Of a stretch of DNA of 64,000 nt, positions 1 to 64,000 are shown in pieces. Numbering within the stretch: position 1 is the first letter of the stretch; each line of letters opens with the position of its first letter. The position numbers were made by a program, and so were the translations under genes. The DNA is from Candidatus Coatesiibacteriota bacterium (GTDB taxonomy: Bacteria; RBG-13-66-14; B26-G2; JAUVZD01), in NCBI GenBank assembly GCA_030602715.1, contig JAUVZD010000007.1:1-64000 (forward strand), written 5' to 3'. The notes under the pieces are model-generated. The model was not told the DNA's origin. It made no database searches and was given only the letters and a program-made list of their open reading frames with translations.

Positions 1-2553
1 ATAGTTCTGCGATAGACTGTAGGATACCGCTACATCCCCACCACCGTCCCCCATACTGCTCCCCTCTCCATACCCTAACGCATACACCCCAAAACTGGAA
101 ATCTGCGCCGTTATCCGATCATACTTGGGATTTACCTCCCCGCCTATCTCCACCCATCCCCCTTCTCCATCGGCACGGTAGACGCTAACCTTGCTCTCAT
201 CCACCACATCCAAATCGGCATAGCTCATGCTCAACTCCGCGGTCCCGTTCAAATCCATCCAGCCAGGCTCTATCCGATAGGCTCGCCCCAATAGCTCCAC
301 TTCCATACCGCTGTGCGCATCCATCACCGTCAACCCCAATCCACCCTTCTGCGCCTCGCTCATCAAGGCCATGGCTTCGGTCTGCTCCCCAACCTCCGCG
401 GTAAGCTCCTCCTCTATCACCAGGATGGTTGAGGTCTTGGTGGTACAGCCCACAGGCAGGTATAACTCCACCTCGTCGTTGCCCAAAGATGCGGTCATCC
501 CCGCAACCACGATTCCAGCGGCGAAATCACGAATGTAGGCGGAGCGATTGCCATACGCATCGGCTCCCTCAAGATAGATGGTTCCCTGACCGGTCTCTCC
601 CTGAGTGATGTTGAACGAGTAGTAGTAGACTGACTGGGAGGTGTCCGGTTGATTTACCAGTATATAGTAGGTCCTGGTATCCCCTCCATCGGGAGTGAAA
701 TCAATATCCAGCTTGGGAACACCGTGCAACATCTCATCGGCAGCGATGGTGAAGTATACATAATCTGGCTGGCTGTCGGGGATTACGGAGGTGAAGTAGA
801 TGTTGGGTGCTGTGGAATCCGTGCCCTCAATTATGCTGAAGGTGAAGTCAATGTCACGGACATCGCCACAGGCGATGGAATTGTTGCAGACAACGAAGGC
901 GATCTCACTGTAGTCGGAGAGGTTATCCACACGGGCGATACCGTTATCCCAGGGGCAGAACAGACGCTCCCACTCCCAACTGCTTCCATTAAACTTGAGC
1001 AACCATCCATCCCACTCACGGGTCAGGGTGTCATTCTCCAGGGCTCCTAAGAACTTGAACACCCCGCTGCTCCATCCGGGCAGGCTGGTGCAGTCAATGT
1101 AGTAGGCACCCAAGGCATCAGGTACGGGATTGGGGGGCTCATCAACAACCGGATATGTGCTCACAGGGTGTGTCAGCACTTGAGGATAGAGAGACCCCTC
1201 ATAATAATAGTCATTACCGGGGTCACGGGTGCCGGTGAACCAGTTCCAGCCGGTGAAGTAAACGAAGTGCTCCTGGAAGAACCGTCGGTCTTCGTCCAAA
1301 TCAAAATCGTAGTCGGCGGGGGTCAACCCCTCCAGATACTGACGATACAGGAATCCCAGAGCAGCCATAGTGTCACGGTCAAAATCCGCCGTGTCTCCAC
1401 CCGGAGTCGCTGAGCCGGAGAACCACTCATCGCCTCTAGCCATATACTTCCAGACATCCTTTACCGCGTCACCGTTTCCCATTTCATTGATGCCGAAGCA
1501 TTGGATGAAGAAAGCCCAGATACACGCGTTGTAGGGGTCCACGCCGTCCATTGACCACAGATATTTTCCCGGGTTGCCGAAGAAGCCGGGAAGCCGTTGG
1601 GTAATATAATTGTCGCTGTCGGGATAGGTCTGCTCCTCATTCCAGGTGGAGCACATCTCCTGCCAAGCATCCATGCCGGTAGATGTACCACCTTCATACA
1701 TGGCTTGAATGGCATGATGATACTCATGAGTAGCGGTTTCATCGGTGGGATATCCTGGTGGATCATACTGCTGAGGCATAAGGAAGAAGGCGGGCTCATC
1801 ATGCCGGTCGGTCAGAGGGAAGTCCCAGGCACCTAAATAATGCACAGTCATCCCCAAAGCCCCTCCAAGAAAGTTGCCAATGTGGATATCCCAGGCATCC
1901 GTTGGCCACCAGCCTACCAAGTCCATCCCCCAGTCCTCATCAAGACCGGGCCAATCAGCAGCCCAAAATATGTCCCTGGTGGGCAAATAACTCTGGGGGG
2001 CGTCGCTGGAGTTAGCCCAACCCCGGGTAAAAACGGTGTCTGAAAAAGCGTATTCATAGTCGGCACCAACCCATTCCACCACATCCGGGTCAACCCCATG
2101 TTCACCAGTGGTTACATACCAAACACAGAAGTTTCCCTCCGGGGTGTCGTAGTGTTCCGGGGTAAGACCACCATAGTCAACATAAGCACCCCAAGGATGA
2201 GTGGTGTCATAGGGTCCGCAGATCATGGAGCCCCCACCGCCCGGCAGGTAATAGGCAATTATATCCTGGGTCTCCGCTCTCAACTTGTCCCAGTTGTTGT
2301 AGGCTAGATTAAGTATGCTGGTTCCACTTATCGGCTGGGGGGTTAGAGCCACACCCTCAAACTCCGGGGGAAGTTGGTCCGGAGCGAAAATGGAAAAGAC
2401 TGAGTACATGACATACTCATCAAAGTCAATCTCGTCCTCGTGGTAAGCATTGGCAATAAGTTCAAGGGTGTAATCTCCGTGTATTGCCGATGCGGGTGCC
2501 ACTGTGGCGGAGACCAACAACGCCATGAGCATAACTACTGAAAGCCTTCTCAT
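1..2553 (-). CDS. Secreted zinc metallopeptidase-like protein, C-terminus cut by window edge
   Basis: An uninterrupted minus-strand frame of 851 codons runs off the left edge. It opens with a signal peptide (MRRLSVVMLMALLV, Ala-Ser-Ala cleavage site near residue 24) preceded by a strong GGAGG/AGGAG ribosome site. Residues 276-280 read HEYHH, a HExxH zinc-protease motif, and the Trp/Glu-rich stretch about 20 residues later (WQEM, WNEE) could hold the third ligand. The rest looks like beta-rich secreted domains. The last visible residues, SYSLSQNY, are the usual opening of the FlgD-like type A sorting domain (next expected residues PNP), so I infer export by a type IX-like system and surface attachment or release. 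The substrate is unknown. No gene lies within 50 bases upstream except the cyclodeaminase, so it may be read from the hut/folate transcript or from its own unseen promoter. Confidence 0.85.
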   Translation of the reverse strand, partial: MRRLSVVMLMALLVSATVAPASAIHGDYTLELIANAYHEDEIDFDEYVMYSVFSIFAPDQLPPEFEGVALTPQPISGTSILNLAYNNWDKLRAETQDIIAYYLPGGGGSMICGPYDTTHPWGAYVDYGGLTPEHYDTPEGNFCVWYVTTGEHGVDPDVVEWVGADYEYAFSDTVFTRGWANSSDAPQSYLPTRDIFWAADWPGLDEDWGMDLVGWWPTDAWDIHIGNFLGGALGMTVHYLGAWDFPLTDRHDEPAFFLMPQQYDPPGYPTDETATHEYHHAIQAMYEGGTSTGMDAWQEMCSTWNEEQTYPDSDNYITQRLPGFFGNPGKYLWSMDGVDPYNACIWAFFIQCFGINEMGNGDAVKDVWKYMARGDEWFSGSATPGGDTADFDRDTMAALGFLYRQYLEGLTPADYDFDLDEDRRFFQEHFVYFTGWNWFTGTRDPGNDYYYEGSLYPQVLTHPVSTYPVVDEPPNPVPDALGAYYIDCTSLPGWSSGVFKFLGALENDTLTREWDGWLLKFNGSSWEWERLFCPWDNGIARVDNLSDYSEIAFVVCNNSIACGDVRDIDFTFSIIEGTDSTAPNIYFTSVIPDSQPDYVYFTIAADEMLHGVPKLDIDFTPDGGDTRTYYILVNQPDTSQSVYYYSFNITQGETGQGTIYLEGADAYGNRSAYIRDFAAGIVVAGMTASLGNDEVELYLPVGCTTKTSTILVIEEELTAEVGEQTEAMALMSEAQKGGLGLTVMDAHSGMEVELLGRAYRIEPGWMDLNGTAELSMSYADLDVVDESKVSVYRADGEGGWVEIGGEVNPKYDRITAQISSFGVYALGYGEGSSMGDGGGDVAVSYSLSQNY

Positions 2554-2606
2554 CTACTGTCTCCTTTCCTCCTGGAAGATAAAATTGGCAAGATACTAGA
2601 TTTTGC

Positions 2607-3236
2607 CTATTCCATCCTCCTTTCTACAAAATTATTTGTTTTTTCCAATTCTTTTGAAATTGTATCTTCCATCTCTTTCAGTTCAGATGATAGTTGCCCT
2701 ACAAATCCCTCGTCCTTTATCGCCGACAGGTTGATGAGGATATTCAACCTGGCGCCGGAAAACCCGGCGGAAAGCATCCCCGCCGCAGTGCCCACATCGC
2801 TGATGGCGTTTGCCTCCCCATGCTCGGCTACATAAACCGATAATTTCGCCAGTTCACTGCAACCTCCCGCTGTGCGCATAGGAACCTGAGCTGCGCCCTT
2901 GAAACCCTCCTGAATCGCCTGCTTGCGTGCCTTCTTCTGTTCGTCGTTGTCTTTGGGCAACTTAAAAGCGGACATCACCGCATCAAAAGCGGAAGCATCC
3001 TCATCTATCAGCCCGCCCAACTGGTCAAGATTGCCCTTAATATTCTCCGCAGTCCTGGTAATCTCGGCTCTCTTATCCTGGTCCTCGGTCTTCTTCAGGG
3101 TTATCTGCAATACCATATGAAGCAGTGCCGCACCCAAAGCTCCGCTTAAAGCCGCCGCGCTACCACCACCGGGAGTAGGCTTTGAAGATTCCAATTCAGC
3201 CAGAAAATCAGCAATAGACGAGCTCAGAAATGACAC
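2607..3236 (-). CDS. Formimidoyltetrahydrofolate cyclodeaminase / methenyl-THF cyclohydrolase family
   Basis: A 209-residue all-helical protein of the FTCD C-terminal family. The diagnostic KPTPGGGSAAAL segment lies at about residues 19-30 and the DEDASAFDAV segment near 78-87. The family converts 5-formimino-THF to 5,10-methenyl-THF plus ammonia (or hydrolyses methenyl-THF). The start is GTG with GAGGAG six bases upstream. In mammals this domain is fused to the formiminotransferase; here it is a separate gene 1.4 kb from the transferase at 4614-5516, with hutI between. Together they complete the one-carbon branch of histidine degradation. Standalone FchA-type methenyl-THF cyclohydrolases look alike, so substrate choice is inferred from context. 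Confidence 0.85.
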   Translation of the reverse strand: MSFLSSSIADFLAELESSKPTPGGGSAAALSGALGAALLHMVLQITLKKTEDQDKRAEITRTAENIKGNLDQLGGLIDEDASAFDAVMSAFKLPKDNDEQKKARKQAIQEGFKGAAQVPMRTAGGCSELAKLSVYVAEHGEANAISDVGTAAGMLSAGFSGARLNILINLSAIKDEGFVGQLSSELKEMEDTISKELEKTNNFVERRME

Positions 3237-3387
3237 CCATACTCCTCATCTTTTTGAACAGACTAAACCAGTTTCACAAAATATACGATAACTTCAAGAT
3301 AAAATCAAGCACTTTTTTTGCCTTCCTCAACCGATTTTTCCAAAACATCTTACCGAAAACATCTTCCCCATCCCGTTACGGAATGAT

Positions 3388-4617
3388 TCAAATTACCACC
3401 TTCCCCCCCACAATCACCCGCTTTAACAAATTCACCCCCCAATGATACACCAGATAGTTCCAGGAATGAGCATTCCACACCACAACATCCGCAGGCGCCC
3501 CTTCCTTAAAGACCCCTCGCCCGTCCCCAATGTTCAGTGCCAGCGCTCCGGCAACGGTCATGGCCCGAAGTATCTCCCGGGGGCGCATGTGCAGGTAAGC
3601 ACAGGACAGGATTATGCTTGCGGAAAGGTTCTCGCAGTAAGCCGAGCCGGGATTGAAGTCGCTGGCTACAGCCACCTCGGCACCAGCCTCAATGAAGGTC
3701 CTGGCATCGGCAAAATCACTCTCCCCCAGATGGAAGGTGGTGGCTGGAAGGAAGGTAGCCACCGTCCCCGATCGGGCGCACGCCCGGGCTTCCTCCCGCC
3801 CACTCTTGGAGAGATGGTCTACCGAAGTTACCCCCAAACGAGTCGCAACCTCCACCCCGCCGAGGTTTTCAAACTCGTCAAGGTGCGCCTTAAGCGAAAA
3901 ACCCAGCTCCTTTGCCCGAAGCAAGATCGTTTCCATCTCCTGCACGGTAAATGCCCCGGCATCGCAGAAGACATCGCAGAACTCCGCCAGCCCCTCCTCC
4001 GCCACCCGGGGGAGTATCTCGTCAGTTATCAAGCGGACATATCCTCCACGATCGGCTTTATACTCCGGCGGTATGGCGTGAGCGCCCAAAAAAGTGGAGA
4101 CCAGCCTTATCGGCTGAAGTTCCCTCAACCTTTCGGTTACCCTCAGGCACTTCAGCTCGCTTTCCATATCCAGACCGTAACCGCTCTTGGACTCCACGGT
4201 GGTGGTGCCACAAGCCAACATAGAGGCAAGGCGGGCGTTCCCCAACTCGGTTAGCTCCTCCTCACTCGCCTGGCGGGTGGCGTGAACGGTGGAGAGGATA
4301 CCCCCACCCTCAGAAGCGATGGAGAGATAACTCTCGCCAGCCATGCGCCTGACGAACTCATCCTCACGACTGCCGGCGAAGACCAGATGGGTGTGGGAGT
4401 CAATCAAACCGGGGGTTACCAGACATCCCCGGGCTTCTATAACCTCCTGCGGGCGCTGGATAGCATCCACCACCTCCCGAGTCTCCCCTAAAGCGACTAT
4501 CTTGCCCTCGGCAATAGCTAAGGAGCCGCCGGAAATAAACTGGGGCTCCTTTGCATCATAATCGGGATAATAGGCTAACTGAGCGGCATCTTTTACCAGC
4601 AGGTCAGCCACCGTCAC
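3388..4617 (-). CDS. hutI: Imidazolonepropionase
   Basis: A 409-residue amidohydrolase-fold enzyme. It hydrolyses 4-imidazolone-5-propionate to N-formimino-L-glutamate, the third step of histidine breakdown. The metal-binding HTH motif is at residues 75-77 within a TPGLIDSHTHLVFAG context; later family landmarks are KAHLDEF, SVDHL and ASDFNPGS. Its start codon overlaps the stop of the upstream formimidoyltransferase by four bases (ATGA), which implies translational coupling. Its product is the substrate of that neighbour. No histidase (hutH) or urocanase (hutU) is present in the window, so those steps must be elsewhere or absent. A 151-base gap with no visible feature separates it from the cyclodeaminase. 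Confidence 0.95.
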   Translation of the reverse strand: MTVADLLVKDAAQLAYYPDYDAKEPQFISGGSLAIAEGKIVALGETREVVDAIQRPQEVIEARGCLVTPGLIDSHTHLVFAGSREDEFVRRMAGESYLSIASEGGGILSTVHATRQASEEELTELGNARLASMLACGTTTVESKSGYGLDMESELKCLRVTERLRELQPIRLVSTFLGAHAIPPEYKADRGGYVRLITDEILPRVAEEGLAEFCDVFCDAGAFTVQEMETILLRAKELGFSLKAHLDEFENLGGVEVATRLGVTSVDHLSKSGREEARACARSGTVATFLPATTFHLGESDFADARTFIEAGAEVAVASDFNPGSAYCENLSASIILSCAYLHMRPREILRAMTVAGALALNIGDGRGVFKEGAPADVVVWNAHSWNYLVYHWGVNLLKRVIVGGKVVI

Positions 4618-5516
4618 TCCTCTTTTGCCAGCATTACCTCAATAATCTGGTCGTAGCTGAAATCCTCCAGCCCCAGGTAGAACTCAGCCACATCGTAGAA
4701 CGCATCCGCCGGGGACATACCAATGAGCTCACAACCAAGGATATTGACCCCCTTCCGCTCAGCCATTGCCCGAATTAGCTCCACAGCCAGATAGATGGGG
4801 GTCTTCTTGTAGTTGGTCAGGTTCATTGATATCTGGGTGATGTTGCGTTCCTCCAGGGGTATGCCCATAGCCTTCACGAAGCGCAAACCGCCACCGATGT
4901 GGCGCACCTGCTTGCCTATCGCCTCGGCGACCGCCAGATTGTCGGTGTCCAGATTGACATTGAAGGCGACGAGGAAGGGACGGGCGCCGATGGCTACCAC
5001 TCCCGCCGAGGGATGTATCTCCTCGGGACCGAAGTCCGGCTTCCATTCGGCATCCTTTATCTTCTCGGAAAAACCCTCAAACTGCCCCTTGCGAATCTTT
5101 GCCAGATTCTTCCTGTCCGCCAAGGTAGCTGAATCCTCATAGAGATAGACCGGTATCTTGAACTTCTCCGCCACCATCTCTCCCACCTCCTTTGATAAAG
5201 CCACACAGTCCTCGGTGGTAACATCCTGGATGGGGACGAAGGGAACCACATCCACCGCTCCCATACGGGGGTGTTCGCCTTTATGTTTGCGCAGGTCAAT
5301 GTGCTCTATCGCCTTCTCAAAGAGGGCTATGGTAGCCTCTTTCAGGGACTTTCCGTCCCCCACGATGGTCAGCACGGTGCGGTTGTGGTCGGCGTCGGGC
5401 TTGACATCCAGAATGCGGATGCCGGATACCGCCTCCACAGCAGAGACGATATCGTCTATGACCTTCTTGCGCTGTCCCTCGCTAAAGTTGGGAACCGATT
5501 CTATGATTTCCGTCAT
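4614..5516 (-). CDS. Glutamate formimidoyltransferase
   Basis: A 300-residue protein matching the two-subdomain formiminotransferase half of FTCD. It moves the formimino group of N-formiminoglutamate to tetrahydrofolate, giving glutamate. Visible landmarks are SVPNFSEG (7-14), DHNRT (43-47) and GEHPRMGAVDVVPF (80-93); His82 sits where the catalytic histidine of the pig enzyme lies. The length equals that of single-domain bacterial forms, with no cyclodeaminase fusion. It overlaps hutI by four bases and lies 58 bases downstream of the YjbQ gene; I see no clear separate promoter, so one transcript starting upstream of YjbQ is likely. Confidence 0.95.
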   Translation of the reverse strand: MTEIIESVPNFSEGQRKKVIDDIVSAVEAVSGIRILDVKPDADHNRTVLTIVGDGKSLKEATIALFEKAIEHIDLRKHKGEHPRMGAVDVVPFVPIQDVTTEDCVALSKEVGEMVAEKFKIPVYLYEDSATLADRKNLAKIRKGQFEGFSEKIKDAEWKPDFGPEEIHPSAGVVAIGARPFLVAFNVNLDTDNLAVAEAIGKQVRHIGGGLRFVKAMGIPLEERNITQISMNLTNYKKTPIYLAVELIRAMAERKGVNILGCELIGMSPADAFYDVAEFYLGLEDFSYDQIIEVMLAKEE

Positions 5517-5574
5517 CTCTCACTCCCTCTCAATTTATAGATAAATAAAAAAACTATCATTTTCATCCTTCCAC

Positions 5575-5994
5575 TCATTCCCCCAGCACGGTCACCGCCA
5601 GGGTGCGGTCCCGCCTGCGATTGTCAAAATCCACCAGGACTATCTGCTGCCAGGTGCCCAACATCATCCTTCCACCGTCAAGTGGCACGCTGAGCGAAGG
5701 ACCCATGAGCGAGGATCGGATGTGGGCGTAACCGTTGCCGTCGCCCCAACGGGTGTCGTGGGCATAATTGCCCTTCCGGGGAGCTATCCGCTCCATAGCC
5801 TCTTTCAGGTCATGGACCAGTCCGCTCTCATACTCTATGGTGGTCAGACCGGCGGTGGAACCGGTGATAAAAACGTTGACCATCCCCCGGGACACGCCGC
5901 TATCCGCCACCAGCTTCTCCACCCTGCCGGTGATATCAATGATGTCGGTCTCGCCGGCGGTGGATAGGGAGATACTGGAACGATAGACAAGCAC
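5575..5994 (-). CDS. YjbQ family protein (secondary thiamine-phosphate synthase family)
   Basis: A 139-residue single-domain protein with the full set of YjbQ/UPF0047 motifs: FITGSTAGLTTIEYE near residues 42-56, HDTRWGDGNGYAHIRSSLMG near 79-98, and LGTWQQIVLVDFDNR near 112-126. The family is trimeric; a weak thiamine-phosphate synthase side activity is reported, but the physiological role is not established. The start is GTG with AAGGAGG six bases upstream. It is the first gene of a probable transcript with the formimidoyltransferase and hutI. A link to folate or histidine metabolism is only positional. Confidence 0.9.
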   Translation of the reverse strand: MLVYRSSISLSTAGETDIIDITGRVEKLVADSGVSRGMVNVFITGSTAGLTTIEYESGLVHDLKEAMERIAPRKGNYAHDTRWGDGNGYAHIRSSLMGPSLSVPLDGGRMMLGTWQQIVLVDFDNRRRDRTLAVTVLGE

Positions 5995-6023
5995 AGCAAA
6001 CCTCCTTGCGCAACGGATGGCTA

Positions 6024-6052
6024 TGCTAACATAGCCGAGAATAAGGTGTCAA
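6024..6052 (-). promoter_or_regulatory. Sigma-70-type promoter for the yjbQ/hut transcript
   Basis: Reading the minus strand: TTGACA (6052-6047), a 17-base spacer, then TTAGCA (6029-6024). The -35 is perfect and the -10 weak. It lies about 30 bases before the GTG start of the YjbQ gene. Confidence 0.55.
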
Positions 6053-6099
6053 GAGGGAGGGATAACCATATCATCCTCTCAATCCCCCTTCCATTCACA

Positions 6100-6123
6100 G
6101 AAAAGACCAGCCCCCGTGGCTGG
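6100..6123 (-). terminator. Putative terminator after zapA
   Basis: On the minus strand CCAGCC and GGCTGG form a six-pair stem with a five-base loop, followed by TCTTTTCTG. It ends the thrS-to-zapA gene string. The T run is interrupted, so strength is uncertain. Confidence 0.55.
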
Positions 6124-6146
6124 CCAAAAGCAGAACACCTATTCCA

Positions 6147-6449
6147 TCAAATAATATCCTCTATCTTTTCCAGTAGGTCTTTTGTCTTCTTGGTGGCTTC
6201 TTTTCTCTCTCTGGTGTTTGATTGCTTCATGGTAAAGAGCTCGTTGGCGATATTGAGGGCTACCAGCACCGCTATCTTAGTATCTGAGGTCAAGGCGCTG
6301 GATTCAGCCACCTCCCACATCTTCTCATCAACATACTTGGCAAGACGCTTTACATAATCATCATCAATATCGCCGGAGATGGTATACTCCACGCCATGGA
6401 TATTCACCTTAATACGATCCTCATCCTCCGCTTGACCATATTCCACCAT
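6147..6449 (-). CDS. zapA: Cell division protein ZapA family
   Basis: A 100-residue protein with the ZapA pattern: a short beta-strand start (RIKVNIHGVEYTISG), the YVKRLAKYVDEKM helix, the LVALNIANEL helix and a C-terminal coiled coil. ZapA binds FtsZ and bundles its filaments at the division site. GAGGAA lies six bases before the ATG. The position after pheT and a coiled-coil gene is common in bacteria, which supports the call. Confidence 0.88.
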   Translation of the reverse strand: MVEYGQAEDEDRIKVNIHGVEYTISGDIDDDYVKRLAKYVDEKMWEVAESSALTSDTKIAVLVALNIANELFTMKQSNTRERKEATKKTKDLLEKIEDII

Positions 6450-6469
6450 TATGATTCCTCAGTTTTTTC

Positions 6470-7354
6470 CTAGTTATCAACGGAGCGGAAATATTCCGAG
6501 GGAAACTCCAAGGTCGGGCTGTCCCCCCTGTTTTCACCCTCGCCTCTCTCCTCGCTCTCCTCCTTCCCCTCCTCTCCACTCCTTTCCGCCTCCTTCTGGA
6601 TTTGAGGCTCAGCCTTCACTCCCCGCTTCTCCTCCTCGGCGTCATCAATCTCCTCGCCCTCCGCCGATGCAGTCGGTTCAGCCCCCTCCTCCTCGGCGAC
6701 ACCAGTCTCATCGCCCTCCACCGATACAATCGGTTCAGCCCGCTCCTCCTCGGCGACTTCAATCTCCTCGCCCTCCGCCGATGCAGTCGGTTCAGCCCGC
6801 TCCTCCTCAGCGATACCAGTCTCATCGCCCTCCGCCGATGCAGTCGGTTCAGCCCCCTCCTCCTCGGCGACACCAGTCTCATCGCCCTCCACCGATACAA
6901 TCGGTTCAGCCCGCTCCTCCTCGGCGACTTCAATCTCCTCGCCCTCCACCGATACAATCGGTTCAGCCCCCTCCTCCTCACCAGCAGCAGTTACCACTGC
7001 CGGTTCGGTCTCCCTCTCTTCGGTCACCACTTCCGCCTCTAAGGAGGCTATCTTTTCTATAAGCGCTCCAATGCGCACCTGAATCTCGCTTCTACGCTCC
7101 TGCCAACTGTCAAGCTCCCTTTTGACTTCACTGAGCTCAACAACTTGCCCCTGCAGTTGGACGTTTCTCTCCAAAAGCTCATCCCGCTCCCTCTCCAGCT
7201 TCCTCGCTTTCTCCGTCTGCAGGCGATATTTTTCTCTTTCCTCCTCCAGCGCCCGGATGCGGGTAAGAAGGTTTCGCTTCTCCTCCCGCAGGGAGGTAAT
7301 TTCGTCCATGACCTGCGTTATCTTTCTTTCCAGTTTTTCCAGGTCCTCAAGCAT
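6470..7354 (-). CDS. Coiled-coil protein with acidic 19-residue repeats (ZapB-like position)
   Basis: A 294-residue very acidic protein. Residues 1-110 are an unbroken heptad-rich coiled coil (EKLERKITQVMDEI, REEKRNLLTRIRALEEE). Residues 126-239 are six tandem copies of a 19-residue unit of the form EEE(G/R)AEP(I/T)(V/A)S(V/A)EG(D/E)E(T/I)x(V/I)A. The C-terminus is a charged tail ending SEYFRSVDN. There is no signal peptide or membrane segment. The place between pheT and zapA is often occupied by small ZapB-like coiled-coil proteins, so a role with ZapA/FtsZ is plausible but inferred. The repeat half looks disordered and has probably grown by unequal exchange of a 57-base unit. Confidence 0.75.
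   Translation of the reverse strand: MLEDLEKLERKITQVMDEITSLREEKRNLLTRIRALEEEREKYRLQTEKARKLERERDELLERNVQLQGQVVELSEVKRELDSWQERRSEIQVRIGALIEKIASLEAEVVTEERETEPAVVTAAGEEEGAEPIVSVEGEEIEVAEEERAEPIVSVEGDETGVAEEEGAEPTASAEGDETGIAEEERAEPTASAEGEEIEVAEEERAEPIVSVEGDETGVAEEEGAEPTASAEGEEIDDAEEEKRGVKAEPQIQKEAERSGEEGKEESEERGEGENRGDSPTLEFPSEYFRSVDN
6638..6979 (-). repeat. Six tandem 57-base coding repeats
   Basis: Six units of 57 bases (19 codons) inside the coiled-coil gene. Two unit subtypes alternate: IVSVEG and TASAEG types, with GEEIEVA or GDETGVA ends. Because 57 is a multiple of three, other frames also stay open across the array, creating long false reading frames on both strands. Confidence 0.92.
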
Positions 7355-7393
7355 CTCCCTCTCCCATCCTTAACGGATAAAAATATATTAAGT

Positions 7394-7422
7394 ATTATCA
7401 CTTAAATCCTGGATTTTTACAA
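7394..7422 (-). promoter_or_regulatory. Possible promoter for coiled-coil gene and zapA
   Basis: Minus strand TTGTAA (7422-7417), 17 bases, GATAAT (7399-7394), about 40 bases before the start of the coiled-coil gene. It suggests zapA can be transcribed separately from pheT. Confidence 0.45.
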
Positions 7423-7503
7423 GCACATTTTGGCTTCGCTCACAAATCCGCTCACGCATTAACCGCGCCCACTCCTAAAACGCTTCTCATAGCTTTCACA
7501 TCA

Positions 7504-9555
7504 TCATCTGACCCGACCCTTGAATTTGGAAACCAGTTTATCCACCAATTTCCGATGGAGCTCGTTTACCTCCTCGTCGGTCAGGGTCCTCTCCTCGCTC
7601 TGATAGAGGAAGTTTATCCCCAGGCTTTTCTTACCCTTACCGACCTTCTTCCCGGTGAACAGATCAAACAGGCGCACTTCCCGGAGGAGTTCTCCGCCCT
7701 CTTTACGAGCAAAGGCTAATATCTCACCTGCAGAAACCCCCTCATCAACCAACAGGGCTAAATCCCTCTCCACCGCTGGAAACTGTGGGACCGGCTGATA
7801 GATGCGCACCTCCCGGGCGCAATCCATAAGGGGGATTATCTCCAACTCCGTCAGGAATACGGGATTTTCCAGGTCGTATGCCCGGGCTACATCTGAAGCC
7901 ACCTGTCCCATATACCCGAAGCGCCTACCGGCGATGTAGAGTCCGGTTGCGGACTCTGCCCGGCAGTATAAATCTCCCTTCCCCTCAAAGGTGATATCCT
8001 TGGAGAGATTCAACTCGCTTGCCAAAAACTCAATGATCCCACTCAGGTCATAGGTATCCCCCAAAAACCCCTGGGGGAAGGACCAATGGCGGGGCACAAT
8101 CCGACCGGTCAGGGTAATTATCAGCTTCGTTCGCTCCACCAACTCCTCACCCTTCATAGTATAGGTGTTACCTATCTCAAATAAGGCTAAGTCCTCCACC
8201 TTGCGGTTGACATTGTGGCGCAGAACGGCGAGCATGGAGGGCACCATTGTGGGACGCATGACAGTGAACTCCTCGCTCAATGGATTCTCCACATATATCA
8301 AGCTCTCTCCCTCAGGAAGCGTATAACCGCATCTATCCAGCTCACGGCGGTTGGTAAAACTCAAAGTAGCGGTCTCAAAGAGACCGGCAGATGTGAGCGC
8401 ATCCCGCAGGCGGCGCTGGAAGATATACATCGGTGCGTGTTTGGGCGCCCGGAAGGTGCCCGACGGGAAGCTCTCCGGAATCTTATCATATCCAGCCAGG
8501 CGAGCCACCTCCTCTGCCAGGTCGGCTTCATCCTTCAAGTCGGGGCGAAAATCGGGCACCTCAAAGGTCAATGCATCGCCCTTCCTGGATAGCAGAGGAA
8601 TTCCAATGCCGGCAAGTTTGGAGATCACTTCATCCCAGTTCAGCTCCATCCCCAAAAAATTCTGCACTCCCGCTGGATCCAAGGAGATACTTCTGGAAGC
8701 CGGTGCCTCTCCAAGGTCCGCATAACCCCTGACCACCTTAGCCGAACCCGACTCATGGAGAAGCCAACAAGCCCTGAGAGACCCGTCCATGGCACTACTG
8801 TAGCCCACGCCCCGCTCAAAACGATAGGAGGAGTCGGAGACCACCCCATATCTTCTTGAAGTTCTGCGCACGATCGCCGGATTGAAGGAGGCGCTCTCCA
8901 GAATCATCCTCCTGGTCTTCTCGCTGATCTCGCTTTCCCGTCCTCCCATCACCCCGGCCAAAGCGACCGGCTTCTCTCTATCGGCGATGACCAAGTCATC
9001 CGAACACAAGGAGAGCTCCCGCTCCTCAATAAGCAGAATCCGCTCCCCCTCCTCCGCTCGGCGAACGATTATCTCCCCCCCAGCCAGCATATCCATATCA
9101 AAGGCGTGCAGGGGCTGACCCATCTCCACCAAGACATAGTTGGTGATATCCACGATGTTGTTGATGGGGCGCAGTCCACAAGCCTCCAGACGCATCTGCA
9201 TCCACACAGGCGAGGGTTCCAACTTTTCCACCTCAAGAACGATACCGGTATACCGGGGACAGAGGTCGTAGTCCTCAACGGTCACCTTGGGTGACTCACC
9301 CTTGGGCATTTGCAGTAATTGGGGAGACTCCATAGGCAAGCCATAGTGAACGCTTATCTCCCTGGCGATGCCCAATACGGAGACGCAATCGCCCCTATTG
9401 GGGGTGATCTGGACATCCAATATGTGGTCATCCTCCCCCCAGGGCTCAAGCCCCTCCACCTCCAAGCCGAGCATGGTCAGGTCATCCGCCAATTGTTCTG
9501 CAGATACCTCAAAGGGGACGACATCCCTAAGCCACTTATAGCTCACCTTCATCAC
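7504..9555 (-). CDS. pheT: Phenylalanyl-tRNA synthetase beta subunit, short form
   Basis: A 683-residue beta subunit of the alpha2-beta2 enzyme that charges tRNA-Phe. The N-terminal start (VSYKWLRDVVPFE, LTMLGLEVEGLEPWG) runs straight into DVQITPNRGDCVSVLGIARE, so the roughly 110-residue EMAP/OB-fold tRNA-binding (B2) domain that normally sits between these segments is missing; most bacterial PheT proteins are near 800 residues. The B3/B4 region, B5 domain and C-terminal ferredoxin-fold anticodon-binding domain (QFPAVERDLALLV to the end) are present. It starts directly after the pheS stop: GTG at 9555 or, as likely, ATG at 9552. The two subunits are surely co-translated. Confidence 0.95.
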   Translation of the reverse strand: MMKVSYKWLRDVVPFEVSAEQLADDLTMLGLEVEGLEPWGEDDHILDVQITPNRGDCVSVLGIAREISVHYGLPMESPQLLQMPKGESPKVTVEDYDLCPRYTGIVLEVEKLEPSPVWMQMRLEACGLRPINNIVDITNYVLVEMGQPLHAFDMDMLAGGEIIVRRAEEGERILLIEERELSLCSDDLVIADREKPVALAGVMGGRESEISEKTRRMILESASFNPAIVRRTSRRYGVVSDSSYRFERGVGYSSAMDGSLRACWLLHESGSAKVVRGYADLGEAPASRSISLDPAGVQNFLGMELNWDEVISKLAGIGIPLLSRKGDALTFEVPDFRPDLKDEADLAEEVARLAGYDKIPESFPSGTFRAPKHAPMYIFQRRLRDALTSAGLFETATLSFTNRRELDRCGYTLPEGESLIYVENPLSEEFTVMRPTMVPSMLAVLRHNVNRKVEDLALFEIGNTYTMKGEELVERTKLIITLTGRIVPRHWSFPQGFLGDTYDLSGIIEFLASELNLSKDITFEGKGDLYCRAESATGLYIAGRRFGYMGQVASDVARAYDLENPVFLTELEIIPLMDCAREVRIYQPVPQFPAVERDLALLVDEGVSAGEILAFARKEGGELLREVRLFDLFTGKKVGKGKKSLGINFLYQSEERTLTDEEVNELHRKLVDKLVSKFKGRVR

Positions 9556-10593
9556 TCACACCCCCGCAAGGAAACGCAGGTCATTCTCAAATAAAAGGCG
9601 CAAATCACCAATCTTGCACATCATCATTGCCAGACGGTCTATGCCCAAACCGAAGGCTAAGCCGGTGACATCATATTTGTCATACCCCACCGCCTGAAAG
9701 ACCTCCTGATGGACCATACCCGCCCCGCCAATCTCAATCCGTCCCTTCTGTCCACAGGTGGAACAGCCGGCGCCTTCGCAGTTGACGCAGACGATATCAA
9801 ACTCCGCCGAGGGCTCGGTGAAGGGGAAGAAGCTGGGCCTGAGGTTCACTTTTGCTCCCGCACCGTAGAGCTGTTTTGCCATCTCGGCAAGTAGCCCCTT
9901 CAGGTCGCTCATCCGCACCATCTTATCAACCAGCAGTCCCTCTATCTGGTGAAAGACGGGGGAGTGGGAGGCATCCACCACATCAGCCCTGAAGACTCGT
10001 CCCGGGCAGACCATCCTGATGGGAGGCTGGTGCTCAAGCATGTAGCGAATTTGCACCGGGCTGGTGTGGGTGCGGAAGACGCCACCCCCCTTGACATAGA
10101 GCGTATCCTGCATGTCCCGGGCTGGATGGTCGGGGGGGAAGTTCAGACACTCAAAGTTGTAATATTCGCTCTCCACCTCCGGTCCCAGAGCCACCTCAAA
10201 GCCCATACCGTGGAAGATATCCACCAACTGATCGGTTACCCTGTTAATCAGATGAGCCCGTCCGACCCTGGGTCTGCGCCCGGGAAGGGTGAGGTCAGGG
10301 ACCACCTCAACCGCTTTTACCTCGGAAAGCGCCTCCTTTCTGGCGGAGATAGCCTCCTCAATCTGAGCCTTTACCTGGTTAACCAGCTTACCTATCTCCG
10401 GGCGCTCCTCAGCGGGAAGTTTCCCCATAGAGCGCATGATAACGGTAAGCTCGCCGTCCTTGCGTCCCAGAACCCGCACCCGCACCTCCTCCAGAGCGGA
10501 AATATCCTGCGCCCCCGAGACCTCTTCGGCGGTTCTCTCCAACAGTGCCAACAGCTTCTCCCTCATAGCAATTCCTTCTGGATATTCTACCAA
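9556..10593 (-). CDS. pheS: Phenylalanyl-tRNA synthetase alpha subunit
   Basis: A 345-residue class II catalytic subunit. It has an N-terminal coiled-coil arm for tRNA-Phe, then the family motifs HPARDMQDTLYV, RTHTSPVQIRYM and GLAFGLGIDRLAM (motif 3). A CxxC...CxxC insert (CVNCEGAGCSTC), seen in many bacterial forms, precedes GAGMVHQEV. The start may be the internal ATG at 10566 (MREKLLALL) rather than 10593. It precedes pheT with no gap and follows a hairpin terminator after rplT that may attenuate readthrough from the ribosomal-protein genes. Confidence 0.96.
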   Translation of the reverse strand: MVEYPEGIAMREKLLALLERTAEEVSGAQDISALEEVRVRVLGRKDGELTVIMRSMGKLPAEERPEIGKLVNQVKAQIEEAISARKEALSEVKAVEVVPDLTLPGRRPRVGRAHLINRVTDQLVDIFHGMGFEVALGPEVESEYYNFECLNFPPDHPARDMQDTLYVKGGGVFRTHTSPVQIRYMLEHQPPIRMVCPGRVFRADVVDASHSPVFHQIEGLLVDKMVRMSDLKGLLAEMAKQLYGAGAKVNLRPSFFPFTEPSAEFDIVCVNCEGAGCSTCGQKGRIEIGGAGMVHQEVFQAVGYDKYDVTGLAFGLGIDRLAMMMCKIGDLRLLFENDLRFLAGV

Positions 10594-10610
10594 AAAGTAA
10601 GGGTTTATAC

Positions 10611-10636
10611 AAAAAACCCCCGTCAGTTGACGGGGG
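10611..10636 (-). terminator. Rho-independent terminator between rplT and pheS
   Basis: A nine-pair perfect stem (CCCCCGTCA with TGACGGGGG) and two-base loop, followed on the minus strand by TTTTTT. It ends the infC-rpmI-rplT unit or acts as a leader attenuator for pheST; no leader peptide was seen. Confidence 0.8.
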
Positions 10637-10653
10637 AGGGTTTTCGTAACAAG

Positions 10654-11013
10654 CTAGCTGACCAAAGCCTCTTTAGCCCTCCTGGCGATATCGCTAAAGA
10701 CCTGGGGCTGGTTGACCGCAAGCTCAGCCAGCACTTTCCGGTCCACATCTATCTTGGCTTTAGAAAGACCGTTGATGAACTGGCTATAGGAGAGCCCCTC
10801 CAGTCGGGCGGCGGCATTTATGCGGATAATCCACAGCCGACGCAGGAGCCTCCTGCGCATGCGCCGGTGGGCGTAGGCGTGCTGTCTGGCTCTGCGGGTG
10901 GCGTCCATGGCTGTGCGATAAAGCTTGCTCCTTCCACCTCGGAACCCCCGAGCCTCCTTCATTATCTTCTTCTTACGGGCATGGCGAGCAACTGCATGTT
11001 TCGTTCGGGGCAC
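10654..11013 (-). CDS. rplT: 50S ribosomal protein L20
   Basis: A 119-residue basic protein beginning PRTKHAVARHARKKK with the family's GFRGGRSKL, LWIIRINAAAR and FINGLSKA segments. The start is taken as GTG at 11013 because it gives the normal length and has AAGGAG six bases upstream; an in-frame ATG farther out adds 14 unlikely residues. L20 binds 23S rRNA early in 50S assembly, and in many bacteria also represses its own infC-rpmI-rplT operon, which is intact here. Confidence 0.96.
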   Translation of the reverse strand: MPRTKHAVARHARKKKIMKEARGFRGGRSKLYRTAMDATRRARQHAYAHRRMRRRLLRRLWIIRINAAARLEGLSYSQFINGLSKAKIDVDRKVLAELAVNQPQVFSDIARRAKEALVS

Positions 11014-11070
11014 TTTCAACTCCTTAATTAAAGCAAGAATATATCCACACCCCACTGAGGGTCAAAGCCT

Positions 11071-11265
11071 TTAGTAGGGCATCAACTTCTTCAGGCGCTT
11101 CTCATCGGTCGGATGGACAAGGGTGGATTTGCGCAGACGACGCTTGCGGGCTGGCGACTTTTTGGTCAGCAAGTGGTTGGCGTAGGCGCGACTGCGCTTG
11201 TATTTACCTTTTGCGGTCCGCTTGAACCGTTTGGCGGCGCTCTTGTTGGTCTTCATCTTGGGCAT
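11071..11265 (-). CDS. rpmI: 50S ribosomal protein L35
   Basis: A 64-residue highly basic protein starting [14 protein letters not shown] and ending KLMPY, matching the family over its whole length. A second ATG lies one codon upstream (11268). It sits between infC and rplT in the conserved order. Confidence 0.96.
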
Positions 11266-11360
11266 CATTCCCCATCCTATTAATGGCTGTGCTCTCGTGC
11301 AAAAAAATAACTATAACAAAAAAAACCGGAAAGAAAAGGAAAAAAGAAACAGCTTGTACT

Positions 11361-11915
11361 TTATGAATCCTCCGCTTTTTCCTTCTTTGTACCCTTCTCA
11401 AGCTTGGTAGAGAGGAGCAAAGTCATATTTCTCCCTTCCATCTTCATCGGCTGTTCCACCACGGCGATATCGGCAAGGTCCTCGGTTATCCGCTCTATAA
11501 TCCCCTGACCCAGGTCCTTATGGCTCATCTCCCGACCCCGAAAACGGACGGTTACCTTTACCTTGTAACCGCTGTTGATAAAACGGGTGATATGCTTTAA
11601 CTTGAACTGATAATCGTGCTCCTCGGTCTTGGGGCGCAGTTTTATCTCCTTTATGGATGTCGGTTTCGCACCCTTGCGCTGTTCTTTCGCCCGCTTGGAC
11701 AGTTGATACTTATACTTCCCGTAGTCCATAATCCGGCAGACCGTCGGTTTTGCCTCCGGAGCCACCTCCACTAAATCCAACCCCCGTTCGTATGCAATCT
11801 CCAGAGCCTCCCGGGGATGCATTATGCCCAATTGGGCTCCATCCTCGCCAATCACCCGCACCTTTGATGCACGAATTCTCTCGTTAACCCGCGGAGTTTT
11901 CTCTATTTCTGCCAC
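11361..11915 (-). CDS. infC: Translation initiation factor IF-3
   Basis: A 184-residue two-domain protein: the N-domain with VNERIRASKVRVIGEDG and ALEIAYERGLDLVEVAP, and the C-domain with KEIKLRPKTEEHDYQFK and VKVTVRFRGREMSH. IF-3 keeps the 30S subunit free and checks the initiator codon. The start is GTG with GAGAGAGG just upstream, not the rare AUU used for autoregulation in enterobacteria. It is the first gene of the infC-rpmI-rplT block and follows a methyltransferase gene. Confidence 0.96.
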   Translation of the reverse strand: MAEIEKTPRVNERIRASKVRVIGEDGAQLGIMHPREALEIAYERGLDLVEVAPEAKPTVCRIMDYGKYKYQLSKRAKEQRKGAKPTSIKEIKLRPKTEEHDYQFKLKHITRFINSGYKVKVTVRFRGREMSHKDLGQGIIERITEDLADIAVVEQPMKMEGRNMTLLLSTKLEKGTKKEKAEDS

Positions 11916-11958
11916 CTCTCTCTAAACGAAAAAACTATAGAATAAGTCCGCCTGAAAA

Positions 11959-12741
11959 TCAAGCCTTTCTTGCTACAAAAATCAGTTGCGGACAACCCTC
12001 GGCTAAAGGGGACTTATCGTAATCTCCGTATTCCTCCTCAACGACAAATCCGCAGTTTTTTAGAAGTATATGAAGCTCGTTGTAGAAGAGATAGCGCAAC
12101 TGGAAGTGGACCAGATGGCGCTCAAATTTGTTTCCCCCTTCAATGACATCGTAGATAAAATCAACATCCAGCAACTGCTTGAAGGGCTGGAAGGTGGAGA
12201 CGGAGAACCTGGATAGAGTCAACCCCCTCTCCTCGTCGTGGTAGGTGAAGTCGTGGGTCAGCGCCCCCTGCTTGGCGGAGGTGATGTAATCCAGATTGGG
12301 ATTGAAGACCGCAATACAAAGCCGACCTTCGTCTTGCAGATGTTTATGAGCGGTGCGCAGGGTGCTCTCCTGGTCCTCCAGGGTCAGGCTGTGGTAGAAG
12401 GTGTTGAAAGCGATAAAGATGAAGCGGAATTCCTCATCCAACGAATAGTCCTGAAAATCGCCATGCACCAGAGAGACCCGCTTAACCTCCTCGGCAGGTT
12501 TGGTGGCAAGCTTCTCCTTCAGGATGTTCAACATCCCCGAAGAGATGTCCAGCCCTGTAATTTTGTAGCCCGCTTCCGCAAGCGGCAGGAGCAGTCTGCC
12601 GGTGCCACAACCCAACTCCAGGATGGGGTCACCGAAGCGCTCCGCCATCTCCAGGAAGAAGTCTATATCCCTGGTCAGAGGATAGCTCAGGTCGTAATAT
12701 TGAGCCAGGGTATCCAGGTAACTCTCCAAATCTTCCTTCAT
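11959..12741 (-). CDS. Class I SAM-dependent methyltransferase
   Basis: A 260-residue Rossmann-fold protein with motif I ELGCGTG at residues 42-48, then GLDISSGML and a VHGDFQDY acidic loop. The fold points to small-molecule or protein methylation; the substrate cannot be read from sequence. It is inserted between thrS and infC, which are usually adjacent, with 44- and 43-base gaps, so it is probably co-transcribed with translation genes. A link to translation is only positional. Confidence 0.85.
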   Translation of the reverse strand: MKEDLESYLDTLAQYYDLSYPLTRDIDFFLEMAERFGDPILELGCGTGRLLLPLAEAGYKITGLDISSGMLNILKEKLATKPAEEVKRVSLVHGDFQDYSLDEEFRFIFIAFNTFYHSLTLEDQESTLRTAHKHLQDEGRLCIAVFNPNLDYITSAKQGALTHDFTYHDEERGLTLSRFSVSTFQPFKQLLDVDFIYDVIEGGNKFERHLVHFQLRYLFYNELHILLKNCGFVVEEEYGDYDKSPLAEGCPQLIFVARKA

Positions 12742-12785
12742 CTCAACTCACCAATCTAATGAGGATAAAAACAGTCTTTCCATCA

Positions 12786-14720
12786 TCAGCTTACGGTCGG
12801 TAGAGCCTTCTCCTCAACCTCCCTCTGCATTCGGGCTACGAGCTCATCCACGCTCATAAAACCCAGATCGCCAGCTCCCCGCACCCGCACGGAAACTCCA
12901 TCACCCTCCACCTCTTTCTTCCCCACCACCAGAAGATAGGGAACCTTGAGCATCTCCCCATCTCTCACCTTTGCCCCCAACCTATCGGAGCTCTCGTCAA
13001 CCTCCACCCGCAAGCCTTCATTCTCCATTCTGCCAGCCACCTGACGGGAATAGTCCAGTTGTTGGTCGGTGATGGGCAAGAGGCGAGCCTGCACCGGGGA
13101 GAGCCACAGGGGGAAATCCCCACCATAATGCTCTATTAAAGAGCCTATAAAGCGCTCCATTGAGCCCAAGATAGCCCGATGGACGATATAGGGCGCCTTT
13201 CTGGTGCCGTCGCTGGCAACATATTCCATGCCGAAGCGGGGTCCCAGATTGAAATCAAACTGCACGGTGGTAGCCTGCCACAATCGCCCCAGGCAGTCCA
13301 TCAGCTTGATATCTATCTTGGGTCCGTAGAACACCGCCTCGCCTTCCATACGAGTATATTCCATTCCCAACTGGTCCAGCACCTCCACCAGCGAAGCCTC
13401 TGCAACCTGCCACATCTCATCACTGCCGGCATACTTGTCCACCTGATTGGGGTCGCGCACGGAGAGCTCAACCCTGTAATCGGGAAACCCGAAGTCCTTG
13501 AAGAATATCAGCGCCAGTTCCACCACACCCCGCACTTCATCCAACAACTGTTCCTTGGTGCAGAAGATGTGGGCATCGTCTATAGTGAAGCCCCGCACCC
13601 GAAGAAGACCGCGCAGGGTGCCGGAGCGCTCATTGCGATATACCGTGCCCAGCTCAGCCAGGCGCAGGGGTAGGTTGCGGTAAGAGCGCACCTCCGACTG
13701 GTAGATGATGATGTGGCCGGGGCAGTTCATCGGTCTGAGCACATACTCCTGCTCGTCCACATCCATGGTGTACATATTCTCGCGGTAAAATTGGAAGTGA
13801 CCCGAGGTGTGGAAAAGCTCTCCTCGCAAGATGTGAGGCGTTTTCAGAAGTTGATAGCCTTTTTCCAGGTGCTTCTCATACCAGTATTGCTCAATGAGAT
13901 AGCGTAACATCGCTCCCTTGGGCTTCCAGAGAGCCAACCCGGCGCCAGCCTCCTCGGAGAACATGAAAAGTCCCAGACGCTGACCCAAAACGCGATGGTC
14001 TCTGCGCTTAGCCTCCTCCAGTTTCTCCAGGTGACTCTCTAACTCCCGGGCACTGCGGAAGGCTATGCCGTAGATGCGGGAGAGCATGGGGTTGCGCTCA
14101 TCGCCCTTCCAGTAAGCCCCTGCCACCGACAGCAGTTTGAAATGTTTCAACTGCCCGCTTGAGGACAGATGCGGTCCCCGGCACAGGTCCACGAACTCGT
14201 CGCCCAGGTAATAGACGCTCACACGCTCATCCGGACCCATCTCAGCCAGAAGTTCAACTTTCAACTGCTCGCCCCTCTCCTTGAAGAGCTCTACGACATC
14301 CTTTTGGGACAGTTCTTCTCTGCGGAAGGGCACATCTTCGGAGACTATCTTTTTCATCTCCGCCTCAATGGCGACTAAATCCTCCTCGGTAAAGGGCTCA
14401 TCCACCAGAAAATCGTAGTAGAAGCCGTCGGATATTGCCGGACCTATGCCCAACTGCGCCTGCGGAAAGAGCCTTTTTACCGCTGTAGCCAGAAGATGGG
14501 CGGCGGAATGCCAGAAGACCTCCATCCCCTCCGGGGTGCCATAGCTCACGAAACCGACCTCATCAATCCCCTCAGGAATCTCCAAATAGAGGTCAAAGAG
14601 CTCCTCTCCCGCCCGGCAGGCGACAGCATCTTTTTCGTCCACCTTTTCCGCCAGGGTGGTGAAGGTGCAGCTTCTCTCCAGGGAGACCTTGCCGTGTTCA
14701 CGGACCGTAATTGAACGCAT
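12786..14720 (-). CDS. thrS: Threonyl-tRNA synthetase
   Basis: A 644-residue full-length class II synthetase: N-terminal TGS domain, editing (SAD) domain with HSAAHLLA and CRGPHL zinc-site motifs, catalytic core with MNCPGH and RVRGFTIDDAHIF, and the C-terminal anticodon domain (SPVQARLLPI, VGKKEVE). It attaches threonine to tRNA-Thr and clears mis-attached serine. AAGGAGGTG lies five bases before the ATG. A strong terminator hairpin 60 bases upstream separates it from tRNA-Val; no T-box sequence is seen. Confidence 0.97.
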   Translation of the reverse strand: MRSITVREHGKVSLERSCTFTTLAEKVDEKDAVACRAGEELFDLYLEIPEGIDEVGFVSYGTPEGMEVFWHSAAHLLATAVKRLFPQAQLGIGPAISDGFYYDFLVDEPFTEEDLVAIEAEMKKIVSEDVPFRREELSQKDVVELFKERGEQLKVELLAEMGPDERVSVYYLGDEFVDLCRGPHLSSSGQLKHFKLLSVAGAYWKGDERNPMLSRIYGIAFRSARELESHLEKLEEAKRRDHRVLGQRLGLFMFSEEAGAGLALWKPKGAMLRYLIEQYWYEKHLEKGYQLLKTPHILRGELFHTSGHFQFYRENMYTMDVDEQEYVLRPMNCPGHIIIYQSEVRSYRNLPLRLAELGTVYRNERSGTLRGLLRVRGFTIDDAHIFCTKEQLLDEVRGVVELALIFFKDFGFPDYRVELSVRDPNQVDKYAGSDEMWQVAEASLVEVLDQLGMEYTRMEGEAVFYGPKIDIKLMDCLGRLWQATTVQFDFNLGPRFGMEYVASDGTRKAPYIVHRAILGSMERFIGSLIEHYGGDFPLWLSPVQARLLPITDQQLDYSRQVAGRMENEGLRVEVDESSDRLGAKVRDGEMLKVPYLLVVGKKEVEGDGVSVRVRGAGDLGFMSVDELVARMQREVEEKALPTVS

Positions 14721-14780
14721 CGCTACACCTCCTTATCGGTTGGATAGATTACATCCTTTCTTTCGAGCCCATCTTCCTTG

Positions 14781-14804
14781 AAAAAAACCTCCCTCGATGG
14801 GAGG
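14781..14804 (-). terminator. Rho-independent terminator between tRNA-Val and thrS
   Basis: Minus-strand stem CCTCCC/GGGAGG with a five-base loop followed by seven T. It would end the tRNA transcript, or act as a thrS leader attenuator if transcription begins at the tRNA promoter. Confidence 0.8.
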
Positions 14805-14904
14805 TAGATATTCTTTCCCTGTCGAGTGCTTTCAGGTTAGGAGAAAAAAAGTTCGTGTATAAGTCATCGTCGTGCCCCATAGTCAGTTGATAAGAAAGTC
14901 CTTT

Positions 14905-14978
14905 TGGGCGATGCTGGACTTGAACCAGCGACCTCTTGCATGTCAAGCAAGCACTCTAGCCACCTGAGCTAATCGCCC
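14905..14978 (-). tRNA. tRNA-Val(GAC)
   Basis: The minus strand folds as a full cloverleaf: acceptor GGGCGAT/ATCGCCC, D stem GCTC, anticodon stem CTTGC/GCAAG with loop TTGACAT (anticodon GAC), and T arm GCTGG-TTCAAGT-CCAGC. The discriminator is A. CCA is not encoded. It has its own strong promoter. Confidence 0.96.
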
Positions 14979-14990
14979 TGTTTGCAACAT

Positions 14991-15019
14991 ATATTATCAA
15001 CTCACCCCAGTGCTGTCAA
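14991..15019 (-). promoter_or_regulatory. Sigma-70 promoter for tRNA-Val
   Basis: Minus strand TTGACA (15019-15014), 17-base spacer, TAATAT (14996-14991), ending 13 bases before the tRNA. It is back-to-back with the plus-strand promoter at 15045. Confidence 0.8.
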
Positions 15020-15044
15020 GGATTTTCCCCACACTTTTATCCCC

Positions 15045-15073
15045 TTGACTTTGACCACCTACTGCCCTATCAT
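15045..15073 (+). promoter_or_regulatory. Sigma-70 promoter for the channel-like gene
   Basis: TTGACT, 17 bases, TATCAT, followed about 35 bases later by the TTG start at 15109, with an AAAGGAG ribosome site between. Confidence 0.7.
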
Positions 15074-15108
15074 CTAATAAATTCTTATAACATTTAAAAG
15101 GAGAAACA

Positions 15109-15795
15109 TTGCCCGACGCAAGTCCACCCCATGAAGAAGAAACCCTCCAAAAACGCAGAGAACTGGTAGAGGAGACCTACAACCGATTCCCCGAAGTCAA
15201 ACTTCCTAAACTCTCTCAGAACCTGAAGTCCCTGGTTGAGTTTTACAACCAGCAGGTCAAAGACAGGAAACTCACCGTCTCTTTGGGCTACTCCCTGCTC
15301 TCCCAAGACCTGATGTATATGAGCAAGCGGGCATCGGTCGATGGTCGCCGCCGCCTTGCCCGACTCCTCTTTGAGGAGAACCGCAAGATGCTCAAAAGAG
15401 CCCTCTCCGCCGAGCTTTCAGAGCGACCGTCACTCTCCCGGTGGCTTCGCCTGCTCCACCTGCGCTGGCACGGTATGGTCTCCGGCTACGGAACCCGCCC
15501 GGGAAGGCTCATTCTGACTATGTTTTTGGTGGTCTATTGGTGGGGCTTCTTCTTTATCGCAGCCAACTACCTGTCAATAGTGGGCAATTCCATGCTGGTG
15601 CTGGACACCAGCTATGCCTTCTCCATGTTCTCCTATCTATATTTCTCCCTGACCAACTTTCTCCCCCTCTCCGGCTCCACTCAAGTGGTGCCCCTGACCT
15701 TTGGTGGGCAGATGCTGGTGGTAACTGAGGCGGTCCTAGGCTACATCCTCACCGCCTATCTGATGGAGCTGATAGTGAGGCGGAGTAAATTCTAA
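15109..15795 (+). CDS. Two-TM ion-channel-like membrane protein without a K+ selectivity filter
   Basis: A 228-residue protein. Residues 1-130 are soluble and helical. Two membrane segments follow (about 134-157 and 199-223). Between them YFSLTNFLPLSGSTQVVPLTFGGQMLVV (173-206, abbreviated here by its landmarks YFSLT, VPLT, VVTEAVLG) mirrors the pore helix, filter and second helix of the two-TM channel family, but the TVGYG filter is replaced by FLPLSGS. The start is TTG with AAAGGAGAAACA upstream. It may be a channel with altered selectivity or a non-conducting relative. It precedes the cyclic-diphosphoglycerate gene set, which has its own promoter. Confidence 0.65.
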   Translation: MPDASPPHEEETLQKRRELVEETYNRFPEVKLPKLSQNLKSLVEFYNQQVKDRKLTVSLGYSLLSQDLMYMSKRASVDGRRRLARLLFEENRKMLKRALSAELSERPSLSRWLRLLHLRWHGMVSGYGTRPGRLILTMFLVVYWWGFFFIAANYLSIVGNSMLVLDTSYAFSMFSYLYFSLTNFLPLSGSTQVVPLTFGGQMLVVTEAVLGYILTAYLMELIVRRSKF

Positions 15796-15822
15796 CCGCC
15801 CACGGATTAACTAAAGGCAATA

Positions 15823-15851
15823 TTGACAAAATACGGAATTAGTAGTAAAAT
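15823..15851 (+). promoter_or_regulatory. Sigma-70 promoter, apparently leaderless
   Basis: TTGACA, 17-base spacer, TAAAAT ending at 15851. The usual start point, six or seven bases on, coincides with the ATG at 15858. No ribosome site precedes that ATG, so the message may be leaderless. Confidence 0.75.
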
Positions 15852-15857
15852 AAACCC

Positions 15858-17048
15858 ATGACCAAGGAGAAAAAAAACTCCCACCCGGTAACCGACACCA
15901 CTCTAGTTAAGGGCAAGCTGGAGAGCTTTCCCTACTCCAAGGGCATACTCTCCCAATCGCTACTCTCCGCCGGATTGACCCTTGACCAAGCCTATCAGGT
16001 AGCGCAGGAGATTGAGGACCAGTTCTACAATCGCAAAAGGAAGGAGATAACCTCCTCTGAGTTGCGAAAGCTCACTGCGAAGGTGGTGGCTAAGCGCTTC
16101 GGTGAGGAGCTTTCCCAGTCCTACATCTCTATATCCAGCGGCCCACGCACCATGCAGGTGCTCTACGAGGATTCCTCCCTGCCCTTCTCCAAAGGCATCC
16201 TCTCACAATCCCTGATGGCTGCCGGTCTCTCCCCGGAAGCCGCCTTTGCCGTCTCCGCCCGCATCCAGCGGAACCTGGACCGGGACAAAACCCGCACCAT
16301 CACCCACGACGAACTGCGCGGTCGGGTGAGCAAGGTATTGGAAGATGAGTTCGGGCGCACCTACGCCCGCAACTATCTACTCTGGCGGAAGATGCGGGAG
16401 CCGGACAAACCACTCATCATCCTCATCGGCGGTGGCTCCGGCGTGGGCAAGACCTCCATCTCCAGAGAGCTATCCCACCGCACCGGGGTGGGGCGCCTGG
16501 TCTCCACGGATATCATTCGGCAGATAATGCGCATGATGTTCTCCCTAGAGCTTATGCCCTCGGTTCACATCTCCAGCTACGAGGCTTTCAAGACCCAGCC
16601 GCAAAGCGGAATGTTTGACAATCCGGTCATCAGCGGTTTTCTGGAGCAGTCCCGGCTGGTCCTGGTGGGCGTCAAAGCGCTGATTGAGAGAGCCATCAAA
16701 GAAAATATCTCCATGATAATTGACGGGGTGCATAACATTCCCGGACTAATAGACCCCCGCCAGATACAGGGCGCTTATCCGGTCTTCTTCGTCCTTTCTA
16801 CCGAGTGTATGGAGGCGCATCGCTCTCGCTTCATCAGTCGTGCCGAGGAATCCAACCGCTCAGCCAGCCGCTATCTAAAATATTTCAAAAACATCCGCAC
16901 CATCCAGGACTATATCATTGAACAGGCGGAAAAATTTGACATCCCTATGATAGACAACCACAGCCTGGATAAATCCATCATCCAAACTTTGCGCCTGGTC
17001 ACAGACAAGGTAGCCCAATTTGTGGACATTCCCCAATTCTCAGAATAA
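15858..17048 (+). CDS. 2-phosphoglycerate kinase with two ATP-cone-like domains
   Basis: A 396-residue protein. Residues about 25-88 and 109-172 are two related domains, each beginning SKGILSQSL, of the ATP-cone type found at the front of archaeal 2-phosphoglycerate kinases. The kinase domain carries a P-loop GGGSGVGKTS (191-200), STDIIRQIMR (216-225) and IIDGVHNIPG (287-296). The archaeal enzyme makes 2,3-bisphosphoglycerate from 2-phosphoglycerate and ATP. The next gene would cyclise this product and the one after supplies the substrate, so function is well backed by context. The doubled cone suggests allosteric nucleotide sensing. Confidence 0.85.
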   Translation: MTKEKKNSHPVTDTTLVKGKLESFPYSKGILSQSLLSAGLTLDQAYQVAQEIEDQFYNRKRKEITSSELRKLTAKVVAKRFGEELSQSYISISSGPRTMQVLYEDSSLPFSKGILSQSLMAAGLSPEAAFAVSARIQRNLDRDKTRTITHDELRGRVSKVLEDEFGRTYARNYLLWRKMREPDKPLIILIGGGSGVGKTSISRELSHRTGVGRLVSTDIIRQIMRMMFSLELMPSVHISSYEAFKTQPQSGMFDNPVISGFLEQSRLVLVGVKALIERAIKENISMIIDGVHNIPGLIDPRQIQGAYPVFFVLSTECMEAHRSRFISRAEESNRSASRYLKYFKNIRTIQDYIIEQAEKFDIPMIDNHSLDKSIIQTLRLVTDKVAQFVDIPQFSE

Positions 17049-17057
17049 TTCTGCAAA

Positions 17058-18437
17058 ATGATCAAACTCCAGCTCCCCCCCAACTTAAGAACGCTGATCC
17101 TCGTAGATGGAAGCTACCGGCCGGATACCATCAGGGGGGCTCTGGAGAGCCTGACCGTAGATGAGCAGTATCTCATAAGCGGGTTGGTCTATCTAGGGGA
17201 AGGCGACCTCATTCCCCAGCCGGGGGAGGAACCCTGGGGCAATCTCACCCTCTATCCCCAAGAAGGGGAGTCTCTGATAGAGGTCCTGGAGCGGGGGCTT
17301 ACCACTTTCAACCCGCAGATAGTTGTGGATTTGACCAGCAGGCCAAAAATAGATTGGCGCAGTCGCATGATGCTTGCCTCACGAGCTCTCTTTCTCGGTT
17401 TTCCCTTCGTCGGTTCAGACTTTGCCTTATATCCCCCGCAACTTGAGCAAATCTCCCAGAAGCCGTCCCTTTCCATTATCGCCCTGGGCAAACGAGCGGG
17501 GAAGACCGCCCTCACCGCTCATACCGCTCGCCTTCTCAAGGAGGAGGGCATAAATCCCGTAGTCATCACCATGAGCCGGGGAGGACCCTCCTTTCCGGAG
17601 ATATTTTTCGGCGCCGAGGAGATGCTCACCCCACATATGTTACTGCAGATAGCCGAAAGCGGGCGCCATGCCTGCGCCGACTACCTGGAGAACGCCTTAT
17701 TTTCACAGGTAACTACTATCGGCTGTCGGCGAGCCGGCGAGGGAATCTGCGGCGTCCCCTTCAAATCCATCGTCGTTGACGGGGCTCTACAGGCAAACGA
17801 CCTTCCTGCAGACATCCTCATCTTTGAGGGAAGCGGTATCTCCATCCCACCGATAAAATGCGACCGCACCATCCTGATTTTGCCGGCAACTTTGCCCTTA
17901 AGGGAGTTGGAAGACATCTGCGGGCTGTATCATCTCTGGTCGGCGGATATGGTCTTCATAACCCACCTTCAAAGCGCCAGGCCAAAAAACCTGCGCACTC
18001 TGATCAACTTCATCCGTAAATTGCTGGGCGAAATCCATATAATGAAACTGGAGCTGGAACCGCATCCTTTTGGAGATATAAAAAGTAAACCCATCTTCTT
18101 AGCCTCCACCGCTCCCCAAGAGGTGCTTTCCAGCCATAAAAACCTGCTGAAGGAAAAATATAAGTGTAAAATTGTCGCCACCTCATCCCACCTTTCCGAC
18201 CAAGAGGCTCTAATCAAAGACATTGAAGAGGCGCTGGGTTTGCCCCATCCCCCCCAGGTCTTGCTCACCGAGCTGAAGGCTCATGCGGTGGATACCGCCA
18301 CCCGCATATTCTTGGAAGCCGACCGGGAGGTGGTATATCTGGACAACAGACCCCGCCAGGCGGCAAAGGTTGACCGACTGCCCAAAACTCTTTTGGAGAT
18401 TGCAAAGCAAGCCATAGACTCATTTTCGGGGAGGTAG
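17058..18437 (+). CDS. Cyclic 2,3-diphosphoglycerate synthetase
   Basis: A 459-residue protein resembling the Methanothermus cyclic 2,3-diphosphoglycerate synthetase. It starts with a Rossmann-like half (RTLILVDGSYRPDTIRGAL) and has a central P-loop ALGKRAGKTALTAHTARLL beginning near residue 142, followed by VVITMSRGGP and a metal/nucleotide region FEGSGISIPP. The known enzyme uses ATP to close 2,3-bisphosphoglycerate into the cyclic pyrophosphate. It sits nine bases after the kinase and one base before the mutase gene, a tight operon. Outside methanogens this gene is seldom discussed, which makes the bacterial context notable. Assignment is from motifs and neighbours, not alignment. Confidence 0.82.
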   Translation: MIKLQLPPNLRTLILVDGSYRPDTIRGALESLTVDEQYLISGLVYLGEGDLIPQPGEEPWGNLTLYPQEGESLIEVLERGLTTFNPQIVVDLTSRPKIDWRSRMMLASRALFLGFPFVGSDFALYPPQLEQISQKPSLSIIALGKRAGKTALTAHTARLLKEEGINPVVITMSRGGPSFPEIFFGAEEMLTPHMLLQIAESGRHACADYLENALFSQVTTIGCRRAGEGICGVPFKSIVVDGALQANDLPADILIFEGSGISIPPIKCDRTILILPATLPLRELEDICGLYHLWSADMVFITHLQSARPKNLRTLINFIRKLLGEIHIMKLELEPHPFGDIKSKPIFLASTAPQEVLSSHKNLLKEKYKCKIVATSSHLSDQEALIKDIEEALGLPHPPQVLLTELKAHAVDTATRIFLEADREVVYLDNRPRQAAKVDRLPKTLLEIAKQAIDSFSGR

Positions 18438-18438
18438 A

Positions 18439-19689
18439 TTGCCCAACGACTGTAAGGCGATATTCCTGATTCTGGACGGTCTGGGGGACCGTTCCTGCGA
18501 CCAGTTGGGAGGACGCACCCCCCTGGAGAGCGCCTCCACCCCAACCTTAGACCGGCTTGCCGCCCAGGGCATTACCGGCCTGCTGGACCCTCTAGCACCA
18601 GGCATTCGGGTGAGCACTGATGTCGGCTGTTTAGCCCTCTTCGGTTACAACCCCCTGAAGACCTACTGGGGGCGGGGACCTATTGAAGCCGCCGGCGTGG
18701 ACTTGAAACTCAAGAGGGGAGATGTCGCCTTGAGGGCGAACTTCTCCACCATAAACGAGGAGGGGATAATCGTTGACCGCCGGGCGGGGCGCATACGAGA
18801 GGGGACCGAGGAGCTGGCAAAGGCTCTGGATGGACTAAAGCTGGGTAAGGGGGTGAAGAGCAAGTTTCGGGCCGGGACCGAGCACCGAGGGGTGTTGGTG
18901 CTCTGTGGCGACAATCTCTCGGCGGAGATAAGCGACTCCGACCCGGGAGTAAACCGTGAGGGAGAACCCATCCACGAGGTCAAGCCCAAGGAGGGGACCG
19001 ATAGCGCCAAGAATACCGCCAAAAGACTGAACAAGTTCCTGAAACAGGCTTCTGAAATACTCGCCGACCACCCGGTCAACCTGCGAAGGATGGAGCAGGA
19101 CTTACCCCCAGCCAATGCGGTCATCACCAGAGGAGCGGGGATGGGCTTGCAGATTCCCTCGGTCACCGACCGCTTTAATATCAACGCCGCCTGCGTAGCC
19201 TGCGAGACGACAGTATTGGGTGTAGCCAAACTGGCTGGTTTCGCCACTTTCACCGGTGCTGGTATGACCGCCAACCTGGATACCGACCTGAAGGTCAAGG
19301 CTAAACTTATCCTGAAGGCGCTTGAGGACTACCAACTGGTCATCTGCCACATCAAAGGAACCGATATCGCGGGTCACGACGGCGACGCCCGCAAAAAGGC
19401 TGACTTTATCGGGCGGATAGACGATATGCTGGAGGAATTACTGGAAAACTACGACTGTGAGAAGACCTACATCGCCGTCTCCGCCGACCATTCAACCCCC
19501 TGTAGAATCCGAGAGCACACCGCCGACCCGGTGCCCACCCTCATCTGGGGCTACGACATTCTACCCGACAAAGTAACCGCCTTCCACGAAAGAGCCTGCT
19601 ACCAGGGCGGACTGAGCCGTATCACCGCCAACGGCTTGCTTTTGACCATAATGGATTATCTGGGAGCGACCTACCGCTTCGGCTCTTAG
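18439..19689 (+). CDS. apgM: Archaeal-type cofactor-independent phosphoglycerate mutase
   Basis: A 416-residue alkaline-phosphatase-superfamily enzyme that interconverts 3- and 2-phosphoglycerate. Landmarks are LILDGLGDR (10-18), STDVGCLALFGYNP (59-72), GRGPIEAAG (78-86), HIKGTDIAGHDGD and SADHSTPC near the end. In the usual family motif (GSDTAHLSLLGY) the nucleophile is Ser; here Thr60 aligns with it and Cys replaces the His. The start is TTG, with GGGGAGG overlapping the end of the previous gene. It probably supplies 2-phosphoglycerate to the kinase in this operon, besides any glycolytic role. Confidence 0.88.
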   Translation: MPNDCKAIFLILDGLGDRSCDQLGGRTPLESASTPTLDRLAAQGITGLLDPLAPGIRVSTDVGCLALFGYNPLKTYWGRGPIEAAGVDLKLKRGDVALRANFSTINEEGIIVDRRAGRIREGTEELAKALDGLKLGKGVKSKFRAGTEHRGVLVLCGDNLSAEISDSDPGVNREGEPIHEVKPKEGTDSAKNTAKRLNKFLKQASEILADHPVNLRRMEQDLPPANAVITRGAGMGLQIPSVTDRFNINAACVACETTVLGVAKLAGFATFTGAGMTANLDTDLKVKAKLILKALEDYQLVICHIKGTDIAGHDGDARKKADFIGRIDDMLEELLENYDCEKTYIAVSADHSTPCRIREHTADPVPTLIWGYDILPDKVTAFHERACYQGGLSRITANGLLLTIMDYLGATYRFGS

Positions 19690-19711
19690 ATAAGGATTGG
19701 GTTATTTCCCC

Positions 19712-19740
19712 TTGACAGTTTATGTTTTTAAATCTACAAT
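19712..19740 (+). promoter_or_regulatory. Sigma-70 promoter for CBS/pspA genes
   Basis: TTGACA, 17-base spacer, TACAAT, placed between apgM and the CBS gene. Predicted start is near 19747. Confidence 0.75.
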
Positions 19741-19776
19741 ATCATTTAATAGAATTTTAACTGTCCTCATCCCCCT

Positions 19777-20292
19777 ATGCGCTCATCCAAGACAGCTATT
19801 GCAAATAAAAAGGGCAAAGATATAACCGTCAGCCGGGTGATGAACACCTCGCCCATCACCATCCGACCCAAGACGCCCATAAACAGGTTGTTGGAGATAC
19901 TCCGTGCCAAAGCGGTTACCTCCATCCCCGTGGTGGATGATGAGGGCATGCTGGTGGGAGTGGTCACCGAGAAGGATGTGGTGGTAGCCATAAGCCAGGC
20001 TAAGGACGGCGAAATGAGCGTCCACCAGCAGGTCGCTGACTTAATAAGCCCCCCTATCTCCCTGGATGAAAAGGAGGCGCTCAGCCGCCGCTTCAACCTG
20101 GTGGAGGAGGTGATGACCACCGATGTGGTCGTCGTCACCCCGCATGACACCATCTCCAAAGCGGTCAATCTGATGGCTGGGAATCAATATCACCTGCTCC
20201 CGGTGGTGGCGGATAAAACCAACCCCCCTCTGGAGCAAAAACTCATCGGCACCATTGAGAGCCTGGACATTTTAAAAGCGCTGTTGGGCTGA
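19777..20292 (+). CDS. Two-CBS-domain protein
   Basis: A 171-residue protein made only of a CBS pair: repeat 1 VSRVMNTSPITIRPKTPI...SIPVVDDEGMLVGVVTEKDV (about 18-75) and repeat 2 VEEVMTTDVVVVTPHDTI...LLPVVAD...IGTIESLDIL (about 108-168). CBS pairs bind adenine nucleotides and act as energy sensors. No effector domain is fused, so it probably regulates another protein by contact. It lies 66 bases before the PspA gene, suggesting a shared stress transcript. No good ribosome site precedes the ATG. Confidence 0.88.
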   Translation: MRSSKTAIANKKGKDITVSRVMNTSPITIRPKTPINRLLEILRAKAVTSIPVVDDEGMLVGVVTEKDVVVAISQAKDGEMSVHQQVADLISPPISLDEKEALSRRFNLVEEVMTTDVVVVTPHDTISKAVNLMAGNQYHLLPVVADKTNPPLEQKLIGTIESLDILKALLG

Positions 20293-20358
20293 CAGATTGC
20301 TCATCCAAACATCAACCATACATCCAGAATCCAAAACAGTTTTCGGAGGTGAATTGTA

Positions 20359-21093
20359 GTGGGAATCATTGAACGGATAAAGACCATCATTCGGGCAAAC
20401 ATAAATGACCTGATAAGCAAGGCTGAGGACCCGGAGAAAATCCTCAATCAGCTCATCCTGGATATGCGAGAGAGCTATGACGAGGCAAAACAGCAGGTTA
20501 AGGTAGCCATCGCCGACGAGAAGATACTTACCAACAAACACGAAGAAGTAACCGAGAAGGTGGAACATTACAAGTCTGGAGCTGAGAAAGCCCTGAAGAA
20601 GGGCGACGAGGAGCTGGCGCGCAAAGCCCTTGCCCGCAAGATAGAGGTAGGGAAGTTGGCGGAGGAATACCGCTTGCAGCTGGATAAACAGCGCCAGGCG
20701 GTAGAGATTCTGAAGTCGGGGCTTATCGCGCTTGACAACAAGATAGACGAGGCAAAGCGCAAGAAGGACCTGCTCATCGCCCGTGCTGCTCGGGCTGAGG
20801 CGGCAAAGACCATAAGCGAGACCCTGGAACAGATCACCGTGGACAGCGGTCCCTTTGAAGCCTTTGAGCGGATGTCAGATAAGGTGGAGGCTATTGAAGC
20901 CAGCGCTGAAGCATCAACGGAGATAGCCGCCCTGGAGGCGAAGAGGGTCTCCCTGGACGAGGAGCTGGAGGCTCTGGGGGATGTGGATGTGGAGGACGAA
21001 TTATTGGTTCTGAAGGCGGAGATGGGTCTGGAGAAGCCCAAGGAGCTTCCGCCCGAGGAGAAGACCGAGGAGCTACCACCCTCATCCGAATAA
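20359..21093 (+). CDS. pspA: PspA/IM30 family membrane-stress protein
   Basis: A 244-residue, nearly all-helical protein with the PspA opening (IIERIKTIIRANINDLISKAEDPEKILNQ in outline: amphipathic helix, then AEDPEK) and long coiled-coil helices to about residue 180, then an acidic Pro/Glu-rich tail. PspA/IM30 proteins form ESCRT-III-like oligomers on the inner membrane and protect it during stress. The start is GTG with GGAGGTG upstream. The CBS protein upstream and the coiled-coil membrane protein downstream may be partners. No pspF-type regulator is present. Confidence 0.9.
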   Translation: MGIIERIKTIIRANINDLISKAEDPEKILNQLILDMRESYDEAKQQVKVAIADEKILTNKHEEVTEKVEHYKSGAEKALKKGDEELARKALARKIEVGKLAEEYRLQLDKQRQAVEILKSGLIALDNKIDEAKRKKDLLIARAARAEAAKTISETLEQITVDSGPFEAFERMSDKVEAIEASAEASTEIAALEAKRVSLDEELEALGDVDVEDELLVLKAEMGLEKPKELPPEEKTEELPPSSE

Positions 21094-21112
21094 ACGAGTT
21101 TCATCAACAACA

Positions 21113-21150
21113 CCCCCGGGGGAAGTGGACTATTACCCCGGGGGGATTTT
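21113..21150 (+). terminator. Terminator after pspA
   Basis: Nine-pair GC stem CCCCCGGGG/CCCCGGGGG around a 14-base loop, followed by ATTTTC. The T run is short. Confidence 0.65.
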
Positions 21151-21209
21151 CAAGTCGGTTTTCAGGTTTAGAATCGTCCCATTTGACCACCAATCCGGGG
21201 GAATTGGAT

Positions 21210-21842
21210 ATGTTCTTTTTATATCTCTTCCACGCTCTCATCAAACCAGGCAACATCTTTCTCTATCTTTTCATCTCGCTGGTGGCTCTGATCTTCAGCT
21301 TCTTTTCACCCGCCGGCTTGTTCATCTTCCTGGGGGGAAGCGCGGTATATGCAGCACTGGTGGGGGTAACCATCGCCAACCGGGATTTCCGTCTGAAGAT
21401 CGCCCACCGGGAACGCCTGCGCAAGATAAGCTACGGCTGGCGCAAGAAGGCTCGGCTGATAATTGAAAAGATCAGCAAGATAGATGAACTGACCAAACGG
21501 GCCGACCCCTCGGTGCGCGGCAGACTTACCGAGGCGCACATGTATCTGGAACGGATGCAGGAGCAGGCGATCAACCTCATAGAGACCATCAGCAAGGTGG
21601 AGGAGGCACAGAAGCTGACCCCCTCCGAAAAACAGGTTCAAATGAAGGAGACCAAATCCCGCCTCACCCAGCAGATATATAAACTGGAGAGTGGCTTGGA
21701 TGATGTCACCAGCAACATCATAGGCGTCCTGAGCGCCGATGCTATGGACTCCTCCGCCCAACTGGCATCCATCAACAAAGACATCAAAGCCCTATCCGAG
21801 GGCATCTCCGCCGCCAGGGAGGAGCTCGCGGCGCTGGAGTAG
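21210..21842 (+). CDS. Two-TM coiled-coil membrane protein
   Basis: A 210-residue protein of unknown family. Two hydrophobic segments at about 1-30 and 33-55 (IFLYLFISLVALIFSFF, GLFIFLGGSAVYAALVGV) are followed by a basic stretch (RERLRKISYGWRKKAR) and a long coiled coil to the end. ATG 21210 is preferred because GGGGGAATT precedes it; a TTG at 21183 would add nine residues. Placed after pspA, it may be a membrane anchor or partner for it, but that is only inferred. Confidence 0.7.
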   Translation: MFFLYLFHALIKPGNIFLYLFISLVALIFSFFSPAGLFIFLGGSAVYAALVGVTIANRDFRLKIAHRERLRKISYGWRKKARLIIEKISKIDELTKRADPSVRGRLTEAHMYLERMQEQAINLIETISKVEEAQKLTPSEKQVQMKETKSRLTQQIYKLESGLDDVTSNIIGVLSADAMDSSAQLASINKDIKALSEGISAAREELAALE

Positions 21843-21930
21843 AAACTGATATAGATAGGCATAAAGCAAAAAAGTTAGTAAAAAACCCAAATAAGATATT
21901 TGCAAACCACAAAAATGGAGGTTGTGTAAT

Positions 21931-23778
21931 ATGTTTAACGCACAATTACGAGATAACCTTAAAGATTTCTTTGGATCAAAATTACTTAGAGTGCCAGAGT
22001 ATCAAAGACCATATGCATGGGAGAAGAAAAATTGGGAAGATGCTTATAATGACATTAAGGATGTTACAGAAGGAGGAAACGGAGATATAGACCATTATTG
22101 GGGTACAATAACGCTTTACAAAACTAAAGAAAGAAAAGAAGAAGTAGGAAGAAAATTTACAGTCTATGAGATCATTGATGGGCAACAGCGAATTGTAACG
22201 ATTATTCTATTTTTACTGGCGATTTCAAAAATTATTAAAAGTAAAAAGACACAAAAAACTATTATTAATAGTTACATCAAACGAGGTGACAAATACCGGG
22301 TTGAGCTTGGATTAAAGGAAGATGACGATTTTTTTGATAAACTTATAAGTGGTCAAAGATGTAGAGCAACCAGGTTAAGTCAAAAAATGCTCAGAGGAGC
22401 ATTAAACCATTTTTCAAATAAACTAAGAGATTGCAAACAAAAAGAAATTGAAAAAATCTATTATAGTTTAGTTGATTCTAATATATTAGAGTTTGTTGTT
22501 CATGACAGGGTGATGTCTGTTAGGTCATTTCAGTTATTAAATGACCGTGGTAAGGATATCACTTTGATAGACAAAGTAAAAAGCACACTTTTGTATTATG
22601 TTGTCAAGTGCCTTGATAACAACGAGGATAACAACGAAGCAGAAAAATTACTTGACATCATAAATGGTGAATTTGGGGATGTTTTTAATGGATATAGCAA
22701 AATAGTAACTGTTGGGCAGAGAAGACATATAAAATACCTTGAGCAACTATCTGAGGATGACTTCTTGAGGTTGTTTTATCATTATTTTGGTTACTATGCA
22801 TTCAAAAAATACGACGTTTGGACACAGGATGAAAATGAAGATTGGGTCGAATATGATTTTGACATTTCTGCAAAAGCTGTGATAGATTCTTTTACCAAAC
22901 CAGCTTGCGAAGACCTAAAAAACCCAGAAGAAAAGCAACAACTACATGATTTTGTACTAGATTTTTCAAATATCTTTGCTGAGTGGTCTCGTTATTTTGC
23001 AAAAATGGTTAATAAAGCTAATATGAGAAAGAAAAATTATAAACTCACAAAACTTTTACGGTTTCAACAACTATCCGCAGAAACATACCCAGTAATAATA
23101 AATCTAAATTCCAAGGAAATATTAAACTATGAGATTTTGCATCTTATTGAGGTATTAGATTTCCGCGTATATAAGGTAAATCGTGGGGACCCAATAGCAG
23201 ATTTATACAGAAATTTCGTATCAAAAATAATTCTTGATAATGCTGAGAATGAATTGACGAAAAATGGACAGTTTTTGAAGGACTATATTAGTCATAAAGG
23301 GAATGATGATGATGTTGATTGGTATCTTAACCAAAAAGTATATGGCAAACCATGGGTAAGATATGTTTTATGGGAATTTAACAAAAAGTTTAATAAAAAA
23401 TTTAAAGACCTAGACGCAAAAAAATATTTTGACACAAAAAAAATACAGATAGAACATATATTCCCTAGAGGATTGTTTAATGATGTTCCAGAAAATGAAA
23501 TAAAAAAAATACTTAAGAAATATGGATTTAAAGGTTATAGCGATTACAAAGAAAGTATAAACTGTTTAGGAAACCTAGTTCTCTTTGAGTATAACCCAAA
23601 AACAAGCAATAAACACCCACAGGAAAAAGTAAAATATTACAAAAAATCAAAATTCCCTGCCGCAAAAGCGTTGGCAAAAGAGATAGAGAAAAGCGGGTTT
23701 AACAAAAAGAAGTTAGTGGAACGGACTGAAAAAATTGCAAAATTCTGCTTAAAGCGCTGGTCTATTGAACCAAAATAA
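21931..23778 (+). CDS. DUF262/DUF1524 nuclease (GmrSD-like restriction factor)
   Basis: A 615-residue protein. The N-terminal DUF262 domain has VPEYQRPYAW (21-30) and IIDGQQR (81-87), the nucleotide-binding/hydrolysis signature of GmrS-like proteins. Near 506-560 lies a DUF1524 HNH-type nuclease site: IEHIFP, then NCLGNLVL and NPKTSNKHP. Proteins with both halves are known as modification-dependent (type IV) or related phage-defence nucleases. GGAGG nine bases before ATG 21931 sets the start. The gene is much richer in A+T and in AAA/ATA/TTA codons than its neighbours, and no methylase or partner is adjacent. I infer horizontal gain of a single-gene defence system. Confidence 0.88.
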   Translation: MFNAQLRDNLKDFFGSKLLRVPEYQRPYAWEKKNWEDAYNDIKDVTEGGNGDIDHYWGTITLYKTKERKEEVGRKFTVYEIIDGQQRIVTIILFLLAISKIIKSKKTQKTIINSYIKRGDKYRVELGLKEDDDFFDKLISGQRCRATRLSQKMLRGALNHFSNKLRDCKQKEIEKIYYSLVDSNILEFVVHDRVMSVRSFQLLNDRGKDITLIDKVKSTLLYYVVKCLDNNEDNNEAEKLLDIINGEFGDVFNGYSKIVTVGQRRHIKYLEQLSEDDFLRLFYHYFGYYAFKKYDVWTQDENEDWVEYDFDISAKAVIDSFTKPACEDLKNPEEKQQLHDFVLDFSNIFAEWSRYFAKMVNKANMRKKNYKLTKLLRFQQLSAETYPVIINLNSKEILNYEILHLIEVLDFRVYKVNRGDPIADLYRNFVSKIILDNAENELTKNGQFLKDYISHKGNDDDVDWYLNQKVYGKPWVRYVLWEFNKKFNKKFKDLDAKKYFDTKKIQIEHIFPRGLFNDVPENEIKKILKKYGFKGYSDYKESINCLGNLVLFEYNPKTSNKHPQEKVKYYKKSKFPAAKALAKEIEKSGFNKKKLVERTEKIAKFCLKRWSIEPK

Positions 23779-23803
23779 TAATACGCCCTAGGAGCATTCA
23801 AAC

Positions 23804-24943
23804 TTGCACCCCCTTCCAAGAAATATCCTGCAAATCGCCTTAATACTTATCCTTTGCGCCCTCCCAATCATCTCCCGGGGGGGCGATTCCGCCCTCCTAC
23901 TATCCCAACTGAGCATATTGGACGGTCGGGTGGGCATCGGCTTAAACTACACCTTCACTGTGGACAATGCCGAGCTTTCGCCTGTGGAACACCCCTGCCC
24001 CTACGAGAAGAGCTACATCGCCCAGGAGTTACATCCCTACCTCCGCTTCACCCTCCATAAAAGTGACGAATCGCTGATAGAACTCCGCCCCGGCTTGCGC
24101 CTGGTTCACATCATCGGCGGAGGGGTCGCCGTCCACCCCCGCATTCAGGCTGAGCTGGCAAGCACAAGCCACCACCTCCTGCTGGGTCACTTCCGTCCTG
24201 ACCTCCACCCCCTCTTCCTGCACCTCAAGGCGGAGAGCGACGATTGGCCCGGCGCAGACTACACCTTCAGCAGGGGCTTCTTCGGCTTTGACCTGCTTGC
24301 CGCCCGCACCCAGATACCCGCCGACCGAACCTACGAAACCATCCCTCTGGCGGTCCGTTTGACCGCTTCCTACGGTGGACTTTTTCAAATCTCCGCCCTG
24401 GCATCAGCCCTCCATCTGGCAGGTCATGACACCGGCGGCACCGGCTATAAACCGCCTGAGCCCTCCAAGCGAGAGTTTCTCTGCTACGGTGCGGTCGCCG
24501 ATTTCTCCCTACTTCGCCCCTTCATCTCCAGCGAAGGATGGCTGAACGACATACGAGTGAACGGCGCTCTGGCATTTGGTCTGGAGCGAGGGGTGGACGG
24601 AGGTCTCGCCTGGGATGTAGGCGTGGAGTTAAGGCTATTCAGTTTTATGGGCTTTGCAAGCAACTACTACTCCCTGCAAGGGGAGTTTGTCTCCCCTCTT
24701 GCCCACGACGAACTGCGGGGCGCATCATTCTACTGGTCCAAAGGCTGGAGCTACAGCCAGCCCGGCGCCTACCCCGACCACCGCTATCTCAATTTCATCC
24801 TCTCCGGCGGCTGGGAATTCATCGGCGCCGTATCGGTGAGCGGAAGTGTGGAGCAGGGCTATCATTTTGAGAAAGACGACGACGGAATGCGCCGTCTATA
24901 CAGCTACAATCGGTTTATCTGCTCGTTGAATATCAGCCTTTAG
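23804..24943 (+). CDS. Secreted protein, possible outer-membrane barrel
   Basis: A 379-residue protein, apparently from a TTG start, with a signal peptide (ILQIALILILCALPIIS). The rest alternates hydrophobic and polar residues in short strands (LRFTLHKSDESLIELRPGLRL, GAVSVSGSVEQGYHF) and ends in a typical outer-membrane-like strand, RFICSLNISL. This fits an outer-membrane beta barrel, but I recognise no family. GC content returns to the local norm right after the DUF262 gene. A perfect hairpin follows at 24976-25004. Confidence 0.65.
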   Translation: MHPLPRNILQIALILILCALPIISRGGDSALLLSQLSILDGRVGIGLNYTFTVDNAELSPVEHPCPYEKSYIAQELHPYLRFTLHKSDESLIELRPGLRLVHIIGGGVAVHPRIQAELASTSHHLLLGHFRPDLHPLFLHLKAESDDWPGADYTFSRGFFGFDLLAARTQIPADRTYETIPLAVRLTASYGGLFQISALASALHLAGHDTGGTGYKPPEPSKREFLCYGAVADFSLLRPFISSEGWLNDIRVNGALAFGLERGVDGGLAWDVGVELRLFSFMGFASNYYSLQGEFVSPLAHDELRGASFYWSKGWSYSQPGAYPDHRYLNFILSGGWEFIGAVSVSGSVEQGYHFEKDDDGMRRLYSYNRFICSLNISL

Positions 24944-24975
24944 GCAAAGTTTTTGCAGATAACTCAGGTTGGTTT

Positions 24976-25004
24976 TGTAGCGGAGAGTTGAACTCTCCGC
25001 TACA
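24976..25004. terminator. Perfect hairpin after the secreted-protein gene
   Basis: Twelve-pair inverted repeat TGTAGCGGAGAG/CTCTCCGCTACA with a five-base loop. There is no T run on the plus strand; it may be a weak terminator or a repeated palindromic element. Confidence 0.45.
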
Positions 25005-25048
25005 TTAATAACCCCCACCTATAAAAATACCACCCACCCACAAAAACA

Positions 25049-25077
25049 TTGACAAGCGGGTGGGATTGACTTATTTT
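25049..25077 (+). promoter_or_regulatory. Sigma-70 promoter for the PRC/MgtE-N gene pair
   Basis: TTGACA, 17-base spacer, TATTTT. The ATG at 25102 follows with AAGGGGTG as ribosome site. Confidence 0.65.
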
Positions 25078-25101
25078 GGGGGAAATCAAGGGGTGTTCAT
25101 C

Positions 25102-26367
25102 ATGGACATCTTCGTCTATTTTACCGATATCATCGGCTCCCGGGTCTACTCCCAAAAGGGGCGCTACCTGGGCAAGGTTAAGGACCTCATCGCCCGAAGC
25201 GAAGTCCTCTACCCATTGGTGCTCCGCTTCGTCATCCGCTCCCCCCGCTTCGGACCCCTCTTGGACCTCCCCTGGGAGGCGGTCAAGAGCCTGGGAAAAA
25301 AGAAGATACGGCTTGTCCGTGGCGGTGAGAAGAAGCTAGTCCCCCACTATCAGGACCCGGAGGAGCTGGTCCTGCGTCTGGATATCCTGGATATGCAGAT
25401 TCTGGACACCGACGGTGCCAAGGTGGTGCGGGTGAACGACATCCACCTGCTCAACACGGATAAAGGGATGCGCATCGTCCATGTGGACGTGGGCTTCCGG
25501 GGCATCCTGCGCCGACTGGGCTACACCCGTCCAGCGGATGCGCTGACCGAATGGCTCTTTTCCGCAAAATTCAAAGAACAACTGATCGGCTGGAAATATA
25601 TCGTCCCCCTGGGGGGACACTTCTCCCCCCTCAAGTTAAAGCTCTCGTTGGCACAGAGGCGTCTTGCCGAACTCCACCCCGCCGACCTGGCCGACATAAT
25701 GGAGGAGCTTGCGGTGCATGAGCGGCAGGCGCTATTCTCCAGCCTGGATGTGGAGACCGCAGGCGAAGCCCTGGAGGAGATTGACGACCCCAAACTGCAG
25801 ACTGAGTTGCTCGGTGCGGTGGACGAGGAGGTGGCAAGCGACATACTGGAAGAGATGGAACCCGACGAAGCGGTGGATTTACTCATAGACCTGCCCGAGG
25901 AGGTGACCGAGGAGTTGGTTGATGCTATGGAGGATAAGAAGCGGGCTGGTGAGTTGCGCCGACTGATGACCCACGACGAGGGAAGTGTCGGCTCCATCAT
26001 GACCACCGAGTATCTGACCATCACTCCCCAGGCGACCGTCCGCCAGGTGCTTAACCTCATCCGCAAAAGCGTCAAGGATGTAGAGGATATCTACTATATA
26101 TATGCGGTCACCAAGGAGGGGGAACTGCGCGGGGTGGTGTCAATCAAGGAGCTTGTTACCGCGAAGGGAACTGATATTATCCGCAAAATCATGCACAAAA
26201 AGGTCATCTCGGTAAAGGATGACGATCCGGTCAAATTTGCCTCTGAGATACTCAGTAAATACAACTTCATAATGGTTCCAGTGGTGGATGAGGACGAGCA
26301 CCTTTTAGGGGTAATCTACTGGAAGGATGCGGTGGAGGCGGTCCTTCCCAAATTCGCTGAGGATTAG
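25102..26367 (+). CDS. PRC-barrel, MgtE-N and CBS domain protein (transporter regulator)
   Basis: A 421-residue soluble protein with three parts: PRC-barrel-like N-terminus (DIIGSRVYSQKGRYLGKVKDL, about 9-70, and a second related stretch to 150); an MgtE-N superhelical domain (about 185-290: ELHPADLADIMEEL, EMEPDEAVDLLIDLPEE); and a CBS pair (about 295-420: GSIMTTEYLTITPQAT, MVPVVDEDEHLLGVIYWKDAV). It has the cytosolic Mg2+-sensing half of MgtE but no MgtE membrane domain. The transporter-like membrane part is supplied by the next gene, two bases away. I infer a cytoplasmic metal- or nucleotide-sensing gate for that Nramp protein. Confidence 0.88.
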   Translation: MDIFVYFTDIIGSRVYSQKGRYLGKVKDLIARSEVLYPLVLRFVIRSPRFGPLLDLPWEAVKSLGKKKIRLVRGGEKKLVPHYQDPEELVLRLDILDMQILDTDGAKVVRVNDIHLLNTDKGMRIVHVDVGFRGILRRLGYTRPADALTEWLFSAKFKEQLIGWKYIVPLGGHFSPLKLKLSLAQRRLAELHPADLADIMEELAVHERQALFSSLDVETAGEALEEIDDPKLQTELLGAVDEEVASDILEEMEPDEAVDLLIDLPEEVTEELVDAMEDKKRAGELRRLMTHDEGSVGSIMTTEYLTITPQATVRQVLNLIRKSVKDVEDIYYIYAVTKEGELRGVVSIKELVTAKGTDIIRKIMHKKVISVKDDDPVKFASEILSKYNFIMVPVVDEDEHLLGVIYWKDAVEAVLPKFAED

Positions 26368-26369
26368 GT

Positions 26370-27680
26370 TTGAGCGATAAAGATACAGAAAGCACTCTGC
26401 AAAAAGCTCCTCTATGGTATAAACCCATCGCCTGGACCAGAAACTGGCTTCCCAGACTGCGGGGAATCTGGCTCTTTCTGGCGGTGCTTGGTCCGGGAAT
26501 CATCACCTCCAGCGTGGACAACGACGCCGGAGGCATAGCCACCTACTCCATCTGCGGGGCAAGGTACGGCTACAGCCTGCTCTGGTCGCTTTTACCCATC
26601 ACCATTGCCCTGATGGTCATCCAGGAGATGTGCACCCGCATGGGGGTGGTGACCGGCAAGGGTCTCTCCGACCTCATCAGGGAACGCTTCGGGGTGCGCC
26701 TGACCTTCTACCTGTTAATCGGGATGCTCATCGGCAACCTGGGAAATGTGCTGGCGGAGTTCGCCGGGGTAGCCGCCAGTATGGAGCTGGTCGGGGTCTC
26801 CAAGTATATCTCTGTGCCCATAGCGGGGGTGGCGGTATGGCTTCTGGTCATCAAGGTCAGCCACAAACGGGTGGAAAAGGTCTTCCTCCTGGCCTGCCTG
26901 CTTTACGCCTTCTACATCATCTCCGCCTTCCTCTCCCAGCCCGACTGGGGCGAGGTGTTGACCTCCGTGGCGCGCCCCCGGATAGAGTGGGGAAGCGGAT
27001 ACTTCGTCATGCTAGTGGGGGTCATAGGCACCACCATCTCCCCCTGGATGCAGTTCTATCTACAATCAGCGGTGGTGGAGAAGGGCATCAAGGTGGATTA
27101 TTTAAAATTCTCCCGGCTGGATACCGTGCTCGGCAGTTTCATCGTCAACATCATCGCCTTCTTCATCATCGTGGTCTGCGCCGCGACCATCTTCGTCGCC
27201 GGTCTGCCCATAGAGACGGTCAAAGACGCCGCCGTCGCCCTCAAGCCCCTGGCTGGCGACTACGCCTCCCTGCTCTACTCCTTCGGCTTGCTCAACGCCT
27301 CTCTCTTCGCCGCCTCCATCCTTCCCCTCTCCACCGCCTTCATTATCTGTGAGGGCTTCGGTTGGGAGACCGGGGTGGACAAGAAATTCAACCAGGCGCC
27401 GCAGTTCTACACCCTCTACTCCCTGCTCATCCTCTTCGGGGTGCTCTTCATACTCATCCCCAATCTGCCTCTGCTGGATATCATGTTCACCACCCAGGTG
27501 ATAAACGGCATACTTCTCCCGGTCATCCTGGTGGTGATGCTTGTGCTCATAAATGATCGGCGGATAATGGGCGATTATGTCAACAGCACCAAGGCAAACA
27601 TCGCCTCATACATCACCGTAGGCGCGGTGATAGCCATTACCTTGACTATGGTGGTCCTCGCCCTGATGGGCACAGGGTAA
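26370..27680 (+). CDS. Nramp-family divalent metal transporter, atypical binding motifs
   Basis: A 436-residue protein with about eleven membrane segments and the Nramp fold. In helix 1, DNDAGG (50-55) stands where canonical manganese/iron carriers have DPGN. In helix 6, TISPWMQFY (222-230) stands where they have the MPH metal site; the Met and His ligands are not obvious. These changes suggest a different ion, and pairing with an MgtE-N/CBS protein points to Mg2+, as in Nramp-related magnesium transporters; this is inference. The start is TTG, nearly overlapping the upstream gene. Confidence 0.85.
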   Translation: MSDKDTESTLQKAPLWYKPIAWTRNWLPRLRGIWLFLAVLGPGIITSSVDNDAGGIATYSICGARYGYSLLWSLLPITIALMVIQEMCTRMGVVTGKGLSDLIRERFGVRLTFYLLIGMLIGNLGNVLAEFAGVAASMELVGVSKYISVPIAGVAVWLLVIKVSHKRVEKVFLLACLLYAFYIISAFLSQPDWGEVLTSVARPRIEWGSGYFVMLVGVIGTTISPWMQFYLQSAVVEKGIKVDYLKFSRLDTVLGSFIVNIIAFFIIVVCAATIFVAGLPIETVKDAAVALKPLAGDYASLLYSFGLLNASLFAASILPLSTAFIICEGFGWETGVDKKFNQAPQFYTLYSLLILFGVLFILIPNLPLLDIMFTTQVINGILLPVILVVMLVLINDRRIMGDYVNSTKANIASYITVGAVIAITLTMVVLALMGTG

Positions 27681-27758
27681 GCCCCACGGATGGTGATTTA
27701 TTTTTTGTAGACGAAGGGAAAACCACAAGCTTTACTTTAGATAACCAAAGGTTGCAAA

Positions 27759-28541
27759 ATGAAAAAAGACGAACATATCTGGAAGACGGCAATCACCGAC
27801 GCCCGCCCCAACTCCATCCGTTTGCGGGGCTACCGCATTGACGAGTTGATGGGGCGCATCCCTTATTCCCAGGCGGTCTTTCTGGCTTTCACCGGCAGAC
27901 TGCCCAACGAGGAAGAGGGACGGTTGGTGGACGCCATCCTGGTCAGCTCCATAGACCATGGGGCTACGCCCCCCTCCACCCTGGTAGCCCGCACCGTAGC
28001 CGGCTGCGATGTTCCCCTGACCAGCGCGCTTGCCGCCGGCATCCTCTCCATCGGCAAAGCCCACGGAGGAGCGGTGGAGGGCTGTATGGAGCTCATCGGC
28101 GAGACGGTTACGATGGCGGATAAGGAAGGCGTCAGCATAGAGGAAGCCGGCCAACGCATAGTCGCCGAGGCTGAAGCCTGCGGTCGGCGTCTGCCCGGAC
28201 TGGGTCACCGCTATCACACCGCCGACCCCCGCACCGCACGGCTCTTTGAGCTGGCCGAGGAGTGCAAGTTCTCCGGACGCCACATCCAGGCATTGAAGGC
28301 GATAGAGTCCGCCTTCGCCAAATCCAAGGGCAAAAAAATCCCCATCAATATTGACGGAGCTATCGCCGCCTGCCTCTGCGAGATGGGCTTCCCCAGCTCC
28401 GCCGGAAACGGCTTCTTCATCATCGCTCGCACCACAGGCTTGATAAACCATATTCTGGAGGAGTGGGCACGAGAGCCCAAGATGCGCAAGATATTCCCGG
28501 ATTCGGCGGTGTATGATGGGGAGGGGGACAGGAGCTTATAG
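27759..28541 (+). CDS. Citryl-CoA lyase (citrate synthase superfamily)
   Basis: A 260-residue short member of the citrate synthase fold. Key segments are SIDHGATPPSTLVAR (64-78), AHGGAVEG (101-108), PGLGHRYHTADPR (146-158, catalytic His150) and INIDGAIAAC (197-206, Asp199). This size and motif set fit stand-alone citryl-CoA lyases, which split citryl-CoA into acetyl-CoA and oxaloacetate, known from the two-step reductive TCA route; related lyases act on other acyl-CoAs. No citryl-CoA synthetase is in the window, so the pathway is open. Confidence 0.82.
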   Translation: MKKDEHIWKTAITDARPNSIRLRGYRIDELMGRIPYSQAVFLAFTGRLPNEEEGRLVDAILVSSIDHGATPPSTLVARTVAGCDVPLTSALAAGILSIGKAHGGAVEGCMELIGETVTMADKEGVSIEEAGQRIVAEAEACGRRLPGLGHRYHTADPRTARLFELAEECKFSGRHIQALKAIESAFAKSKGKKIPINIDGAIAACLCEMGFPSSAGNGFFIIARTTGLINHILEEWAREPKMRKIFPDSAVYDGEGDRSL

Positions 28542-28554
28542 CCCCCAACCCACC

Positions 28555-29832
28555 ATGCCCTCACCACCCACCAGCATCACCCTCACCAAAGACCAACAAC
28601 TGGCTTTCATCCTGGAATGTCAGGGATTGGGGAAGCGTCCCAGGCGCCCGGGAAAGGCGGACATCTCCGCCCTCATAGACCGGCTGGGCTATCTGCAGAT
28701 AGACACCATACAGGCGGTTCGGCGCAGTCAATATCTGGTCCTGTGGTCCCGATTGGGCAGTTACAATGTAGAGCTGTTACATCAACTGGCATATAAAGAC
28801 CGTGCCCTCTTTGAGGGTTACTCCCACATGCTAAGCTACATCCCTATGGCTCACTTCCCCCTCTTCTGGATTCGGCATCTGGAATATCGTAAGAAGCCCC
28901 ATCCCTGGATGGAGCGGATGGTCAAGGAACTCAAGGGACTGGAGGGGGATGTGCTCTGCCAGATTAAGGAGCGAGGCGCGCACACCAGCCGGGGGTTCTC
29001 AGGGTTACCCGACATACCTGACAAGTATAGGGGGGTAACCTGGGCTTGGCGTCCCTTGCGCGTCGCCCTGGAGCATCTTTGGAATCGTGGCGAGCTTCTG
29101 ATAAGCGACCGGGACAACTTCACACGCGTCTATGACCTGACCGAGCGGGTCCTGCCCTCCCCCCCACCCGAAAGCGCTCCAAGCGAAGATGAACGCAAGC
29201 GCTACATCGCCCGGACCACCCTCAAAGCCTGGGGACTAATCACCGAGCGGGACCTGGCGCAGTATGTCCTCCCCCGGGCGCTCTATGTCAAGCTGTCCAA
29301 CTCCCGCATTCGTGAGAAACTTCTGCGGGAGATGATTGACCGGGGTGAGGTGGGAACTGCGCAGATGGAGGGTATGGAGGAGACATTCTACTATCTCACC
29401 GACCTGAAGCCCCAACTGGATGCCGTCCTCCGCAGAAGGAAGCCCCTGCCCGATTTTCTCACCCTCCTATCCCCCTTTGATAATCTCATCTGTGACCGTC
29501 GGCGCACAAAACGAGTCTTCGGCGTGGACTACGCCCTGGAGGCTTACAAGCCCCCCCAACAACGACTTCGGGGCTACTTCGCCATGCCCATACTGTGGCG
29601 TGGGAGACTGGTGGGTTACATAGACCCCCGCCTGGAGCGCAAGCGAGGGGTGATTCGGGTGGACAATGCGGAGTTGGAAGGGGGATTTAAGGGCGACGAT
29701 GCCTTCTATTCACATCTGGCGAAAATTCTGAGGGATTTCTTGGGATTTCATGGAGCGGAGAGGATTGAGGTGGGGAGAGCCAAGCCACCATCGCTCAAAA
29801 GGTGGCTTTCGGAGTTTAAGGATAAGATGTAG
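28555..29832 (+). CDS. YcaQ/AlkX-type winged-helix DNA glycosylase
   Basis: A 425-residue protein of the HTH_42 (AlkZ-like) family, which removes alkylated bases and opens interstrand crosslinks. It carries the QxD motif, Gln48-Ile-Asp50 in YLQIDTIQAV, typical of the YcaQ/AlkX branch rather than the QxQ of AlkZ. Other landmarks are FEGYSHMLSYIP and a C-terminal LLSPFDNLICDRRR plus YFAMPILWRGRLVGYIDPR. ATG 28555 is chosen; an upstream ATG at 28513 would overlap the lyase gene by 29 bases and lacks a ribosome site. Confidence 0.85.
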   Translation: MPSPPTSITLTKDQQLAFILECQGLGKRPRRPGKADISALIDRLGYLQIDTIQAVRRSQYLVLWSRLGSYNVELLHQLAYKDRALFEGYSHMLSYIPMAHFPLFWIRHLEYRKKPHPWMERMVKELKGLEGDVLCQIKERGAHTSRGFSGLPDIPDKYRGVTWAWRPLRVALEHLWNRGELLISDRDNFTRVYDLTERVLPSPPPESAPSEDERKRYIARTTLKAWGLITERDLAQYVLPRALYVKLSNSRIREKLLREMIDRGEVGTAQMEGMEETFYYLTDLKPQLDAVLRRRKPLPDFLTLLSPFDNLICDRRRTKRVFGVDYALEAYKPPQQRLRGYFAMPILWRGRLVGYIDPRLERKRGVIRVDNAELEGGFKGDDAFYSHLAKILRDFLGFHGAERIEVGRAKPPSLKRWLSEFKDKM

Positions 29833-29856
29833 GAGCGTATAAACTGAATGAAGTAG

Positions 29857-30660
29857 ATGCACGATTGGCTTAAAGAAAAGGTAAAACTTGGCAGAAGCGA
29901 CCTCTTCGCCGGACGGTTGGGCTTGGGTTCCAGCTACGGAGCGCCCGCCCGGGCATTTGAAGCGGCTTATGCTGCCGGATGCAATTATTTTTACTGGGGC
30001 GCACTACGCCTCCCCGGGATGGCAAAGGCTATCCGCAACATCGTCGCCCGGGGGGAACGGGATAAGCTAATTGTGGTCGTCCAGGTTTTTCGGCGCAGAC
30101 CCACCCCGATGGAAAAAAGCCTGATGCGGGGGCTCAAAAGGCTTGGTCTGGATTACGCAGATGTTCTCCTCCTGGGTTGGTATAATAAGCCGCCCAAGCC
30201 CCAAATCCTGAACCATGCCCAGAAGCTACGGGAGCAGGGAGCATTCCACTATCTGGGTCTCTCCACCCACAACCGGTCTCTTATCCCTCAGTTGGCTAAA
30301 GACGAGCGCTTTGACCTTTTCCACATCCGCTACAACGCCGCCAACCGGGGCGCCGAAACGGACCTCTTCCCCCACATTCCTGACGATAGACCCGGTATAG
30401 TGGCATTCAACGCCACCAAGCGGAGGGCTCTCATGATATCCGGGCGGATACCCCCTCATGAAAAGCGACCCACCGCCGGCGACTGCTACCGCTTTGCCCT
30501 CACCAACCCGTCCGTAGATGTGGTTATCACCGCGCCGTCCAACACCAGGCAACTTCACGAAAACCTCGTAGAGACCGCCAGGGGTCCCATGAGCCGGAAA
30601 GAGCTGGAATGGATGCGCCGGATAGGCGATTACATTTACAAAAAGAAGCGGGATTATTAA
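29857..30660 (+). CDS. Aldo/keto reductase-like protein with altered active site
   Basis: A 267-residue TIM-barrel protein. It keeps the family layout: LGLGSSYG near the start, LGLDYADVLLLGWY (like the DxYLLH strand), HYLGLSTHNRSL with the conserved His, FHIRYNAANRGAE, and the C-terminal nucleotide-site TNPSVDVVITAPSN. The usual Asp-Thr-Ala-x-x-Tyr-Gly is replaced by NYFYWG (43-48), and the Lys of the VxTK strand is missing (IVVVQVFRR). Catalysis by the standard tetrad is therefore doubtful; it may be a diverged reductase or binding protein. Confidence 0.75.
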   Translation: MHDWLKEKVKLGRSDLFAGRLGLGSSYGAPARAFEAAYAAGCNYFYWGALRLPGMAKAIRNIVARGERDKLIVVVQVFRRRPTPMEKSLMRGLKRLGLDYADVLLLGWYNKPPKPQILNHAQKLREQGAFHYLGLSTHNRSLIPQLAKDERFDLFHIRYNAANRGAETDLFPHIPDDRPGIVAFNATKRRALMISGRIPPHEKRPTAGDCYRFALTNPSVDVVITAPSNTRQLHENLVETARGPMSRKELEWMRRIGDYIYKKKRDY

Positions 30661-30691
30661 ATTGGGAATTGAAAGCATTAAATAACAAAAA

Positions 30692-30712
30692 AGCCGGGCT
30701 TTGCGCCCGGCT
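30692..30712. terminator. Hairpin terminator
   Basis: Eight-pair stem AGCCGGGC/GCCCGGCT with a short loop. On the plus strand it ends the aldo/keto reductase gene, but the T-rich tail is poor there (TAACCTTTA); on the minus strand TTTTTT follows. Confidence 0.6.
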
Positions 30713-30799
30713 AACCTTTATCCAGAGGATAAATATTAAACCCTCAATTAAAATTCACAAGACACTTTCCATATTGTCTTAAAACCATCAAACCCTCGG

Positions 30800-30828
30800 T
30801 TGACATCTTTTCCATTTCAATTTATACT
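30800..30828 (+). promoter_or_regulatory. Consensus sigma-70 promoter
   Basis: TTGACA, exact 17-base spacer, TATACT. Transcription would start near 30835, 25 bases before ATG 30860. The TTGACA itself opens an in-frame TTG codon but cannot be the translation start if this promoter is used. Confidence 0.88.
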
Positions 30829-30859
30829 TCAATTATGGACCTTCAAGGAAGAGCCAGAT

Positions 30860-32506
30860 ATGTTTAAAGAATTGCTAAGCCCCACAACAACCCATTTGGT
30901 AATATTGAAGATCGGAGCCCTTGCCATACTGGGCTTCTTAACCGCCGTCTTCATCAGGCGGAGAAGGATTGTTCTCGCAGTAATCGGCATACTTGTTGTA
31001 GCGGTGCTTCATCTCTCTATCTTCGGTTTCTGGTTGATGGATGACGCTTATATAACCCACCGCTATGCAAAAAATTTCGCTTCCGGTCAGGGGCTGACCT
31101 TCAACCCGGAGGAAGCTGTTCCCATAGAGGGCTTCTCATCACCAATTTATCTTTTCACACTGGCTCTCCTCATAACACTCGGTGCATCATCTTTATATCT
31201 TACCCAGATGCTGAGTTTGCTGTTCTTCGCCGTATCTATGATGTTGCTCTTACTCTCCGTAAGAGCTTACTATGAAAAATCAACGGAGATAGCCCTCTAC
31301 TCAATCCTCTTCCTCTCGCTTGCCTCCCCTTACATCGTCTATGCCATATCCGGTATGGAGAACACCCTGGTTTCGTCCTTAATACTGCTGACAATTATCC
31401 TCTATTCAAAGGGCAAGAGAGCATTGACAGCCCTCACCTTCGGATTCCTGGCTATCGCACGCCCGGAGGGCTTCGTCATCGGTATAGCAGCCCTCACCTG
31501 CGACTTAATCGTCACCCAACGCGCCTCAAAGCGGAGGTTCAAGGAATGTGCATTCACAATACTAAAGTGGGTTCCGTTCATAGCAATTTTTGGAGCGTAT
31601 TTCCTGTTCCGCATATTATATTTTGAAGAAATCTTTCCAAACACATATTACGCCAAGATGGGAGGATATGTAGATAGAATAGTGACCGGAATTGTATATT
31701 TCATCCGCTTCTTCATCTTCTTCGGATTACCCCTCTTCTCAGCTCTCTTTATCATCGGGCGAAAATTTATCAAGATGTATCATCTCCCTCTAACGCTACT
31801 TGTAGCCTACACAGTATTCATCATCCTTGCCGGGGGTGACCTTCCAGCATATCGTTTCTTCACCTACACCATCCCGTTGATCCTCCTGCTGGGGGTTGGT
31901 GGGTTGATCCACTTAAAGGGGATTTTAAGACGGGGCTTCACCGCGGTTCTGTTCATAATGATTTTTACCCTGGTATCCGGCACATATTTTCTGGCTTTGG
32001 TGGATATGGGTGGGGGGATTTCCTCATTAAAGGCGAGAGGAATTGTTATCGGAGTTGATAGGGTCCAGGGAGCGTTATACAACCTGGCAAACGATATAAA
32101 TAAGGACGCAGAGGGCGATGAGAAAATCGCATTGATAGATGCCGGCATCGTTCCCTATCTTACTGGATTGACTACCGTTGACCTTTGGGGACTGATGGAT
32201 GCCCAGATAGCGGAATGGAAGTATGCCTGTTCCAGCGGTGCTATTACCGGAGATGAGTTTGACCATAAGGTGTGCGAATATTTCTTTGGGGGGCAGGTTG
32301 ACTATTTGGCTATGGATGTCGTCGGTCAGAGTGAGGAGGAGATTGAAGAGATTCTCTCACAAGGTGAATACCATAAGTTGGAGAGCCACCACGACTTTCA
32401 CCGCATAAATGAGGATGAGAAGTTCGTTGGACTCTACGAGGCGGTCGGGGTCTATACCATAAACGACGAATATCACCTGGTTCTCTTTAAGCGGCTGAGC
32501 AGTTGA
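30860..32506 (+). CDS. Multi-membrane GT-C-type glycosyltransferase-like protein
   Basis: A 548-residue inner-membrane protein with about ten to eleven hydrophobic segments and a soluble C-terminal part after residue 400. Just after the second segment, MDDAYITHRYAKNF and GQGLTFNP form the acidic first periplasmic loop typical of polyprenyl-phosphate sugar transferases (GT-C fold). The start at 30860 follows AAGGA. The Asp pair would be the catalytic/metal site by family analogy. Its relative at 32674 follows, sharing the same loop pattern. Sugar and acceptor are unknown; protein or lipid glycosylation of surface material is likely. Confidence 0.72.
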   Translation: MFKELLSPTTTHLVILKIGALAILGFLTAVFIRRRRIVLAVIGILVVAVLHLSIFGFWLMDDAYITHRYAKNFASGQGLTFNPEEAVPIEGFSSPIYLFTLALLITLGASSLYLTQMLSLLFFAVSMMLLLLSVRAYYEKSTEIALYSILFLSLASPYIVYAISGMENTLVSSLILLTIILYSKGKRALTALTFGFLAIARPEGFVIGIAALTCDLIVTQRASKRRFKECAFTILKWVPFIAIFGAYFLFRILYFEEIFPNTYYAKMGGYVDRIVTGIVYFIRFFIFFGLPLFSALFIIGRKFIKMYHLPLTLLVAYTVFIILAGGDLPAYRFFTYTIPLILLLGVGGLIHLKGILRRGFTAVLFIMIFTLVSGTYFLALVDMGGGISSLKARGIVIGVDRVQGALYNLANDINKDAEGDEKIALIDAGIVPYLTGLTTVDLWGLMDAQIAEWKYACSSGAITGDEFDHKVCEYFFGGQVDYLAMDVVGQSEEEIEEILSQGEYHKLESHHDFHRINEDEKFVGLYEAVGVYTINDEYHLVLFKRLSS

Positions 32507-32673
32507 ATCTCACCTTGAAGGGGGTGGATTCTTTATTTTTTCCCGACTTTCACCAAATTCCCTACTTTACAGCTTGACTATCACATTTCAATAATTTAAT
32601 TACTAGTTTTCCTTTAAAACATAACCCGGAAGTTAATACCTACAAGAAATTTAAAAAATTTCCGGAGACCAAG

Positions 32674-34425
32674 ATGCGCTTCAACTCAGGCTGGGCTTGG
32701 ACCGCCCTGGCGATTTTATCCGCGGTGTTCGTCATTCTTGCCACACTGCAATACTGGTCTATGGAGGAGGACGCCTTCATCCTCTTCCGATATGCGGAGA
32801 GCGCCGCCCACGGCAACGGACTATATTTCAACGGCGACTACGGCTCACCGGAGCGAGTCGCCGGATATTCCAACATCGTCTGGATACTGATACTCGCCCT
32901 CGTCGCCAAGCTGGGTATCCCCACCCCGGCGGGAGCACGGGCGGTCCTTCTCCTGATAAGTTCGCTCAATCTAATTCTCCTGTATTATCTTACCAAGCGC
33001 ATAACCGGCGAGCACCGCCCTCTCAACCTCCTCCCCCCCCTCCTTCTCGCCACCAATGTATGCTATCTATGGTATGCCCCCGGCGGAATGGAGCCGGCGC
33101 TCTTCATCTTCTTCGCCCAGAGCGCATTTCTAGCCTTCATGTATGAAGAGGAACACGGGGTGAGATTCCCCTACTCAGCCATACTTTTCGCTCTCCTCAC
33201 CATGACTCATCCCGAGGGACCGCTCTACTTTCTGGCTGCGGTCGCCTGGCGGGGCGCCAGGCGGTGGCGCAATAAGGAGATATTCCTGCGTGACGGGGTC
33301 TGGTTCTTCATCTTCTGGACTATCTACTTCGGCTTTCTCATCTGGCATCTGGGCTACTATCGGGACCCCTTCCCCACCACCTTTTACAACAAGGGCGTGG
33401 GGCATCCCCAGAAACTGCTTCCCGGGTTAAAACACCTGCTCTCCTTCTTCCTGGACAGCAGGGGATACATTCTATTTCTACCAATTCTCGCCCTGCCTCT
33501 GCGCCGAAAATGGGACCGCCTGGCCTCACCCGGCCCCCCCCAAGGCGGGGTGGCGGGGTGGCTGGTCGCCCTTTTCGTGCTGGCTGGAGTCGGTTTCATC
33601 CTCGTCTGCGGGGGCGACAGCAAAACCCACTATCGTTTTATAATCCCCTTCATGCCCTTTCTCTTCGTCCTGGTTGCGGCGGGCTTGGCTCGTCTGGGAA
33701 AATGGATGCGAAACAAGCGAGCGCTGGCAGTCGCAGTAATTGCATCGCTTGCGGTCATCCTGGCGGTTACAAACACCGTTCTCTTTGACGATTTCGTCCC
33801 CCGGGGCAACATGCTTACCGCAAACATCGCCGAGCTGGTGAAGAACCCCCGCTACCTGATTGACAAGTGGCGATACAGCTTCGCCCCCTACTCCCACCAC
33901 CCCAGCACCAATGTAGGTCGCTGGATGAAGGAAAACCTCCCCCCGGACAGTTACATAGCCACCGGACAGACCGGCAATATCCCCTATTACGCAGAGATGA
34001 CCTGCCTGGACATCATGGGATTTAACGACCAAATCATCCAGAAGATACGCATGGAGCGCAACTGGGGGTATAACACATACATCCTGGCACGCAAACCCGA
34101 CTACCTGGGCGACTACGATGTCATGATGAGGCAGTATGGCGACCGATTAGCCCCCACCCGGCTGGTGGAGGACCCCGACTTTATCGCCAACTACGAGCTG
34201 TATGCGGTCATTGACACCGACCGGGCGGTTCGTGGGGAGAGCATCGGTATACAACGTTTCGTTCTTTTCAAAAGGCGGGAGCAACCGGTAGAATTAGAGG
34301 GCTGGGAATATGAAGAGGCGCTGGAGAGATTTATCTCCAAAGGGGAAAATGTGCTTAGCTACCCCTGTGATTATATCCTCCCTCCTGGATACAAAGAGAG
34401 CGAGAACGATGGTAAAGAGGAGTAA
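32674..34425 (+). CDS. Multi-membrane GT-C-type glycosyltransferase-like protein
   Basis: A 583-residue inner-membrane protein, a distant relative of the preceding gene. After the first segment comes MEEDAFILFRYAESAAHGNGLYFN, the acidic loop (Glu-Asp) expected of GT-C enzymes; a second family-like stretch is YAPGGMEPALFIFFAQ. The C-terminal 180 residues are soluble (STNVGRWMKENLPPDSYIA, LARKPDYLGDYDV), like periplasmic domains of such transferases. GGAG precedes the ATG. A possible promoter (TTGACT at 32574) lies upstream. Confidence 0.72.
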   Translation: MRFNSGWAWTALAILSAVFVILATLQYWSMEEDAFILFRYAESAAHGNGLYFNGDYGSPERVAGYSNIVWILILALVAKLGIPTPAGARAVLLLISSLNLILLYYLTKRITGEHRPLNLLPPLLLATNVCYLWYAPGGMEPALFIFFAQSAFLAFMYEEEHGVRFPYSAILFALLTMTHPEGPLYFLAAVAWRGARRWRNKEIFLRDGVWFFIFWTIYFGFLIWHLGYYRDPFPTTFYNKGVGHPQKLLPGLKHLLSFFLDSRGYILFLPILALPLRRKWDRLASPGPPQGGVAGWLVALFVLAGVGFILVCGGDSKTHYRFIIPFMPFLFVLVAAGLARLGKWMRNKRALAVAVIASLAVILAVTNTVLFDDFVPRGNMLTANIAELVKNPRYLIDKWRYSFAPYSHHPSTNVGRWMKENLPPDSYIATGQTGNIPYYAEMTCLDIMGFNDQIIQKIRMERNWGYNTYILARKPDYLGDYDVMMRQYGDRLAPTRLVEDPDFIANYELYAVIDTDRAVRGESIGIQRFVLFKRREQPVELEGWEYEEALERFISKGENVLSYPCDYILPPGYKESENDGKEE

Positions 34426-34488
34426 CGGGAGACGATGGACATGGTTGACCTGCGAAGGGAAACACGCACAATCGCAGTAATGATTATC

Positions 34489-34519
34489 TTGACAAATCGT
34501 TTCCTTATGTTAGTATAAA
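34489..34519 (+). promoter_or_regulatory. Possible promoter for first tail-tagged secreted protein
   Basis: TTGACA, 19-base spacer, TATAAA (or TAGTAT at 16 bases). Weaker than the promoters of the second and third copies and not part of the duplicated block. Confidence 0.5.
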
Positions 34520-34558
34520 TGGTAAGATTTCAACCATTAACCGTAGGGAGGTTCAGAG

Positions 34559-35416
34559 ATGAAGTGGATTACCATTGTTTTTGTCCTGATGTTCTTGCCC
34601 TTCTGGGCATTTGGCTTGTTGGACGATACTGGAGCCGATTTAAGCGCTCCGTTTGGGAGCCAGATACCCACACCCAATCCCGATGTGGATATTGAGATAG
34701 ATATCCTCAACACCTTCACATGTTCTTACGCATCGCATATCTTGGGATTGGATTATGTTGAGGACGAAAGCCTCTTGGGGTTTGACAGCAACTTGAACAA
34801 AACATTCTTCTATTGCGACCCTGACGACGGGACCTATGTGGACGAACTGTATCTGGCTTATTCCTCATCCCCCTTCTGTGCCGTTGCTGACGACAATGGA
34901 TATGTGTATGTGGACGACTGGGGAGAATCCTACATAAACTGGTGGGACGGATCCTGGCATTCCTTCTCCAATCCCTCTGGGACCGATGGCAGAGGGATGG
35001 ACTATGACTTTGACAGCGGTTACCTCTGGGAGACCAAATCCAGCACTGGCGTGTATCGCTTCCTCACCGATGGCACCGGCTCTGAGTTCTTCAGCCTTTC
35101 CGAGGTTCCCACCTCGATGAGCGGGCTCACCGTCTTCCCCCACGGCGACAATATGTGGTTGATGGTCACCACCTATGGCACGTTTAACTTCTACTTCTAC
35201 GAGTTTGACGGCTCTACGCTCACCTATCTGACCTACGAACCCTGTCCCACCGGCTGTTCCTCCTCCTTAGGACTGACCTATTCCGCCGAGAGGGACACCT
35301 TCTTCTGGAGTTACAATAGCGGTGGCTACAAAATCAGCGAACTGGATATCACCTTTACTTTCACCGCCGTTCAGCCGGTATCTCTCGGCTACATCAAGGC
35401 TCTAATGAGCGAGTAA
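34559..35416 (+). CDS. Secreted propeller-like protein with SLGYIKALMSE tail, copy 1
   Basis: A 285-residue protein with a signal peptide (MKWITIVFVLMFLPFWAFG). The body is rich in Asp, Tyr, Ser and Gly with recurring strand patterns (GLDYVEDESLLGFDS, GMDYDFDSGYLWE, GLTYSAERDTFFWS), suggesting a beta-propeller. The last residues are QPVSLGYIKALMSE, shared almost exactly with the next two genes though the bodies differ. I infer the tail is a sorting or anchoring tag distinct from the type A domain. GGGAGG before ATG is a clear ribosome site. Confidence 0.75.
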   Translation: MKWITIVFVLMFLPFWAFGLLDDTGADLSAPFGSQIPTPNPDVDIEIDILNTFTCSYASHILGLDYVEDESLLGFDSNLNKTFFYCDPDDGTYVDELYLAYSSSPFCAVADDNGYVYVDDWGESYINWWDGSWHSFSNPSGTDGRGMDYDFDSGYLWETKSSTGVYRFLTDGTGSEFFSLSEVPTSMSGLTVFPHGDNMWLMVTTYGTFNFYFYEFDGSTLTYLTYEPCPTGCSSSLGLTYSAERDTFFWSYNSGGYKISELDITFTFTAVQPVSLGYIKALMSE

Positions 35417-35437
35417 ATCTTAGAGGCAAGGAAAGCC

Positions 35438-35478
35438 AAAGTGGATGGGTCAATTCTTCCCATCCACTTTTATTTTTA
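35438..35478 (+). terminator. Terminator of copy 1
   Basis: Twelve-pair perfect stem AAAGTGGATGGG/CCCATCCACTTT, nine-base loop, then TTATTTTT. Confidence 0.9.
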
Positions 35479-35540
35479 AACGGCTTGGATCAGCATCGTT
35501 GCCTGAGAGGGGGAACCATCCCAATCGGGTAATTTTTTTC

Positions 35541-35569
35541 TTGACATCTTTACTATTTTTATCTATAAT
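35541..35569 (+). promoter_or_regulatory. Consensus sigma-70 promoter of copy 2
   Basis: TTGACA, 17 bases, TATAAT: perfect consensus. The leader before ATG 35673 is about 97 bases. Confidence 0.92.
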
Positions 35570-35672
35570 TTCAATGTAGTTACCCAGATAGTTAGTGGTT
35601 TTATTTTATTATTTTGTTTGTGGCTTCATAGTGAGGGGCTGAAACAAAAACCTAAAAAAAGGAGGATTTGGG

Positions 35673-36470
35673 ATGAGAATTTTACTTATTTCAGTTATCT
35701 TGGTAGCAGTGGCTGCTGTTGCCTATGGAGACCCGGGCGATATTCTTGACCAATGGCAAGTCTCTGGCCAGTCTTACAATTATGTCCGCGGGTTGGCTTA
35801 TGATTGGAACGATGAGGATGTCTGGTGTATTGATAACGATGCCGGCTATGCTATTGACTATTGCAAGTTCGACGGCGCATCACCACACGATGTAGTCGTC
35901 CCCTGGGATGATGTTTCCTCAACTTGTTACTGGGGCTTTGACATCGCCTACGATGGAACCTACATCTACATGAATGACCAGAATATTCTTGTTTATGTAA
36001 TTGACCCCACCGATGGAAGTGTGGTGGATTCCTTTAGTGCCCCTTGTGGTGGCGGAGATTATCCCGAGGGCATCGCCTACAACCAGGATACTGACTACCT
36101 TTACCACACCGGTTTTTACAGTAAGACCATGTGGGTAACCAACACCAGTGGGACTGTTGTTGATACCTGGACCAATATTCTCCCATCCGCTTCTGGTAAT
36201 ATGGGCGTAGCCTATGGATATGGAAGGATCTGGGTTACCAATAACACCACTAATGAGATCTACCGAATAGACCCAGACACCGGCACTCTTGAAGTAACAT
36301 TCGGTCACAGTATACCTGACTATGAGTTAGGTCTCTGCTGGTCACCTAACGACACATTATTTGCTGCTAATTTCTTGACTGGATACATCTACGAAATTGA
36401 GCCGGACCTAACCTTCACCAGTGTACAGCCAGTATCTCTCGGTTACATCAAGGCTCTAATGAGCGAGTAA
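35673..36470 (+). CDS. Secreted propeller protein with SLGYIKALMSE tail, copy 2
   Basis: A 265-residue protein with a signal peptide (MRILLISVILVAVAAVAYG). The body has repeated blade-like segments (VRGLAYDWNDEDVWCID, GFDIAYDGTYIYM, PEGIAYNQDTDYLY, NMGVAYGYGRIWV, ELGLCWSPNDTLFAAN) with a spacing of about 42 residues, as in SMP-30/NHL-like propellers, five to six blades. The C-terminal QPVSLGYIKALMSE matches copy 1. AAAGGAGG precedes the ATG. Extracellular binding is likely; no catalytic residues are evident. Confidence 0.8.
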   Translation: MRILLISVILVAVAAVAYGDPGDILDQWQVSGQSYNYVRGLAYDWNDEDVWCIDNDAGYAIDYCKFDGASPHDVVVPWDDVSSTCYWGFDIAYDGTYIYMNDQNILVYVIDPTDGSVVDSFSAPCGGGDYPEGIAYNQDTDYLYHTGFYSKTMWVTNTSGTVVDTWTNILPSASGNMGVAYGYGRIWVTNNTTNEIYRIDPDTGTLEVTFGHSIPDYELGLCWSPNDTLFAANFLTGYIYEIEPDLTFTSVQPVSLGYIKALMSE

Positions 36471-36491
36471 ATCTTAGAGGCTAGGAAAACC

Positions 36492-36532
36492 AAAGTGGAT
36501 GGGTAATTTCTTCCCATCCACTTTTTATTTTT
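36492..36532 (+). terminator. Terminator of copy 2
   Basis: AAAGTGGATGGG/CCCATCCACTTT stem followed by TTATTTTT, as in unit 1. Confidence 0.9.
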
Positions 36533-36596
36533 AAACGGCTTGGATTTGTATCGTCTACTGAGAGGGGGAACCATCCCAATCGGGTAATTTTTTTAT

Positions 36597-36625
36597 TTGA
36601 CATCTTGACTATTTTAATTTATAAT
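36597..36625 (+). promoter_or_regulatory. Consensus sigma-70 promoter of copy 3
   Basis: TTGACA, 17 bases, TATAAT; about 100 bases before ATG 36728. Confidence 0.9.
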
Positions 36626-36727
36626 CTTATATGGACTTTTGAGAAAGAATTCCTGCTTTGAAAAATGTGATACAATTGATATACAGAGACGGTCCAAAAC
36701 AGGTTTGACAGAAGGATTTGGTCAGTT

Positions 36728-37443
36728 ATGAATAAGATTACAGTTTTGCTGTCGATTTTGTTGTTGGTGACGCCTCCTCTATTAGCGACCGCCGACATCC
36801 TCTGGCAGGATGACTTTGACGGCTACTATCCTGGCATGCCCCTGGAGGATTCGCCGGATTGGGATGAATTCTGTCCTCCCGATTATTGGACCTTTGTTGT
36901 TGTCACCCAATCGGGAGATGACCTATGGGTCGGCGCAAATTGGTCACTTTGCATTGCCACCGGAGGCGCTGACAACCCCAATATGAAAGTCTCCGCCGGG
37001 AGGTGGACATAGGTGTCGCTCATTATGGCCTTCTAGGAGTTCTTACTCGTTATTCAATCTCTGAAGAAAATGGTTATGCTGCTGTATGTAAGGTTACCGA
37101 TACTTACTATGACCCTTACCCTCCTAGCTTTTATGGGGAGATACACTACATTGATAGTTGCTTTTCGTATGAGCGACTGGTTTCTATTGAACTGCCCGGG
37201 GCAATAAGTTCCATCAGTATCGTTGCCCACGGAGAAAACCCCGTCTATCTTGAGGCTTGGTTTGACGGTCACTGCCTTACAACCAATGATTACATTTATA
37301 ATCTTACGGAGGGCTACGGCGGAATATTCGCCGAGGGGTGTATGTGTCTAGAAGGCTACTTAGACGACTTCCTGGAGGAGGAGGTCTACGAAAATATAAA
37401 GCCCGCATCTCTCGGTTACATCAAGGCTATAATGAGCGAGTAA
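36728..37443 (+). pseudogene. Secreted protein with SLGYIKAIMSE tail, copy 3, frameshifted
   Basis: Two frames join into one protein. The first (36728-37012) has a signal peptide (MNKITVLLSILLLVTPPLLATA) and ILWQDDFDGYYPGMP, an opening typical of concanavalin-like (LamG-type) domains. It meets a stop at 37010, where the other frame (EVDIGVAHYGLLGV) continues to 37443 with SISIVAHGENPVYLEAWFDG and the tail KPASLGYIKAIMSE. One base appears missing near 37000. The cause could be real inactivation, programmed shift or a sequencing error. The intact tail and duplicated flanks show it belongs to the same family of expression cassettes as the two genes before it. Confidence 0.8.
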
Positions 37444-37530
37444 AGCTTAGCGGCTGGGAAAACCAAAGTGGATGGGTCAATTCTTCCCATCCACTTTTAT
37501 TTTTAAACGGCTTGGATTTACATCGTCGCC
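37396..37530 (+). repeat. Tail-terminator cassette repeat, unit 3
   Basis: Matches units 1 and 2 over the tail codons, terminator and AACGGCTTGGATT, then diverges; no promoter follows and the next gene is on the other strand, so the array ends here. Confidence 0.85.
37465..37505 (+). terminator. Terminator of copy 3
   Basis: AAAGTGGATGGG/CCCATCCACTTT stem with TTATTTTT tail. Confidence 0.9.
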
Positions 37531-37610
37531 TGCGAGGAAAAATACGCCCACTCCGCATAATCCTTTCTTCACATCTTTACTACCACTAACTTTCCAGATT
37601 GCTCATCACC

Positions 37611-39143
37611 TCACTTCACCGACACATACAACCTGGCCAGTTCCGTCCCGCCGATGAGCTTTAGGTTGCCCCCCTCCACCAGTTCCTGCTCGCCAATCTG
37701 ATATTCTTCCCGCCACTTCTCCGGGAACCAGACCAGCACCGCCCTACTTTCAGCCATATATTCGCCGAAATCAACCGCTCTATCGGTAACCTGCGGCGAT
37801 ATTTTTGCTATGCGTAAGCTGTATAAATAGATGGGATATGGGTAGTTGCTCACCAGGGGAGCATCTTCAGGCAATATCCGGGAAAGCTCGGCGATTCCCT
37901 CCCGCCACATCGGATTGGCATAGCCCAAAGAACCGTCCCCATACATTTTGAGGAGATAACCGCCAGTGGAAAAAGTTGCAGCCGAAAGCCAGACCAGAAA
38001 AAGGAGGAGCGCAAATCTCTTTATTCCCACCCCACTTCTCTGAGCGAATAAGAGCTTACGAAGGACGAAGACCACCAGTAAAAGCAAGGGCACAAAGATG
38101 GGGGCAAGCAGACGGCTGTCCAAAAAATCAAATTTGACGATGGTGGCAAGAAAGACCAGTCCCGAAAGATATAGCAGAATATACACAACCAGGACTATCA
38201 CCATCAACCTACCCCGACCATCCAACTCTCCTCGCATCCTTCGCAGGATTATGATTACACCGACCGCAACCAAGGCCAGAAAGGCAAACCCCACCGACAG
38301 ATGCAGCCACCGAGCCAACCCGGGGTTGGTAAGCCAGACGCCCACCACCTCTCCGATGCGTGAGAGGTTGGTGAGAAGCCCATAAGGCGAGCGACCTCTC
38401 TGCCCCACAGGACTGCCGGAGGCTATAAAACTATACATCAGCCACAAAAATAGTGGCATGCCGGCTATCAGCGAATACCAAATCGCCTTACTCCATCGCT
38501 TGCCGTCTCTTAAAGTGAAGCGGGGATAGAAAAAGATTGCCGTAACAACGGTGAAGATTGTCACCACACCTATATACCGGAGCATACACCCCAGAGCGGT
38601 CAGCAGTGCCGAGGCGACCAACGCCCTCCTCCGCTTCCTCTCCAATCCCTCTACCAACAACCATAATGCGACCATCACCACTAAGATAAAGGAGACCTCG
38701 GTCCAAATACAGGATGCGCACATCACCAGCGGGGGAGCCAAAGCCACCCCTGCCCCTACGCATAGTCCCATCCCGGGCGAGTCGGTCATGCGGAAGGCAT
38801 AGTAAGCGAAGAGAACGACCGAGCAAGCCAGTAGCAGAGCGTTGAAGAATGCGCTGGCGGTTATAGGTGATAAACAGATAGATTTAAACAGGGCTAAAAG
38901 CAGGGGGAAGGCGGGGGGCCAGAGGCTGATGTGGCTTGGCGGACCGACTTCATCCCATAGTTGGAAGGGGGAGGTGAAACCTCGCCCGCCATCTAGGTTG
39001 TCGGCGATGGCGATGTAGAAGAGCGAATCCATGGAGACGCCGGGACCGTGGTTTGACTGAGCCACAAGCACCGCTCCCCCGCTTAGCAGTGCCAAGCCGA
39101 GCAAGGGAATTAAAAAATTGCTCATGGTGGAAATAGGTCTCAC
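37611..39143 (-). CDS. Multi-membrane glycosyltransferase-like protein (GT39/ArnT-like)
   Basis: A 510-residue inner-membrane protein with about eleven membrane segments. The first loop has MDSLFYIAIADNLDGGRGFTSPF, with Asp and Tyr/Ile spacing like GT-C enzymes, and WPPAFPLLLALF resembles the conserved PPLYP-type segment of this class. The last about 100 residues are soluble (ILPEDAPLVSNYPYPIYLYSL). It probably moves a sugar from a polyprenyl carrier in the periplasm. It converges on the tail-tagged genes and faces away from glmS; substrate unknown. Confidence 0.7.
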   Translation of the reverse strand: MRPISTMSNFLIPLLGLALLSGGAVLVAQSNHGPGVSMDSLFYIAIADNLDGGRGFTSPFQLWDEVGPPSHISLWPPAFPLLLALFKSICLSPITASAFFNALLLACSVVLFAYYAFRMTDSPGMGLCVGAGVALAPPLVMCASCIWTEVSFILVVMVALWLLVEGLERKRRRALVASALLTALGCMLRYIGVVTIFTVVTAIFFYPRFTLRDGKRWSKAIWYSLIAGMPLFLWLMYSFIASGSPVGQRGRSPYGLLTNLSRIGEVVGVWLTNPGLARWLHLSVGFAFLALVAVGVIIILRRMRGELDGRGRLMVIVLVVYILLYLSGLVFLATIVKFDFLDSRLLAPIFVPLLLLVVFVLRKLLFAQRSGVGIKRFALLLFLVWLSAATFSTGGYLLKMYGDGSLGYANPMWREGIAELSRILPEDAPLVSNYPYPIYLYSLRIAKISPQVTDRAVDFGEYMAESRAVLVWFPEKWREEYQIGEQELVEGGNLKLIGGTELARLYVSVK

Positions 39144-39202
39144 CAGGACTCCTCAGGATGATGAAACTCTCTGATAAATTGTATAAATCCAGCCTAACAG
39201 AA

Positions 39203-39226
39203 ACCCCTCCCTGAGGGCGGAGGGGT
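39203..39226 (-). terminator. Terminator after glmS
   Basis: Eight-pair stem ACCCCTCC/GGAGGGGT on the minus strand followed by TTCTGTT; moderate. Confidence 0.6.
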
Positions 39227-39246
39227 AAGTATCCACTCCAACCTTC

Positions 39247-41082
39247 CTACTCCACGGTCACACTCTTTGCCAGGTTCCTCGGCTGGTCCACATCACAGCC
39301 CCTACCCAGGGCGGCGTAATAAGCCAGGAGTTGTAGCGGCACGGTAGCCATGATGGGCATTACCATGCGGTGAGAGCGGGGGAGGTAAATGGTGCTGGTG
39401 CAGTGCTCCTCAATCCCCTGGGTGCCCTCGCAGACCAGACCGAACACTCGGGCCTGGCGAGCCCGCACCTCCTGCACATTGGACAGGGTCTTCTCTATCA
39501 CCGATTCCTGGGTCATAATAGCCACCACCGGCGTTCCATCCTCCACCAGGGCGATGGTGCCATGCTTCAGCTCTCCGGCGGCATATGCCTCCGCATGAAT
39601 ATAGCTTATCTCCTTGAGCTTGAGCGCTCCCTCCCTGGCGATGGGCTCGTCAAGGTTGCGCCCCAGAAAGTAGCAGTGCTCATCGTCCAATATCTGGTCC
39701 GCCAATCCCTTGAACTCCTCCTGACGTGCCAGAAGGGAGTCAATGTCCGAGGGCAGGCGATTCAACCCCTTGATCAACTGTTTGCGATCTATCTTGGAGG
39801 AGACGCCCCTGATATCGGAGAGATAAAGACCCAGGAGGAGCAAGACGGTCAGCTGGGCGATGAAGGCTTTGGTGGAAGCTACCGCAATCTCCGGACCGGC
39901 ATAGGTATAGAGCACCGAATCGGAGTGGCGGGCGATGGAAGAGCCCTGGACGTTGGTTATAGCCAGGCTGGTAGCTCCCAACTCCCGGGCGGTATCCAAG
40001 CTGGCTAGAGTGTCCGCCGTCTCCCCCGATTGACTGACCAAAACCACCAGGTCGCGGGGATGGACCACCGGTTTCCGGTATCTGAATTCACTGGCGATAT
40101 CCGCTGCCACCGGCAGTCCCAGCATCTCCTCCAGAATATATTTGCCGTAAATGCAGGCGTGGTAAGCGGTTCCACAAGCCACCAGATGGATGCGCTTCGC
40201 CCTCCGCAAATGTTCATCAGTCACCGCCAAATCCAGCTTGACATCCCCTTTGGGGCTCAACCGTCCCTTGGTGGTGTTATGCACCACCCGGGGTTGTTCA
40301 GTTATCTCCTTGAGCATGTAGTATTGGTAGCCCTTTTTGGAGGTTTCTTCTACAGTCCAATCCACAATTGATATGTGCCGGTTGGAAGCGCTGATAGGGG
40401 GACCGTCAACAAAGGTGTCCACCTCAATAATGTCTTCAGCTACTTTGACGATATCGCCGTTGTTTAGAATATAAAATTTATTTGTTTTGCTCAACAGAGC
40501 GGGGATGTCGCTGGCGATGTAGTTTTCCCCATAACCCAATCCAATGATAAGGGGTGCGTTCATGCGGGCAGCCACCAGATAACGCTCATCTTTGTGCATA
40601 AAGACCAGGGCGAAGGAACCCTGCACCTCAACCAAGGCTTTCTTAACCGCTTCCTTCAGGTCTCCCTGGTAATGCTTTTCCACCAGATGAGCCAACACCT
40701 CGGTATCGGTCTGGGAGACGAACTGGTGCCCCTCAGCGATGAGCTTCTCCTTTAGGGGGAGATAGTTCTCAATGATACCGTTCTGGATTACGACGATATT
40801 ACCACTACAGTCCATGTGGGGATGGGCATTGATGTAGGTGGGAACCCCATGGGTAGCCCAGCGGGTATGTCCGACGCCCATGGTGCCGGTGGGCATATTA
40901 TTAGCCAGGAGCTTCTCCAATTCCTCCAACTTTCCCGGGGCTTTCTCTATCACCAGCTCCCCGGAGGAATTGACCACCGCAATGCCGGCGGAATCATAGC
41001 CCCGATAGGCGAGGTTTTCCAGCGTCTCCACCAGAAATGGACCTGCTTCCATGGAGCCTACATAACTGACAATCCCACACAT
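39247..41082 (-). CDS. glmS: Glutamine-fructose-6-phosphate aminotransferase
   Basis: A 611-residue enzyme making glucosamine-6-phosphate for peptidoglycan and LPS. The mature N-terminal Cys follows the initiator (MCGIVSYVG), so ATG 41082, with GGAGGGTGG upstream, is the right start; a longer frame would block the nucleophile. The class II glutaminase domain (about 1-240) includes TRWATHGVP and QNGIIENY; two SIS sugar-isomerase domains follow (CGTAYHAC, SQSGETADT, EGALKLKEISYIHAEAY), ending NLAKSVTVE. No glmS ribozyme sequence was seen in the short leader. Confidence 0.97.
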   Translation of the reverse strand: MCGIVSYVGSMEAGPFLVETLENLAYRGYDSAGIAVVNSSGELVIEKAPGKLEELEKLLANNMPTGTMGVGHTRWATHGVPTYINAHPHMDCSGNIVVIQNGIIENYLPLKEKLIAEGHQFVSQTDTEVLAHLVEKHYQGDLKEAVKKALVEVQGSFALVFMHKDERYLVAARMNAPLIIGLGYGENYIASDIPALLSKTNKFYILNNGDIVKVAEDIIEVDTFVDGPPISASNRHISIVDWTVEETSKKGYQYYMLKEITEQPRVVHNTTKGRLSPKGDVKLDLAVTDEHLRRAKRIHLVACGTAYHACIYGKYILEEMLGLPVAADIASEFRYRKPVVHPRDLVVLVSQSGETADTLASLDTARELGATSLAITNVQGSSIARHSDSVLYTYAGPEIAVASTKAFIAQLTVLLLLGLYLSDIRGVSSKIDRKQLIKGLNRLPSDIDSLLARQEEFKGLADQILDDEHCYFLGRNLDEPIAREGALKLKEISYIHAEAYAAGELKHGTIALVEDGTPVVAIMTQESVIEKTLSNVQEVRARQARVFGLVCEGTQGIEEHCTSTIYLPRSHRMVMPIMATVPLQLLAYYAALGRGCDVDQPRNLAKSVTVE

Positions 41083-41130
41083 TACCACCCTCCAGAGCAA
41101 TTGAAACCACGATGGATTTCGCTACACATT

Positions 41131-41159
41131 ATGATAACAAAATATGCTGTGAAAATCAA
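41131..41159 (-). promoter_or_regulatory. Promoter for glmS
   Basis: Minus strand TTGATT (41159-41154), 17 bases, TATCAT (41136-41131), about 50 bases before the glmS ATG and overlapping the end of the upstream glycosyltransferase. Confidence 0.65.
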
Positions 41160-42487
41160 TCCCCCATGTACCCAAGCATCCCCTTGAGCACCACCGCAAG
41201 ACGCTTCATCTGCCTTCCCCGTTCATACCAGCGAAAAACGGACGGGTCAGCAAAAAACTTCTCTTTTCGCCGGTCGTAAAAGGAGATAATCGCTTGGGCA
41301 ATGCCTTCGGTATCCTCGTGGGGAAGAACCCGTCCCGCTCTCAATCTCTCCACCAGCTCCCCTGTCGGCGAGGGGGGAGAGATGACCAGGATAGGTTTTC
41401 CCGCCCGCAGATACTCCGTCGTTTTCAGGGATAGGACTACCTCCCCGGCTCTGCCACGGGGGACGATTAGAAGTAAAAGGTCGGCGCCCAACATCTCCGA
41501 GATAGCCTGAGAATGTCCCACGTGTGGCAGACGCTCAGCCACCCCCTGCCCTTCAAACTCCCCAAAAAGTTCCTCCTCAGTGATGTCAACAATTCCAACC
41601 TGGCGAAAAATTACCCGCCCGCTCAAATCCCCCCTCAACTCCAAAGCACGACGAAGACCTGCCAGAAAATAACCGCCTCCCCTGCCGGGGTAGAGTGTGC
41701 CGGTGTGAACTATCCGAAAACGCCCTTCGGGGTCCTTAGGCGCCGAATCGGCGCAGGCAAAATCCTCTTCATCATATCCGTTGGGCAAATAGAGCAACTT
41801 GCCGGAAAGATGACGCCCATGGTCCTTTAGAAAATCCCGCACCAGAGGGGTGGTTACGGTAATTACCAATGCTGCTTTTCTTATCAGATACGCTTCAAGC
41901 ATTGGAGTGAGCAGCAACTCCAGGGGGTGATATTTTACCCGGAAGGGATAGTGGCGCCACAAGTCTCTGAAATCAACGATAAGTGGTTTTGCGGTGCGCA
42001 TGGATAGCATCAGGGCTACAAGTAGATTGGAAGGTGGAGGATGGGTAGCATATATCGCCCGCACCCCATGTTTGCGTATCGCCTGTAGACCGGCTCTGTA
42101 GGCGGAAGGAATCCAGCCCACCACATCATCGGGATAGAGGGCAAATCGCTTGATAATCCTTAGTACACAGATAACCGCCCGCTTGATGGACGATAACCGC
42201 TTTGTTGAATCCCCCCTTCCCCCCTCCATCTTACCCCTTCCAAACCTCTGCCGGGTTGGTATCTTGGGTGAGGGTATGCGGACAAGGATGCGGGAGAAAT
42301 CATCCGGCTCCTCACCGGTTAAATCCACAAACCGATAGTCCTTTGAGGTGAGCACCACCGGCAGAAAACCAAGCCTGGAGAGATACTTCGCCACCTTAAC
42401 CGTGCGCAGGACGCGCACCCCACCCACTGGAGGATAGAAGTGGGTGACCATCAAGATGGGTATCCTGTGTTTCCCGCTATCTTGCAT
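41156..42487 (-). CDS. Glycosyltransferase family 4-like (GT-B fold)
   Basis: A 443-residue cytoplasmic or membrane-bound enzyme. VTHFYPPVGGVRVLRTVKVAKYL at the start is the GT4 N-domain pattern; VHTGTLYPGRGGGYFLAGL opens the nucleotide-sugar domain, and RAGKPILVISPP fits the donor-site region near the end. A hydrophobic LEAYLIRKAALVITVT helix is in the middle. It would add a sugar to a surface glycan or lipid. ATG 42487 is taken (GAAAGGG upstream); a TTG 30 bases earlier is possible. It follows rpe by 60 bases and may share its transcript. Confidence 0.85.
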   Translation of the reverse strand: MQDSGKHRIPILMVTHFYPPVGGVRVLRTVKVAKYLSRLGFLPVVLTSKDYRFVDLTGEEPDDFSRILVRIPSPKIPTRQRFGRGKMEGGRGDSTKRLSSIKRAVICVLRIIKRFALYPDDVVGWIPSAYRAGLQAIRKHGVRAIYATHPPPSNLLVALMLSMRTAKPLIVDFRDLWRHYPFRVKYHPLELLLTPMLEAYLIRKAALVITVTTPLVRDFLKDHGRHLSGKLLYLPNGYDEEDFACADSAPKDPEGRFRIVHTGTLYPGRGGGYFLAGLRRALELRGDLSGRVIFRQVGIVDITEEELFGEFEGQGVAERLPHVGHSQAISEMLGADLLLLIVPRGRAGEVVLSLKTTEYLRAGKPILVISPPSPTGELVERLRAGRVLPHEDTEGIAQAIISFYDRRKEKFFADPSVFRWYERGRQMKRLAVVLKGMLGYMGD

Positions 42488-42546
42488 TGAAAGACCCTTT
42501 CGCTCTGGAAAGGGCAAGGTAAATTCTGCAGGCTCTGCTCCTGTTT

Positions 42547-43200
42547 TTACTGGATTATCTTTGCCAGATCAGCGGCGGTAGAGCCGGCGTCGGGGGACTT
42601 GAATATGGCGCTTCCCACCACCACTATGTCCGTCCCGGCATTCACCACCTCGCGGATGTTGGCGGGATCTATGCCCCCATCAACCTGAATCTTGGTATCC
42701 AACCCGGCGGCTTCTATTGTCTCCCGCATCTTGACCACCTTGGGCAGGACCGAGGGGATGAACTTCTGACCACCGTAGCCGGGATTCACCGACATCAGCA
42801 GGACCAGGTCAATGTCTGAGAGGATGTGAGCCAGGTTGGTGAGTGGGGTAGCTGGATTCAGTGACACCCCTGCCTTACAACCCAGCTCGTGGATATAATT
42901 TAACATCCTATGCAGGTGGTAGGTGCACTCCGCATGGATGGTTATCCAATCAGCTCCAGCCTTGGCAAAGAGCGGTATCTGCTCCTCGGGATTAGCCACC
43001 ATCAGGTGGCAGTCCAGCTCCAGCTTGGTCTTCTGTCTGAGCCAATACACTGTGGACGAGCCGAAGGTTATCTCCGGCACGAAATGACCGTCCATAATAT
43101 CCAGATGAATCATCTCCACCCCTTCCACCGAAACCTCCTTCAATGCCCCCGCCAGATTGGAAAGGTCCGCGGATAACAGCGAGGGAGCAAGTATTGCCAT
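42547..43200 (-). CDS. rpe: Ribulose-phosphate 3-epimerase
   Basis: A 217-residue TIM-barrel enzyme linking ribulose-5-phosphate and xylulose-5-phosphate in the pentose phosphate pathway. Landmarks: APSLLSADLSNL at the start, HLDIMDGHFVPEITFG (metal His/Asp), LMSVNPGYGGQKF and IQVDGGIDPANI. TTGGAGGAG precedes the ATG. It lies after the PASTA gene, but a terminator separates them. Confidence 0.96.
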   Translation of the reverse strand: MAILAPSLLSADLSNLAGALKEVSVEGVEMIHLDIMDGHFVPEITFGSSTVYWLRQKTKLELDCHLMVANPEEQIPLFAKAGADWITIHAECTYHLHRMLNYIHELGCKAGVSLNPATPLTNLAHILSDIDLVLLMSVNPGYGGQKFIPSVLPKVVKMRETIEAAGLDTKIQVDGGIDPANIREVVNAGTDIVVVGSAIFKSPDAGSTAADLAKIIQ

Positions 43201-43250
43201 CGCTCCTCCAATGGGAAGTTAGCACCTCTAATTTTTCCTACCAATTTACG

Positions 43251-43276
43251 AAAAAATCCCCCTTTTTGCAAGGGGG
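43251..43276 (-). terminator. Terminator after the PASTA gene
   Basis: Minus-strand stem CCCCCTT/AAGGGGG with short loop followed by ATTTTTT; placed 55 bases downstream of the PASTA gene. Confidence 0.8.
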
Positions 43277-43331
43277 AAGTTGACAACACAAGGGAAAAAT
43301 TTTCCATTGGCGCCTCTACTGCAAGTGAAAC

Positions 43332-44117
43332 CTACTCCGATATCACCACATTGACCTTGTCGCCCTTCCTGGTCTGTGAACCCATAGGTGGATTCTGGCG
43401 CACCACCTTGCCCGGGGGAACATCCGGATGGGGCTCCTTAATTACCTCACCCAAAAGCAGACCGAACTCCGCCAAGTGCTTCTGAGCGGAGCTAACATCC
43501 AAGCCGACCACTGAGGGCACCAAGATAGTCGCTTTCTCCGAGCCCAGACTGACCAACAGGTCTATCTTTCCACCTCTGGCGATGGTCTGGTGCGGTTCCG
43601 GCGTCTGGGATATGATGCCTCCTTCCGGCACCGCCTCGTCGTGCACCTCGCTTATGTCGCCGATGGAGAGACCCAGCTTGGAAAGAACAATCTCAGCCTG
43701 GCGCACCGAACGACCGCTCAGGTCGGGGATATGCACCAGACCGGTGCCGGAGCTTATCTTCAATTTGATTTTCCGTCCCTCACGCACCGTCATACCCGCA
43801 GCCGGCGACTGCTCAACCACATAGCCCACCGGCAGGTTGGAGTCCACCTCCCCGGCGCTCTCCGCCAGCAGATTGTGGCTCATCAGTATCTGCTCCGCCT
43901 CCTCATAGGTAAGACCGACCACCTCCGGCACCTCCACATCCTGACCACGGCGCATATAGCAGGAGCCGATGCCGAAAACCACCAGCAGGTAACTGCCCAC
44001 CATCACCAAGACGCAGATGACCAGCCATTTTACCGGCCCATACCATTTCTTCTCTGCAAGAGAGCCTCCCTTGCGCTCTATCTTCCGCTTACTACCGGAA
44101 AGGTCTATCTCCGCCAT
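43332..44117 (-). CDS. Single-pass membrane protein with three PASTA domains
   Basis: A 261-residue protein. A basic cytoplasmic tail (SKRKIERKGG) precedes one membrane helix (about 29-52, VKWLVICVLVMVGSYLLVVFG), then three extracytoplasmic PASTA domains (about 60-128, 131-197 and 200-261), each beginning with a VPxVxGLxxxxAxxxL-like stretch. PASTA domains bind peptidoglycan or muropeptides and are usually on Ser/Thr kinases or penicillin-binding proteins; no kinase or transpeptidase part is present here. It follows rsmB and precedes rpe, an order seen in several bacteria. A role in sensing or binding the cell wall is inferred. Confidence 0.88.
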   Translation of the reverse strand: MAEIDLSGSKRKIERKGGSLAEKKWYGPVKWLVICVLVMVGSYLLVVFGIGSCYMRRGQDVEVPEVVGLTYEEAEQILMSHNLLAESAGEVDSNLPVGYVVEQSPAAGMTVREGRKIKLKISSGTGLVHIPDLSGRSVRQAEIVLSKLGLSIGDISEVHDEAVPEGGIISQTPEPHQTIARGGKIDLLVSLGSEKATILVPSVVGLDVSSAQKHLAEFGLLLGEVIKEPHPDVPPGKVVRQNPPMGSQTRKGDKVNVVISE

Positions 44118-44306
44118 CTACGTAGCCTTCCTCAGGGGAAATTTATTGAAAAATATCTCCCAGATGATACAAAATGTGGGGCAAATTTTCCAGTATTATT
44201 TTTAATTCTTGACTCAGAGGGGAAGACCACATACCAGCACAGGTCCGGTAAAATCTGCAAAAGGCACACTCACTACCGTCAGATAATTTCACCCGGACAA
44301 CCAATA

Positions 44307-45674
44307 TCACTCATGCCGGAGTAGGCATAGATAAGTCCCGTCTCCCCCCAACATTCCCGGAAAGATAGTAATCCCCTCCTCCCACGGCAACTCCGGATAG
44401 AGCTCAAAAAGCTCCGCCACCCTCCTTTGAGGCTCAACCAGTGAAAATTTATCGTTTTCCGAAAGGAAACTCTCCACCACCCCCCAATTCTCCCTCTTAC
44501 AAATTGTGCATGTGGAATAGACACACTCACCGCCGGAAGGGAGCACACCAGCCGCTTGCTGTAATAGTTCCAATTGAAGTTTTGCCATTTGCTCTATATC
44601 CTCAGCCTTTAGCCGCCACCTTGCCTCCGGATGCCTGCGCAGAACACCCAGGTTGGAACAGGGAACATCCAGCAGGACCTTATCGGTATGGAGGACGGGG
44701 CTAGCCAAGCCGTCGGCGCAGACGGGGAATATATTGGCAATCCCCAAACGACGGCAGTTCTCCAAAAGCATACCCAGTTTGGTGAGGTTGCGGTCGCCGG
44801 CAACCACCACCGCATCAGGTGCCAACTCCGCCAGTTGGGTCGCTTTCCCCCCCAAGCCGGCACAGGGCTCAAACAGCACGCTAGCACCCTCCCCGGCTAA
44901 AAGCATTGCCGCCAACATCGCCGAGCTGTCCTGAATATAGAAGTAGCCCTGTTTATAGAGCTCGCTTGCGCATAGCCTTCCGGCGGAAGCGGATACAGTA
45001 AGTGCAAAAGACAAGCCCTTCACAGGACCGGCTTTTATTCCCTCATCCGCCAGAAGTTTCATCAGCTCCTCAGCGTCAACCTTGGTGCGATTGGCTCTTA
45101 TTGTAAGGGGCGCCTCCTGATTGTTGGCGGCGCAGAGCTTGCGGGTCGCTTCCTCACCCAGCTCCTCCATCCACATCTCCACCAACCAGCGAGGATGGGA
45201 ATGAAAGGCGCTGATATAGCCCGCTGGGTCGGTGGAAGCGTTGGGCCATTCAATCTTATTCCACTCCCCGACCAAGCGGCGCAGGACGGCGTTGACCACG
45301 CCTGCACCTCGGGGAGCGGTCTCCCTCACCGCCTGCACGGTCTCGTCCAAAGCCGCATAAGCGGGGGTGTTCAGGTGAGTCAATTGATACAAACCCAAGC
45401 GGAGGGCGTTGCGTGCCGTCGGATGAAGCCGACGGAGGGGCTTATCCAGGAAGGGGGTGATGATGTAGTCTAGATAGCCCCTGAAGCGCAGGACTCCATA
45501 GACCAGCTCGGTCAATAGTGCGGAGTCCGACGGGGACAATGCCTCCCCGGTCAAAGCCCCGTCCAGCAGACGGGCGGCGTATGCTCCCGCTTCCACTCGG
45601 GTCAATAGCTGGAGCGCTAAAAAGCGGACTTTTCCCTTGGGAAGCGGTGAAACTTTATGAGGGGATGAAAGCAT
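44307..45674 (-). CDS. rsmB: 16S rRNA (cytosine-967-C5) methyltransferase
   Basis: A 455-residue protein: NusB-like RNA-binding N-domain (about 15-145) and a Rossmann methylase domain with PCAGLGGKATQ (SAM site, 270-280), DVPCSNLG (Cys339, motif IV) and VYSTCT (Cys389, motif VI), the two-cysteine signature of RNA m5C methylases. It modifies 16S rRNA in the small subunit. The ATG lies only about ten bases after a TATTAT box with no ribosome site, so the mRNA may be nearly leaderless. Confidence 0.94.
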   Translation of the reverse strand: MLSSPHKVSPLPKGKVRFLALQLLTRVEAGAYAARLLDGALTGEALSPSDSALLTELVYGVLRFRGYLDYIITPFLDKPLRRLHPTARNALRLGLYQLTHLNTPAYAALDETVQAVRETAPRGAGVVNAVLRRLVGEWNKIEWPNASTDPAGYISAFHSHPRWLVEMWMEELGEEATRKLCAANNQEAPLTIRANRTKVDAEELMKLLADEGIKAGPVKGLSFALTVSASAGRLCASELYKQGYFYIQDSSAMLAAMLLAGEGASVLFEPCAGLGGKATQLAELAPDAVVVAGDRNLTKLGMLLENCRRLGIANIFPVCADGLASPVLHTDKVLLDVPCSNLGVLRRHPEARWRLKAEDIEQMAKLQLELLQQAAGVLPSGGECVYSTCTICKRENWGVVESFLSENDKFSLVEPQRRVAELFELYPELPWEEGITIFPGMLGGDGTYLCLLRHE

Positions 45675-45683
45675 CTTAGCTTG

Positions 45684-45712
45684 ATAATAAACTCACCCCA
45701 CCACCAGGTCAA
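45684..45712 (-). promoter_or_regulatory. Sigma-70 promoter for rsmB, near-leaderless
   Basis: Minus strand TTGACC (45712-45707), 17 bases, TATTAT (45689-45684); the ATG starts at 45674, leaving a leader of about three bases. Confidence 0.75.
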
Positions 45713-45834
45713 GGGGAAAGGGATAAGGGGGAAAAATCCGCTTGAAACGGTTTGAATAATCCCATAAATCTCTTTTTACCCATATTTATAAAAATGGAAC
45801 CACATAGAATCTCCGCACCCAAGTGTTTTTGTCC

Positions 45835-45862
45835 TTGAAATATCTCCCTGCTTTTGTATAAT
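45835..45862 (+). promoter_or_regulatory. Promoter for the caspase-fold peptidase
   Basis: TTGAAA, 16 bases, TATAAT, implying a start near 45869 and an unusually long leader of about 290 bases before ATG 46159. Confidence 0.7.
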
Positions 45863-45868
45863 ATCAGC

Positions 45869-46158
45869 AATTATTCACCTATTCGTTCTTCTCAAGTAGA
45901 ACGACTTTGTGCACAACGAAAAGGCTGAGAGACTGGCAACTGTTTCATTAGCTAAGTTAGTAAGTTCTCTGGTCAATTCCAAAGCCCGGGCACATAGACT
46001 GCTAAATTATATAGAGCACAAATTAATGGTGAACTTTGATAAATAACTCTCCGGTTTGAGCGAACCGGTTTGGAGTAATAACTATCTGCAATAATTTGGA
46101 TGCCATGCGGCAAAAAAAATCGCTATCAATTTAACCATAAACCCCATCAAAGGAAGAA
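45869..46158 (+). other. Long non-coding leader with hairpin, unidentified
   Basis: No reading frame of note. It contains CTCCGGTT-TGAGCG-AACCGG with an outer match to TTTGGAG at about 46047-46075, a stable hairpin, and scattered purine-rich segments (AAAAGGCTGAGAGACTGGC). It resembles no riboswitch I know. It could be a structured 5' leader. Confidence 0.4.
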
Positions 46159-48876
46159 ATGATGAAAAGTTATCTGGCGACAATTATTCTAGTTTTGTTC
46201 GCCGCCTCCTCTGCCTGGTCGGTAACCTTTGACCAAGCCACGGATATAGTCATCTCCGAGGTCTGTCTGGGCAACCTGGAGGATACCCGCCTTTCTACAA
46301 TTGAAGGGATTCAGGAGCAAGGCACTATCATAAGTTCTTTCTCAGACGAAGTTATGGTGCCCTTCAACTCCTATCTCTTCATCGTGGACCGGATGCCTGA
46401 CGCCAACTGGGAGCACCCCTGCCAGTGGGTCTTTGTGGATGTAGCAAGCGGGGAGTTTGCGGTATTTGATATGTTGTCCCCACCCGGAATACTGTTGATG
46501 ACAATCATCCACGAACCGCTGGATTTATCAAGTATCGGCGAATATTCCTACGAGAAGATCATTGAGCGCATCCGTGAGGAGCAGATCAAGATATTCGGGG
46601 CGGAAAGCTATGACTTTGACCACAGTCAGCTCAAAGGACAGCGCTACGCCCTGCTCATTGACGGCGGATACGCCCTTTCCAGCAACTACATCCGCTACTG
46701 GGACGATATCGCCTTCATCTACCGAGCCCTGGTCAACTACTACGGCTACGACGAGGACAACGAGATAACCGTCTGCATGTCCGACGGGGACAACCCCGCT
46801 AATGACCGCAACCGCTGGCCCTATTCCGGCTACGACAGCTCACCTACCGACCTGGACGACGACGGAGACCAGGACTATTCCCTGGACGCCACCCGCTCAA
46901 CCATCCTCAGCCAACTACAATGGTTGGTTGACAACACCACCGCAGACGACCAGGTCTTCATCTTCACCACCGACCACGGGGCAAGCGACGGTAGTCTCTG
47001 CCTGTGGAATCAACAGTCCCTCTACCCCAATGAATTTGCCGACTATGTTGAAGATATGCCCGCCGAGGTGGTTATCTGCACCTTTGAACAATGTTATTCC
47101 GGAGCCTTCCCCGACGCCCTGGCTGACGTTGAGGGCTGTATCAGTTGTTCGGCGGTGGATGCTTACCACTCCTCATACGCCATGGGTCCCGAATATCTCT
47201 TTGATACCTTCGTCTTCCATTGGACCTGTGCGGTGAACTGGGCGGAACCCGATTTTGAGGGCTACGACAGCGACCCCATTGACGCCGACGAAGACGACTC
47301 CGGCGAGGTGGAGATGGACGAAGCTTTTGACTATGCCGACTTACACGACACCGACGACTTTGGCTCTCAGTATCAGGACCCCTCCGAAATAGGCGATGTG
47401 ACCACCCTCTGGGGTAACACCACCGGCATAAATATCTCCATCACCGACTGGCAGCTCACCGAGACCTCCGGCGACGGCGACGGAATTATTGAACCCGGGG
47501 AGAGCTACGACCTCACTCCCTATCTGTATAACGGTGGGTCGGCGACCGCCACCGGGGTTGACCTGATTCTGAGCAGTGACAGCTCCGATTTAGACATAGA
47601 TACCGCCACCACTACCTGCCCGGATATCCCCCCGGATACCACCCAGCATCCATCCGTCCCCCTGGCTTTCACCATCCACGGGGATGTGGACCACAACATA
47701 CACATTGACTTCAACCTCAATGTCAACACCGACGAGGGCTATGACAAAGACTTCGCCTATCAGATAGGCGTAGTAACCGACTACGGTTTCCGTGACTTCG
47801 TGGAGAGCGGTGAGGGCTACTGGGAACATGAGGGCGACCACGACCAGTGGCATATCTCCGACACCGCATACTACAGCCCCACTCATTGCTGGCGGTGCGG
47901 GGATACCGAAGGAACAGGCTACGACAACAATATGGACGCCCACCTCTACAGTCCGTTAATCTTCGTAACCGACGACCCAAAAGAGACCCCCTACCTCTCC
48001 TTCTGGCACCAGTGGGGTATGTATTCAAGTTCCGACGAGTGCTATCTGTTGATTGATGACGGCAGTGGCTTTGTGGAGCTGGACAACTTCACCGGCGACA
48101 GCGGCTCCAACTGGGAAGAGGAGACCTACGACTTGACCGCATACACCGACACTCTGGTTCAGCTGGATTTCAACATGGTAACCAACGCTTCGGGGAACGA
48201 CGAACTGGGCTGGAATGTGGACAACATCATCGTGACCCCCAATCCGTATGTCGGTATAAACGTCTATAACTTCATCACCCTCTGCGAGGACGGGAAAGTC
48301 ATCGTCACCTGGCAGTCTCTTGAGGACGTGGGGATAATCGGCTTCAACCTCTATCGCCGAGAGGCAAGCGATACCCTCAACCAGAAAACCAATCTCACCG
48401 CTTCTCCTGAGGGAATGAACAGCCCGGCAAGTATAATCAACGACTGGCAGAAGCTGAACCAGTCCTTGATTACCGGCACAAATCCCTATCACTTCGTAGA
48501 TGAGGATGTAATCCTGGACGTTACCTACCAATACCGTCTGGAAGCGGTCTATGGCGACCACAGCCAGAATGAAGCCGGCTCCACCATCACCGTTCAGGAC
48601 CAGACCCAGCCCTTCAGTTATCATCTGGCGCAGAGTTATCCCAACCCCACCACTGGACACCTGACCATAGAATACGCCATTCCGGAGAGCGGTGCGGTCT
48701 CCCTCAAGGTCTATAACCTGAGCGGTCAGTTGATAGACATTCTGGTTGATGAGCACCAACTGCCCGGCATCTACTCGGTAAAATGGAACGCCCGGGACCT
48801 GGCAAGCGGAGTTTATATCTACACCCTCTCCGCCGGCAATTTCCTCAGCTCCAAGAGACTGGTCTTAAGCAAGTAG
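46159..48876 (+). CDS. Secreted caspase-fold cysteine peptidase (C13-like) with type A sorting domain
   Basis: A 905-residue protein. Signal peptide at 1-20. The peptidase domain (about 160-380) has GQRYALLIDGG, then TTDHG with His273 and FEQCYSG with Cys312, the dyad arrangement of clan CD peptidases such as legumain. Asp-rich segments (DLDDDGDQDYSLD, DADEDDSGEVEMD) look like calcium sites. Next come a CARDB-like region (ITDWQLTETSGDGDGIIEPGESYDL) and Ig-like domains, and finally a type A sorting domain from AQSYPNPTTG (about 825) to LVLSK. I infer export by a type IX-like system as a surface or released protease. It has its own promoter, long leader and strong terminator. Confidence 0.87.
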   Translation: MMKSYLATIILVLFAASSAWSVTFDQATDIVISEVCLGNLEDTRLSTIEGIQEQGTIISSFSDEVMVPFNSYLFIVDRMPDANWEHPCQWVFVDVASGEFAVFDMLSPPGILLMTIIHEPLDLSSIGEYSYEKIIERIREEQIKIFGAESYDFDHSQLKGQRYALLIDGGYALSSNYIRYWDDIAFIYRALVNYYGYDEDNEITVCMSDGDNPANDRNRWPYSGYDSSPTDLDDDGDQDYSLDATRSTILSQLQWLVDNTTADDQVFIFTTDHGASDGSLCLWNQQSLYPNEFADYVEDMPAEVVICTFEQCYSGAFPDALADVEGCISCSAVDAYHSSYAMGPEYLFDTFVFHWTCAVNWAEPDFEGYDSDPIDADEDDSGEVEMDEAFDYADLHDTDDFGSQYQDPSEIGDVTTLWGNTTGINISITDWQLTETSGDGDGIIEPGESYDLTPYLYNGGSATATGVDLILSSDSSDLDIDTATTTCPDIPPDTTQHPSVPLAFTIHGDVDHNIHIDFNLNVNTDEGYDKDFAYQIGVVTDYGFRDFVESGEGYWEHEGDHDQWHISDTAYYSPTHCWRCGDTEGTGYDNNMDAHLYSPLIFVTDDPKETPYLSFWHQWGMYSSSDECYLLIDDGSGFVELDNFTGDSGSNWEEETYDLTAYTDTLVQLDFNMVTNASGNDELGWNVDNIIVTPNPYVGINVYNFITLCEDGKVIVTWQSLEDVGIIGFNLYRREASDTLNQKTNLTASPEGMNSPASIINDWQKLNQSLITGTNPYHFVDEDVILDVTYQYRLEAVYGDHSQNEAGSTITVQDQTQPFSYHLAQSYPNPTTGHLTIEYAIPESGAVSLKVYNLSGQLIDILVDEHQLPGIYSVKWNARDLASGVYIYTLSAGNFLSSKRLVLSK

Positions 48877-48903
48877 CGGATACAGCGTTTTAACAGCACA
48901 TTC

Positions 48904-48932
48904 ATCCCGCCCCCTTTTGGGGCGGGATTTTT
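48904..48932 (+). terminator. Strong terminator after the peptidase gene
   Basis: Ten-pair perfect stem ATCCCGCCCC/GGGGCGGGAT with a five-base loop and TTTTT. Confidence 0.92.
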
Positions 48933-49044
48933 CATAAGAATTTTGGAGATGAGATCTCTGATTTTTCAAAGACCCTTTAAAGCTATTCTGTTTTACTCCT
49001 CCAAACTCCTAAGCAAATTATGGATGCAAACAGAGTTCTTATTC

Positions 49045-49073
49045 TTGACATATTTTCCAGTGTGTGATAAAAT
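49045..49073 (+). promoter_or_regulatory. Sigma-70 promoter for the lipoprotein propeller
   Basis: TTGACA, 17 bases, TAAAAT; ATG follows at 49122. Confidence 0.85.
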
Positions 49074-49121
49074 TATAAAGTAATTAAGAGGAAATTAATC
49101 TAATATTAAGATGCACAAAAT

Positions 49122-50105
49122 ATGAGGTTAATCGTGTCTAATAAAAGGACAATAATTCTCTTATCCCTGTGTGCAATAATTATTGCGACAATTCTTCTCA
49201 CCTCCTGCGATGAACAAGGAACGCCGAACAATTATATCGTTCCAATAATTGACGATTCATATAATTGTGAATATTTGCGTTGGTCTCCTGATGGGAGTAA
49301 AATCGGATTCTGGGGTGATAACGGTTTTAGTCCTGAATTTTTTATCTGGGATAAAGAAGAAGGGAATGTAATTAAGCTGGAATTATATGGACCAGCCATT
49401 GATTCTACTCCTTTTGATATAGAATATATTTCAGGATTAGCTTGGACGTTAGATGGAGAATATCTGCTGTGTTCTGTAAAAATAGATGATTATAAAAGCT
49501 TTAAGGAGCTCTGGCAGGTTTCCATTGCTGATGGTTACTCCGAGAAGATAGAAATGCCTCAAGGTCAACAACCCAGTTATCCTGAGGTATCCCCGGATGG
49601 AGAATGGTTGACCTATTCAATCAAAGAAAACGAAATGTGGAACATCTGGAAGGTAGCAATTCAATCAGGGATGCCCATAACCACCATTGGTGTGCCGATT
49701 AAAATTACTTTCGATGGCGGCGGTTTGTCACGCTGGTCCCCGGATGGATCAAAATTTGCGTATTATGGTAACTACTATACTCAGTATTCATGTCTCTACA
49801 CTATACCAGTTTCTGGGGGTGAACCAACAATAATCACCCCTTTCGATTTTAAAGTCCGTGAGTGGTTAACATGGTCTCCGGACGGGGACTGGTTGGTTTA
49901 TTGTTATAACCAACATTATGGCCCAATGGAGTTGTGGAAGATACCCTCAGTTGGCGGAACACCCCAGCAAATTACGGAGTTCGAAGAAGAATCCCAAATA
50001 TTTTATGGAGATTCTTGCCCAGATTGGTCTCCTGATGGCGAGTGGATAGCTTTTATAAGTGACGGTAGAAATTATGGGTCTGTATTCTTGATAAAGATGC
50101 AATAG
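49122..50105 (+). CDS. Lipoprotein with TolB/WD40-like propeller
   Basis: A 327-residue protein with a lipoprotein signal (IIATILLTSC, Cys29). At least five blades carry the WSPDG motif (YLRWSPDGSKIGFW, EVSPDGEWLTYS, SRWSPDGSKFAYYG, LTWSPDGDWLVYC, PDWSPDGEWIAFIS) plus one degenerate LAWTLDGEYLL, giving a six-bladed PD40/TolB-like propeller. It is likely anchored to a membrane outside the cytoplasm and acts in protein binding. The gene is more A+T-rich than its neighbours and has its own promoter and terminator, so it may be a transferred single-gene unit. Binding partner unknown. Confidence 0.85.
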   Translation: MRLIVSNKRTIILLSLCAIIIATILLTSCDEQGTPNNYIVPIIDDSYNCEYLRWSPDGSKIGFWGDNGFSPEFFIWDKEEGNVIKLELYGPAIDSTPFDIEYISGLAWTLDGEYLLCSVKIDDYKSFKELWQVSIADGYSEKIEMPQGQQPSYPEVSPDGEWLTYSIKENEMWNIWKVAIQSGMPITTIGVPIKITFDGGGLSRWSPDGSKFAYYGNYYTQYSCLYTIPVSGGEPTIITPFDFKVREWLTWSPDGDWLVYCYNQHYGPMELWKIPSVGGTPQQITEFEEESQIFYGDSCPDWSPDGEWIAFISDGRNYGSVFLIKMQ

Positions 50106-50133
50106 ACCATCAAAATAAACAAAAAAATTCTCC

Positions 50134-50163
50134 CCCCGCAAAATCAGCTTGTGGGGTTTTTTT
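50134..50163 (+). terminator. Terminator after the propeller lipoprotein
   Basis: CCCCGCA/TGTGGGG stem with one G-T pair, nine-base loop, seven T. Confidence 0.85.
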
Positions 50164-50221
50164 GCTTCAGATTATCCCCCTCTCCAAAAACATCCTCATA
50201 GCCACCAACTCCACCATCCAC

Positions 50222-50249
50222 TTGACATCCCCCCCAAAAGAGTTATAAT
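50222..50249 (+). promoter_or_regulatory. Sigma-70 promoter
   Basis: TTGACA, 16 bases, TATAAT; TTG start at 50282 with AAAAGGAG between. Confidence 0.85.
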
Positions 50250-50281
50250 TCATACAATTACACCTTAAAAAGGAGCACACT

Positions 50282-51004
50282 TTGACCAGGATAACCTCCC
50301 TTGCAGGGACCGTCCTACTTCTGCTCTCCGCCCTCTCCTATTCCGCGCCCCCGCTGGTCGTCGTCCTCTATTCAACCGCAGTCTGGGGACCACACTGCCC
50401 AAAGACCGAGAACGCCTGCTCCGCCATCCTTAACGAGCTGGGCGAGGAGCGCTTCTGCCCCTTAGCCCTGCACATCGGCGATGAATTCTACACTTCGGCT
50501 GTGGACCGGTGGGTGGAACATTATCAAGTTGAGTACATTCCCGCCCCGGTGCTGGACGGCTCCTACGATGTCAACCGTGGTATAGACTACGACGCCCTCC
50601 TCCCCCTGGTGGAGAAACGCCTGCTGGAGGAAAGACCTATCGCCCTGGAAATTGACGGGGAGATAGCCGAAGAGGGTGACAGTGTAAATGTAACCGTCTC
50701 CATCACCCCGGAGGTGGAATCATTTTTCAAAGAGGAGGACTCAGAAAAATTGACCCTGGTGGTTTTCCTGCGGGAGGATGGTCTCTATTTTACCGGGGTC
50801 ACGCACCAGTTCATCTGCCGGGACCTGTATATGGAGGAGGTAACCATCGTCTCACACAACCAGACCACAACCGTGGAGCACAGCTTCCCCCTGGCAAAGG
50901 ACTGGAGCAAGTCAAATTTAAGCGTGGGGGCGTTTATCCAGGACTTTACCAAGCCCCTGCAAGAATATAGCGTGTATAACGGTGCTTTTGACGACGATCT
51001 CTAG
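50282..51004 (+). CDS. Secreted thioredoxin-fold (Omp28-like) protein
   Basis: A 240-residue protein read from TTG (AAGGAG upstream) with a signal peptide (ITSLAGTVLLLLSALSYS). The N-terminal half (VVVLYSTAVWGPHCPKTENACSAILNELG) resembles the thioredoxin-like part of Omp28-type proteins of the Bacteroidetes group, but the cysteines are spaced CPKTENAC rather than CxxC, so redox catalysis is doubtful. The second half (from about 120) is beta-rich (INVTVSITPEVE-like segments). A periplasmic or surface location is expected. Function unknown. Confidence 0.6.
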   Translation: MTRITSLAGTVLLLLSALSYSAPPLVVVLYSTAVWGPHCPKTENACSAILNELGEERFCPLALHIGDEFYTSAVDRWVEHYQVEYIPAPVLDGSYDVNRGIDYDALLPLVEKRLLEERPIALEIDGEIAEEGDSVNVTVSITPEVESFFKEEDSEKLTLVVFLREDGLYFTGVTHQFICRDLYMEEVTIVSHNQTTTVEHSFPLAKDWSKSNLSVGAFIQDFTKPLQEYSVYNGAFDDDL

Positions 51005-51039
51005 CAGCATCTCTAATCTGTATGGAGGTCTTACCAGGT

Positions 51040-51255
51040 ATGAACATCAAGAAAAACCCCAATCACAGACTATATATTCAAGTGCTGAGGCAGATGTCGC
51101 CCGAGCAAAGGTTGCTCAAGGCATTTGAGTTGTCCGAATTTTCCAAGGAGCTCTTTATCCATGGATTGCATAAAAGATTCCCCCATCTTTCCGATGAAGA
51201 ATTCAACAAATTGCTACTGGAGCGATTGGATAAATGTCACAACAGGAACTATTAA
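51040..51255 (+). CDS. Small helical protein partnered with nucleotidyltransferase
   Basis: A 71-residue protein (MNIKKNPNHRLYIQVLRQMSPEQR...). It has no membrane segment; the sequence is a short helical domain (MSPEQRLLKAFELSEFSKELF). Proteins of this type commonly sit just before small nucleotidyltransferases, as here, where it overlaps the next gene by 22 bases. ATG 51040 is preferred over 51022 because GGAGG lies 11 bases upstream. An antitoxin- or adaptor-like role is inferred. Confidence 0.7.
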   Translation: MNIKKNPNHRLYIQVLRQMSPEQRLLKAFELSEFSKELFIHGLHKRFPHLSDEEFNKLLLERLDKCHNRNY

Positions 51256-51806
51256 AGAAAGTCATTAAGGCACTTGAAGCGGCTGGAATCCAGTTTATGC
51301 TGACCGGTTCCATCGCTTCCAGCCTGCAGGGTGAACCACGCTCCACCCATGACATAGACATTATCGTTGACATTCAGAAGTCAGGTGTAAAAAAAATGGT
51401 TGAGGTTTTTTCGCCCCCTGATTTTTATTTGGATGAAGAAAGCGTCCTTAAGGCGATTAAGACCAAAACCATGTTCAATCTCATAGATATGAAGGGGGGG
51501 GGCAAAGTTGATTTTTGGATGTTGACCGACGAACCCTTTGACCAATCTCGCTTTTCACGAAGGTATGCAGAGGAATTTTTGGGGATTAGAATGCAAGTCT
51601 CCAGTCCCGAGGACACAATTCTTGCAAAACTGAGATGGGCAAAACTGTCCGGCGGTAGTGAAAAACAATTCGTAGATGCCCTGCGAGTCTATGAAGTGCA
51701 GTTTGAAAAGCTGGACTCCGACTATCTGGAATACTGGGTAAAGGAGCTGAAAATTGAGTCTCTGTGGAATCTTTTAAAGGATAATGCGGAAACGACAGCG
51801 CTTTAA
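51234..51806 (+). CDS. Nucleotidyltransferase-fold protein (AbiEii/MNT-like)
   Basis: A 190-residue protein with the Pol-beta-like core: LTGSIASSLQGEPRSTHDIDIIVD (GS motif, then DID metal-binding aspartates at about 39-43) and a later KVDFWM strand. SSPEDTILAKLRW and KQFVDALRV are typical of this family. Such proteins are often the toxin or transferase part of two-gene toxin-antitoxin or abortive infection systems; here the partner is the overlapping small gene upstream. Activity and target unproven. Confidence 0.8.
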   Translation: MSQQELLKKVIKALEAAGIQFMLTGSIASSLQGEPRSTHDIDIIVDIQKSGVKKMVEVFSPPDFYLDEESVLKAIKTKTMFNLIDMKGGGKVDFWMLTDEPFDQSRFSRRYAEEFLGIRMQVSSPEDTILAKLRWAKLSGGSEKQFVDALRVYEVQFEKLDSDYLEYWVKELKIESLWNLLKDNAETTAL

Positions 51807-51863
51807 ACCATCCCTAAAAGAAGACAGCCAAAAGCTAAACGTTCCTCTATCTGAGAGGTGGAG

Positions 51864-52745
51864 ATGAACTACTTCATCATTATGGCAGTTGCATTGACAG
51901 CGGTAACAACAGCCTACGCCCAATCCGAGGAGGGGGTTGTGCAACCCGCACCGGAAGAAAGGAGCGAGATGGAAAAGAAAGAGGAGTTTCCCCAGATGCA
52001 CTGGGAGGAGATGCGCTCCCGGATGGAGAGCGACGGTCCCGATGCGGTGGTCGCGTTCATACAGGACTTTTCCGACCCGGAGGAGCGGTTGAAGCTCTAC
52101 TCCTTCGCCCAGCAGTCCTTCGGGTACAAGGAATGGAAGGGTAAGAATTTTGACGATTACATCTCTGTGGTGAACGCCGGAATCGCCGAGGCGCTCAAAC
52201 AATCTGATGAAGCCGAGGATGCGAAGACCTCCGCCAAGCACAAGGACTTCGCCAATGTCCTCTCCTACAACCTCTCGGCGGATCTGGCTGAGTGCTGGCC
52301 CGGCGACACCGCAATCCGAGAGAAGCGCCACTTTGAAGTGGGGCTAGCCGCCGCCGAGGACTGCATCCGCTGGCGCCAGGAACTCTCCAAAGGACCCTTC
52401 CCCTTCTCCATAGCCCATTGGGCTAAAGGAATGCACCAGATGTCTCTGGGCGACACCGCCGGAGCGGTAGAGAGTTTTCAGAAGGCGCTTGACTACAGCG
52501 TAGAATATGCCGGAGAGCAAAATGTCCCCGAAACGATAACTCCCGAGGGCGACTTCGTGGTCATCTTGAACAGCGGATACCTGGGCATAGCCCAGTGGCT
52601 TGAAGGCAGTAAGGCGGGAAAAGCCCGCTACGAGGAAGCCTGCTCCGCCTTCCAGGGACAGATAGACAACTACCAGGACAAGAAGGACGACGCCCGGTTC
52701 GGTTTGGAGCAATTGCAGTATGTCAAGGATAAGTTCATCAAGTAA
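51864..52745 (+). CDS. Secreted helical-repeat (TPR-like) protein
   Basis: A 293-residue protein with a signal peptide (MNYFIIMAVALTAVTTAYA). A Glu-rich linker precedes a helical domain with TPR-like pairs (IAHWAKGMHQMSLGDTAGAVESFQKALDY). It likely acts in the periplasm as a binding platform. ATG 51864 is chosen, with GAGAGG upstream; GTG 51858 is possible. A perfect hairpin follows. Confidence 0.65.
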   Translation: MNYFIIMAVALTAVTTAYAQSEEGVVQPAPEERSEMEKKEEFPQMHWEEMRSRMESDGPDAVVAFIQDFSDPEERLKLYSFAQQSFGYKEWKGKNFDDYISVVNAGIAEALKQSDEAEDAKTSAKHKDFANVLSYNLSADLAECWPGDTAIREKRHFEVGLAAAEDCIRWRQELSKGPFPFSIAHWAKGMHQMSLGDTAGAVESFQKALDYSVEYAGEQNVPETITPEGDFVVILNSGYLGIAQWLEGSKAGKARYEEACSAFQGQIDNYQDKKDDARFGLEQLQYVKDKFIK

Positions 52746-52771
52746 GGACTGACAAAAGTAAAATACAAGAA

Positions 52772-52798
52772 CAAGACCGCCCTAAAGGGGCGGTCTTG
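52772..52798. terminator. Bidirectional hairpin between convergent genes
   Basis: Eleven-pair perfect stem CAAGACCGCCC/GGGCGGTCTTG, five-base loop. Lies between the plus-strand helical-repeat gene and the minus-strand DUF5916 gene. Confidence 0.75.
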
Positions 52799-52833
52799 GC
52801 GTTGAGCAAAAAGTCTCAGCTTGAAAAAGATAG

Positions 52834-54960
52834 CTACAGCGACAACTGATAGGACATCTTCACCTGCGCCAGGCGCTCGGTCAACTCAAAATCACCGGTG
52901 GAGTTGTCCCGCATCTCGTTGTAGGCGAAGTAGATGGTGCTTCCCGGAAGATAGGTGTAGCCTACCAAGCCCGCAAAACGATATTGTTTTCCGCTGTCCC
53001 GGTCCACAATGAAGCGCCACAGCAAATCCGGGGTGATGCCATGCTCCAGATTCAGCCGCACCACCCACAACCAATCCTCATCCTGGGGCTTTACCCAATT
53101 CATCTGGGAGTAAACGGTAAAAGAAGAGAAGGGATAAACCGATGTCTCCGAATATATATTCCAATACCTTTCGTAACCGTAACCCTCTCCACCGCCGAAA
53201 TGCAACACTACATTCCCCCAGGACATATTGCGGGTTCCACCCTGCAGAGCAAGATAGCGGACATCGTATTCAATTCCGTAAATGTCCAGATAATCGCCCA
53301 AGTAGCCATACTCATAATTAATTCCAGCGAATGTGCGATTGGTAAATCTAAAATTGGCATTTCCGCCGAAATAACGCGTTCTACGCTCCCCCTGCAGAGA
53401 GTTACCCACATCCCACCAATTCTCAAGTTGCAGATAGCGAATTACCGACTTATTAACCGCCCAGGTATAGTTCAAGTAGCCGTTAATTGAGTGCTTGTTC
53501 TTCCAACCTTCCTGGATGAAGCCCAGGTCGGAATCAAAGTAGGTCTGAGTGCGATAATAGCCAAAATCCAGATAAAGATTATGACCATTATAGGTCGCTC
53601 CCACCGCTGTGGACCACTCTCCTTCACCCGGCATCAAAGTCTCTGGCAATGGATAGCTCTTTGAACGGGCTACCTGAGAGTACAAAGACAGATTTTCAAC
53701 CACATTCCAGCGACCGTCTATCGCTCCCACCCGATTGTAACTATCATCATCCCCTCCCCCCTGGCGGTTGAGGAACTCAAAACCGATAAATCCTTTCCCC
53801 CACAGGTCCTGCTCGTAACGGGAGGCGAAGAAGTTGCTCTCTGGGAAGTTGGGGTCACTGTCCTGCAGTTGCATATCCATCACCGCCACCCGGGAACGCT
53901 TACCGACGGTAGCCACCATCTTCCCCCCCACCAGAATGTCGGTCAATCGGCGGGTATATACGAGGTATAATGGTGTGTTGAAGTTCTCCAGCATCTCCTG
54001 GAAGAACGGTCTCTTCTCGCTAAATTCAAGCTCCTCCGGGGAGAGGTTTATCTGCTCCGGATCGGATTCTATCTGGGCATAGTCTGGGTTCAGGGTGGCG
54101 TTTACCGTCATCCAGGTGCCGATACGCACTTCGGCATCCAGCCCGGCGGTGCCGTCAAATTCATGCCCGATCAGCTCGCCGGTATCGGGGTCTATAGTGT
54201 TTTCAGCCCGCACCAAGCCGAAGGGGATGATGTCCAGCGGGGAGGCTTTGGGCAGGTTGGTCATCCCCGAAAGGTCACCGCACTGGGAGACCCGGTTGAC
54301 GTTGGAACCATCTCCAGCCCAATAGGTCAGCTCGCTGGTCTCCTGGGCTTCGCGCATAATTTGCAAACCCCAGACGTCGTTATCGCCGTAACGGAGGATG
54401 CGGAAGGGGATAGCCATCTCCACCACATAGCGGTCCTCGTAAATCTCCACCCCCGACTCCCACACCCCATCCCAGGAGTTATCGCTATAGTCGCCGTCCT
54501 GAGATAGGATGCCGTCAAACTGGGTATTGAGGGCATTGACCATCAGGTCATAACTTGTGCGGTTATCGTTGAAGGTGTCCAGAAAGACATCTATACAGTC
54601 ATCGTAATTTAGCATAGCATCACGCTGGGTTACCGTCTTGACCAGCTTATCCCGGTCGCCATAGCAGATTATGGCTATGTAGAGATTCTCCTCGTCCTTA
54701 GCAAACATAGCCTCCGTGGGCAGTATGGGAGGCTGGTCTTTATATGGTCTAGACTGACGAAACTCGCTTATCACCTCAACCTGCGACCAGAAGGGTTCAT
54801 CAAGCACCCCGTCAATGGTCACCTCTTCATTGATGTCGGTTATCACATAGGAGGGGAAAAGCTCCATCTCCCCGCCATCGTCTGCTGAGATAACCTGCCC
54901 GCAAATTCCCAGGGACAAGCCAGAGAAAACTAGAACCCAAATTGCGCATTTAAACCGCAA
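52834..54960 (-). CDS. DUF5916-type outer-membrane protein with CBM9-like domain
   Basis: A 708-residue protein with a signal peptide (residues 1-25). The N-terminal part (about 35-230) is a CBM9-like sugar-binding domain: VTIDGVLDEPFWSQ, AMFAKDEENLYIAI, DDCIDVFLDTFND and YVVEMAIPFRIL. From about 245 to the end it has alternating strands with aromatic girdles (NPDYAQIESDPEQINLSPEE, KRPFFQEMLENF) ending QVKMSYQLSL, typical of DUF5916 outer-membrane barrels. The family is found beside carbohydrate or protein uptake genes; its job is not established. A predicted outer-membrane carbohydrate-interacting protein. Confidence 0.85.
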   Translation of the reverse strand: MRFKCAIWVLVFSGLSLGICGQVISADDGGEMELFPSYVITDINEEVTIDGVLDEPFWSQVEVISEFRQSRPYKDQPPILPTEAMFAKDEENLYIAIICYGDRDKLVKTVTQRDAMLNYDDCIDVFLDTFNDNRTSYDLMVNALNTQFDGILSQDGDYSDNSWDGVWESGVEIYEDRYVVEMAIPFRILRYGDNDVWGLQIMREAQETSELTYWAGDGSNVNRVSQCGDLSGMTNLPKASPLDIIPFGLVRAENTIDPDTGELIGHEFDGTAGLDAEVRIGTWMTVNATLNPDYAQIESDPEQINLSPEELEFSEKRPFFQEMLENFNTPLYLVYTRRLTDILVGGKMVATVGKRSRVAVMDMQLQDSDPNFPESNFFASRYEQDLWGKGFIGFEFLNRQGGGDDDSYNRVGAIDGRWNVVENLSLYSQVARSKSYPLPETLMPGEGEWSTAVGATYNGHNLYLDFGYYRTQTYFDSDLGFIQEGWKNKHSINGYLNYTWAVNKSVIRYLQLENWWDVGNSLQGERRTRYFGGNANFRFTNRTFAGINYEYGYLGDYLDIYGIEYDVRYLALQGGTRNMSWGNVVLHFGGGEGYGYERYWNIYSETSVYPFSSFTVYSQMNWVKPQDEDWLWVVRLNLEHGITPDLLWRFIVDRDSGKQYRFAGLVGYTYLPGSTIYFAYNEMRDNSTGDFELTERLAQVKMSYQLSL

Positions 54961-55263
54961 AGCTGTTTACCCCCCTTCGCTTCGGTGAAAGAATTTGAAC
55001 AACTCTACTTATACACACCATAAAATCCAGATTTATAAATGGATATGTTTACCCATCGTTCAGACATCATATAGGACGGCGGGAGGAAAACGAAAGTTTC
55101 AACATACTGATAGAAATATCTTCCTAAAAAGAAAAATAGGGAAGCATACGCTTCTACTATTTGTTCGTAAATAAAGGGAAAAGCGACAGTAGTTTCTCCT
55201 GTATTATCAGACGGAGAAAGCAATACGCTTCCTCCGTCAATCCATCAAAATCTCCCCAAATTA
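54961..55263 (-). other. Intergenic stretch with a hairpin, no gene seen
   Basis: A 303-base stretch between the rpoZ-like gene and the DUF5916 gene. It contains a near-perfect stem GACGGAG/CTCCGTC extended by AAGC/GCTT at 55210-55238, which could end the upstream transcript but lacks a T run. The rest is A+T-rich with no supported reading frame. Confidence 0.5.
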
Positions 55264-55467
55264 TCAGTTTTTAGACGTCTCGTGAAAATCGGTCAGTTCA
55301 AGCAAAGCATGAGTGGTGGACTTTCCCACCTCCGTTTCGGCAGCCTCCTCTGAGGAACGCTTTCCCTTCTCCTTGTAGATATTTCTAGCCCGCACCGCAA
55401 CGGCTATAACCAGTTCATAAATGTTTCCGTAAGGTTCAGCGAGCTTTTCTATGGAAATATCGTACAT
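55264..55467 (-). CDS. rpoZ: RNA polymerase omega subunit-like protein
   Basis: A 67-residue acidic protein. The core EPYGNIYELVIAVAVRARNIYKEK matches the omega pattern (N-x-Y-E-L-V, then R-A-R), followed by KSTTHALLELTDFHE, like the second conserved helix. Omega helps assemble the beta-prime subunit. ATG 55467 with AGAGGG upstream is preferred over GTG 55473. It lies 40 bases downstream of the parvulin lipoprotein gene. Omega is small and weakly conserved, so the call is moderate. Confidence 0.65.
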   Translation of the reverse strand: MYDISIEKLAEPYGNIYELVIAVAVRARNIYKEKGKRSSEEAAETEVGKSTTHALLELTDFHETSKN

Positions 55468-55507
55468 CTCCACCCTCTTGAAATGAAATCCACCTTTTCC
55501 CTACCTT

Positions 55508-57103
55508 CTATTCAGTAAGCGCCTCATCTACCGCATCCTCCACCTCATCGGAAAGTGGAGCTTCCGAGCCCATATTCTCCAACATCCACCGGGTATCATC
55601 CACGAAATCGCTATCCGGATACTCTTTGAGCAACTTCTTAAAGGCTTCTTCCGCATCCTCAAAGCGGGAAAGCTCCTCGGCGTTCAGGAAACCTATGAGA
55701 AATTGGGCTTTATCCGCCTGCTCATCGTTGGGGTATAGGGCTACCACCGCCTTGTAGGCATTGATTGCCTGGACGGGATTGGAGGCGTTCTTTGCCACCT
55801 CCATAATCTCCTTGGCGGACATGGTGCGGTATTCACCCAGCTCCATATAGTTGACCACATCGTATTTATCCATCAAGTCGGCGAAAGCGCGGTCTCCAGC
55901 CTCAGTCCTGTATTGACTATACAGGATATCGGATATGGAATCATACACCTCATCCAAGCTCTTGAAGCCTGAGGGCTTATAGTCTTTGATGTAGAAGATG
56001 TGCCAACCCTTCTCGCCCTTCACTGGACCAACATAATCACCAACATCTCCAGCCCAAATAAGAGCCTCCGCCTCCTCACTTCTACCCAGTGCGGAGACCA
56101 TTCCCCCCTTCTTAAGCCAGTTGAAATAACCACCCCGCCCTTTAGCGCTGTCCTCTATCTCGCTCTCCTCTGCCACCTGGGAGAAGTTTTTCTTCTCGGC
56201 GCGTAACTCCTCCAAAGCGCTCTGCGCCGTCCCCTTATCACTGAAGTAACAGGAGGCTACCTCATACATCTCCGTCTGCTTGTATCTATCTATGTTCTGG
56301 TCGTAGTAGCTGGCTATATCCTCATCGGACACAGCCAGAGCGCGGGCAACTTCTGCACGCACCTCCTCAAAGGGTAACTGTCCTTCGGGAATCCTCTCAT
56401 CCACCATAATTATGACAAAACCGTAGTCGGTGAGTATGGGGTTGCTTATCCCCCCCACCTCCATCTCAAAAGCCTTCTTCTGGATATCCTTATCCCTAGC
56501 CACACCCACAGCTCCGACGCCGTCTATGTCAAATTCAGGCAGTAAGCCTGCCAGGCTTCTGGAGGAGACATCCTCAGACTCGTTATTGGCGATAACCTCA
56601 AACTTCTCCCCCTTCATCAATCGCTCATATATCGCCCGGGCATCGGCTTCCTCCTTCTTCACGATACAACGTATCTTCACCTTCTCGGGAGCCACATAAT
56701 CATCCTTGTGCCCTTCGTAGTAGTCCTTCAGTTGGGCTTCAGGTATCCACAGGTTTTCGTTGATGTATCTATTGAAATACTCCCCGACCAGAACCCGTAG
56801 GGCGGCATATTCCATGCGCATTTTCACCAGAGGGTCATCCTGTAGCCCCACTTCCTTTGCCGCCAACTCCAGTATCTTCTGATTGATCAAGCCTTCCAGT
56901 AGAATCTTCTTGCCCTCTTCGGTCTTAAATCTCTCCTGCTGGTCCGGGGGGAAGGTGAGGATAAATTCCTCCAGGTCGCTTTCTGTGATAACCTGTCCAC
57001 CGATGCGAGCCAGCACCTCATCACCCTCTTCTCCCTCCTGACAGCCTAAAGGGAGAATGAACAGAAAAGAGAGCAGAAAAGAAATCGTTAAAACCCTGCG
57101 CAT
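55508..57103 (-). CDS. Parvulin-type peptidyl-prolyl isomerase lipoprotein
   Basis: A 531-residue SurA/PrsA-like protein with a lipobox (FILPLGC, Cys21). A helical SurA-N region (about 30-130) is followed by two rotamase domains: about 140-236 (KIRCIVKKEEADARAIYERLMKG..., YGFVIIMVDE) and about 276-375 (VASCYFSDK, AKGRGGYFNWLKKGGM, KGWHIFYIKDY). The C-terminus (about 425-510) is TPR-like. It would help fold exported proteins, fitting the many secreted and outer-membrane proteins encoded here. It is 12 bases from FmdB and shares its promoter. Confidence 0.9.
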   Translation of the reverse strand: MRRVLTISFLLSFLFILPLGCQEGEEGDEVLARIGGQVITESDLEEFILTFPPDQQERFKTEEGKKILLEGLINQKILELAAKEVGLQDDPLVKMRMEYAALRVLVGEYFNRYINENLWIPEAQLKDYYEGHKDDYVAPEKVKIRCIVKKEEADARAIYERLMKGEKFEVIANNESEDVSSRSLAGLLPEFDIDGVGAVGVARDKDIQKKAFEMEVGGISNPILTDYGFVIIMVDERIPEGQLPFEEVRAEVARALAVSDEDIASYYDQNIDRYKQTEMYEVASCYFSDKGTAQSALEELRAEKKNFSQVAEESEIEDSAKGRGGYFNWLKKGGMVSALGRSEEAEALIWAGDVGDYVGPVKGEKGWHIFYIKDYKPSGFKSLDEVYDSISDILYSQYRTEAGDRAFADLMDKYDVVNYMELGEYRTMSAKEIMEVAKNASNPVQAINAYKAVVALYPNDEQADKAQFLIGFLNAEELSRFEDAEEAFKKLLKEYPDSDFVDDTRWMLENMGSEAPLSDEVEDAVDEALTE

Positions 57104-57115
57104 GAGACCTCCAGT

Positions 57116-57400
57116 TTATTTGTCCTCACTATTTTTCTTGGGATGCGATCTATCTGGGGACGAACCAGTATCGTCGGTAACAGACCCTTTCTCCTCTTTT
57201 TCGCGCCTTTTGTAGTCCTCACTACGGTTTTCGGTGATATAGAAACCAGAGCCTTTGAATATCAACCCGGCGCCGGCGCTGATCACCTTCTGGGCACGCC
57301 CGCCACAGCGGGGGCACTTCTCATAGCTCCCCGAGTTGATGGATTTGAAGCGCTCAAAGATATGACCACATTCAGGACATTTGAAGTCGTAGCTGGGCAT
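57116..57400 (-). CDS. FmdB-family zinc-ribbon protein
   Basis: A 94-residue protein starting MPSYDFKCPECGHIFE with two Cys pairs (Cys8/11, Cys29/32) forming a zinc ribbon, then FKGSGFYITENR and a charged tail. The family's role is unclear (regulatory in some formamidase clusters). First gene of a unit with the parvulin lipoprotein and probably rpoZ. Confidence 0.9.
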   Translation of the reverse strand: MPSYDFKCPECGHIFERFKSINSGSYEKCPRCGGRAQKVISAGAGLIFKGSGFYITENRSEDYKRREKEEKGSVTDDTGSSPDRSHPKKNSEDK

Positions 57401-57416
57401 GACGTTTTAAGCTCCC

Positions 57417-57444
57417 ATTCTAAGACAAAATTGTGATAAGTCAA
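57417..57444 (-). promoter_or_regulatory. Promoter for fmdB-parvulin unit
   Basis: Minus strand TTGACT (57444-57439), 16 bases, TAGAAT (57422-57417). Confidence 0.65.
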
Positions 57445-57500
57445 GGCTCATAAAGCGATTTGGTGCCCCACCCACCTCATCGGGGGCTTTTAGTAGAAAA

Positions 57501-57538
57501 AGAGCCAAGCGGCAGGGGGTGGTATTACCCCCCGCCGC
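57501..57538 (-). terminator. Terminator after groEL
   Basis: Minus-strand stem built on GCGGC...GCCGC with an inner G-run/C-run, followed by TTGGCTCTTTTTC. Confidence 0.75.
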
Positions 57539-57564
57539 AGATTATCTAAATTAAGGCGCCCCGC

Positions 57565-59193
57565 CTAATACATGTCCCCGTATCCGCCCCCGCCCGGGGG
57601 CATGGGAGGACCCTTCTCCTCCTCGGGAATGTCGGATATCAAGCACTCCGTCATCAGCAGGAGCGCAGAGATAGAGGCGGCATTCTGCAGAGCAAAGCGA
57701 GTTACCTTGACCGGATCAACGATGCCGGCTTCAAACATATCCACAAATTCATCTTTCTCGGCGTCGTAACCGACATTACCCTTCTTGTCCATCACCTGAC
57801 GGGCTATGACTGAACCCTCGGCGCCGGAGTTTAAAGCTATCTGCTTGAGTGGCTCTACAAGCGAACGAATGACAATATCCACGCCGATCGCTTCATCCCC
57901 CTTCAATTTCAGCTTCTTCAGCTCAGGGATGGAACGAATGAAGGTAACCCCTCCGCCAGCCACTATACCCTCCTCCACCGCCGCCCTTGTAGCGTGCAGG
58001 GCATCCTCCACCCGAGCCTTCTTCTCCTTCATCTCCGTCTCGGTTGCCGCACCGACATGGATGACCGCCACCCCGCCGGCCAGCTTAGCCAACCGCTCTT
58101 GCAGTTTCTCCTTATCGTAGTCGGAGGTGGAGGTTTCTATCTGGTTGCGAATCTGAGCAATACGCCCCTTAATGTCATCTGCAGAACCTGCTCCCTCTAT
58201 GATTACCGTCTCATCCTTATCTATGGCAACCCGTTTGGCGGTGCCCAGGTCATCAATGGTGATGTTCTCCAGCTTTATGCCCAGGTCCTCGGTGATGGCT
58301 CTACCGCCGGTCAAGGTGGCAATATCCTCAAGCATCGCCTTACGCCGATCCCCGAAGCCGGGGGCTTTGACCGCGGCACACTTCAAAACTCCGCGTATCT
58401 TGTTGACCACCAGGGTAGCTAGGGCTTCGCCATCCACATCCTCGGCGATGATGAGCAGTGGCTTACCGGACTGAGCGATGCGCTCCAGAACCGGCAGGAG
58501 TTCCTTCATCACCGAGATTTTCTTCTCGTGGATGAGGATGTAGGGGTCCTCCAGTTCCACCTTCATATTTTCCGCATCGGTCACGAAATAGGGGGAGAGG
58601 TACCCTCGGTCAAACTGCATCCCCTCCACCCAGTCCAGCTTGGTATCCATACCCTTGGCTTCCTCAACGGTGATGACCCCGTCCTTGCCCACTCGCTCCA
58701 TAGCATCGGCGATCATCTCACCGATTGTAGGGTCATTGTTGGCGGAGATGGTCCCCACCTGAGCAATCTCACTGCGGTCATCAACTGACTTGGACATGGA
58801 ATGTATCTTCTTCACCACCACATCCACCGCCTTCTCAATGCCCCGCTTGAGAGCCATAGGATTGGCTCCGGCGGTAACATTCTTCAAGCCTTCCTTGAAT
58901 ATTGCCTCCGCCAAAATGGTGGCGGTGGTGGTGCCGTCACCGGCTACATCGCTGGTCTTGGAAGCCACTTCCTTGACCATCTGTGCCCCCATGTTCTCAA
59001 AGGGGTCCTCAAACTCTATATCCTTGGCTACGGTAACCCCGTCTTTGGTGATAGTGGGGGAGCCGAACTTACGGTCCAGGACCACATTGCGTCCTCTGGG
59101 ACCCAGGGTGATCCTCACCGCTTTGGAGAGTTTTTCCACACCAATACGCAACTTGGTGCGAGTTTCTTCATCAAAGGTCAATTGCTTAGCCAT
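57565..59193 (-). CDS. groEL: Chaperonin GroEL (Hsp60)
   Basis: A 542-residue protein matching GroEL throughout: [44 protein letters not shown] (nucleotide site), [15 protein letters not shown], and the C-terminal Gly-rich GGGGYGDMY. It forms the 14-mer folding chamber with GroES. It starts 27 bases after groES; the terminator is at 57501-57538. Single copy here. Confidence 0.98.
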
Positions 59194-59220
59194 AATCTAT
59201 CTTTCCTCCTAGAAGGTTAG

Positions 59221-59508
59221 CTATTCAATAATTCCCAGGATATCGTCTTCACGCATAATCAGGTAATCCTCATCCCCAATTTTGACATCACTGCCGGCAT
59301 ATTTTCCGAAAAGCACCTTATCGCCCTTCTTCACATTCATGGGGACAATCTCGCCTTTGTCATTGCGAGCACCGGGACCGACGGCTATGACTTCACCGCG
59401 CTGGGGTTTCTCCTTGGCGGTATCGGGGACAATGATACCCCCCTTAACCACTTCTTCCTCCTCCAGTCGCCTGACCAGAACCCTATCTCCCAACGGCTTG
59501 ATGTTCAT
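59221..59508 (-). CDS. groES: Co-chaperonin GroES (Hsp10)
   Basis: A 95-residue protein beginning [18 protein letters not shown] with the mobile-loop [20 protein letters not shown] and KYAGSDVKI segments. It caps GroEL. GGAGTAGGAG precedes the ATG. No CIRCE repeat is found upstream; a different inverted repeat and a sigma-54-like element are (59563-59591). Confidence 0.98.
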
Positions 59509-59562
59509 ACTCCTACTCCTTTCCAGGAAAATTTATTTATGTGATTTTTTATCCAATCAAGG

Positions 59563-59591
59563 GCAAAATTTGTGCCAATTGCATAATTGGC
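59563..59591 (-). promoter_or_regulatory. Inverted repeat and sigma-54-like element before groESL
   Basis: GCCAATT-GCAT-AATTGGC (59574-59591) is a perfect seven-base inverted repeat. Overlapping it on the minus strand, TTGGCAC (59578-59572) and TTGC (59566-59563) give the GG/GC pair with the ten-base interval of sigma-54 promoters. Either could control groESL. No better sigma-70 promoter is evident. Confidence 0.4.
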
Positions 59592-59646
59592 TCAAGTAAA
59601 AGCCTTATGTCTCATTCTCTCCGCAAATGTATCAAGCATTGAGAAA

Positions 59647-62103
59647 TTATGACGCCACCCTCTCTTCCCGCTCCCGCCGGGCTTTCTTCTTCCTTCCATC
59701 ATCCGACACTCTGGCGGGGAGCAATACCTCCTTGAAGACCTCATCCACATTCTCCACAAAGACGAACTCCAGGCGCCCCTTTATCTCATCAGAGATCTCC
59801 TCCACGGAACTGACATTCTCCTTGGGCAGGATGACCTTCTTGATGCCGGCAGCAACTGCCGCCAGACACTTTTCCCGCACCCCACCGATGGGCAAAACCC
59901 GCCCGATTAAGGTTATCTCCCCGGTCATAGCAAGATCACAACGCACCGGGCGCTCGGTCAGCAAACTGATCAAAGCAGTAGCCATGGTGATACCCGCAGA
60001 GGGACCGTCCTTGGGCACCGCCCCGGCGGGGACATGGATGTGGATATCCATCTTGGAGAAAAACTCCTCATCTATATCGTAGCTCCCGGCGTTGGAACGG
60101 AGATAGGAGAGGGCGGCAACCGCCGACTCCTTCATCACATCGCCCAACTGTCCGGTCAGGGTCAGCTCCCCTTTCCCCCGCATCATAGTCGCCTCCACAA
60201 AAGTGATGGTGCCCCCGAACTCGGTATAAGCCAACCCGGTTGCCATTCCCACCATAGGGCACTTCCCCCGCACCTCGTCGTAGTATCTTCGGGGACCGAG
60301 AAACTCGTCCAGGTCGTCGCTGGTTACCTTTTTCTTATAACCCTTATCCTTGATAACATCTATCGCCACCTTACGGCATATGCGGGCTATCAACCGCTCC
60401 AGGTTGCGTAGACCCGCCTCCCGGGTGTAGTTATTGATTATAACTTTAAGCACCGGCGTAGCGATAGACAGGTTGGCTTTGCTCAAACCGTGTTCTTCAA
60501 GCTGTTTGGGAATGAGAAATTTCTTGGCGATTCCTACCTTCTCATCCAGGGTATATCCCACCAGGCGCAGGGTCTCCATACGGTCCCGCAGGGGGGGAGG
60601 AACGGTGTCCAAGATATTGCCAGTGGTGATAAACATCACCTTGGACAGGTCAAAAGGTAAATCCAGATAATTATCCCTGAAGGAGAAGTTCTGTTCCGGA
60701 TCCAACACCTCCAGAAGCGCTGAGGAGGGGTCGCCACGAAAATCCTTTCCCACCTTGTCAATTTCGTCTAGCATGAAGACCGGGTTGTTGGTCCCCGCCT
60801 CTCGCAAACCCTGGATAATGCGACCGGGCAGAGCCCCCACATAGGTGCGGCGGTGCCCTCTTATCTCCGCCTCATCGTGGATGCCCCCCAGGGACATGCG
60901 CACAAATTTGCGACCCAAAGCCCGGGCGATGGAGCGCCCCAGAGAGGTCTTACCGGTTCCCGGAGGACCGACAAAGCAGAGGATGGGACCTCTCATGTCC
61001 TCCTTCAGCTTGCGCACCGCAAGATATTCCAGAATGCGCTCCTTCACCTCCTCCAGGCCATAATGGTCCTCGTCCAATATTCTGCCAGCCTGGTCTATAT
61101 CCAGCTCGTCCACGGAACCTTCCTGCCACGGCAGAATAAGAATCCAGTCTATATAGGTGCGAGCGACGGAGTATTCGGCACTGGCTGGATTGATGTGGGA
61201 TAACCGTTCCAGCTCCTCCTCGGCACGGGCTCGCACCTCATCGGGAAGGTTTTTTTGGACAATCTTCTCCCTCAGGTCCTCTATCTCCGCAGCGGCAGAA
61301 TCCTCCTCACCCAGTTCCTTCTTGATGGCTTTCAGCTGCTGGCGGAGGAAATACTGCTTCTGGGCATCGTCCATCTGGGAGCGGGCTTCGGACTGTATCT
61401 TGGAGCCCAAACGGAGGAGTTCCACCTCCCGCCCCAGAAGGATATTGACCCGCTCCAGCCTCTTCTCCACATCGGCGATCTCCAGGATATTCTGGCGGTC
61501 ATTCTGGTCAATATTTATGTTGGAAGCGACGAAGTCGGACAGCTTACCGGGGTCATCTATATTCATTGCGGTGATGTAAGCCTCCTCCGGCAGGTAAGGG
61601 GCAAACTCCACCATCTCCTGGAAAGAGGACAGGATGGACCGCTTCATAGCTTCCATGTGGACGCTTGGCGTAAATACATCAGATATCTTCTCCACCTTTG
61701 CCTTGAAATAGGGTTTTCGCTGGGTGAAGGATTTCGACCTACAACGGGCTAACCCCTGCACCAGGATGCGCAAGTTCCCGTCTCCCACCTTGAGCATCTT
61801 CAGCACCAGACCAGCCGAGCCGATGTTGTTAATATCCTTCTCTTTGGGTTTCTCTACGGAGGCATCCTTCTGGGCGAAAAGACCGATTATGCGGTTTCCC
61901 AGCACCACCTCATTGATCAGCTCTACACTTGAGGGTCGGGCGATTATCAGAGGAATTATCATAAAAGGAAACACCACGATTTCCCTAAGGGGAAGTATGG
62001 GCAACTCCTCCGGTATCTCCAGGTCGGCTACCCGTCCCAGAACATCATCCTTCTCCGGCTTTTCTTCCTCTTTGCTCTTGTGGTCTTTCTCTTTCTCGTC
62101 CAA
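59647..62103 (-). CDS. lon: ATP-dependent protease Lon
   Basis: An 818-residue LonA: N-terminal substrate domain (ELPILPLREIVVFPFM), AAA+ domain with GPPGTGKT (379-386) and FMLDEIDKVG, and protease domain with KDGPSAG (catalytic Ser702) and GGVREK (Lys745). It degrades damaged and regulatory proteins. TTG 62103 is preferred because AGGAG lies eight bases upstream; a TTG at 62121 overlaps the hsp20 stop. The acidic/basic N-terminal extension (KEKDHKSKEEEK) is short. Co-transcribed with hsp20, 14 bases away. Confidence 0.97.
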   Translation of the reverse strand: MDEKEKDHKSKEEEKPEKDDVLGRVADLEIPEELPILPLREIVVFPFMIIPLIIARPSSVELINEVVLGNRIIGLFAQKDASVEKPKEKDINNIGSAGLVLKMLKVGDGNLRILVQGLARCRSKSFTQRKPYFKAKVEKISDVFTPSVHMEAMKRSILSSFQEMVEFAPYLPEEAYITAMNIDDPGKLSDFVASNINIDQNDRQNILEIADVEKRLERVNILLGREVELLRLGSKIQSEARSQMDDAQKQYFLRQQLKAIKKELGEEDSAAAEIEDLREKIVQKNLPDEVRARAEEELERLSHINPASAEYSVARTYIDWILILPWQEGSVDELDIDQAGRILDEDHYGLEEVKERILEYLAVRKLKEDMRGPILCFVGPPGTGKTSLGRSIARALGRKFVRMSLGGIHDEAEIRGHRRTYVGALPGRIIQGLREAGTNNPVFMLDEIDKVGKDFRGDPSSALLEVLDPEQNFSFRDNYLDLPFDLSKVMFITTGNILDTVPPPLRDRMETLRLVGYTLDEKVGIAKKFLIPKQLEEHGLSKANLSIATPVLKVIINNYTREAGLRNLERLIARICRKVAIDVIKDKGYKKKVTSDDLDEFLGPRRYYDEVRGKCPMVGMATGLAYTEFGGTITFVEATMMRGKGELTLTGQLGDVMKESAVAALSYLRSNAGSYDIDEEFFSKMDIHIHVPAGAVPKDGPSAGITMATALISLLTERPVRCDLAMTGEITLIGRVLPIGGVREKCLAAVAAGIKKVILPKENVSSVEEISDEIKGRLEFVFVENVDEVFKEVLLPARVSDDGRKKKARREREERVAS

Positions 62104-62117
62104 AGCAAAAACTCCTA

Positions 62118-62546
62118 TCAAAGGTTGATCTTATAGTTGTTGGGGAGAACAATGGGTATAGTAATATGTAAAAACCCTTCCCTGTAACTCGCCTGGGCTT
62201 CCTCTCCAAGGACATCAACCGGCATCTCTATCTGACGGAAGAAACGACCGTAGTCTATCTCCATCTGGACAAACTTTATCCGCCGCCCCTCATCAAAGTC
62301 CTCACGAAAACCTTCAATGGTCAACAGGCGTTCCTTGAGTTTTATCCTCACTTTATCCTTATCCACACCTGCCAAATCCACCTTGACCACTATATCCTTG
62401 CCGGTGACGAATATGTCAATATTCGGCGCCCAGACACTATCCGAGAGCATCACATATCTGGGTTTGACCCGATGCAGACGCTCAAGGAGCCGTTCTATAC
62501 TCTCATGTCCCTCTTCGGGGTTATATTCTCTTCTGGAAGAACCCAT
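62118..62546 (-). CDS. Small heat shock protein, Hsp20 family
   Basis: A 142-residue alpha-crystallin-type chaperone. The core spans about 45-140: WAPNIDIFVTGKDIVVKVDLAG, DKVRIKLKERLLTIEG, GRFFRQIEMPVDV and the closing GFLHITIPI. It holds unfolding proteins. The start ATG 62546 with AGAGG upstream gives a normal length; a longer frame to 62642 would begin inside the promoter. It precedes lon directly, so holder and protease are made together. Confidence 0.93.
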   Translation of the reverse strand: MGSSRREYNPEEGHESIERLLERLHRVKPRYVMLSDSVWAPNIDIFVTGKDIVVKVDLAGVDKDKVRIKLKERLLTIEGFREDFDEGRRIKFVQMEIDYGRFFRQIEMPVDVLGEEAQASYREGFLHITIPIVLPNNYKINL

Positions 62547-62613
62547 AAAGCCTACCTCTTGTCCTCTATTTTCCTTCACCAAGCAAAAAGTATATATAAA
62601 GAAGCAATTGGTC

Positions 62614-62642
62614 ATATTAACACACAGAAACAGGGTTTTCAA
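62614..62642 (-). promoter_or_regulatory. Promoter for hsp20-lon
   Basis: Minus strand TTGAAA (62642-62637), 17 bases, TAATAT (62619-62614). The CTTGAAA -35 would also suit a heat-shock sigma factor, but the -10 is sigma-70-like. Confidence 0.7.
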
Positions 62643-62732
62643 GACATTTTCACACCATCAAGACCACATTCCCATCTTTTTATAATTGACTCTCCATCCA
62701 TAAAGTTCCCCATCCGCATCAAATCTACTCCC

Positions 62733-62761
62733 TTGACTGTGGTTTAGTTCTTAGTTAAAAT
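62733..62761 (+). promoter_or_regulatory. Promoter for ddl
   Basis: TTGACT, 17 bases, TAAAAT, 26 bases before ATG 62788, with AAGGGGAG as ribosome site; divergent from the hsp20 promoter. Confidence 0.75.
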
Positions 62762-62787
62762 GTCAAAAACAAAATTAAGGGGAGAAA

Positions 62788-63897
62788 ATGTCCGCAAAAA
62801 AGATTCGCTTGCTGGTTCTCTTCGGGGGGGTAAGCGGGGAACACCAGGTCTCCTTGGTCTCCGCCAAGAATGTCATCTCCGCTGCCGACCGAATGCGCTA
62901 CGAAATCATCCCCCTGCTCATCACCAAAGAGGGGCGCTGGTTCTCGGCGAATGACCCAACACCCCTCCTTGAGGGGGACACTTCCCGCTCTTTCGCCGTC
63001 TGCCTGCCCGCAGACCCCAACGAACGACGGCTCCATTCGCTGGAAGAGAAAGAACTCCCTGAATACCTTGCCCACCCCATAGACTGCGCCTTCCCGATCC
63101 TGCACGGACCCAACGGCGAGGACGGCACCATACAGGGTTTACTTTCCCTGGCGCAGATACCCTATGTCGGTGCCGGAGTGCTCTCCTCGGCGCTGTTGAT
63201 GGATAAAGGCTACATGAAGCTGGTCTTCCAAGATGCCGGACTCCCCATAGTCCCCCATCAGGTGCACAGCTACCATCGGTGGGAGAAAGACCGTCAAGCG
63301 GTGATTGTGCAAATAGAGAGTGATCTGCCCTATCCCCTCTTCACCAAACCCTGCAATCTGGGCTCCAGCGTGGGGATCAGCAGGGCAGGCGACCGGGATG
63401 GGCTGGTTCGGGGATTGGAGGATGCCTTCTCCTACGACAACAGGGTGATAGTGGAGAAGGGGGTAAACGCCCGGGAGCTGGAATGCTCGGTTCTGGGTAA
63501 CATCAATCCCAGGGCTTCCATCCTGGGGGAGATAGTGCCGTCAAACGAGTTCTACGACTACGCGGCAAAATACATAGATAACAACTCCGAGCTCATAATC
63601 CCGGCGCCGATAGACGATTCCCTGATGAAGCTGGGGCAGGAGCTGGCGGTCAAAGCCTTCGTCTGCGCCGAAGGACGGGGAATGGGGCGGGTAGACTTCC
63701 TGCTGGATAAGGACACCGGAGAACTCTTCCTGAACGAGATAAACACCATACCCGGCTTCACCCCCATCTCTATGTATCCCAAGCTGTGGCAGGAGAGTGG
63801 TCTATCCTATCCCCGGTTGATAGACGAGTTGGTGCAGCTGGCACAGGAGGAGTTTGAGTCCCACAGTCGGCTGAAAAAGAGCTACACACCGAATTGA
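62788..63897 (+). CDS. ddl: D-alanine-D-alanine ligase
   Basis: A 369-residue ATP-grasp enzyme making the D-Ala-D-Ala dipeptide of peptidoglycan. Landmarks: VLFGGVSGEHQVSLVSAKNV at the start, HGPNGEDGTIQGLLSL, PYVGAGVLSSALLMDK, FTKPCNLGSSVGISR (ATP site), and FLNEINTIPGFTPISMYPKLW. Tyr rather than Phe lies near the Lys of MDKGYMK. The length is normal and the start has a clear AAGGGGAG ribosome site. Confidence 0.97.
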   Translation: MSAKKIRLLVLFGGVSGEHQVSLVSAKNVISAADRMRYEIIPLLITKEGRWFSANDPTPLLEGDTSRSFAVCLPADPNERRLHSLEEKELPEYLAHPIDCAFPILHGPNGEDGTIQGLLSLAQIPYVGAGVLSSALLMDKGYMKLVFQDAGLPIVPHQVHSYHRWEKDRQAVIVQIESDLPYPLFTKPCNLGSSVGISRAGDRDGLVRGLEDAFSYDNRVIVEKGVNARELECSVLGNINPRASILGEIVPSNEFYDYAAKYIDNNSELIIPAPIDDSLMKLGQELAVKAFVCAEGRGMGRVDFLLDKDTGELFLNEINTIPGFTPISMYPKLWQESGLSYPRLIDELVQLAQEEFESHSRLKKSYTPN

Positions 63898-63934
63898 TTG
63901 AAGTAAAATCAAAACGTCACAAAAAATTTGAAAT

Positions 63935-64000
63935 ATGCACCTCCTATCGCCAGCGTCCGCCATCATCTTTGACCTGGATGGAACCCTCTTCAAGACCTCC
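63935..64000 (+). CDS. Start of a HAD-family hydrolase, cut by the right edge
   Basis: Only 22 codons are in the window. They include FDLDGTLF (residues 12-19), the DxDGT nucleophile motif of haloacid-dehalogenase phosphatases such as phosphoglycolate phosphatase. Begins 37 bases after ddl. No strong ribosome site seen. Confidence 0.7.
   Translation, partial: MHLLSPASAIIFDLDGTLFKTS

What the first reader, a model, noticed from the sequence alone, without database searches (positions are those of the whole stretch)
15823..19689. Bacterial operon for cyclic 2,3-diphosphoglycerate
Three adjacent genes encode an archaeal-type phosphoglycerate mutase (makes 2-phosphoglycerate), a 2-phosphoglycerate kinase with doubled ATP-cone domains (makes 2,3-bisphosphoglycerate) and a cyclic 2,3-diphosphoglycerate synthetase. 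Seen directly: P-loops, cone repeats, alkaline-phosphatase motifs, gaps of nine and one bases, one promoter. Known: the compound is a thermoprotectant and phosphate store of hyperthermophilic methanogens. Inference: this bacterium makes it, using all steps from 3-phosphoglycerate in one transcript; the kinase may be feedback-controlled through its cones.
Basis: partly seen in the sequence, partly recalled or inferred. Interest (0 to 1): 0.9.

Follow-up and report, generated by a model that had tools for sequence, protein, structure and literature searches.

The report
Bacterial cyclic-diphosphoglycerate operon, unusual variant
A bacterium carries, side by side, the genes that in heat-loving methane-producing archaea make cyclic 2,3-diphosphoglycerate (a protein protectant and phosphate store); related gene sets occur in several other bacterial phyla, so the compound may be far more widespread than the literature says, though this copy of the last enzyme is oddly altered and needs a test.

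Summary
[quoted passage not shown] Kinase and mutase pass curated NCBI cut-offs; the synthetase matches the solved Methanothermus fervidus enzyme (E 1e-78; predicted model TM 0.92).

Three things change the reading. (1) It is not a lone transfer from methanogens: cDPGS genes occur in at least eight bacterial phyla and many archaea, and the same operon is in Poribacteria and Omnitrophota. (2) The module is larger: a stand-alone CBS-pair gene follows it in 4 of 4 complete operons and in seven loci of another gene order, where a metallophosphoesterase comes next. The operon apgM is a second copy, from a clade with Thr instead of Ser at the expected nucleophile; every Thr copy found is in a cDPGS genome. 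(3) This synthetase is an outlier: catalytic residues are kept, but N-domain residues conserved in essentially all 82 relatives, including substrate contacts, are changed.

Most likely the operon makes cDPG, but the product is unproven. The genome has no reverse gyrase and no 2,3-BPG-dependent mutase. New variant of a known kind.

The parts
15823..15851 (+). sigma-70-like promoter TTGACA-N17-TAAAAT; the expected transcription start falls on or next to the ATG at 15858, suggesting a leaderless transcript (inference)
   Evidence: 11 of 12 consensus; region not enriched over shuffles
15858..17048 (+). 2-phosphoglycerate kinase, 396 aa: two N-terminal ATP-cone domains and a P-loop kinase domain (adenylate-kinase-like fold)
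17058..18437 (+). cyclic 2,3-diphosphoglycerate synthetase homologue, 459 aa; catalytic K145/R146/K149/T150/D208/K406 kept, N-domain E14,H15,E45,K46,E95 and C-domain S207,E305 changed (M. fervidus numbering)
18439..19689 (+). archaeal-type cofactor-independent phosphoglycerate mutase (apgM), TTG start, Thr at the expected nucleophile position (STDVG instead of GSDxA)
19777..20292 (+). stand-alone CBS-pair protein, 171 aa; syntenic in all complete 2PGK-cDPGS-apgM operons found; has its own promoter-like site at 19712-19740 (inferred adenine-nucleotide sensor)

Best explanation
This is a bacterial cyclic 2,3-diphosphoglycerate (cDPG) operon. apgM turns 3-phosphoglycerate into 2-phosphoglycerate, the ATP-cone kinase phosphorylates that to 2,3-bisphosphoglycerate, and the P-loop synthetase uses a second ATP to close the phosphoanhydride ring, giving cDPG as a phosphate/energy store or stress solute. 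The ATP cones on the kinase and the adjacent CBS-pair protein would tie synthesis to the adenylate state. Shown here: family membership of the three proteins, conserved gene order across phyla, a dedicated second apgM, intact catalytic residues of the synthetase core. Inferred: enzymatic activities, direction, product, regulation and physiological role.
For: 2PGK and apgM pass curated cut-offs. cDPGS matches 8ork/8oru over full length, and its AF2 model (pLDDT 92.3) superposes on substrate-bound 8oru with TM 0.92. Residues named in the M. fervidus mechanism (K145, R146, K149, T150, D208, K406; PMC10690619) are kept. The same order 2PGK-cDPGS-apgM-CBS occurs in G037, Poribacteria and Omnitrophota, whose cDPGS copies are canonical. 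All Thr-type apgM found are in cDPGS-bearing genomes. The genome has a separate Ser-type apgM and no dPGM.
Against: The window synthetase keeps only 11 of 23 N-domain columns conserved in 95% or more of relatives, against 46 of 59 in the C-domain (Fisher p 0.015). It has E45D and K46L in the substrate-contacting loop of the partner subunit, and E305Q at an ADP contact. It sits on a long branch. No activity or metabolite data exist. No growth-temperature evidence points to thermoprotection (no reverse gyrase above cut-off).
Confidence: 0.6

Rival explanations
1. The synthetase of this lineage has changed substrate: the conserved P-loop half still activates a phosphate with ATP, but the altered N-domain lobe holds a 2,3-BPG derivative or another bisphosphate, so the product is a related but different compound.
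For: E14S, H15Y, E45D, K46L, E95R, S207A and E305Q are all changed at positions that are identical, or nearly so (79-82 of 82), in the compared relatives; N-domain loss exceeds C-domain loss; divergent cDPGS-like proteins that lack K145/R146 exist in the same class, so the fold does drift.
Against: All catalytic basic residues and metal ligands are intact; the kinase next door is a canonical 2PGK agreeing at 38 of 42 conserved columns; predicted fold is the same throughout; E45D is conservative.
Confidence: 0.2
2. The Thr-type apgM is not the supplying mutase but the cDPG (or 2,3-BPG) hydrolase that returns the store to glycolysis. (Compatible with the main reading of the other two genes.)
For: The genome already has a Ser-type apgM; the Thr copies are a single clade (100/95) seen only in cDPGS genomes; other cDPG loci carry unrelated phosphoesterases in the comparable slot: calcineurin-like after CBS in 7 of 7 loci, PHP in three haloarchaea. 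A cDPG hydrolase activity is described in M. thermautotrophicus without a gene named there (PMC1224877).
Against: The protein passes two phosphoglycerate mutase cut-offs; Thr in place of Ser at a nucleophile position does not by itself imply hydrolysis (phosphopentomutase of the same superfamily uses Thr; from general knowledge).
Confidence: 0.2
3. The kinase serves to make 2,3-bisphosphoglycerate as cofactor for a cofactor-dependent phosphoglycerate mutase.
For: The 2PGK product is that cofactor (general knowledge).
Against: No dPGM at any significance in the genome; two cofactor-independent apgM copies present.
Confidence: 0.02
4. The window synthetase is a decaying, inactive copy of an inherited operon.
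For: Long branch and loss of many conserved residues.
Against: Full-length open frame, tight operon spacing, catalytic residues all retained while others changed, confident complete fold.
Confidence: 0.08

Closest known systems
Methanothermus fervidus cDPG pathway (2PGK + cDPGS; PDB 8ork/8oru, PMC10690619)
   Same: Synthetase homologous over full length with the same catalytic residues; predicted fold TM 0.92 to the substrate-bound enzyme; kinase passes the 2PGK equivalog cut-off
   Different: Bacterial host without reverse gyrase; genes in one operon with apgM and CBS; synthetase N-domain residues E14, H15, E45, K46, E95 changed; kinase has two cones
2PGK-cDPGS-apgM-CBS operons of Candidatus Poribacteria (L041), genome G037 (L191) and Omnitrophota (L021/L194)
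   Same: Same gene order, same Thr-type apgM clade, CBS gene next
   Different: Their synthetases keep the canonical residues (23/24 and 58-59/59 conserved columns for Poribacteria and G037); the Omnitrophota kinase has one (weak) cone match
cDPGS-2PGK pairs of Actinomycetota (Aquicultor, Thermoleophilia) and cDPGS-2PGK-CBS-metallophosphoesterase loci of Thermoplasmata, Theionarchaea, Mcinerneyibacterium, Cloacimonadota
   Same: Same two synthetic enzymes adjacent; CBS gene in the latter group
   Different: Reverse gene order; no adjacent apgM of the Thr type; followed by transaldolase and Rho, or by a calcineurin-like phosphoesterase
cDPG genes predicted in Pyrococcus yayanosii (PMC4890121) and Nitrosocaldus (PMC5797428)
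   Same: Genomic predictions of cDPG synthesis outside methanogens
   Different: Archaea; no bacterial operon reported in the papers found

Membership tests
2-phosphoglycerate kinase (2PGK, NF003259) | Score above curated equivalog cut-off | tested here: met
   354 vs 343 bits
2-phosphoglycerate kinase (2PGK, NF003259) | P-loop and family-conserved columns | tested here: met
   38 of 42 columns conserved in 90% of 41 homologues; the mismatches are conservative
2-phosphoglycerate kinase (2PGK, NF003259) | ATP-dependent phosphorylation of 2-PG | not testable with these tools
   needs purified enzyme
[quoted passage not shown]
   phmmer 1.2e-78 over residues 12-457; TM 0.92 to 8oru
[quoted passage not shown]
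   all identical (roles from PMC10690619)
[quoted passage not shown]
   D, L and Q in the window; E45 and K46 are 82/82 and E305 79/82 in relatives. So filed as a cDPGS homologue, not as a proven cDPG synthetase
[quoted passage not shown]
   needs assay
apgM phosphoglycerate mutase (TIGR00306 / NF003104) | Score above cut-offs | tested here: met
   412 vs 320 and 495 vs 489 bits
apgM phosphoglycerate mutase (TIGR00306 / NF003104) | Ser at the superfamily nucleophile position | tested here: not met
   Thr in the window and six relatives, Ser in the other copies read and in the three solved structures; position assigned by alignment
CBS-pair protein (PF00571) | Two CBS domains | tested here: met
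   97.6 bits, 2 stretches

The most novel reading that the evidence does not exclude
cDPG metabolism is a widespread, adenylate-regulated phosphate/energy-storage module of non-hyperthermophilic bacteria and archaea, made of a synthesis pair, a CBS-pair nucleotide sensor and a lineage-specific phosphoesterase (calcineurin-like, PHP, or the Thr-type apgM) that is the missing cDPG hydrolase; the window holds a version whose synthetase has shifted in substrate contacts.
Probability: 0.25. Interest if true: 0.8.

Novelty: new variant of a known kind. Interest (0 to 1): 0.6.

Why it matters
A 2023 paper states that cDPG is found exclusively in hyperthermophilic methanogens. Conserved operons in several bacterial phyla make that claim directly testable, and suggest that cDPG is a general phosphate/energy store rather than only a heat adaptation. 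The gene neighbourhoods also name candidates for the regulator (CBS pair) and for the cDPG hydrolase, for which the literature found here names an activity but no gene. Non-thermophilic enzymes would also interest people trying to produce cDPG as a protectant.

Tried and rejected
Cofactor supply for dPGM: rejected, no dPGM in the genome. iPGM as the housekeeping mutase: no match above cut-off; a second apgM on contig C10 fills that role. Recent transfer from Methanobacteria: not supported by the trees, though the window rows are long branches in two of them. Hyperthermophily of the host: no reverse gyrase over cut-off, only partial matches. Pfam and NCBIfam have no model for the synthetase. 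Class relatives' cDPGS-like proteins (L004-L009) were considered as orthologues: they lack K145/R146 and their genomes have no 2PGK. Reading the original cDPGS cloning paper failed (not held).

Full report
What is there. Three intact genes lie head to tail on the plus strand at 15858-17048, 17058-18437 and 18439-19689. The first encodes a 396-aa 2-phosphoglycerate kinase with two ATP cones and a P-loop kinase domain (Pfam; NCBIfam 354 bits against a cut-off of 343; AF2 model pLDDT 87.8, nearest solved folds adenylate-kinase-like). The second encodes a 459-aa protein without any Pfam or NCBIfam model, which matches the solved cDPG synthetase of Methanothermus fervidus over its full length (E 1.2e-78). 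Its AF2 model (pLDDT 92.3) fits substrate-bound 8oru with TM 0.92. The third is an archaeal-type phosphoglycerate mutase (495 bits against 489; 412 against 320). A TTGACA-17-TAAAAT site ends seven bases before the kinase ATG, which suggests a leaderless transcript, but the region is not enriched in such sites over shuffles. The finding's coordinates and gaps are right; its listed gene order is not.

How widespread. By record title they come from Actinomycetota (Aquicultor, Rubrobacter, Thermoleophilia), Bacillota, Omnitrophota, Poribacteria, Coatesbacteria, Cloacimonadota, Fidelibacterota and Mcinerneyibacteria, and from archaea including Methanobrevibacter, haloarchaea, Thermoplasmata and Theionarchaea. 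The literature search found no report of the bacterial operon, and a 2023 paper calls the compound exclusive to hyperthermophilic methanogens (PMC10690619). Gene predictions in Pyrococcus and Nitrosocaldus are published. The sample is the set most similar to the window, so counts are lower bounds and not frequencies.

The module. The order 2PGK-cDPGS-apgM also occurs in Poribacteria (L041), genome G037 (L002/L191) and Omnitrophota (L021). In all four a stand-alone CBS gene comes next (two domains in three of them, one found in the contig-end copy of G037); in the window it is 19777-20292. It is the only short, stand-alone CBS protein among the CBS matches of the genome. A profile of these proteins found CBS pairs also directly after cDPGS-2PGK in seven further loci (Thermoplasmata, Theionarchaea, Mcinerneyibacterium, Cloacimonadota). 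Ten of eleven hits outside the window fall in that slot, against about 9% expected by length (p about 5e-10 on a simple binomial; the loci are related and three built the profile, so this overstates the case). In those seven loci the next gene starts like a calcineurin-type phosphoesterase, confirmed by Pfam for the two tested. Haloarchaea have a PHP-domain gene there (Pfam for one), and Actinomycetota a transaldolase followed by Rho.

The mutase. The genome has two apgM copies, no iPGM above cut-off and no dPGM. The copy outside the operon has the usual Ser motif (GSDTAHL); the operon copy has Thr (STDVGCL). The three solved apgM chains have Ser. Thr copies form one clade (support 100/95) found in the window, G037, G047, Omnitrophota, Poribacteria, a Coatesbacteria genome and one Desulfurococcales archaeon, all of which carry cDPGS. 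In a set of 145 genomes not chosen for cDPGS, four have a full-length cDPGS and three of these hold the only Thr-type copies seen (hypergeometric p 8e-6, or 3e-4 without the window genome). Only the best-scoring 30 copies were read, so a distant Thr copy could have been missed. That this residue is the nucleophile is inferred from the superfamily alignment.

The synthetase is odd. Against 82 relatives, the window copy keeps every residue named as catalytic in the proposed mechanism of the M. fervidus enzyme (K145, R146, K149, T150, D208, K406). It has lost E14, H15, E45, K46 and E95 of the N-domain and S207 and E305 of the C-domain, all at or near invariance elsewhere. It keeps 11 of 23 conserved N-domain columns and 46 of 59 in the C-domain; the next lowest full relative keeps 21 of 23 (Fisher p 0.015). 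In the crystal structure E45 and K46 reach over from the partner subunit to the substrate. The protein sits on a long branch, and no closer relative than 38-39% identity was found. Class relatives have only more divergent proteins without K145/R146 and no 2PGK.

Best reading. The operon most likely makes cDPG from 3-phosphoglycerate by apgM, 2PGK and cDPGS, with cones and CBS as adenylate sensors. Homology, gene order and residues are shown; activity, product, regulation and role are inferred. The altered N-domain leaves room for a related product (about 0.2). The Thr-type apgM could instead be the hydrolase that empties the store (about 0.2), since other cDPG loci carry phosphoesterases in a comparable place; a hydrolase activity, without a gene, is described for M. 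thermautotrophicus (PMC1224877). The host has no reverse gyrase above cut-off, so thermoprotection at very high temperature is unlikely and a storage role is favoured, as an inference.

Verdict. New variant of a known kind; interest 0.6, held down because the pathway is known, homologues are common in genomes, and no function is shown.

Noticed in passing
window 21922-23778: GmrSD-type (type IV) restriction gene in a 34% GC stretch within a ~53% GC window, probably a recent import.
   Followed up: no
L004-L007, L009 (class relatives), L008 (same order): Divergent cDPGS-like proteins (24-28% identity) without the K145/R146 pair and without Pfam match (L004, L005 tested); L008 has also lost the P-loop. 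In L004 next to a radical SAM and an amidohydrolase gene. Function unknown.
   Followed up: partly
L042, L043, L049, L071, L078, L034, L080: cDPGS-2PGK-CBS followed by a calcineurin-like phosphoesterase gene: candidate cDPG hydrolase.
   Followed up: partly
L056, L074, L075: Haloarchaeal cDPGS-2PGK pairs followed by a PHP-domain gene (Pfam tested for L056), another phosphoesterase candidate.
   Followed up: partly
L012, L013, L016, L045, L055, L091: Actinomycetota cDPGS-2PGK followed by transaldolase/FSA and Rho; Rubrobacter-type cDPGS followed by GlpX fructose-bisphosphatase (L091).
   Followed up: partly
window 15109-15795: Membrane protein resembling a degenerate ion channel just upstream of the operon promoter; no Pfam hit and not found near other cDPG loci.
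   Followed up: partly
window 20359-21842: PspA/IM30 gene and an unassigned membrane coiled-coil gene follow the CBS gene.
   Followed up: no
window 46159-48876: C13 peptidase with a Por secretion-system C-terminal sorting domain.
   Followed up: no

Follow-up and report, generated by a model that had tools for sequence, protein, structure and literature searches.

The window, by which we mean the whole 64 kb stretch of DNA analysed here, is part of contig C18 of a 2.31 Mb genome of the Coatesbacteria group in 18 contigs (G000). It contains three tandem genes in which the coding sequence ends in almost the same short tail (Table 1). The original prediction described all three products as secreted proteins sharing this tail. 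The tails are present, and clear signal peptides are seen in the ORF translations of proteins 1 and 2, but the third copy is split: its signal peptide and its tail lie in different frames, and as sequenced gene 3 is therefore frameshifted or a pseudogene. Profile searches with the trio's proteins give no matches to TIGR04183 or to the type B domain. The MSE ending of the window tails is an oddity, the majority of copies finishing with [FY]x.

Table 1. Tail genes, repeated 3' cassettes and other features of the window
Feature	Position	Strand	Details
Secreted tail protein 1	34559..35416	+	Signal peptide, propeller-like body, tail SLGYIKALMSE; 285 aa
3' cassette copy 1	35373..35555	+	Tail codons, stop, terminator, spacer
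Tail codons copy 1	35381..35413	+	SLGYIKALMSE; HMM E 6.2e-10
Promoter-like site, gene 2	35541..35569	+	Consensus-perfect TTGACA-17-TATAAT, predicted
Secreted tail protein 2	35673..36470	+	Signal peptide, beta-propeller 24-242, tail SLGYIKALMSE; 265 aa; DUF6923 match
3' cassette copy 2	36427..36609	+	Tail codons, stop, terminator, spacer
Tail codons copy 2	36435..36467	+	SLGYIKALMSE; HMM E 2.1e-9
Terminator	36492..36530	+	AAAGTGGATGGG-9 nt-CCCATCCACTTT then TTATTTTT; read from sequence
Promoter-like site, gene 3	36597..36625	+	Consensus-perfect TTGACA-17-TATAAT, predicted
Gene 3, 5' portion	36728..37012	+	Signal peptide and body start; stop at 37010-37012
Gene 3, 3' portion, different frame	37003..37443	+	Ends with tail SLGYIKAIMSE
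3' cassette copy 3	37400..37582	+	Tail codons, stop, terminator, spacer
Tail codons copy 3	37408..37440	+	SLGYIKAIMSE; HMM E 1.5e-8
T9SS type A CTD protein, tail absent	46159..48876	+	TIGR04183 E 3.7e-11, residues 827-902

The three bodies had been taken to be all different, but those of proteins 1 and 2 are 32% identical over 251 aa and are distantly related propellers. Protein 1 also has a paralogue, 54% identical, at 258.6-259.4 kb of contig C4 in the same genome, with the C-terminus ...VQPASLGDIKAIFH. For protein 2, described beforehand as an NHL-like propeller, an AlphaFold2 model (pLDDT 83) shows the beta-propeller given in Table 1, for which the Foldseek matches are glutaminyl cyclases and NHL propellers. 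In the model the propeller is followed by a low-confidence linker (residues 248-253, below 50) and then by a short tail helix at residues 256-263, which is of modest confidence.

A 183-nt repeat is present three times, once at the 3' end of each gene, and the DNA identity begins at the tail codons and extends across the stop, the terminator and the spacer. The terminator, which has a 12-bp stem and is found also 3' of copies 1 and 3, was missed by the automatic scanner, whose loop limit is 8. Because the whole cassette is repeated, the near-identity of the trio's tails partly reflects local duplication or gene conversion, and the argument that a conserved tail on divergent bodies marks a recognition tag is qualified to this extent for the trio itself and is supported genome-wide. 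The window also encodes a type A CTD protein, and both C-terminal classes therefore coexist in G000.

A short C-terminal tail on many exported proteins

The tail has the consensus V/I-x-P-x-S-[L/W/F]-G-x-[V/I]-K-A-[L/M]-[F/Y]-x-stop, about 14 residues in length; one example as a peptide is PTSWGSIKAMFR. Genome-wide the pattern greatly exceeds what chance would give: a degenerate LGx[IV]KA DNA pattern has 34 matches in G000, against seven for a reversed-pattern control; 21 of the 34 lie three to four residues ahead of a stop codon, and most of these 21 have [VI]QPx before them. Codon use varies among these G000 tails, showing that conservation is at the protein level. A first HMM, built on the same tails, found 42 matches in G000, and a broader model (A4; 46 tails, 15 positions) identifies 35 proteins at E<=0.05. 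We collected 191 tail proteins with a pattern that imposed the motif core but not the distance to the stop or the residues at -4, -6 and +6; the stop is exactly seven residues past the Gly in 175 of them, with P at -4 in 89%, V/I at -6 in 90% and F/Y at +6 in 96%. An amphipathic-helix test gave helical moments for the tails no greater than those of column-permuted tails.

That the tail might be confined to the three window copies can be discarded, and the proposal of a separate short signal is supported, since the tail is found on about 35 proteins in G000, up to about 144 in genomes of the same class, and in at least five other lineages. With an earlier model (A2), each of the same-class genomes G002-G006 yields 91-144 matches. 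A4 counts are 15 in G001, 80 in G005 and 40 each in G007 and G009. A4 also finds 17 in each of two Eisenbacteria genomes, 61 in G029, 26 in G031 and 5-18 in the remaining tail-rich genomes, with one per Delongbacteria genome, one in G032 and none or one in each of G014-G020. Scanning genome contigs with a 13-codon pattern returned 78 stretches where about one is expected by chance from our bit count, although a single fixed pattern misses lineages with other tail variants. Tails at ORF ends are seen in Eisenbacteria, Krumholzibacteriota, Latescibacterota and Delongbacteria records and in other bacteria, nearly all of the sequences compared being metagenome-assembled. A single Moraxellaceae match lies in an ORF of 13 aa and is put down to chance.

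The pairing of tail and signal peptide that was to be sought in related genomes is evident, with signal-peptide-like starts, called by a simple and crude rule, in 127 of 168 tail ORFs (76%) and in only 134 of 1159 length-matched controls (11.6%). Signal peptides are present in all 12 tail proteins on the sampled G000 contigs, one of which probably has no true tail, and a membrane-like stretch within the final 60 aa occurs in just one of the 168. The bodies of the 191 collected proteins sort into 44 homology groups, including TolB/NHL propellers, FG-GAP, beta-helix and cupredoxin folds, as well as ScyF types and the NCBI choice-of-anchor C, J and R types, choice-of-anchor being the NCBI name for domains that occur with varied C-terminal anchors. 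Tailless paralogues also exist (for example L258:14906-15772). Open-access papers yielded no match for the motif strings and no described C-terminal signal in these phyla, and the tail is apparently an undescribed signal on unrelated exported proteins of several uncultivated phyla.

The tail and the T9SS type A CTD (TIGR04183) have much in common, both being C-terminal, carried by Sec-exported proteins, numerous per genome and found in the same genomes. However, the type A CTD consists of an Ig-like domain that spans about 70-100 residues whereas the tail is about 14 residues long and does not match TIGR04183. The two were predicted to be distinct, and in those parts of G000, G005 and G006 that were sampled none of 77 proteins with the tail is among the 39 to which an HMM assigns a type A CTD; the 77 include a few pattern false positives, such as a G000 protein ending SVGDLKGVQLP. 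Tail proteins are also smaller, with a median length of 268 aa compared to 639 aa, and many are only about 200 aa in all. No pair of homologous bodies was found between the same 77 and 39 proteins, and swapping of bodies between the two classes within a genome is rejected. Tail genes tend to lie in tandem arrays, 7 of 12 on the G000 contigs adjoining a tail or CTD gene where 1.2 are expected, and specific clustering of tail with type A CTD genes was not found in G000 (two within two genes, 0.96 expected).

Co-occurrence with T9SS and the PorD-linked FN3 protein

Every tail-rich genome tested has T9SS type A cargo. Type A CTDs are present in G000-G013 and in each of the 13 genomes to which the search led in other lineages (16-150 each), and SprA is found in G000-G013 and in 12 of the 13, the exception being a 1.7-Mb assembly (G028). 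Three of three T9SS-negative genomes tested (G015, G017 and G018) lack the tail. Two others, G016 and G019, contain T9SS and no tail, and T9SS alone is therefore not sufficient for its presence. The genomes compared are few and fall into phylogenetic clusters, and common descent could account for the co-occurrence. PorD was not detected in the tail-rich genomes, G000 included, and the T9SS link in these is therefore one of co-occurrence only.

G014, G020 and two Delongbacteria genomes each encode a single tail protein with a signal peptide and an FN3-like domain, and the final ten residues are identical among all four. A model of this FN3-tail protein matches every one of the 39 genomes in the G020 phylum, 38 of which have one full-length copy; other, partial matches fall within longer open frames, and in one checked by coordinates (on G020:C38) the FN3-like match lies just ahead of a type A CTD. 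Across 32 FN3-tail sequences (29 from the G020 phylum, one from G014, which is the only genome in its phylum, and two from Delongbacteria) the bodies average 36% identity compared to 94% in the last ten residues, which read TWGSIKAMFR in 24 of the 32. An FN3-tail orthologue was not found in the tail-rich genomes (Coatesbacteria, Eisenbacteria and others).

In at least 15 genomes PorD (NF052317; PF16119, DUF4835), which itself lacks the tail, is encoded directly upstream of the FN3-tail gene and on the same strand, namely in 14 of the G020 phylum (13 distinct genomes by HMM and one, L281, by NCBIfam) and G014. In two families of the G020 phylum (f12 and f17) the FN3-tail gene is located elsewhere, away from PorD. 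Within the extended translocon of the T9SS, PorD has SprE/PorW as a binding partner (PMC8754138, PMC10994853). Deletion of PorD lowers secretion efficiency in P. gingivalis (PMC8754138), but in F. johnsoniae no effect of its deletion could be detected (PMC10994853). Beyond PorD in G014, and divergent from it, is a PorV/PorQ-like gene (NF033709, E 7e-11, below the curated cut-off), relatives of which are present in at least eight other clusters.

This organization invites comparison with the type B CTD (TIGR04131), for which a PorP/SprF-like shuttle gene adjoins the cargo gene, as is usual for type B cargo in F. johnsoniae (PMC12618676). In the tail-poor genomes the lone tail gene similarly lies near PorD and in several near a PorV/PorQ-like gene, which may follow the same logic as the type B shuttle pairs. 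The parallel is inexact, in that the direct neighbour is the shuttle in type B and PorD for the FN3-tail gene, and a type B CTD requires 150-235 residues rather than about 14. Known T9SS signals in general fold into domains of at least about 100 aa, several times the length of the tail (PMC12618676). A shuttle gene beside tail genes was not found in the tail-rich genomes.

Candidate roles of the tail

The tail is very probably a genuine recognition signal, and the circumstantial evidence above makes a link to the T9SS likely. We infer that it is bound by a part of the T9SS, which sorts or anchors the protein, and from sequence comparison we lean towards a short T9SS-linked sorting or docking signal of Sec-exported proteins, distinct from the type A and type B CTDs. 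A plausible scenario is that the tail-bearing protein would be exported by Sec and its body would then fold in the periplasm, after which the short Pro-containing linker would display the last ten or so residues, S-[LWF]-G-x-[IV]-K-A-[LM]-[FY]-x, to an outer-envelope receptor. This putative receptor would most likely be a T9SS component, either the translocon or a PorV/PorQ-type shuttle barrel, and would carry the protein to, or hold it at, the outer membrane or cell surface.

A less probable interpretation, although one to be taken seriously, is that the tail is an envelope anchoring or docking motif unrelated to T9SS, in which the tail, as a helix or a strand, would attach to an abundant scaffold protein (S-layer-like, or bound to peptidoglycan or LPS) much as dockerins bind cohesins. 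A short, terminal element that is portable over many soluble bodies with signal peptides accords with this, as does the failure to detect PorD where tails are numerous. Against it, the tail occurs only in T9SS-positive genomes within the sample, and the single-copy tail gene adjoins PorD and the PorV/PorQ-like gene.

It is rather unlikely that the tail is instead a processing signal, at which an envelope protease or sortase-like transpeptidase would cut and join the body to lipid or LPS, by analogy with PEP-CTERM/exosortase or PorU. The fixed near-C-terminal position, the many bodies and the Pro-containing linker are compatible with cleavage, and type A CTDs are themselves removed by cleavage and replaced through a sortase-like mechanism (PMC4560394). 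As in PEP-CTERM, a short region of C-terminal homology is shared by many exported proteins of environmental bacteria that are otherwise unrelated (PMC1569441), and some tail bodies are of choice-of-anchor type. PEP-CTERM signals, however, have a membrane helix and a basic end, both of which the tail lacks, and a PEP-CTERM/sortase-like architecture is ruled out by the near-absence of membrane segments (1/168); moreover, conservation peaks in the last ten residues and not at an upstream cleavage site. An encapsulin or microcompartment targeting peptide is likewise rejected, as it needs cytosolic cargo and tail bearers have signal peptides.

That the tail is a functionless 3'-end repeat, passively spread by local duplication alone, is highly improbable. 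The threefold 183-nt cassette and the tandem arrays speak for duplication, which we retain as a partial explanation of the window trio, but it is refuted for the genome-wide tail, as tails elsewhere have different codons, unrelated bodies and a distribution over many phyla, and the FN3 family has conserved its tail far beyond its body. Equally improbable is a structural role, in the fold or in outer-membrane insertion (an OMP-like terminal beta-signal), as an aromatic residue one before the C-terminus and partial hydrophobic alternation do resemble a terminal barrel strand but the modelled protein 2 is a soluble propeller with its tail detached past the low-confidence linker, and tail bodies are diverse soluble folds.

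Returning to the favoured T9SS-linked sorting or docking signal, we tentatively consider an extended form of it, in which the tail would constitute a third T9SS signal class of about 14 residues and not a folded domain. In some T9SS phyla it would be borne by one dedicated PorD-linked FN3 protein. In Coatesbacteria, Eisenbacteria, Krumholzibacteria and their relatives it would have expanded into the principal C-terminal address, carried by 15-140 surface proteins in each genome and read by a PorV/PorQ-type receptor of its own. The PorD-linked FN3 protein, with its poorly conserved body and highly conserved tail, is a specific candidate for a T9SS-associated component that has so far gone unrecognised. 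If this interpretation is correct, T9SS cargo recognition extends beyond folded domains, current annotation overlooks a large part of the secretome in several abundant uncultivated phyla, and a portable signal of ten residues would offer an easy means both of identifying the receptor and of displaying proteins on the surface.

Promoter-like sites and gene 3 of the window trio

Two consensus-perfect promoter-like sites lie within the tandem trio of tail-bearing genes, and both overlap the ends of the 183-nt repeated 3' cassette. Gene 3 (36728-37443) is divided between two frames, with a break near 37003-37012, such that the signal peptide is encoded in one and the tail in the other; it is a pseudogene, a frameshift or an assembly error.

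Promoter-like sites in the window and f12/f17 neighbourhoods of FN3-tail genes
Feature	Location	Context
TTGACA-17-TATAAT, consensus-perfect	window 35541-35569	ahead of gene 2
TTGACA-17-TATAAT, consensus-perfect	window 36597-36625	ahead of gene 3
FN3-tail gene beside MBL-fold beta-CASP nuclease-like gene	L268, L269, L278, L279, L291, L293, L296, L297	f12/f17

FN3-tail genes and their neighbours

A conserved cluster in tail-poor genome G014 (L340:2058-6500) encodes a large envelope-type protein, a PorV/PorQ-like protein, a divergently oriented PorD and an FN3-tail protein, and recurs at L321, L322, L324, L329, L332-L334 and L336; several of the large proteins contain a ComEA-like helix-hairpin-helix. 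In families f12 and f17 it is the nuclease-like gene, not PorD, that adjoins the FN3-tail gene. FN3-like domains related to the FN3-tail body are also present in longer proteins (G020:C38:35924-36193 and many partial matches), and in the one case checked, G020:C38:35924-36193, the domain directly precedes the type A CTD of a T9SS cargo protein.

Record labels and a tailless paralogue

Among the L101-L178 record titles, JAUWLW (CSMAG_2382) and WVWN (A-C077) are labelled Zixiibacteriota, whereas WVWN matches G004, which is placed in the window's class; both labels look wrong. In G005, of that same class, L258:14906-15772 encodes a TolB-like protein without the tail, to which tail-bearing paralogues, some of them adjoining, are 60-69% identical. 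This gene is a natural control for tail loss.
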